Positions 1-25,022 of a stretch of 25,022 nt of DNA are shown piece after piece. Each line of letters opens with the position of its first letter. The stretch's first letter is position 1. Source of the stretch: a virus; the IMG/VR virus record IMGVR_UViG_3300020034_000066, positions 1 to 25,022 of that record; one strand, given 5' to 3'. A model generated the notes under the pieces. The model saw only the letters and a list, made by a program, of their open reading frames with translations, did not search any database and was not told the origin of the DNA. The translations under genes were made by a program, and so were the position numbers.

Positions 1-1296
1 GGTACAAGCATTGTTGCTGTAGGAAATCAAGCAGTGGCAGCAAATCAAACAGGTGATGCTCTCACTGCAGTAGGAGAAAGCGCTTTAGCTGCTTCTACTG
101 GACTAGGATACAATGATGCCTTTGGCTATCATGCGATGTTATCAGTTGATTCTGGGGTTAATAATGTAGCTATGGGGGCAGAAGCGTTAGCTTCTACTAC
201 TGCGGGAAGTCAAAATACAGCTATTGGTAGATCTGCCATGGCTTCTAGTACAGCAGGAGATAATAATACAGCGTTAGGCGCCAATGCTATGCATAGTAGT
301 ACAGGACTGAATAGTGTAGCAGTCGGGTTTAATGCTTTATATTCAAATGGAGCAACTGGTAATGTAGGAGTTGGATTTGAGGCTGCTCTAGGAAATAGCA
401 CGGGTGTTAATAATGTTGCTGTAGGAAATCAGGCTCTAACTACAAATTCAGCTGGTAGTGGTAATACAGCTGTAGGATCTACTGCTGCTGTTAATATTGG
501 AGGAAACCAGAACACTTCAATCGGATATGCTGCAGGTAATGGTGCCGATGGAGGCGCTAGTGATAATACCTCAGTTGGTGCAGCTGCTTTAAATGGTAAC
601 TACAGTGGTCAGTTCAATACATGTGTCGGCGTTCAATCTTTAGTGACTAACTACAATGCCTCTAAAAATACTGGTGTCGGGTGGCAATCTCTGGCTTCTG
701 TATATAATGCTGATGAAAATACAGCCATTGGTTATCATGCCCTTGCCGCTACTTATAATGGAGCTGGAAATGTAGCTGTAGGTAGTGAAGCGGGAAACAG
801 TAACTCTGGTGGTGCTAATAACGTTTATATCGGCAATTTATCGGGTGATTCATCGGGTGGTGGCGGCAATAATATGATCGCTATTGGCTATCAAGCTACA
901 GCAACGGCTTCTAATACTATTCAATTAGGTAATGCGGATATTACCAGATTCAACTGCCAGACTGGTCTTACTATTCCATCTGATGAGCGCCTCAAAGAGA
1001 ATATAACCGAGAATGTTGAAGGATTAGAGTTTATTAATAGACTTCGTCCTGTTTCTTTTAATTATAAAGATGCTGATAAGAGCCAGGTTAGAATTGGATT
1101 AATTGCTCAAGAAGTAAAGAAAGCTGCTTCAGACTTAGACTTCAATTTCCCTGGTTTACAGTTGCCTGAAGTTGAGACACAGTATTATGGTTTAATGTAT
1201 GAATCTCTAATCATGCCTTTGATAAAAGCAGTGCAGGAACAGCAAGAGATGATTGAACATCTACACAATGAGATTAATGTATTAAAAAATAGCTAA
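1..1296 (+). CDS. Tail fibre, YadA-like repeats plus S74 self-cleaving chaperone (5' partial)
   Basis: The reading frame is already open at base 1 and the repeat pattern continues upstream, so the GTG at 34 is not the start. The first ~310 residues are short repeats of the type NTAIG..A / SVAVG..AL, about 14-15 residues each, resembling the YadA/trimeric-adhesin head beta-roll. From about base 979 comes SDERLKENI, the start of the Peptidase_S74 intramolecular chaperone of endosialidase-type fibres. The family's Ser-Lys dyad is visible as S (codon 979) and K (codon 994). The chaperone trimerises the fibre and then cuts itself off before the Ser. The C-terminal ~40 residues look like a coiled coil (LIKAVQEQQEMIEHLHNEI). 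The likely product is a trimeric host-binding fibre. The N-terminal virion-attachment part lies outside the window. Confidence 0.85.
   Translation, partial: GTSIVAVGNQAVAANQTGDALTAVGESALAASTGLGYNDAFGYHAMLSVDSGVNNVAMGAEALASTTAGSQNTAIGRSAMASSTAGDNNTALGANAMHSSTGLNSVAVGFNALYSNGATGNVGVGFEAALGNSTGVNNVAVGNQALTTNSAGSGNTAVGSTAAVNIGGNQNTSIGYAAGNGADGGASDNTSVGAAALNGNYSGQFNTCVGVQSLVTNYNASKNTGVGWQSLASVYNADENTAIGYHALAATYNGAGNVAVGSEAGNSNSGGANNVYIGNLSGDSSGGGGNNMIAIGYQATATASNTIQLGNADITRFNCQTGLTIPSDERLKENITENVEGLEFINRLRPVSFNYKDADKSQVRIGLIAQEVKKAASDLDFNFPGLQLPEVETQYYGLMYESLIMPLIKAVQEQQEMIEHLHNEINVLKNS
22..930 (+). repeat. Degenerate ~14-codon tandem repeats in the fibre gene
   Basis: The encoded protein repeats a core of the form G-N-x-x-V/T-A-V/I-G-x-x-A/S-L about every 14 to 20 residues. 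Examples are NTAIGRSAMASS, NTALGANAMHSS, SVAVGFNALYSN and NVAVGNQALTTN. The DNA has diverged enough that the repeats are visible mainly at protein level. Such arrays form a left-handed parallel beta-roll in trimeric adhesins and can change copy number by recombination. Confidence 0.7.
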
Positions 1297-1311
1297 AAGG
1301 GATGTTATGTA

Positions 1312-1713
1312 TTGAGAATACGTAAATCTACTTTTAGATATATCGAGCAGGAGATATATGATTATCACAAGAGTAAAAGACATTTCGATGAAATAACTAA
1401 GAACATTATCTTCGCCACAACTGAGAAGCACGAAATAAGAGGGACCGAGATATCGGACCCTACTTTTTCGTCTGTTTCTATGTTGGTTTCGGATAAGGTT
1501 AGGTCAAGGATAGCGATTAATCTTAATGCTATAGATGCAGCTTTCGGTGGGTTAGATAATACTAAGCGCGTTATCTTGGAAGACAAATATTGGGAAAGAC
1601 CGTATCTCACGTGGACTACTATTGCTGAAATACATTTTCAGGATAGGCGTACGGTCTATAATTGGCGTACTGAAATGGTTCTAGGTATCGCTATGACTTT
1701 AGGTTTAAACTAA
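1312..1713 (+). CDS. RinA/ArpU-like late transcription regulator
   Basis: A 133-residue basic protein with a TTG start preceded by AAAGGG at the right distance; no in-frame ATG exists upstream. The N-terminus (IEQEIYDYHKSKRHFDEI) and the middle RGTEISDPT segment resemble the RinA/ArpU/DUF1492 family. These are small sigma-region-4-like activators that switch on packaging and structural genes of Gram-positive phages. The C-terminus (LTWTTIAEIHFQDRRTVYNWRTEMV) reads as a helix-turn-helix. Its position just before the terminase genes is the usual one for such activators. It follows the fibre gene by 15 bases and its stop overlaps that of the convergent minus-strand membrane peptide gene. The family call is by motif resemblance only. 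Confidence 0.65.
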   Translation: MRIRKSTFRYIEQEIYDYHKSKRHFDEITKNIIFATTEKHEIRGTEISDPTFSSVSMLVSDKVRSRIAINLNAIDAAFGGLDNTKRVILEDKYWERPYLTWTTIAEIHFQDRRTVYNWRTEMVLGIAMTLGLN

Positions 1714-1829
1714 GATCCATGATACCAAGAAGGCTTCATATGTGTGGTACTAACAATTAGTATTAGTATTATAAATAAAATAATTATGAGTATAGTTTCC
1801 TTATGGGCTTTAAGTATTCTTCTGAACAT
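1710..1829 (-). CDS. Small single-pass membrane peptide
   Basis: A 39-residue minus-strand gene with a good ribosome-binding site (AGGAG, six bases before ATG at 1829). A basic N-terminus (MFRRILKAHKE) leads into an uninterrupted hydrophobic stretch, residues ~13-26 (ILIIILFIILILIV), then a short polar tail. Positive-inside topology predicts N-in/C-out. It overlaps the preceding minus-strand gene by 20 bases, consistent with an operon, and its stop overlaps the stop of the + strand regulator gene. The role is unknown. It could be a small toxin-like, superinfection or signalling membrane peptide, but nothing in the sequence decides. It falls below usual length cut-offs. Confidence 0.55.
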   Translation of the reverse strand: MFRRILKAHKETILIIILFIILILIVSTTHMKPSWYHGS

Positions 1830-1989
1830 TGTGTGCTCCTTTTAATTCATCTAGGATTAGGTCATATTGCTCTTGTGTTATGAACTTGTAGGTTATTTTA
1901 CCTTCTATATCTTTCTTGCGACAATATTTAAGTCCCTGAGAAGTAGTTTTAAATTGTGCTATTACATTGATATTTATTATATTTCTCAC
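1810..1989 (-). CDS. Hypothetical 59-residue protein, middle gene of minus-strand cassette
   Basis: A minus-strand reading frame whose GTG start overlaps the TGA stop of the HTH gene (GTGA), a classic translational-coupling arrangement. The predicted protein is hydrophilic, with a basic centre (GLKYCRKKDIEGKITYKF) followed by a predicted helix (ITQEQYDLILDELKGA). I do not recognise a family. The + strand frame of 93 codons over the same bases has implausible, Cys/Ile/Phe-rich composition and no ribosome-binding site, so the minus strand is preferred. Confidence rests on the overlaps with both neighbours rather than on homology. Confidence 0.5.
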   Translation of the reverse strand: MRNIININVIAQFKTTSQGLKYCRKKDIEGKITYKFITQEQYDLILDELKGAHNVQKNT

Positions 1990-2165
1990 TTATTTAGTCT
2001 CTTATTAGGGTCAGCCTGGGTGCTATTTATTAACCAGTCTCTTCCTATTTTTAATGCTTCTATCTTACCTGTGTTGCAAAGACGACGGACATGTCGTTCG
2101 CATAAGTTCCAATGGGTTGCCGCTTCTTCTGTCGTTAACAATCCGTAAAATGAGGCGTTAAACAT
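1986..2165 (-). CDS. HTH_17/excisionase-like small DNA-binding protein
   Basis: A 59-residue minus-strand gene with a strong AGGAGGAGA site five bases before ATG at 2165. The sequence LLTTEEAATHWNLCERHVRRLCNTGKIEALKIGRDWLI follows the HTH_17 / MerR-like winged-helix pattern: a T.EEAA helix, then a turn, an R.V.RL recognition helix, a G.I wing and the closing GR.W.I. Such proteins serve as excisionases (directionality factors) or small repressors. The tail NSTQADPNKRLNK matches the short tail often seen after this fold. It is the first gene of a three-gene minus-strand cassette between the late activator and the terminase. It could regulate the divergent packaging operon. An excisionase role is possible, but no integrase or att site was seen. 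Confidence 0.75.
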   Translation of the reverse strand: MFNASFYGLLTTEEAATHWNLCERHVRRLCNTGKIEALKIGRDWLINSTQADPNKRLNK

Positions 2166-2236
2166 ATTTGTCTCCTCCTAGTTTTGGGGTACTATGCGAT
2201 GATAAAGGCTATTTTGTTAAACATTTGGTCTTGGTA

Positions 2237-2245
2237 ATAATATCA
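2237..2245 (-). promoter_or_regulatory. Candidate extended -10 promoter for minus-strand cassette
   Basis: On the minus strand this reads TGATATTAT, an extended -10 (TGnTATTAT) about 70 bases upstream of the HTH gene start. The matching -35 is poor (TTCTGA at 18 bases). This is the best candidate in the divergent intergenic space, but support is weak. Confidence 0.3.
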
Positions 2246-2339
2246 CACGCCCTAGAGAGATCAGAATATTCCGAAAATTTAAAAGTATTCCCAAATTCAT
2301 CCCGAATGAGGTCATTCACTGTGTTAATATGTTAATTGG

Positions 2340-2380
2340 AGCGCTATATCAGCCAAAGAACCGTTGATAGCGCTATTTTT
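2340..2380 (+). terminator. Hairpin plus T-run ahead of terminase genes
   Basis: An 8-bp perfect stem AGCGCTAT / ATAGCGCT, with further pairing above a 2-base bulge, is followed by A and five Ts. It lies 40 bases before the small terminase start, after a ~170-base stretch (2166-2339) with no gene. It looks like an intrinsic terminator or attenuator protecting the packaging operon from upstream transcription. Transcription of the terminase must start inside or just before it, or read through it. Confidence 0.6.
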
Positions 2381-2420
2381 GTGGAGCTAGCATGGCTTCT
2401 TAAAAAAAGGAGGTGTCTAT

Positions 2421-2864
2421 ATGTTAAAGCCGACTCTGGAAATCTGGTCTGATGACGATCACCTAATGCTATTAACAAGCTGGGGGAGAGCCGGACTAAG
2501 CTACAAGGAGATCGCTGCTAATATAGGCATCGCTCGGAATACCTTGATTAGATGGCGAAAACAAAATGTCCAACTCGATAATGCCCTTAATGTCAGCAAG
2601 GATATCGCAGTTGCTCATGTTGAGAATGCGCTTTATCGTTCAGCCTTAGGGTTCCGCTATGCTGTTGTAACTAACAAAGGCGATGTAGTGTGGGTTACGA
2701 AGTTTGAGAAACCTAACGTGGGGGCTCAAGTCTTCTATTTAAAGAATCGTAAACCTAGGTTATGGAGTGACCGTAAGGAAGTTCATCACCAAGCGGATAT
2801 CAATAATAACAATATTGTGGTCAAATGGGGCGGCGAAATAGTCGAGGCAGCCGATGGGGATTGA
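2421..2864 (+). CDS. terS: Terminase small subunit
   Basis: A 147-residue protein with an ideal AGGAGGTG site five bases upstream. Residues ~10-48 form a helix-turn-helix (WSDDDHLMLLTSWGRAGLSYKEIAANIGIARNTLIRWRK) like those in small terminase subunits that recognise the packaging site. A helical middle region and a C-terminal tail (DINNNNIVVKWGGEIVEA) follow; in this family the tail contacts the large subunit. The stop overlaps the large-subunit start by 11 bases. It begins the + strand late operon. The exact pac or cos signal cannot be identified from sequence alone, although the hairpin-rich space upstream is a possible place. Confidence 0.85.
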   Translation: MLKPTLEIWSDDDHLMLLTSWGRAGLSYKEIAANIGIARNTLIRWRKQNVQLDNALNVSKDIAVAHVENALYRSALGFRYAVVTNKGDVVWVTKFEKPNVGAQVFYLKNRKPRLWSDRKEVHHQADINNNNIVVKWGGEIVEAADGD

Positions 2865-4062
2865 ACTTCATCTATATACTCCTCATCCAGCTCAGAAGCA
2901 GATGCACGACTCTCCAGCCCGTTTTAAAATAGCTAGTTGTGGCAGGCGCTTCGGTAAAACTTATATGGCTGTTAATGAAATTGTTAAGTTTGCAAACGAG
3001 AATCATTTCACAACGACTACCTGGGTGGCTCCTACGTATAGGCAAAGTCGTTTAGCATTTACTATAATGGTCAATAACTTCCAAAGAGCTTTCCACAGTT
3101 ACACCAAGAACCCACTGGAGATTAAATGGATCAATGGCAGCATCACCAAGTTCCTCAGTACAGAATCCAGAGATACACTCCGTGGGGATTCTAGTGATCT
3201 GATGGTAATTGATGAGGCGGCGATGATCGATGGCGAAGTGTGGACGAATATCTTGCGCCCGATGTTATCCGATACACTCGGCAAGGCAATCATTATTAGT
3301 ACACCGAAAAGTCTCAACTGGTTCCACGGACTTTACCAGCGTGGGCAAGATCCATTATATCCAGACTATCAATCCTTCAAATTTCCAACATCAGCTAACC
3401 CATTTATAGAAGAGAGTGAGATAGCTGAGGTTCGAGAATCACTACCCGGAGATGTCTTTCAGCAGGAGTATCTAGCTGCATTTCTTGAAGGCGGCGGTAC
3501 AGTGTTTCGTAATGTGAAAAGCTGTATCAAGGAAAGCTTTAGGCATGATACTATCCCTGAAGGTCGTAGCTATGTGATTGGATTCGATCTGGCTAAGCAT
3601 CAGGATTTCAGTGTAATAGTGGTACTAGATTCCGAATATAACCATGTAGTGTACTTTGATCGCTTCAATCGTATTGACTATTCTGTTCAAGTGGCACGTG
3701 TGGAAGAGATAGCGAAGCAGTATAACAATGCCAAGATTATCTTAGACTCCACAGGGGTGGGTGATCCTATTCTAGAGTCCGTAAAGGCCTTAGGCCTCGA
3801 CGCGGATGGGTTCCTATTCACCAACACCAGTAAGCAACAGTTGATTGAGCATCTCGCTGTTCAGCTAGAACGACAGTTGATTAGCTTCCCAGAGATCCAA
3901 GTGTTAATTAATGAATTAATGGCTTACCAATATGAATTATCTAGAGCTGGCAATATGAAATATAACGCCCCATCCGGCCAGCATGATGACTGTGTGATTG
4001 CTCTAGCACTAGCTTCCTGGGGTGTGAAACATCGTAGGAATCCAAGAGTGCTGATGTTATAA
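2854..4062 (+). CDS. terL: Terminase large subunit (ATPase and nuclease)
   Basis: A 402-residue DNA-packaging motor. The ATPase half shows an adenine-binding region (PHPAQKQMHDS), a Walker A variant C-G-R-R-F-G-K-T (residues 29-36), Walker B LMVIDE (116-121) with catalytic E121, and a coupling motif around IIISTPKS. The RNase H-like nuclease half shows GFDLAKHQDF (D245), LDSTGVGDP and GQHDDC (D378/D379), the three acidic positions expected for two-metal catalysis. The length is normal for compact large terminases of Gram-positive siphoviruses. It starts inside the small-subunit gene, so the two are probably translationally coupled. A strong inverted repeat follows its stop. Confidence 0.95.
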   Translation: MGIELHLYTPHPAQKQMHDSPARFKIASCGRRFGKTYMAVNEIVKFANENHFTTTTWVAPTYRQSRLAFTIMVNNFQRAFHSYTKNPLEIKWINGSITKFLSTESRDTLRGDSSDLMVIDEAAMIDGEVWTNILRPMLSDTLGKAIIISTPKSLNWFHGLYQRGQDPLYPDYQSFKFPTSANPFIEESEIAEVRESLPGDVFQQEYLAAFLEGGGTVFRNVKSCIKESFRHDTIPEGRSYVIGFDLAKHQDFSVIVVLDSEYNHVVYFDRFNRIDYSVQVARVEEIAKQYNNAKIILDSTGVGDPILESVKALGLDADGFLFTNTSKQQLIEHLAVQLERQLISFPEIQVLINELMAYQYELSRAGNMKYNAPSGQHDDCVIALALASWGVKHRRNPRVLML

Positions 4063-4093
4063 TTCAGTTATCCGGATATACCAGATAACTGAA
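4063..4093 (+). other. Inverted repeat immediately after terL stop
   Basis: The arms TTCAGTTATC (4063-4072) and GATAACTGAA (4084-4093) pair perfectly for 10 bp. Two further GC pairs lie beyond one mismatch, closing on an ATATA loop. It is followed by AGGGGATTTTAA rather than a clean T-run, so it is a weak terminator at best. It could be an mRNA processing or stability element, and it abuts the presumed ribosome-binding site of the next small gene. Confidence 0.6.
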
Positions 4094-4104
4094 AGGGGAT
4101 TTTA

Positions 4105-4374
4105 ATCATCGGAGGACACAGCCATGCTTGGTTAGAAGAACAACATATAGAAGACACCAAACACGAAAAATACCAGTATGGGGCGATGACTGATTGGGAA
4201 TATGAAAACCTAGATGAAGAAACTATGGATGCTCTCTTTGCCAATCCTCATTATATAGGTGGTGATCCGAATTATTCTGAAGAAATGTTCGATCCCAATC
4301 CTGAACCACCAGAACCAGAAGAAGAAATACCAGATTATGATTTAATACATCTTGACCTTGATGATGGATCATAG
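4105..4374 (+). CDS. Small acidic hypothetical protein, start uncertain
   Basis: The first ATG in frame (4186) gives 62 residues but has no convincing ribosome-binding site. The frame is open back to 4093, and the upstream codons read as plausible protein (GGHSHAWLEEQHIEDTKHEKYQ). AAGGGG at 4093-4098 sits the right distance from ATC codons at 4105/4108, so an AUC start giving ~89 residues is possible. The alternative is initiation at 4186. The C-terminus is very acidic and proline-rich (NPEPPEPEEEIPDYD). No family is recognised. It lies between the terminase and the lysin region. A perfect GGAGG...ATG at 4111-4126 opens only a three-codon frame (M-L-G-stop) and may be decoy or regulatory. Confidence 0.5.
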   Translation: MIGGHSHAWLEEQHIEDTKHEKYQYGAMTDWEYENLDEETMDALFANPHYIGGDPNYSEEMFDPNPEPPEPEEEIPDYDLIHLDLDDGS

Positions 4375-4378
4375 TTAT

Positions 4379-4387
4379 TGATATAAT
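4379..4387 (+). promoter_or_regulatory. Candidate extended -10 promoter (TGATATAAT)
   Basis: TGATATAAT is a perfect extended -10 element, starting just after the stop of the small acidic gene. No good -35 is present at 17 bases; TTGACC lies upstream, 24 bases from the -10, which is too far. A transcript starting near 4394 would contain the two hairpins at 4398-4423 and 4494-4531, then the 59-residue gene and the amidase. Confidence 0.45.
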
Positions 4388-4397
4388 GTAACTATGG

Positions 4398-4423
4398 CAA
4401 TGAACGAGGGGTATCGCTCATTG
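4398..4423 (+). other. Leader hairpin 1 in 4375-4557 non-coding stretch
   Basis: CAATGA and TCATTG pair. After one A/C mismatch, CGA and TCG pair around a GGGGTA loop. It sits just downstream of the candidate promoter, where the 5' end of the transcript would be. A seven-T run follows at about 4458-4465 without a directly adjacent stem. Confidence 0.4.
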
Positions 4424-4493
4424 GTATAGCCTTCTTTCAACAAAATTTTAACGCGAGTTTTTTTGTGACATAATCCAGTCTTACTTTTGCTTA

Positions 4494-4531
4494 GCCAAGA
4501 AGCACCGGACCCCAAACCGGTGCTTCTTGGC
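4494..4531 (+). other. Perfect 15-bp inverted repeat upstream of small gene
   Basis: GCCAAGAAGCACCGG (4494-4508) and CCGGTGCTTCTTGGC (4517-4531) are perfectly complementary over 15 bp with an eight-base ACCCCAAA loop. It is one of the most stable structures in the window. Only GTTT follows, so it is a poor intrinsic terminator. It lies 13 bases before the AGGGAGGTG ribosome-binding site of the next gene. It could be an mRNA-stabilising element, an RNase III-type processing site or a protein-binding site. Confidence 0.7.
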
Positions 4532-4557
4532 GTTTACTAATAATAGGGAGGTGACCC

Positions 4558-4737
4558 ATGGCAGTTACACCGATCAGGTTCTTAAAACCGTTTTTGTATT
4601 CTGGGGGTTCAGGAGCGGCTAATGTTCAGATTAAAGTTGATCGAGACATTATGCAGATGCACGGCTTTGTTGAATCGACTATAGCTACTACTCTTATATC
4701 ACTAGGGTTAGCAGCTACTGGCCCTACTTCTTATTAG
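4558..4737 (+). CDS. Small hypothetical protein (59 residues)
   Basis: The ATG has a strong GGGAGGTG site six bases upstream. The 59-residue product begins MAVTPIRFLKPFLYSGGSG and ends in a mildly hydrophobic stretch (TIATTLISLGLAATGPTSY). I do not recognise a family. It is followed after 34 bases by the amidase gene, which raises the idea of a lysis accessory, but the hydrophobic part is too short and weak for a confident holin. The terminal GPT triplet echoes the collagen-like proteins further on. It is too short for common gene-calling cut-offs, but the initiation signal is convincing. Confidence 0.6.
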   Translation: MAVTPIRFLKPFLYSGGSGAANVQIKVDRDIMQMHGFVESTIATTLISLGLAATGPTSY

Positions 4738-4771
4738 GATCCAAATTTAAAAAAAGAAAAGGATGATAGTA

Positions 4772-5587
4772 ATGTTTAAATTGATGATTAATCCAGGTCA
4801 CGGCGGTAAAGATTCAGGCGCAGTTTACGGAGAGTTTAACGAGAAAGACTTCGATCTATTATTTTCTTTGCGACTAAGAGACTATCTATTAAGTAAATAT
4901 GCTCTAGATGTAGTTATGACTAGAACTTCTGATGTTACTGTATCTTTAAAAGAATCTGTTGATATGGCTAATAATCAAAATGTAGACTACTTCTTATCTA
5001 TGCATGTTAACGCAGGTGGCGGCAGAGGATTCGAAAGCTTTATCTTTGATGGTGGAAATGTCACACCTGAGACTGCAGTTCATCAAGATGCAATCCATAA
5101 GAGTGTAATGGCAGCTATTGGTACTAAATATGAAGTCGCTGATAGAGGAGAAAAGAAAGCTGATTTTGAGGTATTACGTGAAACTAAAATGGAAGCTGTA
5201 TTATTAGAGAGTTTATTTATCGATAATGATGAAGATCTTCAACTACTAACTAATGATGATTTTGTTCAGGATCTTGTAGTAGGAATTGGCGAGGGTGTAG
5301 CACAAGCATTTTCACTCGAACTTCTCCCTTCTCCAGCACCATTACCAGAAGCTAAATATTTCAGAGTATTCGCTGGAGCTTTCGAAGAGCCACAAAACGC
5401 AGAAGCTAGAATTAAATTGTTAGATGAAAGAGGAATCAATAGCTTTATTGTAGACCACGAAGTAAACGGAGTACTTTTCCACAGAGTTCAAGTTGGAGCA
5501 TTTAAAGAAAAAGCTAATGCGGACCATAAACTACAAGCATTAGTAGATGTAGGCGTTAATGATGGATTTATAGCAGTTGGTTGTTAA
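4772..5587 (+). CDS. N-acetylmuramoyl-L-alanine amidase (Amidase_3) with SPOR domain
   Basis: A 271-residue cell-wall hydrolase that cuts the MurNAc-L-Ala bond. Zinc ligands of the Amidase_3 family are visible: H10 in NPGHGGKDSGA, E24 in NEKDFD, and H78 in SMHVNAG. The catalytic Glu is E146 in AVLLESLF. After a proline-rich linker (LLPSPAPLPEA, ~184-194) comes a C-terminal SPOR domain (~195-271, YFRVFAGAFEEPQNAEARI...), which binds glycan in related proteins. The start at 4772 is preferred over 4763 because AAGGAT then sits at proper spacing. There is no signal peptide, so export would need a holin or virion incorporation. It sits between the terminase and portal genes rather than after the tail genes, which is unusual, and no holin is recognisable next to it. 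Confidence 0.92.
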   Translation: MFKLMINPGHGGKDSGAVYGEFNEKDFDLLFSLRLRDYLLSKYALDVVMTRTSDVTVSLKESVDMANNQNVDYFLSMHVNAGGGRGFESFIFDGGNVTPETAVHQDAIHKSVMAAIGTKYEVADRGEKKADFEVLRETKMEAVLLESLFIDNDEDLQLLTNDDFVQDLVVGIGEGVAQAFSLELLPSPAPLPEAKYFRVFAGAFEEPQNAEARIKLLDERGINSFIVDHEVNGVLFHRVQVGAFKEKANADHKLQALVDVGVNDGFIAVGC

Positions 5588-5611
5588 CAATTGCTAGGAA
5601 TTGATTGTTGC

Positions 5612-5627
5612 AGGAGGTGAAATTATT
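5612..5627 (+). promoter_or_regulatory. Strong ribosome-binding site pointing to an AUU start for the portal
   Basis: AGGAGGTGA (5612-5620) is the only good ribosome-binding site before the portal gene. The in-frame TTG at 5601 lies upstream of it and so cannot use it; its own upstream TAGGA is only one base away. In-frame ATT at 5625 lies seven bases after AGGAGG, the ideal distance. No ATG, GTG or TTG occurs at a usable distance. Confidence 0.5.
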
Positions 5628-6902
5628 CCTAAGTCGGAGTCCCTATTTCAGAAGATTAAGAACAAATTCAATAAAAAAACGTATCCGGGGTTCTCTCCTT
5701 ATATCCAATCGCAACTGTGGTGGCTGAACTCAGCTGTATATTCTCCCGCTCAGTATCGTACATTTGCTGCGGAAGGGTATATGACTAACCCAGTTGTGTA
5801 TAGATGTATCAATCTCATTGCTACAGCTATAGCGGGGATACCTTGGAAGCTCTATCGCCGTGTGGCCGACAATAAAGATATCCATATAGAAAACAGTCCC
5901 GTCTTAGATCTACTAAACCAACCGAATCCACGGATGGGACAGGCCGACTTTTTTACAGACCTTATTTCGTATCTCCAACTAAGTGGCAATACTTACGTCA
6001 GGCGCGTGGGACCCAGTAATGGCGCCCCCAAAGAGCTATACCTTCTGCGCCCTGATCGTATGACTATAAATGAAGCTGAGTTTAATGATCCTTGCTATGA
6101 TGATATCTATCCAGTATATATGTACGAGTGTAATAACCTTAAAGAGCGCATTGATCCTCGGTGGTTGTGGCATGGAAAGCTGTGGAATCCATTGTGTGAT
6201 TTCTATGGCATGTCTCCGCTACAGGCAGCCGGTAAATCTATAGATCAGTTAAACCTCTCGTTGGACTGGAATGTAGCTTTGCTTCAAAATAGTGCTAACC
6301 CAAGTGGAGTACTTACATCTGAAGGCAATCTTACCGATGAGCAGATATCTCGTCTGAAGGAACAATTGGCAGTCAAATACCAAAGCAGTATAAATGCAGG
6401 TAGGCCAATGTTACTCGAGGGCGGGTTAACCTGGGCCCAGATGTCACTTAATCCTAAAGATATGCAGTGGGATTTAGGGGTGAAGAACGCTACTAAGTTT
6501 ATATCTATGGCTCTCGGAGTTGATACATCTCTACTGGGAGATTCTAGTATATCAACTTATAGTAACTTCAAAGATGCTGAGAAGGCCTTCTATACTTCCA
6601 CAGTATTACCAAACATGGATAGGCTACGGGATGATTTCTTGAACGGATGGCTCCTTCCATTATTCCCTAATATGGAGGATTACTACTTTGAATACGACCG
6701 GGATGGCATTGAGGTATTGGGTGAAGATCGCACTATTGTGTGGGATCGTAGTATGGCTGGGTTTGAAGCTGGTCTTATATCTCTTAATGAAGCTCGGGAT
6801 GCGATAGGCTATACCGAAAAGGATGAAACTTCTGCACCTGATGATGTAGAAGTGGAACTTGATTTCGAACAAGATGAAGTAATTGACGAAAAAAAAAAGT
6901 AG
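5625..6902 (+). CDS. Portal protein (HK97-type)
   Basis: The portal forms the dodecameric ring at the capsid vertex through which DNA passes. The ~425-residue protein shows family signatures: MTNPVVYRCINLIATAIAGIPWKLYRR near the N-terminus, then NPRMGQADFFTDLISYLQLSGNTYV, the SPLQAAGKSIDQ region, and LGVDTSLLGDSSISTYSNFKDAEKAFY followed by LNGWLLPLF. The start is placed at ATT 5625 because of the ribosome-binding site; a TTG start at 5601 gives 433 residues. The C-terminus is acidic and ends in K-K-K on a ten-A run directly before UAG. A -1 slip there continues into the MuF frame. It follows the amidase by a short gap and leads the head genes. Confidence 0.95.
   Translation: MPKSESLFQKIKNKFNKKTYPGFSPYIQSQLWWLNSAVYSPAQYRTFAAEGYMTNPVVYRCINLIATAIAGIPWKLYRRVADNKDIHIENSPVLDLLNQPNPRMGQADFFTDLISYLQLSGNTYVRRVGPSNGAPKELYLLRPDRMTINEAEFNDPCYDDIYPVYMYECNNLKERIDPRWLWHGKLWNPLCDFYGMSPLQAAGKSIDQLNLSLDWNVALLQNSANPSGVLTSEGNLTDEQISRLKEQLAVKYQSSINAGRPMLLEGGLTWAQMSLNPKDMQWDLGVKNATKFISMALGVDTSLLGDSSISTYSNFKDAEKAFYTSTVLPNMDRLRDDFLNGWLLPLFPNMEDYYFEYDRDGIEVLGEDRTIVWDRSMAGFEAGLISLNEARDAIGYTEKDETSAPDDVEVELDFEQDEVIDEKKK
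6893..6899 (+). other. Putative -1 frameshift site A AAA AAG at end of portal gene
   Basis: In the portal frame the last codons are GAA AAA AAA AAG followed by TAG. Positions 6893-6899 form the heptamer A AAA AAG, the dnaX/IS-type slippery sequence, inside a run of ten As (6889-6898). A -1 slip puts the ribosome on GTA GCT AAT, the MuF frame, which is open from 6887 to 7657. No strong stimulatory hairpin is obvious; only a 4-bp ACTT/AAGT stem follows. Transcriptional slippage on A10 would give the same mixture. Confidence 0.6.
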
Positions 6903-7657
6903 CTAATGTATTCAACTTACGTAGCAAGTCAGCTAAAGCTAAGTATGTTGATGCTATAGAAGTTCGGCGTAAGAAATGGGATTATAAAGCCAGACGTCGA
7001 GCAGTGCAAGAGTTCAAGACAGAAGAGGCAGCAGTAATAAAAGCTGTAGGCGAAGCTACTCCTAAGACAGCCGAGAAGGCAGCCTTAGGAGCTATTAGCG
7101 CGACAGCATGGCACAAGTTCTATATGTGGCTCTATTCTGGAGTGATGAAAGAATTTGCACTGCAAACGTTTAAAAGCTACCGGGAGGTGAAAGCCAATGA
7201 CGAATTGGATGAAGAGTATCTTACAGAAGCTGAAGAATTTATGGAAGAAACTGTGTCCATGCGAGAAGGGGAAGTACTCCAAACCACCCGCGATCGTCTC
7301 CGGAGAGCCATCCTGGCCGTTTTGGCGTTGGGTGGAGGAAATGAAGAAATTCAAGCGGAAATAGCCAAACTCTATAAACATGATATTCCAATACGGTCCA
7401 GAGCAATAGCACAGACCGAAGTCATTACAGCTGGAAATGCCGGAACAAACTTTGCGGCCCTGACTGTGGGGGCTAATCGTAAAGAGTGGATTGCTGTGAT
7501 GGATAATCGCACTCGCGATAGTCATAGGGAAGTAGATGGGGAAATTAAAAAAATAGAAGAAAGATATTCTAATGGCTTACGTTTCCCAGGTGATCCGGAG
7601 GGTCCAGCAGCTGAAGTTATAAATTGTAGGTGTGTGGAAGCTTATTTATTAACTTAA
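6899..7657 (+). CDS. MuF/SPP1 gp7-like minor head protein, probably made by -1 frameshift from portal
   Basis: The C-terminal ~100 residues carry the Phage_Mu_F signature: AQTEVITAGNAG, W-I-A-V-M-D-N-R-T-R-DSH, DG, the LRFPGDPEGPAAEVINCRC ending. MuF proteins sit in the head near the portal and can be carried with the DNA. The frame has no ATG, GTG or TTG between 6887 and 7004. The GTG at 7004 lacks a ribosome-binding site, while the codons before it read as protein (VFNLRSKSAKAKYVDAIEVRRKKWDYKARRRA). I therefore extend it to the slippery site at the portal stop. The product would be a portal-MuF fusion of ~677 residues. Alternatives are initiation at GTG 7004 (217 residues), a non-canonical start, or a homopolymer sequencing error. 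A terminator follows the stop. Confidence 0.9.
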   Translation, partial: VANVFNLRSKSAKAKYVDAIEVRRKKWDYKARRRAVQEFKTEEAAVIKAVGEATPKTAEKAALGAISATAWHKFYMWLYSGVMKEFALQTFKSYREVKANDELDEEYLTEAEEFMEETVSMREGEVLQTTRDRLRRAILAVLALGGGNEEIQAEIAKLYKHDIPIRSRAIAQTEVITAGNAGTNFAALTVGANRKEWIAVMDNRTRDSHREVDGEIKKIEERYSNGLRFPGDPEGPAAEVINCRCVEAYLLT

Positions 7658-7670
7658 TTACCAAATATAA

Positions 7671-7693
7671 GGGGCCCCTAGGGCCCTATTTTT
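7671..7693 (+). terminator. Intrinsic terminator after MuF gene
   Basis: Two GGGCCC arms (7672-7677 and 7681-7686) form a 6-bp all-GC stem with a CTA loop and a flanking G-T wobble, followed by TATTTTTATTT. The next gene starts only 20 bases after the T-run, so downstream genes depend on read-through or on a promoter hidden here. Confidence 0.7.
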
Positions 7694-7712
7694 ATTTGAA
7701 GGAGGCGATCTA

Positions 7713-7919
7713 ATGTCTAACGTCCCTATTTGGATCAATCAAGGTGCAACTGGTATGTATATCGGAGACGGAGCTACTCTTCATATCTTATCAGGTGCTA
7801 CTATCTGGGCTGCTACAGGAGCCATAATGATAGGTTTTTCTCCAACCGGAGCCACAGGCGCTAGAGGTCATACTGGTCCAACAGGTCCTAGAGGTCACAC
7901 TGGCCCTACTGGTCCTTGA
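7713..7919 (+). CDS. Small collagen-like virion protein (68 residues)
   Basis: The ATG is preceded by AAGGAGG. The N-terminal ~43 residues (NVPIWINQGATGMYIGDGATLHILSGATIW) form a small domain shared with the next gene (NVKIFTNQGGTGMFIERQARLTLTGKTV). The C-terminus is pure Gly-X-Y: GATGARGHTGPTGPRGHTGPTGP, about seven triplets rich in Gly-Pro-Thr. The TGA stop overlaps the AGGAGG of the next gene. It lies among head genes, so it may be a short head fibre or decoration; this is inference from position. No family name can be assigned. The two genes are clearly paralogous at the N-terminus and likely co-translated. Confidence 0.75.
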   Translation: MSNVPIWINQGATGMYIGDGATLHILSGATIWAATGAIMIGFSPTGATGARGHTGPTGPRGHTGPTGP

Positions 7920-7931
7920 GGAGGTATTTAA

Positions 7932-8405
7932 ATGGCGAACGTCAAGATTTTTACCAATCAAGGGGGAACGGGCATGTTTATCGAGCGTCAAGCTCGATTG
8001 ACATTAACGGGTAAAACCGTAGACGGTGTTGGCGGCGTAATTGATGCAACCGACGGTACTATTTATGGACTCCCAGTCGGTCCTACTGGCCCTACAGGAG
8101 CAGCAGCAACGGGTCCGACTGGTCCCACCGGAGCCACGGGGCCTACAGCCGTAATTGCTCCAGGCTCTATTACACGAACTCAATTAGCTATGTTTACAGC
8201 TCAAGGTATCACTGGAACTGGTGCTCCTATAGCCACTCCTCATACTTTGGGTGTAGATCCTACTCCAGCTAATGTATTTTTTACCATTACTAAATACGAC
8301 GCATTTAGTAATCCTGAATTCGTAGGGCTGGCTACTGATGCTAGTGATATCACGGTTCAGGTAGAAGCGGGCATTGTGTATTCAATTATCGCATTTGCTC
8401 CTTAG
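7932..8405 (+). CDS. Collagen-like virion protein with C-terminal beta domain
   Basis: A 157-residue protein with an AGGAGG site eight bases upstream. The N-terminal domain (~1-48) is homologous to the preceding 68-residue protein. A collagen-like segment follows at ~50-74 ([24 protein letters not shown], with an A-A interruption). The C-terminal ~80 residues are rich in beta-strand-forming residues (FFTITKYDAFSNPEFVGLATDASDITVQVEAGIVYSIIAFAP). The layout anchor-collagen-globule suggests a trimeric fibre. Its place between MuF and the prohead protease suggests capsid attachment, which I infer and cannot show. Gly-X-Thr triplets are potential O-glycosylation sites, as known for BclA-type spore proteins. 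Confidence 0.8.
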   Translation: MANVKIFTNQGGTGMFIERQARLTLTGKTVDGVGGVIDATDGTIYGLPVGPTGPTGAAATGPTGPTGATGPTAVIAPGSITRTQLAMFTAQGITGTGAPIATPHTLGVDPTPANVFFTITKYDAFSNPEFVGLATDASDITVQVEAGIVYSIIAFAP

Positions 8406-8416
8406 GAGGTGAATTT

Positions 8417-9667
8417 GTGGAGTATAAAAATCTCAAGTTTCAGGTGAAGAAACTGAGTGATGAAGGTGTATTTGAAGGTTATGCGGCTGTTAAGAACAAT
8501 GTAGACTCTTACGGTGACATAATCGAAAACGGAGCCTTCAAACGAACGATAACTAATCAGAAGAAATTCCCTATATTGTTTATGCACAATCCCAGCCAAC
8601 CGGTTGGGATTTCTCTTTCTATGAAAGAAGATCCTCATGGACTATATACCTGTGGAAAGTTAGATCTTTCTACTGAGCTCGGTCGGACGGTGCATTCGGG
8701 ACTCAAGATGGGCTATATAGATTCAATGAGTATTGGTTACAAAGTCGTTAAAGACTCAATGAATAAAAAGGGCAACCGCTTGCTTAAAGAGATAAAGCTA
8801 ATGGAATACTCGATGATAACCAAAGGCTTTGCAGCCAATGAGTTAGCTTTAGTATCCAATTTCAAATCTAGCGCGGATTTGGAGTTGCTCCTGAAGCGCA
8901 TTGATGATTTTGAAAAGACACTCCAGGAAAGGGATGAAAATCTATTGGCTAAACAAGATTACATGGACGATGACATGATGGATGAAGACTACATCGTGGA
9001 TGAGGACATGGACGATGATGGCGACATCGATGATGACGATCAAAGACTATTTGAAGAAATGATAGAACATGTTGCTAGCTTGCATGACAAACTCATGATT
9101 CTGAAAGAGCGCGTCGAGAACAAAGGTTCCAAGCCTAAAACTTGTAATTGTGATGATGAAGACATGGGCGACTCGCCGAAGATGGCACTCGCCCACATGA
9201 CAGACTCGTTGGAAGACACTCTGTCATTTGAATCAAAAGCAGTAATTGGAGACATGAGCTTACCACTAGCTCCTAAAAGTAAGCCTTGGAATGGGCCAGC
9301 AGCAGAAAAAAGAATATTTAAGTGGGCTGGTGGTACGAGTTTTGATCCAGCTAAGGCCAAGAAGGCCTTTTTTTATGTGGATTCAGCTCAGGCTACCAAT
9401 AGAAATTCATATAAATTACCTTTCGCAGACGTTGTAGGAGGCAAATTAGTAGCTATCCCTCGTGCTATATCTGCTGTTAAAGGCGCGCTTGATGGTGCTA
9501 GAGGCGGAGTGGACATTCCTTCTGCTGATAAAGCCAAGATTATGAAGCGCGTTGAAGCTTATGAAAAACGTATGGGCAAAGATGCTGTACCAAAAGAAGA
9601 GGTGCCAAAGGCTGACTTGTCGGCTTTATTAAGAGATATGAAAAATTTCGCAAGGAGCGTGAAGTAA
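8417..9667 (+). CDS. HK97-family prohead protease with long acidic C-terminal extension
   Basis: A GTG start five bases after AGGAGGTG. Residues 1-150 are the S78-type serine protease that cleaves the capsid scaffold: FEGYAAVKNNVDSYGDIIENGAF, H57 in ILFMHNPSQPVG, and S105 in DSMSIGY. Residues ~155-240 contain a coiled coil and a strikingly acidic stretch (DDDMMDEDYIVDEDMDDDGD), then CNCDDEDMGD. The C-terminal ~120 residues (KRIFKWAGG...KKAFFYVDS...SYKLPFADVVGGKLVAIPRAI...GARGGVDIP) match a domain I know as recurring at the end of phage prohead and capsid-processing proteins. At 416 residues it is about twice a minimal protease, so the extension may act as scaffold. The capsid gene starts one base after its stop. 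Confidence 0.9.
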   Translation: MEYKNLKFQVKKLSDEGVFEGYAAVKNNVDSYGDIIENGAFKRTITNQKKFPILFMHNPSQPVGISLSMKEDPHGLYTCGKLDLSTELGRTVHSGLKMGYIDSMSIGYKVVKDSMNKKGNRLLKEIKLMEYSMITKGFAANELALVSNFKSSADLELLLKRIDDFEKTLQERDENLLAKQDYMDDDMMDEDYIVDEDMDDDGDIDDDDQRLFEEMIEHVASLHDKLMILKERVENKGSKPKTCNCDDEDMGDSPKMALAHMTDSLEDTLSFESKAVIGDMSLPLAPKSKPWNGPAAEKRIFKWAGGTSFDPAKAKKAFFYVDSAQATNRNSYKLPFADVVGGKLVAIPRAISAVKGALDGARGGVDIPSADKAKIMKRVEAYEKRMGKDAVPKEEVPKADLSALLRDMKNFARSVK

Positions 9668-9668
9668 A

Positions 9669-10913
9669 ATGTCATATAGCGACAGAAGAAATTTCGCAGA
9701 TGATTTGAAATCTACTTTTGAAGACTTTAAAGAGGTACATGCTGAGCTCAAAGATGAGATCAAGCGTGTAGGTTCTGAGTCTCGTGAAACCAGAACTAAA
9801 TTAGATCGTATTAACGACCAACTCGATGATGTAGAAACAAAACTTGGACGCCCAAGATTATCTAGTGCTGATGCTAATAAAATTGACAAGTATCAAGAAG
9901 CCTTCAAAAAATGGCATTGCAATGGCGATGACACAGAAATTAAAGTCATCAGCATGAATGAAACTGTGGATCCTCAAGGCGGTTACTTGGTTCCTCCAGA
10001 GTATTCAAAAATTATAATTGAATCCTTAGTTCAATGGTCACCAATAAGACGCTATGCTACGGTCATGAAAGTTAATGGAAAAGAATTTAGAATCCCGGTT
10101 CAAAAACAAGCACAGAATCTACAGACCGGTGAGCCTTTACCAAACGGCGGCATGTTTGAAACTGGTTGGACAGCTGATCAAGGTCCTGTAGTTGAGACTG
10201 ATTCCGGACAATTGAGCATGAAGATTATCCCAACTTGCGATTTGTATGCTCTACCGATCGTAACTCAAGATCTACTCGACGATGCTATGACAAATATGGA
10301 TCAATATCTACGCAGAAATTTAGCCAAATCTTTTGCATACGCTGAAGGAAATGCATTCGTAATTGGAGACGGTGTGGGTAAACCTACTGGATTAGTTACC
10401 ACAGCTAAGGATATTGTTAATGGCGGAATGTCTCACGTGTATGCTACAACAGGTGTAGCAAATTCAATTGGTACTTCACCAAATCTACTAATCGACGCTT
10501 ACTACACATTGCCAGATTTCTACGCACGTCAAGGAACATGGATAATGAATCGCCAAACAATCCGCATCGTGCGTGAGTGGGTTGACGGTAATGGTCAATA
10601 TCTATGGACACCTACTTTCGGCACTGCAGTTGCCTATGAAGCGCCAGCAACAATTCTTGATCGCCCTTATGCTGAGGCTATCGATATGGAAGCTCCAACT
10701 AACTTAGTTACAGGAGCTTACGCAACTGGTGCAGTACCAATCTTGTTTGGCGATGTGGAAGCGGCTTATATGATTACTGATCGTCATGGTATGACTATGC
10801 TTCGCGACCCATACTCAAACAAGCCATTTATTCAGTTCTACACAACTTTCCGTGTGGGTGGATTAACAATATTACCTGAAGCAATGGTAGCAGTCCACGT
10901 AAAAACACCTTAG
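9669..10913 (+). CDS. Major capsid protein (HK97 fold)
   Basis: A 414-residue protein beginning with a charged coiled-coil delta domain (~1-65, FADDLKSTFEDFKEVHAEL... RTKLDRINDQLDDVETKL) that would act as internal scaffold and be removed by the protease. The mature part probably begins around residues 85-100, before NETVDPQGGYLVPPEYSKIII, a typical HK97-family N-arm/E-loop region. Later signatures are LPIVTQDLLDDAMTNMDQYLRRNLAKSFAYAEGNAFVIGDGVGKPTGL and the terminal VGGLTILPEAMVAVHVK. It has an AAGGAG site and sits directly after the protease, as is standard. Whether the mature capsid cross-links cannot be judged. Confidence 0.95.
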   Translation: MSYSDRRNFADDLKSTFEDFKEVHAELKDEIKRVGSESRETRTKLDRINDQLDDVETKLGRPRLSSADANKIDKYQEAFKKWHCNGDDTEIKVISMNETVDPQGGYLVPPEYSKIIIESLVQWSPIRRYATVMKVNGKEFRIPVQKQAQNLQTGEPLPNGGMFETGWTADQGPVVETDSGQLSMKIIPTCDLYALPIVTQDLLDDAMTNMDQYLRRNLAKSFAYAEGNAFVIGDGVGKPTGLVTTAKDIVNGGMSHVYATTGVANSIGTSPNLLIDAYYTLPDFYARQGTWIMNRQTIRIVREWVDGNGQYLWTPTFGTAVAYEAPATILDRPYAEAIDMEAPTNLVTGAYATGAVPILFGDVEAAYMITDRHGMTMLRDPYSNKPFIQFYTTFRVGGLTILPEAMVAVHVKTP

Positions 10914-10936
10914 TTTAAATATTAGGAGGAATTAAA

Positions 10937-11362
10937 ATGGCAACTGTTGATGAGTATAATAATGTGTTTGAGCATGTTCAATTTCACCCAAAGTCTTACA
11001 CTGGTACTGCTACTGGGGCTACTGGTGTAGACACTGCAGGATTTGAAAGCGTAACCTTCATTATGACTACTGGAGTTGTTGGTGCTACTGGAAGTCGTAG
11101 ATTAGCACTCAGAGATTCAGATGATGATGTTACCTATGCTCCTGTAGTTAATACTGAATACATTGTAAATATTCTAGGAAGCACTTATGCCAGTGGCGTA
11201 ACAGGTGCTGATGATAACAAAGTTTACAGAGTAGGTTATGTAGGGCCGAAACGTTATGTAAAAGCTGCTGTAGTAGCTAGTGCAGCTAGTAATGTTGCGT
11301 TCTTATCTGTGATATGCCAGCTTGGCAGACCACACGTTGCGCCTACTCCGCCTAACGAATAG
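10937..11362 (+). CDS. Putative capsid decoration or small head protein
   Basis: A 141-residue protein with AGGAGG upstream, directly after the capsid gene. It reads as a compact beta protein: GFESVTFIMTTG, LALRDSDDDVTYAPV, then KVYRVGYVGPKRYVKAAVVASAASNVAFLSVICQLGRPHVAPTPP. This pattern (a GFESVTF strand, a DSDD loop, YRVGY-GPKRYVK) is common in small proteins encoded after capsid genes of Gram-positive phages, probably decoration or stabilising proteins. A short TGTATGATG segment near the start resembles the collagen-like triplets. The function is inferred from position and fold impression; no named family is claimed. Confidence 0.6.
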   Translation: MATVDEYNNVFEHVQFHPKSYTGTATGATGVDTAGFESVTFIMTTGVVGATGSRRLALRDSDDDVTYAPVVNTEYIVNILGSTYASGVTGADDNKVYRVGYVGPKRYVKAAVVASAASNVAFLSVICQLGRPHVAPTPPNE

Positions 11363-11373
11363 GAGTCTTTAAT

Positions 11374-11592
11374 ATGAAGGTTAAAATGCTAGAGACCAGA
11401 AGCGGTAGACATGACCGCTTTCGGTTTTTTAAATTTTTGGAAGGTGAAGTTTATAATTTGCCTGAAACTTTAGCAACTCAACTTGTCCGTAAAGGCATAG
11501 CGGAGGCTACTGAAGAGGAAGTTATTAAACCTACGCCAATGAGTAATGGTATTATTCGAAGCAAAAAGAAGAAAAAAGTGGACTCTTTATGA
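11374..11592 (+). CDS. Small phage protein, GEVYNL type, copy 1
   Basis: A 72-residue protein: MKVKMLETRSGRHDRFRFFKFLEGEVYNLPETLATQLVRKGIAEATEEE followed by a lysine-rich tail (RSKKKKKVD). The pattern 'basic strand, GEVY-L-E-A-L--KG-A' is widespread in small proteins between capsid and connector genes. Their role is not firmly known to me. The stop overlaps the next gene's ATG (ATGA), and the two are paralogous through GEVYNL and KG.A, suggesting tandem duplication. Translational coupling is likely. Confidence 0.7.
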   Translation: MKVKMLETRSGRHDRFRFFKFLEGEVYNLPETLATQLVRKGIAEATEEEVIKPTPMSNGIIRSKKKKKVDSL

Positions 11593-11771
11593 AGCGAATA
11601 CGTATGACTGATACGTGTTTTAATTTTGGAGAAAGTAACATCAAATTTACTGAAACACCCAGATTTTATGCGGGTGAAGTATACAATCTAGACGATGAAA
11701 CCGCACTTTTCTATCTGGAAAAAGGATGGGCGATAGAAGATAAATCGCTGGACATACCGGAGGTGAAATAA
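11589..11771 (+). CDS. Small phage protein, GEVYNL type, copy 2
   Basis: A 60-residue protein whose ATG overlaps the upstream TGA. FYAGEVYNLDDETALFYLEKGWAIED aligns with FLEGEVYNLPETLATQLVRKGIAEAT of the preceding gene. The basic tail of copy 1 is absent. It overlaps no further gene: the connector gene starts right after its TAA, with GGAGGTG inside its 3' end serving as ribosome-binding site. The function is unknown. Confidence 0.7.
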   Translation: MKRIRMTDTCFNFGESNIKFTETPRFYAGEVYNLDDETALFYLEKGWAIEDKSLDIPEVK

Positions 11772-12401
11772 ATGGCGAAGAAGCTTATTACTCCGGCAGC
11801 TATTCTGCCTGTGACATTGTCTGAGGCCCTGATCCATGAACGGATATCGGTATCGGATGCTCCAAACAATGCATCTATATTAGGAATGTTAGCAGCAGCT
11901 ACAAGCCTGGCGGAGGAATATACTCGCCGTGCTTTCATCACTCAGGTGTGGGAATTAGAAACTACCCAATTATGGCCCTATATTGAGATTCCGCGGCCAA
12001 GACTTATCTCGGTAGATGCCGCTACAGTAATGTTTTTTAACTGGAATAACATATCTACTCTTATTCCAGCACTAAATTACTATGTAGATACGGTTTATGA
12101 ACCTGGACGATTAGTTTTCAAAGCTGGTTATTTCCCATTTCCCCTGGGCGTGGGGTTCCCTACAGGTTATGGCTGGGGTTATGGATCAGGTATAAACGGG
12201 GTAGATTACGGCCCGGGACCTGGTGGTTACTTAAAATTCAGATTCACTGCTGGATACGGGCCACTTGCTTCAGATGTCCCATGGGCTATTAAGGAAGCCA
12301 TACTTCAGATCTTTGGGTCGCTCTATCAAAACCGCGAGTCGCAAGGGATCGACTGCGGAGCTAAGCAATTACTTGATGCTTATAAGGTAGAGTATCTCTG
12401 A
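11772..12401 (+). CDS. Head-tail connector (HK97 gp6 / SPP1 gp15-like)
   Basis: A 209-residue protein. The N-terminal helices (TLSEALIHERISVSDAPNNASILGMLAAATSLAEEYTRRAFITQVWELE) and the C-terminal helix (VPWAIKEAILQIFGSLYQNRESQG) are typical of the adaptor ring that docks under the portal. Between them lies a long Gly/Tyr/Pro-rich insertion (~118-155, FPFPLGVGFPTGYGWGYGSGINGVDYGPGPGG), which is longer than I expect for the family. The ribosome-binding site GGAGGTG lies in the end of the upstream gene. Its TGA overlaps the ATG of the next gene, so the connector set is coupled. Confidence 0.85.
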   Translation: MAKKLITPAAILPVTLSEALIHERISVSDAPNNASILGMLAAATSLAEEYTRRAFITQVWELETTQLWPYIEIPRPRLISVDAATVMFFNWNNISTLIPALNYYVDTVYEPGRLVFKAGYFPFPLGVGFPTGYGWGYGSGINGVDYGPGPGGYLKFRFTAGYGPLASDVPWAIKEAILQIFGSLYQNRESQGIDCGAKQLLDAYKVEYL

Positions 12402-12811
12402 TGTGGAATTGTCATGGTGGTTGGTTCAAATGCGGAGCTGGTAAGAAAAATAATACTATCCCAATTATTGATCCTGGCCAGTTCCGTAATCTAGTAACTA
12501 TCCAAACTCCTATGATCACCATTCCTGATGGTGGTGGCGGGGGTATTTATGGATGGTCAGAGGTTATCAAAGTATGGGCATTCATAAAAACCTATGATGC
12601 TGGAACCAGGGGTAATAGAACCCAGTTTGAAGAGGCTCAAATGCGAGAACGCAGGGCCTGGCTAATAACTATTCGTTATCCAGCTGTACATTTAACAACG
12701 GCAATGCGTCTACTCTTTGACACTCACATATTAGAGATAGACTCAATTGTGAATGTTAATGAAATTAACTGGGAAACCCAACTCTATTGTACTGAGGATG
12801 GTGATTTCTAA
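12401..12811 (+). CDS. Head closure / head-tail joining protein
   Basis: A 136-residue protein of the Phage_H_T_join / SPP1 gp16 type. The hallmark is D-P-G-Q-F-RNLVTIQTP near residue 25, then GWSEVIKVWAFIKT, EEAQMRERRAWLITIRY and the closing MRLLFDTHILEIDSIVNVNEINWETQLYCTE. It seals the connector after packaging and offers the tail-binding face. An N-terminal Cys/Trp/Gly segment (WNCHGGWFKCGAGKK) with two Cys, spaced eight apart, precedes the conserved part and is unusual. Start and stop overlap both neighbours by one base. Confidence 0.85.
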   Translation: MWNCHGGWFKCGAGKKNNTIPIIDPGQFRNLVTIQTPMITIPDGGGGGIYGWSEVIKVWAFIKTYDAGTRGNRTQFEEAQMRERRAWLITIRYPAVHLTTAMRLLFDTHILEIDSIVNVNEINWETQLYCTEDGDF

Positions 12812-13257
12812 TGAGTGTAACCGTTGAAGTTATTGGTCTAAACAAGGCGTTAAACAATTTAGAAGAGTATCTAGAGCGTAAAAAACGTGAGTTGCTTGGT
12901 GTAGTATCCCAAACATCCACTGCTATAGAAAGTTCTGCTAAACAGTTTGCCCCTAAAGATCTGGGAGAACTTAAGGACAATATATTCTCTACAGTTATAG
13001 AGCGTAAAGATTCTATTTCTGGCGATGTATTGAGCGCGGCGTCATATTCAGCGTATATAGAATTTGGGACCAGACCTCACCGGCCACCTTATTCTGCACT
13101 TGAGGGATGGTCCCAAAGACATGGTATCCCAACCGGTGCTGTTGTAAATAAAATTGCTAGAGAAGGCACGCCGGCGCAGCCATTCATGACTCCGGCAGCA
13201 ATGAAAGAGAAAAACAACTTTGTCCGCGGGGTCAAAATTGTGATGGGCTCTCCATAA
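12811..13257 (+). CDS. HK97 gp10-like head-tail/tail completion protein
   Basis: A 148-residue protein. SVTVEVIGLNKALNNLEEYLERKKRELLGVVSQTSTAIESSAKQFAPKDLGELKDNI followed by SAASYSAYIEFGTRPHRPP is the characteristic HK97 gp10 pattern (helix, P-DTGxL-like turn, Y-x-EFGT). In this order it lies between head closure and tail terminator, as in most siphoviruses. The ATG overlaps the previous TAA. Nothing is unusual about length or composition. Confidence 0.9.
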   Translation: MSVTVEVIGLNKALNNLEEYLERKKRELLGVVSQTSTAIESSAKQFAPKDLGELKDNIFSTVIERKDSISGDVLSAASYSAYIEFGTRPHRPPYSALEGWSQRHGIPTGAVVNKIAREGTPAQPFMTPAAMKEKNNFVRGVKIVMGSP

Positions 13258-13269
13258 GGAGGGGATTAT

Positions 13270-13713
13270 ATGACCGCAGGTTCAAGTCTATGGGAGATAC
13301 AAAAAGCAGTGTGGAAGACCCTCACCAATGATGCTCAACTAATGAGCAAAGTGGAGGGGGTCTTTGATTTTGTCCCGGATAATAACAATTTTCCCTATGT
13401 TCAGATTGGCGAGTTCACAACAGCTCCATTTCAAACCTTCGACCGATATGGGCAGGAAGTTACTATGACTGTTCATGTGTGGGGCTCACGCATTGATCCA
13501 CATGCCTATCAAGGGATGAAACAAGTTGAAGAGATTATGGAAGATGTGCAGCGGCTACTTGGCCGAACCAACTTCTATATAGAACTCTGGGGAAATGTAG
13601 GATGCTGGGCGGATTTTAGCACCACACAGCTTCAAGGTGACGGGATAACTAGGCACGGGATTATGCGCTTTAGGCTGTTAGTGCTTCAAAATTATCCTGA
13701 AGTCGTGACTTAA
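13270..13713 (+). CDS. Tail terminator / tail completion protein (DUF3168, SPP1 gp17-like)
   Basis: A 147-residue protein with a GGAGG site. LWEIQKAVWKTLTNDAQLMSKVEGVFDFVPDNNNFPYVQIGEFT, then MTVHVWGSRIDPHAYQGMKQVEEIMEDVQRLLGR matches the DUF3168 layout of the hexameric ring that stops tail-tube growth and joins it to the head. The C-terminal strand GITRHGIMRFRLLVLQ agrees. It is the last of the connector group before two unknown paralogues and the tail tube. Confidence 0.85.
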   Translation: MTAGSSLWEIQKAVWKTLTNDAQLMSKVEGVFDFVPDNNNFPYVQIGEFTTAPFQTFDRYGQEVTMTVHVWGSRIDPHAYQGMKQVEEIMEDVQRLLGRTNFYIELWGNVGCWADFSTTQLQGDGITRHGIMRFRLLVLQNYPEVVT

Positions 13714-13724
13714 GGAGGTATCTT

Positions 13725-14135
13725 ATGGCACCACCAGTACCACCAACAAATCCCGAAGCTATAGCTATTCAGGATGTTGATCCACAAGGTAGCTATGTTT
13801 TAGTTTCCCAAGCAGCAAATCTTACACGGGGAAATATGTTTTTAAATGACGGAACGTCTTTACTCCATATCTATAACGGAGCTGTCGGTGGGGACAGTGA
13901 AATCACAATTTGGGCTGTCCCTGATGAAGCTGCTAGAACGGGTACATCGGCAGCCAGTGTAGCTTTACCTAATGCGTCGATAGGGTATCAGGTCGATATG
14001 CCTAATGGCCAAGTCAGAATATTCGGACCATTTAGACAGGCTTGGTGGAACCAAACGTCCGGAAACGTAGGGTATGTGTACGTATCCGTGGATGCTCCAG
14101 CTGTAGGAGTTAGGTTAGCAATTATCAATTATTAA
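13725..14135 (+). CDS. Unknown virion protein, paralogue A
   Basis: A 136-residue protein with AAGGAGG upstream. It looks beta-rich. It shares with the next gene a block 'L-NDGTSLLHIYNGA ... GQVRIFGPFRQAWWNQTSGNVGYVYVSVDA' (versus 'FVNDGYTALFISPGS ... KTVLIGPFKPVWFNFGGVVELSFSAA'), so the two are diverged copies. I recognise no family. Its place between tail terminator and tail tube, and the absence of signal peptide or membrane segments, suggest a structural or decoration role. Confidence 0.7.
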   Translation: MAPPVPPTNPEAIAIQDVDPQGSYVLVSQAANLTRGNMFLNDGTSLLHIYNGAVGGDSEITIWAVPDEAARTGTSAASVALPNASIGYQVDMPNGQVRIFGPFRQAWWNQTSGNVGYVYVSVDAPAVGVRLAIINY

Positions 14136-14150
14136 AAGGAGAGATTTAAA

Positions 14151-14579
14151 ATGGCGGTTACTAACATCCCGATTTTCGATGCTCCATTTCAAGGTGGAGT
14201 TGTTGGTGCTAATAATGCTCTTATTGGACTTAATATAGATTCAACTTTCGCTGTGGGTGGATCCGGCGTGGCCATTGCTTGTACAGCTGAGATGGAATTT
14301 GTTAATGATGGATACACCGCATTATTTATTAGTCCAGGATCACTTTCCTCAGGTCTTACATGTACGCTTAAGCAACAACCAGATAATGCGGGTAGATCGG
14401 GGAATTTAGTTAAAATTTGTCAACCTTCAAAAACTGTACTAATAGGCCCCTTCAAACCCGTCTGGTTTAATTTTGGTGGTGTGGTCGAGTTATCTTTCTC
14501 TGCCGCAGCTTCTGGATCAGTGGGCGGCGCAACAGGTGTTGCGAATGGCCGTATCTCAGCGGTGCAGATGCAATTCTAA
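14151..14579 (+). CDS. Unknown virion protein, paralogue B
   Basis: A 142-residue protein with GGAGAG upstream of ATG. It aligns with the preceding gene around NDGYTALFI and GPFKPVWFNFGG. The C-terminus (SGSVGGATGVANGRISAVQMQF) recurs in degraded form at 24120-24194 after the sugar genes, together with the following terminator, showing that this gene family had or has further copies. There are no catalytic motifs. A beta-sandwich decoration or tail-tube-associated protein is a reasonable guess, not more. Confidence 0.7.
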   Translation: MAVTNIPIFDAPFQGGVVGANNALIGLNIDSTFAVGGSGVAIACTAEMEFVNDGYTALFISPGSLSSGLTCTLKQQPDNAGRSGNLVKICQPSKTVLIGPFKPVWFNFGGVVELSFSAAASGSVGGATGVANGRISAVQMQF

Positions 14580-14591
14580 ATTCTTCATTTC

Positions 14592-14612
14592 ACACCTTCG
14601 GGTGTTTTTTTT
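14592..14612 (+). terminator. Intrinsic terminator after paralogue B
   Basis: ACACC (14592-14596) and GGTGT (14601-14605) pair around a TTCG tetraloop and are followed by eight Ts. The sequence CACACCTT-GGGTGT-T8-ATTGC recurs almost exactly at 24208-24233. The tail-tube gene begins 24 bases later with its own ribosome-binding site. Confidence 0.85.
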
Positions 14613-14635
14613 ATTGCTAAAAAGGAGGATTTCAA

Positions 14636-15079
14636 ATGGGATGTACTACCTCTGCTAGTGCAGGTTTTAAGGGTCAAGTTTATGTCTCTATAGATGGAGG
14701 CGCAATCTTTACCCCTGTGGGAGAAGTTAAAGATGCCACTATAACCATCACTAGGGATGAGATTGATGCCACTAGTTTTGACTCAGTTGGATGGAAAGAG
14801 AATATCGTAGGACTAGCCTCTTGGGAAATGAGTATGGAGGCCTTGTATATTAACCAATCTTATAGGGGTAATATCGGCCAAGTTGATGTCCAAAATAGTA
14901 TGTTTGGCGGCCAGACTGTCAAATGGAAATTACTACCACTAGTAGGTGCAGGCAACATTGGTTATTTGGGAGATGGCTTTGTAAATTCCTTTGAAGTAAG
15001 CGTGCCTGTAGATGATGCAGTTACCTTATCTTTAAGCGTCATGGGTTGTGGGTATCTAGATACATTCCAAGCATCATAG
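14636..15079 (+). CDS. Major tail (tube) protein
   Basis: A 147-residue protein with AAGGAGG upstream. The N-terminus SAGFKGQVYVSIDGGAIFTPVGEVKDATITITRDEIDATSFDSVGWKENIVGLASWEMSMEALY follows the TP901-1/phi13-type tail-tube layout (a strand with G-VKD-TI---RDEID-T, then -GW-E---G---W-----). The end (NSFEVSVPVDDAVTLSLSVMGCG) matches the tube beta-sandwich. It is preceded by a terminator and followed by the tail-assembly chaperone pair, as expected. The strong isolated initiation site suits a highly expressed protein. Confidence 0.88.
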   Translation: MGCTTSASAGFKGQVYVSIDGGAIFTPVGEVKDATITITRDEIDATSFDSVGWKENIVGLASWEMSMEALYINQSYRGNIGQVDVQNSMFGGQTVKWKLLPLVGAGNIGYLGDGFVNSFEVSVPVDDAVTLSLSVMGCGYLDTFQAS

Positions 15080-15087
15080 GAGGATAA

Positions 15088-15429
15088 ATGGCTAATAAAC
15101 ATAGAGGCGAAGTCGCCCTACAATTGGACAAGAAAAGGAAATTAAAATTTAACACCCATGCTCTCGTAGAGCTCGAAGATGCATTGGGAATGCCTTTTTC
15201 TAAATTAAACGAAGAAACTATAGGCTTTGGGGCCATTGCAAAAATGTTTTGGGCGTCTCTACTTCACGAAATTCCTGATTTAACGCTTCCAGAAGCCCAT
15301 ATGCTAATGGATCTAGCACCGTTTGCCACTATATCAGAAAAGGTAATGGAGGCATTTTCATTAGCTTTCCCAGAAGCTAATGAGGAAAAAAAGGAAAAAG
15401 TAGTGGAGATTGGAGCTGGGAAGAGCTAA
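15088..15429 (+). CDS. Tail assembly chaperone, short form (gpG-like)
   Basis: A 113-residue protein. The fold and order suit the short tail-assembly chaperone: LKFNTHALVELEDALGMPFSKLNEETIGFGAIAKMFWASLLHEIPDLTLPEAHMLMD. It binds the tape measure during tail polymerisation. Near its end GAA AAA AAG GAA contains A AAA AAG at 15387-15393, after which the normal frame continues KEKVVEIGAGKS-stop. The alternative -1 frame yields the long chaperone. It precedes the tape measure gene, the canonical place. Confidence 0.9.
   Translation: MANKHRGEVALQLDKKRKLKFNTHALVELEDALGMPFSKLNEETIGFGAIAKMFWASLLHEIPDLTLPEAHMLMDLAPFATISEKVMEAFSLAFPEANEEKKEKVVEIGAGKS
15387..15393 (+). other. Programmed -1 frameshift site A AAA AAG in tail chaperone gene
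   Basis: The heptamer is in frame (A, AAA, AAG). A -1 slip gives GGA AAA AGT AGT GGA GAT TGG and continues open to 15698. Frameshifting at this position is conserved across tailed phages (lambda G/GT and equivalents). The same heptamer occurs at the portal/MuF junction. Confidence 0.85.
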
Positions 15430-15698
15430 AAAAGCTAGCTTTCGGGCCACTGCATTTATTGCCCAATCAATTTTGGGAGCTAACTCCACGCGAAGTTTTT
15501 TCTTTGGCTGAAGGTTATCAATCACGTCATGATAGGCAGATGGAAATTACCGCGTGGCATGCTGCTAATTTGATGAATATACACCTCAAAAAGAAAGTTA
15601 CAGCGAAAAAGTTATTAGGTAAGGACCACGGTGTTACCATGGCGGATCGCGAGCGGGAATTTGCTAAGTTGAAACGAGCTTTAGCAGAAAGGGGGTAA
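15393..15698 (+). CDS. Tail assembly chaperone, frameshifted extension (GT-like)
   Basis: This frame has no credible start: the only candidate, TTG at 15459, lacks a ribosome-binding site. The codons upstream already encode the family's beginning, GDWSWEELKKLAFGPLHLLPNQFWELTPREVFSLAEGYQ. It is therefore read as a C-terminal extension of the upstream gene after a -1 slip, giving ~203 residues in total (102 + 101). W-x-x-L---LG--P-FW-LTP-E is typical of second-frame chaperones of siphoviruses. The basic tail (KKKVTAKKLLGK...REFAKLKRALAERG) contacts the tape measure in related systems. Confidence 0.88.
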   Translation, partial: GKSSGDWSWEELKKLAFGPLHLLPNQFWELTPREVFSLAEGYQSRHDRQMEITAWHAANLMNIHLKKKVTAKKLLGKDHGVTMADREREFAKLKRALAERG

Positions 15699-15701
15699 AA
15701 A

Positions 15702-17690
15702 ATGGCTACTACTACTATCGCAGATCTTATAGTTAAAATAAGCGTCGCCTTTGGAGGAGCTCAAAAGGGTATTGATCAAGCTAAAAAAGGGTTAATAGGC
15801 CTGGGTAAAACCTCTAAAGATGTCGGGTCTCAGATGAGTAGTTTTTCTAAGAAACTAGCGACTGGATTAATAGCCAAGAAAGCTTTTACCACCTTTAAAG
15901 ATTTTGAAACTGCTATGGCACGCTTAGGAGCTGTCTCAGGACTCGCGGGTAAAGATCTTGATGTCATGGGCCAACACGCCAAAAAAATGGCCTCTACATT
16001 TGGAATTTCAGTTTCTGAAGTTGTAGACGGCATGACTTCAATGGCTAAAACTGGTATCAGCACTGCTGATTCCTTAAAAATTATGCCGGATATCATGAAA
16101 TTTGCCAAAGTCGCTGGAGATGATTTTGCTCATTCCTTAGGACTTATAGAAGGCAGTTTGAAAATATTCGGACTAGGAATGAAAGATACTAAGCGGGTTA
16201 CGGACGTTTTTACCACTGCACTTAAGATGTCTAAGCAGTCGTCAAAGGATTTTGCCACAGCTATGAGTTACGTGGGTCCCGCGGCCTCGCTAGCAGGACA
16301 GAGTGTAGAGGCAGTATCTGGAGCACTCGCGATTTTGGCTGAGCGTAGTATTAAAGGTTCTTCGGCCGGTACTGGTCTTGCCAGAGTTTTCACAGAGCTA
16401 AAAAAGCCTAGTGATAAAGCGGCAGCAACAATGAAAACCTTTGGTATAAATGTTCGGGATAGCGCAGGTAATATTAAACCTATCCTGGATATTGTAAAAG
16501 AATTCCAATCTAAATTAGGACACCTTACTAAAGCGCAACAAGATAATGCTATTAGTTCGATCTTTGGGCAACAAGCCATAAGAACTTTTGGTAAGTTAAT
16601 GAGTGCTACTCCAGAAGAAATCAAAAAATATCAAGATGCATTACAAAATGCAGGGGGAGCCACGGACAAGTTCTTTGGTCTTATCAGTAAGACAACCGAA
16701 GAAAAATTAAAAGCTATTCAGTCAAAGCTAGAAATATTTGCCATTAATATAATGACGCATTTAAAGCCTGCTTTTGAAGGTCTGGTGCAAAATGTAGGGG
16801 CATTTATTGACCTCTTAGCCCAGCCTGAGGTATCCAAATTTATAGCTGATTTGCTAACTCTAGGCGTTGCTGTATATGGGATTGTCAAAGCTTATAGAAT
16901 ACTTGTAACCACAATTGCACTAGTTAGAGCAGCTATGGTGCTTTTAAACTTAGTGTTTGTCGCCAATCCTATAGGACTCATAATAACAGCTGTCGGCTTA
17001 TTAATAGCCGCATTTGTGTACCTTTACAATAATAGTGAGACCGTAAGGAATGGCCTGGCAGCGGCATGGAATTTTCTTAAAGCTAACTGGCAATCTTTAA
17101 TGATGTATTTTATGCCCGCTATCGGCTTACTCATCAAAGCATTTACCTCTATAGTACAAAATTGGGAGACTATAAAAACACGTGCTAAAGCCATCTGGGA
17201 GTCAATTAAATCAGGGTTATCAAACGCGTGGAATGCTATGATTGCTAAGATCCAATCCGTTAAAAGTTCTATAACCAGTATACTTACCAACTTAGCCAGT
17301 TCAGCCCTTAAATGGGGAAGAGACATGTTCGTCAAGTTTGGAAATGGTATAGTAGCTGGGTTTAGATATGTTAAACAAAAAGTAATCGATGCAGCTAATT
17401 GGGTTAAATCTAAACTTGGATTTAGTGTTCCAGATTCAGGTCCTTTAAAAGATGCAGATAAATGGATGCCAGATATGATGAAACTTATGGCCAGAGGAAT
17501 TGAAATGGGCATTCCAAAACTTCAGATGGCTGTGGGGGATGTAGCTTCAACACTGGATTTTGGTAGTAATGGCTATGGGACGTCCACAACGAACAATGTC
17601 TCTGTATATCCACGACAAGCTAATTTAGATTCTAGGGGATTGCATCGAGAATTGGCCCGAATGGCGTGGCTGAACGGAGGTGCCATATGA
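15702..17690 (+). CDS. Tail tape measure protein
   Basis: A 662-residue protein with AAAGGGGG upstream. Residues ~60-330 are the TP901-type tape-measure core (GLAGKDLDVMGQHAKKMASTFGISVSEVVDGMTSMAKTGISTAD..., then GSSAGTGLARVFTELKKPSDKAAATMKTFGINVRD). Residues ~385-435 and ~468-483 are hydrophobic helices (IGLIITAVGLLIAAFVYLYN), which can insert in the host membrane during DNA entry. The C-terminal part (ARDMF..GNGIVAGFRYVKQKVIDAANWVKSKLGFSVPDSGPLKDADKWMPDMMKLMARGI) is typical. The length predicts a tail of about 100 nm if 0.15 nm per residue holds. The stop overlaps the Dit start. Confidence 0.95.
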   Translation: MATTTIADLIVKISVAFGGAQKGIDQAKKGLIGLGKTSKDVGSQMSSFSKKLATGLIAKKAFTTFKDFETAMARLGAVSGLAGKDLDVMGQHAKKMASTFGISVSEVVDGMTSMAKTGISTADSLKIMPDIMKFAKVAGDDFAHSLGLIEGSLKIFGLGMKDTKRVTDVFTTALKMSKQSSKDFATAMSYVGPAASLAGQSVEAVSGALAILAERSIKGSSAGTGLARVFTELKKPSDKAAATMKTFGINVRDSAGNIKPILDIVKEFQSKLGHLTKAQQDNAISSIFGQQAIRTFGKLMSATPEEIKKYQDALQNAGGATDKFFGLISKTTEEKLKAIQSKLEIFAINIMTHLKPAFEGLVQNVGAFIDLLAQPEVSKFIADLLTLGVAVYGIVKAYRILVTTIALVRAAMVLLNLVFVANPIGLIITAVGLLIAAFVYLYNNSETVRNGLAAAWNFLKANWQSLMMYFMPAIGLLIKAFTSIVQNWETIKTRAKAIWESIKSGLSNAWNAMIAKIQSVKSSITSILTNLASSALKWGRDMFVKFGNGIVAGFRYVKQKVIDAANWVKSKLGFSVPDSGPLKDADKWMPDMMKLMARGIEMGIPKLQMAVGDVASTLDFGSNGYGTSTTNNVSVYPRQANLDSRGLHRELARMAWLNGGAI

Positions 17691-18694
17691 TTGGTAGTAG
17701 TTTAGTGGATCCCTATGTGTTTGGTGGCTGGCTTTTTAGATGGTACAATCCCGATCAAGAATTAAGGCCAGATGAAATATTAACCTTACTAAATATTCCG
17801 GTGTCGCCTGACCCTCCGAAGTTCGTTGAGCTCTCAGATGGAGACCAAGGCCGCAGAGTTAGATTTAGATCTTTAGTCGGAGCCTCTGGACCTCCGTATG
17901 TATCTGTTAATCAGGAAGTCCCATTTCTTCCTGGCTCCATTTCTAAGTTTGTTAATGTGAATGAAGCCGAGGTAGATTTACGCGTATTATTCACGGCAGA
18001 TACGCAGCAATTGTTATGGGCAGGGCTGCAGAGTCTCCCATATGAATTTCAACCTCAACGAGGCATTGGAACATTGGAAGTTATAAACCCCGCGGGAAGT
18101 GTTCGTCGGCTGAGCTGCAGATGTATAAGTGGCTTTAAACTGGATGAGAGTACTTTGCAGGAAAAAAGTGTAGAAGCAGTTCTAACATTTTATGCCAATG
18201 ATCCCTATTGGTACAGCGGTTGGACACGAACAGTGGCAAGAACTGTTCCTGGACAAGGAATGCTGCCTGGATTACCAGTCATTCCTAGACCCACTGGTTC
18301 TACTTTAAGCCGTATAACTATTAATAATGATGGTGACGTAAATGGATTTCCAGTATTCATTGTTGACGGGCCATTTCGAGATCCTTTCTTGGTGAATCAG
18401 AGCATAAATACTCAAGTTTCATTTAATAATACATTGAATTTCAGTGTCAATGGTGGGGTACGGACTGGGCTTCGGAACCCGTTGCTCATAGATTGTGGGG
18501 CTAAAACAGCAAGTATTATTGATGTTGGCGCCCCCACGCGTCCTATCACTTCAATGATCAGTAAACTTACACGTACATCATCATTTTTCTACTTAAAACC
18601 AGGAGATAACAACTTATTTTTTAGTGTATTGAACGCTACAGTTGACACACGGTTTAAAGTTTTTCATCGGTCCGCATATTCAACGATGATTTAG
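17687..18694 (+). CDS. Distal tail protein (Dit)
   Basis: A 335-residue protein. The ATG at 17687 overlaps the tape-measure TGA and has CGGAGGTG at good spacing; an upstream in-frame GTG at 17666 has no such site. The Sipho_tail/Dit pattern is visible as RRVRFRSLVGASGPPYVSVNQEVPFLPGS..., EVDLRVLFTAD, and the middle CRCISGFKLDESTLQEKSVEAVLTFYANDPYWYSG, where the end of the N-terminal belt domain reads FYANDPYW. A C-terminal beta-rich region follows (GFPVFIVDGPFRDPF...). Dit forms the hexameric hub joining tube to tip and fibres. Confidence 0.88.
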   Translation: MIGSSLVDPYVFGGWLFRWYNPDQELRPDEILTLLNIPVSPDPPKFVELSDGDQGRRVRFRSLVGASGPPYVSVNQEVPFLPGSISKFVNVNEAEVDLRVLFTADTQQLLWAGLQSLPYEFQPQRGIGTLEVINPAGSVRRLSCRCISGFKLDESTLQEKSVEAVLTFYANDPYWYSGWTRTVARTVPGQGMLPGLPVIPRPTGSTLSRITINNDGDVNGFPVFIVDGPFRDPFLVNQSINTQVSFNNTLNFSVNGGVRTGLRNPLLIDCGAKTASIIDVGAPTRPITSMISKLTRTSSFFYLKPGDNNLFFSVLNATVDTRFKVFHRSAYSTMI

Positions 18695-18705
18695 GAGGTA
18701 AGCAG

Positions 18706-20523
18706 ATGGCCTCACCAGATTATAAAATTTGGGTTAGAGCGATTAACCCTGAATCTTTATACTCTAGATATGACCCTACTCAGTACCGAGGAGGGGATTA
18801 TAGGACTAGAACATTTAGAAATGGGACTTTTGTGGCTCCCTTAACAGCGGCAGCTAATAGGACAAAATTGTCCCGAGGATTTATCCGTGTAGCGTTAGTC
18901 TCAAATTACGAAAAGTTGGAATTTAAAACCAAATATAATAATTGTGGTGGCTGGACGCTATTAATGCAAGACTATACTCCGGAAGCAGAAGCTTTGAAAG
19001 TGCAATGTCTGGGAAATTCGGGCCGCCGGGTGGAGTTTTTTGAACAGGGTGGTCTCGGAGGTATTACTGTTATCAGAAATGGAAAGACCATATTTGGAGG
19101 TCCTGTACGGGGGTTTAGCGCAACTGGGGATTTCTATGGAGAGAATGGCCCAATGGTTGAATTTTGGGGGAGCGATGATACAGGACTTTTGGAAACTAGA
19201 TTAGCCATGGTTAATTCTCCGGGAAACCAATTAGCACCTAATGGTAACCCCCCGTATTCAGGATATAACTATAGTGGGAGACAGATCAGTGGAAGTTCGG
19301 CATTCGACAATTGTTTTGTAGCTCCATTTTTACAGGGATGGGGATATTATAATTATGGGAGCGGCCCCCAAAATCCAGCAGGTGAACGCAGTGTATCCAC
19401 TGGTTTACGCAATATAGTACAACTAAATATTGGCGTATATGCCCCCTATCCTTGGACGTATCCCTATACATATACGAACAGCACGGGCAACCATAGAAAT
19501 GACCCACCCATCGTTTACAACGGCAGTAATTTCTCGGAAAGATATACAGCAAGACGTATTCCATTTTTATTTATGGGGGTCGCAAGTAGCCCTCAGGAAG
19601 CTTATACAAATAATAGTGACTCGGACGGGTTGCAAAATCCTCCAGGAGTGCCTAATTTTCAAATGAGAGCACGTTACCAAACTTTACTATCTAAATGCCA
19701 AGAGATAGCTTCATATACAGTCCGGCCCATAAATCCGTTTAATCTTCCTGTGTACCGAGGCTATCAGTTTTCTATTGATCAAGATGATATTTTAGTAAGC
19801 GAAGTAGGAGGGCCCAATCCCTCACAGGATAATATTGTATCTATAAGTGGCTTGAGGTTTAATTATCGTCAACCCAGAAGAAATGAAACGAGCGTTATAT
19901 TTTCCGAGTCTCTAGGGAATCTAGGTTCATATAAATATGAATTTACACAACCAGAGGCTACAGAAGTTACTTGTGCCGGGCAAGGTGAAGCTACTTTGAG
20001 GTGGTTTACCACTGGTCGCCAACTTCACAATGATTACCAGTATGGATTAAAAGAAAAGTTCGCTGATAGACGCGATGTTCAGTTTGGAGATGAAGGTCCT
20101 CCCAATACATTACCTAGCGTCACACTGGTTCCTAATAGTGCTGGGGCGCCTAATCCTGCGCCTGCGCCTCCAGTCGGTAGTCCACCCGATATAAATTACG
20201 ATAACATGAAAAATGAATTAGACGACGCTGTAGATGTTGTTTTAAGAGAAGACGGGCCAATCATTAATCTAGAGATAGAAATATTAGAATCTCAAACCAC
20301 AAGATATTTTGAAGATTACTTTGTAGGAGACTGGGTAACAGTTCGACTGGGCGCTAGCGATATTCCAGGTCAAATTACAGATGTTAGTGTTACTCTTACT
20401 CGGGATGAGGGGGAAGTAATTAAGGGAACTGTGGGGACTCAAGCTGTGGGAACTGATTTCTTTGTCTTCGACTCCATCAATCAGAATCATACGGATGTTG
20501 TAAGATTAGAAACTTCGCAATAA
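18706..20523 (+). CDS. Tail tip protein, siphovirus Gp37-like / Tal-like
   Basis: A 605-residue protein with AGGAGG upstream, directly after Dit. The N-terminal ~165 residues ([30 protein letters not shown]...[24 protein letters not shown]...[19 protein letters not shown]) resemble the Sipho_Gp37 family found at the tail tip of Gram-positive phages. The middle is Tyr/Asn/Gly-rich. A proline-rich linker ([16 protein letters not shown], ~478-495) leads to a C-terminal beta domain ([22 protein letters not shown]). The likely role is a hub or tail-associated protein contacting the cell surface. No lytic domain is visible. A terminator follows. Confidence 0.75.
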
Positions 20524-20536
20524 ACGAAAATCATTT

Positions 20537-20557
20537 GAGCCTATGGGCTCTTTTTTT
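20537..20557 (+). terminator. Intrinsic terminator after tail tip gene
   Basis: GAGCC (20537-20541) and GGCTC (20546-20550) pair around TATG and are followed by seven Ts. An ATG inside the hairpin (20543) is in frame with the next gene but is not a plausible start. The next gene's GTG is 25 bases after the T-run. Confidence 0.85.
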
Positions 20558-20581
20558 ATTACCCGAAAAGAGGTGGTTAAT

Positions 20582-21781
20582 GTGGCTGGTCTATTCAATT
20601 CTTTCCCATATGACGACTACGCAATGACAGAAAATGATTGGAAATTAATGTTCAGCTGGGTTCGTACGTCTGGTATTTTGGCTGCTACTACCACACTGGA
20701 CCCAGTTGGAGAATCTGCCGTTGCTGCGGATACCGCAATGACAATTCAGATTTATCCTGGGGAAGCTTGGATTGAAGGCTTTTATTTCTATTACATTGAA
20801 GACCCAGCCGATCCAGGAAATATTACCTTTACAATCTCTAATAATGTTTCAGGGTTCCCACGGATTGATTTGGTGGTCATTCGACTAGATTTAACTAACA
20901 ATACTACTACTTATGTTGTACTGGAAGGTACTCCCGCCGCTTCCCCAGTTCCTCCTGTAGTACAGCAGGATGATCTGATTTGGGAGTTACCTATAGCTGA
21001 AATTGCAGTAGCGAATGGAGCCACTGTAATTAATCCCGGAGATATTACGGATGTACGTGTACGCTCTGTTCAAGCAGGGGCTGGATCATCACCTTTAATC
21101 GCCGGTACAAATATCACTTTGACCGCAACCGGACCTAGTGGTAATTTCATTTTAATAGATTCGGCAGGGGCCACAGGTATAACAGGGGCCACTGGAGCTA
21201 CTGGACCTTCAGGTGGACCAGCGGGGCCTACAGGAGCAACGGGCGCAACAGGACAAACTGGATCTACAGGTCCGCAAGGGCCACCAGGACCTCCCAATGG
21301 CCCAACGGGTCCAAGCGGTCCAACGGGAGCTACCGGTCCTTCAGGACCAGCCGGCTCTGGAGGATCTGAAGGTTATATTTGTATAGTCACTAGCTCTGGT
21401 GATCAAACTGTTGCGGCTACTGCGACAGCTGCAATCATCTTTGATGTGGAAGAAACTGACCCACAGTTTATGCATAATCCCGGATCTCCCACACGGATAA
21501 CCATTCTAAAAACTGGAGTTTACTTTGTTGGCTTCAATGTATTATCAGGTCAAGATTCATTCAACTGGTTTGTTCGAGTAAATGGTACCACTAATATCGT
21601 ATCCAGTGATTATTCACCAAGTAATGCTAGTCGAGTTAGAGCCTTTACTGCTGGGGATTATCTAGAGGTTATGGCTCATAATACTCATCCGTCGTCACCT
21701 GGAGATGTACTGCAACTACCATCTTACTCACCGATTTTCGAGGTATTTAAAATAGATAGCGAGATCCCATGTCCATGTTAA
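20582..21781 (+). CDS. Collagen-stalk tail fibre with C1q/TNF-like tip
   Basis: About 399 residues. The GTG at 20582 follows AAGAGGTGG; earlier in-frame codons lie inside the terminator. The N-terminal ~170 residues ([28 protein letters not shown]..., [41 protein letters not shown]) match the virion-anchoring domain common in fibres and baseplate proteins of Gram-positive phages. Residues ~196-262 are ~21 Gly-X-Y triplets with two interruptions, many Gly-X-Thr. The C-terminal ~130 residues ([30 protein letters not shown]) look like the C1q/TNF jelly roll that caps BclA-type collagens. This is probably the receptor-binding fibre. It overlaps the first glycosyltransferase gene by 13 bases. Confidence 0.85.
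21167..21364 (+). repeat. Collagen-like Gly-X-Y triplet repeat region
   Basis: About 21 nine-base units encode Gly-Ala-Thr, Gly-Pro-Thr, Gly-Pro-Ser and related triplets, with interruptions at G-G-P and P-N-G. Thr is the commonest third residue. Such repeats are prone to slippage and recombination, and Thr sites are those glycosylated in bacterial collagen-like proteins such as BclA (established for that protein, inferred here). Confidence 0.85.
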
Positions 21782-22521
21782 TGTCCATTATTATCAGTTC
21801 TTATAAAAGACCGCAACTTTTATATCATGGTCTATGCTCTTTAAATAGACAAAAATTTGATAGAGACCAAGTAGAAATTCTAGTTCTAAACGATGGAATT
21901 CCTGATGGAACTGAGGAAATAGTATGTCTCTTTAGAGATACGTTGCCAGTTAAATATATATTTACGGGAGAACGTAATTTGAATGGACAGGAAATTTATC
22001 GTTCTGGAGGCTTTGCATATAACCAAGGTGTGAGGGAAGCAAAAGGGGAGTATATCACCTTGTCTTGCGCTGAAATGTATCACACCGGGGAAACGATTGC
22101 CTCTATGCTAGAGCAGTTAGAACCTAATTCCTTAGTAATACCGACGGGCCGGGACGATCTGGATGGGAGTTATTTATCCGCTCTATCAGGGAATCCAGAG
22201 CCAGATTTGCCAGCAGGTAATCTCAATATGGAATTACCTTTTTTTATGGCTATTCCTCGTCATATCTATGTAGAAATAGGCGGCTTTGATGAAGATTTCA
22301 TAGGTCAGAGTTATGAAGATAATGATCTCATGGAGCGGCTTCTAAGTTCTGGCCTAAAATTCAGGCCTATTTCAGAAACTGTTGTACATTTATACCACAG
22401 GCGCTGGTATGATTTTGATCCATCGCCGAAGAGGTTCGAGATGAAACAATACAATTACAACATTTACATGAAAAAACGGGGGTCTATTAAACGCAATGAG
22501 AATTTATATAACTGGAATTAA
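21769..22521 (+). CDS. GT2-family glycosyltransferase
   Basis: A 250-residue GT-A fold enzyme. [23 protein letters not shown] and [18 protein letters not shown] form the nucleotide-sugar half. [27 protein letters not shown] is where the metal-binding D-x-D is expected, but here it reads S-C-A-E (residues 99-102). The second half has [43 protein letters not shown], as in galactosyltransferase-like GT2 enzymes (E-D-N-D and H-x-x-H). The gene starts inside the collagen-fibre gene and overlaps the next gene by 26 bases, implying co-translation. Substrate unknown. It likely modifies virion proteins or host surface sugars. Confidence 0.85.
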
Positions 22522-23440
22522 GGGTTTTATAGCTACACATCTTAAACGTGAATTAGAAGATCATGGACACACTGTGGGGGGTGGCAATCTCCCTGAGGTC
22601 AATTATTGGCATAAAGGGGTGGCTCACAGAGAATTCAATAGATTTAAACCGGACCTAGTCGTCCATAATGCTGCACAAGTGGGACGACTATTTGGCGAGG
22701 ATAACATAAAGTTCACCATTGATAGCAATGCCCTAATGACAACTCGTATAGCTCAAGCTGCTGCAGAAAGAGGATGTCGTTTATGCTACATTTCTACATC
22801 AGAAGTATATGGTGATCAAGGCGAAACAATGTGCGATGAATCTACTCCACTTAAGTTGTCCCACAATTTGTATGGATTATCCAAAAAGTGGGGGGAAGAA
22901 ACGTGTTTGCTATATCATCCAACCAACCTACAGATTGTGCGCCCTTCTATGCCATACGGGACCGGAGTTCCAGCTGGAAATGGGAGGGCAGCTATTCTAA
23001 ATTTCGTATACAATGCGCTCCATAACACGCCATTAAACGTGCATAAAAATGCTGAACGCTCCAATATTTGGATAGATGATTTGATCCGTAGTTTTAGATC
23101 TATCCTTGAAAATGGAGAGGTTATAACCCAAGGGACAAGCGATTACTATGAAGGGCGTGGGATCTATAATCTCGGCAGAAATGATGATGCTAGAAGCATG
23201 GAGGAAATCGCTGTTTTAGCTTGTGATTTAGCGGGCGCTCCTCGCTCTTTAATAAATTTAGTGGAAGCTCCACCTAACCAAACAAAGATAAAAAGACTTT
23301 GCTGTGAGAAAGTTCGCCAATTAGCCGGAGCTCCAACCACATCTTTAGAGGAAGGCATGGTGAAAATATTACAATACTACATGAACGAAAAGTCATTGCA
23401 GGGATGGCCACAATCCCAGGCCGCGAAGCTGAGTGTATAG
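22496..23440 (+). CDS. NAD-dependent epimerase/dehydratase (extended SDR)
   Basis: A 314-residue nucleotide-sugar enzyme. [16 protein letters not shown] carries a G-x-x-G-F-I-A NAD-binding motif (residues 7-13). HNAAQVG, YISTSEVYGD and the catalytic Y126-x-x-x-K130 (NLYGLSKKWGEE) are typical of UDP-glucose 4-epimerase/sugar dehydratase families, followed by IVRPSMPYGTG and NIWIDDLIRSF. The first glycine motif is slightly shortened (GIKGFIA for GxxGxxG). It would supply an activated sugar for the glycosyltransferases that flank it. It overlaps both neighbours by 26 and 37 bases with no separate ribosome-binding sites. Confidence 0.88.
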   Translation: MRIYITGIKGFIATHLKRELEDHGHTVGGGNLPEVNYWHKGVAHREFNRFKPDLVVHNAAQVGRLFGEDNIKFTIDSNALMTTRIAQAAAERGCRLCYISTSEVYGDQGETMCDESTPLKLSHNLYGLSKKWGEETCLLYHPTNLQIVRPSMPYGTGVPAGNGRAAILNFVYNALHNTPLNVHKNAERSNIWIDDLIRSFRSILENGEVITQGTSDYYEGRGIYNLGRNDDARSMEEIAVLACDLAGAPRSLINLVEAPPNQTKIKRLCCEKVRQLAGAPTTSLEEGMVKILQYYMNEKSLQGWPQSQAAKLSV

Positions 23441-24120
23441 ATGCAATAAACAGCATTATTGATCAGGTAGATCATCTCTTTGTTTATCAGAACGGGTACA
23501 AGAATTTCAACTTGTTAAAAAAAGCCAAAATTACATACTATTCGAGCCTAGATACCGGGTCTGATATGGGGGATGCAGGCAAGTTTTATCGTGCCTGCAA
23601 CCAACCTGAAGATACATTCTACTTCAGTTTAGACGACGATCTTATTTATCCTCCGGATTATGTAAACTACTCACTCTCTTGGCTTAAGAAATTCCCAGCT
23701 GTGGCTCATCATGGCCGTAGCCTTAGGCAGGGAGCTACAGATTATTGGAACGATACCATATTAGCCTGCCGCATATTAGGAGAAGTTGCTCAGCCCACTC
23801 GTGTTCAATTTGCCGGGACTGGAACTCTATGTATAGACACCAGCAAGGTTAAGCTATGTTACGAGGACTTCAAAACCCCTAATATGGCTGACGTATGGGC
23901 AGGAAAGCGATTACAAGAACAAGGGATTCAAGCAATAGTCCCTCCACATGCTGAAGGATGGGCTGTGTTAAATCCTCTTCAAAAAGCGGATGAAACTATC
24001 TGGTATACCAACACTTATGATAACGAGAAGAGAAGACTTCAAAATGAAATATTAGTGGGGCGGCAGCCACCTTTGCGCTCCGACCATTCAGACCCATTTG
24101 GTAGAATTATGGCGGAGTAA
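23404..24120 (+). CDS. Glycosyltransferase (GT-A type, D-D-D motif)
   Basis: A 238-residue enzyme. The N-terminus MATIPGREAECIDAINSIIDQVDHLFVYQNGY resembles GT2-like enzymes beginning MATIPxR. The metal/nucleotide-binding triad is D77-D78-D79 in YFSLDDDLIYPPDYV. Later parts are HHGRSLRQGATDYW, FAGTGTLCIDTS and MADVWAGKRLQEQGIQAIVPP, where an acidic acceptor-site D is expected. It starts 37 bases inside the epimerase gene, so is probably coupled. It is followed by a decayed gene remnant and a terminator, ending the cassette. Confidence 0.82.
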   Translation: MATIPGREAECIDAINSIIDQVDHLFVYQNGYKNFNLLKKAKITYYSSLDTGSDMGDAGKFYRACNQPEDTFYFSLDDDLIYPPDYVNYSLSWLKKFPAVAHHGRSLRQGATDYWNDTILACRILGEVAQPTRVQFAGTGTLCIDTSKVKLCYEDFKTPNMADVWAGKRLQEQGIQAIVPPHAEGWAVLNPLQKADETIWYTNTYDNEKRRLQNEILVGRQPPLRSDHSDPFGRIMAE

Positions 24121-24194
24121 TAAGTGCAGGATTTACAGTAGCTGCAGGCTGAGTCATTGGTACCAAAGTAACAGCAGTTCGTTTCCAATTCTAA
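24120..24194 (+). pseudogene. Remnant 3' end of a paralogue-B-like virion gene
   Basis: In one frame this stretch reads ISAGFTVAAG-stop-VIGTKVTAVRFQF-stop. The end aligns with the C-terminus of the protein at 14151-14579 (GVANGRISAVQMQF): V/VT-AV--QF matches and the stop position is identical. An internal TGA and the lack of a start make it non-functional. The downstream DNA, including CAATTCTAAAT and the terminator, also matches that locus. It is best read as the scar of a recombination or gene replacement at the edge of the sugar cassette. Confidence 0.6.
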
Positions 24195-24208
24195 ATGCAA
24201 TCAATCAC

Positions 24209-24229
24209 ACACCTTAGGGTGTTTTTTTT
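24209..24229 (+). terminator. Intrinsic terminator, near-copy of the one at 14592
   Basis: ACACC and GGTGT pair around TTAG and are followed by eight Ts and ATTGCC. It differs from the 14592 terminator mainly in one loop base. The final gene starts 29 bases after the T-run. Confidence 0.85.
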
Positions 24230-24257
24230 ATTGCCAAAAATGAAGGAGTGTAATCTC

Positions 24258-25022
24258 TTGCCTACTATTTGCCTGAATATGATTGTTAAAAACGAGTCTA
24301 AAGTAATCGAGCGGTGTTTGGAATCTCTCAAACCACACATTGATTACTGGGTCATTGCTGATACTGGAAGCACGGATGATACCAAGGAGAAAATCCAAAA
24401 TATTATGAATGGTGTCCCGGGTGAACTCATTGACGTTCCATGGGTCAATTTCGCTCATAACCGCTCAGCTGTCCTTAAATCGGCTAAAGGTAAAGCGGAT
24501 TATCATCTTATCATTGATGCTGATGAAACTTTCTCTGCTCAACCGGACTTCAGGGAACACTTGAAAACCGATTGTATCTCTGGTAATGTACGCTATCTCA
24601 CTGGTTTCCAGTTTGGTCGTGTCATGTTTCTCAAAGATGATAAAGATTGGTGTTACCGTGGCGTAGTTCATAATTATGCTTTTACAGAAATGCCTGCTAC
24701 ATCTAATACTATCGACTGTGTGGAAATATTACATTATTCAGACGGATCTAGCCATGAAGACGAAAAGGCTAAGTATCTGAATAATGCTAAATTATTAGAA
24801 GCAGAAGTAGAAAAAAATCCCATGGATACTAGGTCAGCATTCTATATTGGCGAGAGCTATAGAGATGCGCACGAACCTGAAAAGGCAATCGAAGCATATC
24901 GTAAACGTATCGCTATGCAGGGATGGGCTGAAGAAGTTTATTGGTCATATTACCAAATAGCTTTACTCAGCAAGGACTTAGATTGCTACTTCGATGCCTT
25001 TGAGTATAGACCAAGCCGTGTG
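24258..25022 (+). CDS. GT2 glycosyltransferase with C-terminal TPR-like region (3' partial)
   Basis: A TTG start nine bases after GAAGGAG. The 255 codons seen are open to the window edge. The N-terminus PTICLNMIVKNESKVIERCLESLKPHIDYWVIADTGSTDDT is the hallmark of SunS-like/TPR-containing GT2 enzymes. D-A-D at residues 87-89 (LIIDADETF) is the metal-binding motif, and FAHNRSAVLKSAKGKADY precedes it. From about residue 185 helical repeats begin (EDEKAKYLNNAKLLEAEVEKNPMDTRSAFYIGESYRDAHEPEKAIEAYRKRI), a TPR pattern. SunS-type enzymes glycosylate peptides, and phage homologues are thought to modify virion proteins. The substrate here is unknown. Confidence 0.9.
   Translation, partial: MPTICLNMIVKNESKVIERCLESLKPHIDYWVIADTGSTDDTKEKIQNIMNGVPGELIDVPWVNFAHNRSAVLKSAKGKADYHLIIDADETFSAQPDFREHLKTDCISGNVRYLTGFQFGRVMFLKDDKDWCYRGVVHNYAFTEMPATSNTIDCVEILHYSDGSSHEDEKAKYLNNAKLLEAEVEKNPMDTRSAFYIGESYRDAHEPEKAIEAYRKRIAMQGWAEEVYWSYYQIALLSKDLDCYFDAFEYRPSRV

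Follow-up and report, generated by a model that had tools for sequence, protein, structure and literature searches.

A predicted dnaX-type frameshift site at the portal/MuF junction of a phage genome, and equivalent sites of both polarities in its relatives

How does a phage make a MuF protein from an open reading frame that has no start codon where one is needed? MuF proteins occur in few copies inside phage heads, beside the portal, and many temperate phages carry toxins fused to them. In the 25,022-nucleotide stretch of viral DNA analyzed here (hereafter the window; positions 1 to 25,022 of IMG/VR record IMGVR_UViG_3300020034_000066), a portal frame stops within a few bases of a homopolymer, and a MuF frame runs on from the same place in the -1 phase. 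A preliminary description of this locus interpreted the arrangement as a frameshift that joins the two genes; its observation at the junction is confirmed, and its interpretation as a whole is partly supported. The explanation that we consider likely is a programmed -1 site that would give both the portal alone and a portal-MuF fusion from one start. Judged from the sequences of the window and its relatives, the slip in the window is probably real.

The portal frame ends with GAC GAA AAA AAA AAG TAG, the stop occupying positions 6900-6902. As the preliminary description stated, the heptamer A AAA AAG stands in the portal frame, abuts the stop and falls within ten As, which form the sole A or T run longer than 8 in all 25,022 bases of the window. 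The site follows the X XXY YYZ pattern in the zero frame and lies inside the portal/MuF overlap. The MuF frame is -1 to the portal and open for 256 codons (6887-7654, stop at 7655-7657), 252 of which follow the slip and are stop-free. Its first ATG, GTG or TTG is GTG 7004, and no Shine-Dalgarno-like sequence precedes that codon in the window sequence, again as originally described; ATG 6906 belongs to the portal frame and reaches a TAG after 17 codons. The upstream frame matches Phage_portal in Pfam (PF04860; 1.7e-71, 241.5 bits against a cut-off of 39.1), the -1 frame matches Phage_Mu_F (PF04233, MuF / SPP1 gp7; 4.4e-14, 53.6 bits against a cut-off of 29.6), and the two match the two halves of the fused profile phrog_2662 in order (44-407 and 464-705 of 717). 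The MuF frame is therefore open, homologous and start-less, as programmed -1 shifting requires, and there is no ordinary route for MuF to start by itself in the window. The coordinates are collected in the table.

Features of the portal/MuF junction and of the tail chaperone slip site in the window
Feature	Coordinates	Strand	Basis and remarks
Portal Shine-Dalgarno AGGAGGTG	5612-5619	+	sequence read; in-frame TTG 5601 sits upstream
Portal open frame (0 frame)	5601-6902	+	ORF listing; Pfam Phage_portal; phrog_2662 positions 44-407
MuF open frame (-1)	6887-7657	+	ORF listing; Pfam Phage_Mu_F; post-slip entry at codon GTA 6899
A10 run	6889-6898	+	exactly ten As; sequence count
Slippery heptamer A AAA AAG	6893-6899	+	portal frame, abutting TAG; sequence read
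Tail chaperone slip site A AAA AAG (G/GT type)	15387-15393	+	in frame; -1 extension 15393-15698

Behind the portal Shine-Dalgarno sequence there is no ATG, GTG or TTG that is both near and in frame (window 5601-5630), and the portal probably starts at ATT, at position 5622 or 5625, behind the strong AGGAGGTG. Counted from ATT 5625, the predicted portal-MuF fusion has 677 residues, matching the approximately 677 first estimated. Several neighboring genes are worth recording. An N-acetylmuramoyl-L-alanine amidase with a SPOR domain (4763-5587) follows the large terminase and precedes the portal. Collagen-like G-x-T repeats are present in two small genes that separate MuF from the protease (7713-7919 and 7932-8405) and in a gene at the tail end (21070-21400). 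After the tail genes, positions 21769-24120 hold a glycosyltransferase-like gene, a sugar-nucleotide epimerase-like gene and a third gene, their translations judged by eye.

Several hundred related loci were collected, among them 69 genes in 31 clusters (clustered at 80% portal identity) with an adjacent and well-matched portal and MuF. Matches in the genome collection were alphaproteobacterial portals only and were left out of the junction analysis, and relatives with separate genes (the OVERLAP+1 class and most others of OVERLAP-1) were set aside, nearly all of them having start codons of their own. Four of the 31 clusters (the window, L114, L118 and L138) require a -1 shift into a start-less MuF, and in each of them the short overlap contains a homopolymeric heptamer in frame (A10 for the window, T9 for L114, T7 for L118 and A9 for L138). 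The junction reads aaT TTT TTT TTA aag gtc TGA in L114, cgT TTT TTT acg gta atg TAA in L118 and its companions L119 and L120, and gct aaA AAA AAA cta aaa acc TAA in L138. In each case the zero frame of the portal is closed by a stop and MuF, intact and lacking a start, continues in the -1 frame; the two halves match the same Pfam families as the portal and MuF of the window. The heptamers of these relatives are dissimilar, and their location and shift direction are identical. The preliminary description had suggested that relatives be aligned for conservation of the A-run and of the reading-frame offset. Neither is kept in itself; the recurring element is a slippery heptamer, located at the junction and set in a run of As or of Ts.

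The L118 lineage is informative about sequencing error. Its run is seven Ts, equal to that of its fused relative L134, and the offset is due to about four additional bases just 3' of the run. L118 and L120 show 54 differences in 5,078 positions, with zero gaps and, in the comparison of synonymous changes, zero differences within MuF; both keep T7 and the -1 layout, which recurs in three metagenomes (L119 being the third assembly). Because the 4-nt insertion lies outside the run and the layout recurs in three metagenomes, the L118 offset is not a homopolymer error.

Equivalent sites are also found in relatives of the opposite polarity, where portal and MuF share one open frame. In the portal tree, the clade of Geobacillus phage GBK2 and Bacillus phage Silence (support 95/95) has a T-run heptamer at the junction in 11 of 11 rows; nine of these are continuous fusion ORFs, and two (L118 and L114) have the opposite polarity. 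Both polarities are thus present among homologues, with fusion and slip site together in GBK2, Silence, L115, L123, L134, L193, L126 and L287 and the shifted form in the window, L114, L118 and L138, and the portal tree of all slip rows calls for at least four polarity changes. The GBK2 junction, aat ttt ttt tta aac gtt aag, reads K R stop in the -1 frame, and that of Silence, agt ttt ttt ttg acc aat aaa, reads D Q stop; elsewhere among the fused forms the -1 stop is immediate (L115, L134, L123), after two codons (L113, L127, L193) or after four (L126). A slip in these fused ORFs, with a -1 stop so near, would therefore shorten the fusion to a plain portal. The nearness of the stop is in itself a weak argument for a slip site, given that a -1 stop lies within four codons at 40% of other codons too. 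An AlphaFold2 model of the L134 portal-MuF, with a mean pLDDT of 43.5, hints that the site is located in coil between the portal and MuF helices. The slip cassette at the junction occurs in both polarities, as has been reported for dnaX, the slip itself being predicted.

The heptamers are more frequent at the junction than their rate elsewhere in the same genes would produce. An in-frame A6N or T6N heptamer was present at 13 of the 31 junctions, compared with about 2.6 expected (from 29 in 19,497 codons elsewhere), an excess with a Poisson probability of ~3e-6 when relatedness is ignored. Non-homopolymer heptamers, namely CCCTTTT in L271 and L292 and GGGTTTG in L116, were left uncounted, chance matches being likelier for them. 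Codon usage points the same way: in 12 fused members the Phe codons of the site are all TTT, as compared to 194/283 TTT and 89/283 TTC elsewhere, and the codon preceding the site ends in T in 11 of the 12, a combined pattern with a naive log10 probability of -9.6, relatedness again ignored. When nine members are aligned by codon, the two Phe columns at the junction are TTT in 8/8 and 9/9 sequences; among the 12 other conserved Phe columns, only two are equally pure. Frame breaks occur at 4 of 13 homopolymer heptamers at the junction and at 0 of 29 outside it (p ~0.006), a contrast weakened by the longer runs at the junction. Throughout the portal and MuF domains of the 69 genes, a single frame break occurs, at the C-terminus of the L017 MuF; the remaining flagged stops sit upstream of a ribosome-binding site or start. 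The slip site is accordingly kept beyond amino-acid needs in the GBK2/Silence clade (11/11 rows, TTT codon test), and this fails in the small clade of the window, where L111 is without the heptamer. Many fused relatives outside the GBK2 clade likewise have no slip site, and the continuous fusion of Faecalibacterium phage Roos contains no slippery heptamer at all.

A different kind of frame break was noticed at L017 (4885-4990) and at L272 and L188, of the same portal-MuF type. In Parageobacillus phage JGon-2020a, the MuF frame is lost close to the C-terminus, at CCC AGG TGA; shifting by +1 at this point would bring back the conserved PGDP...CRC end, and the MuF frame of an Anoxybacillus plasmid phage likewise appears to end early at the same C-terminal place.

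The -1 reading of the window has several rivals. It is very unlikely that MuF is translated independently, from GTG 7004 or by re-initiation past the portal stop. GTG 7004 is in frame and the Phage_Mu_F match proper lies farther downstream, but the codon is without a Shine-Dalgarno sequence and homology to fused portal-MuF proteins begins upstream of it: the alignment to the fused proteins of GBK2 and Silence crosses the junction, and the match to L111, the best MuF relative, has 47% identity beginning at residue 16 of the -1 frame, a position 24 residues ahead of GTG 7004. Relatives with truly separate portal and MuF genes have overlapping ATG or GTG starts in nearly all cases (L347, of +1 layout, has no MuF start codon before the match), and the one ATG at hand, at 6906, is in the portal frame with its TAG 17 codons on. 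A sequencing error in the homopolymer, for its part, would mean that the true run is 11 (or 8) As and that portal and MuF form a single unbroken gene, as they do in GBK2 and Silence. Among relatives, no layout is more common than continuous fusion, the A10 is the most error-prone run in the window, and either corrected length gives an uninterrupted VIDEKK(K)VANVF; the preliminary description also named nine As as a length that would yield one continuous gene, which was wrong, since 8 or 11 restore the frame and nine does not. A one-base error is possible for the offsets of the window, L114 and L138. We nevertheless judge an error in the window unlikely, as the -1 layout is found in three other lineages, one of them in three metagenomes with an indel outside the run. 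Even a run of 11 As would keep dual output with the polarity reversed: A AAA AAA would still stand in frame and the -1 frame would reach a stop two codons on, so that the two-product property survives a one-A undercount and only polarity depends on it. No near-identical contig was found in the viral collection (the record's own neighbors possibly fall outside that search), and the exact 23-mer beside the junction was absent from the rest of the collection; the A10 is known from one record.

Decay offers another account, in which a real indel in the A-run severed MuF from the portal and MuF is being lost. In the phages whose portals are closest to that of the window (L191, L351 and L354), no MuF follows immediately after the portal, and the L111 fusion has no heptamer; this clade can therefore do without MuF and the slip site, and the window may have suffered a disabling indel recently. 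We consider decay quite unlikely, however: the 252 post-slip MuF codons are stop-free, 47% identical to L111 and carry conserved motifs, the break falls exactly on a highly slippery heptamer beside a stop, and the layout recurs in other lineages. Since equivalent sites persist in relatives, the best reading is the one first proposed, in which a -1 shift connects portal and MuF. How the shift is made is a separate matter. Transcriptional slippage, with RNA polymerase adding one A or dropping two at the A10, overlaps the -1 reading and rivals it in mechanism only; we regard it as a serious possibility at ten As, though short of probable. The main recoding review describes slippage at bacterial A/T runs of nine (PMC5009743), and an A11 run in Citrobacter rodentium tssM slips at 20-25%, both forms being needed (PMC4256274). 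Transcriptional slippage sites have A/T runs of about nine or more, a length that the A10 of the window reaches, and runs of 9-10 are present in the window, L114, L138, GBK2 and Silence; the runs of L118, L134 and L126, however, are of only seven Ts and fall below that length. Ribosomal slipping and +1 A transcriptional slippage would both yield DEKKKVANVF in the window, and thus detection of the KKKVANVF peptide cannot separate them.

Ribosomal -1 slipping is the most likely mechanism in the window, as read from the sequence, and is favored because the X XXY YYZ phase is maintained at the sites, the heptamer is very slippery, the tail chaperone has the same heptamer, and some members have runs of only seven bases. 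In bacteria, A AAA AAG ranks with the slipperiest heptamers (PMC4066793), and it is the one used by E. coli dnaX (PMC5009743). Its presence in frame at the tail chaperone, which the preliminary description had also pointed out, supports its use by the same phage. The statement that no strong stimulatory structure is visible was likewise borne out: no clear hairpin was found downstream of the window slip site (60 nt fold, z = -1.4), nor a Shine-Dalgarno-like stimulator upstream of it. Across members, neither a common hairpin nor a common Shine-Dalgarno-like stimulator was found; L114 has a hairpin (z -4.2) and a Shine-Dalgarno-like GGAGGGGGTGAGGGG upstream, L134 has a hairpin (z -2.7), and the other members have nothing.

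If the programmed -1 site operates as proposed, the zero-frame product would be the portal alone, of about 48.6 kDa, ending at the stop directly after the heptamer. A fraction of ribosomes slipping at A AAA AAG would make the rarer product, a portal-MuF fusion of about 77.0 kDa, and RNA polymerase slippage (+1 A) at the ten As may contribute or even dominate. We infer that the slip occurs, and with it a rate and a stoichiometric role: a minority of portal-ring subunits would carry MuF on their C-terminal, capsid-interior side, and the fused MuF would take the place of a separate MuF protein such as SPP1 gp7, in a set ratio on the portal subunits. On a broader scale, we lean modestly toward the view that a conserved dnaX-like slip cassette sets the share of MuF-bearing portals in a broad group of tailed phages, with indels flipping its polarity and both products kept, and with a separate origin in Brevibacillus phage Emery. 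Were this so, the isolated phages GBK2 and Silence, annotated with a single fusion, would make, beside full-length proteins of 77.6 and 79.1 kDa, a truncated portal of ~48-49 kDa, at about 48.2 and 49.1 kDa with the predicted ends ...SNFF(L/F)KR and ...SSFF(L/F)DQ, and annotation would be missing the second protein of such single 'portal' fusion genes. If frameshifting tags some members of an otherwise uniform set of portal subunits, this would explain how MuF copy number is controlled in these phages, and would amount to a deliberate asymmetry in the portal ring.

The preliminary description held that frameshifted portal-MuF proteins are not a textbook case. That stands, although an unverified precedent is in print for phage Emery (PMC4168068) and continuous fusions are known (PMC7302621). 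The authors of the Emery genome proposed that slippage in a 'head morphogenesis' gene gives a second product, with forms of 58.9 and 82.5 kDa, as a prediction only (PMC4168068). In its sequence (KC595516), gp4/gp5 reads cgT TTT TTA atg ccg TAA with MuF in the -1 frame (3.3e-12). As in the window, a -1 slip site (U UUU UUA) near the zero-frame stop joins a head protein, here of 520 aa, to MuF; unlike in the window, the 520-aa part is named 'head morphogenesis' and is not detectably related to the window's portal family, its match to the T4 portal (4.8e-4) being weak and sub-threshold. Emery gp4 (L428 3171-5350), annotated as a 'head morphogenesis protein', may be an unrecognized divergent portal, with MuF as its -1 extension. 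Besides Emery, the accessible literature, mostly outside subscription journals, yielded no portal-MuF frameshift, an absence that is not proof; the word 'portal' is absent from the first 300,000 of the 475,107 characters of the main recoding review (PMC5009743).

Continuous portal-MuF fusions, as in Microbacterium phages EA3/EA5/EA8/EB (PMC7302621), GBK2, Silence and the profile phrog_2662, have the same two domains in the same order as the window but in one open frame, and no description of a programmed second product for them was found in the accessible literature. Phage SPP1 has a portal (gp6) and a MuF (gp7) as well, but from two genes with their own ribosome-binding sites and no covalent fusion; gp7 binds gp6 and is taken up into the procapsid in few copies; assembly proceeds without it, yet only ~25% of gp7-less virions are infectious (PMC6316719). 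Lambda G/GT also makes a minority fusion by a -1 slip, and the chaperone of the window carries such a site with the heptamer of the portal junction, though these are tail assembly chaperones and other genes than portal and MuF. The A11 run of C. rodentium tssM is another long A-run near a stop with two length variants, both needed there (PMC4256274), but its slippage has been shown to be transcriptional and the gene is one of secretion. A parallel to both polarities is dnaX (tau/gamma), where slipping at A AAA AAG gives two products with a common N-terminal part. The recoding review describes both polarities among bacteria, in that slipping produces the short form in E. coli and, it seems, the long form in a minority of bacteria; in Thermus the slippage is transcriptional (PMC5009743). 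In contrast to the window, dnaX is another gene with another function, and that of E. coli has defined stimulators, none of which were found in the window. Portal-MuF fusions, programmed frameshifting of the dnaX type and the Emery prediction are all known; the addition proposed here is dnaX-type frameshifting, as predicted from sequence, at the portal/MuF junction.
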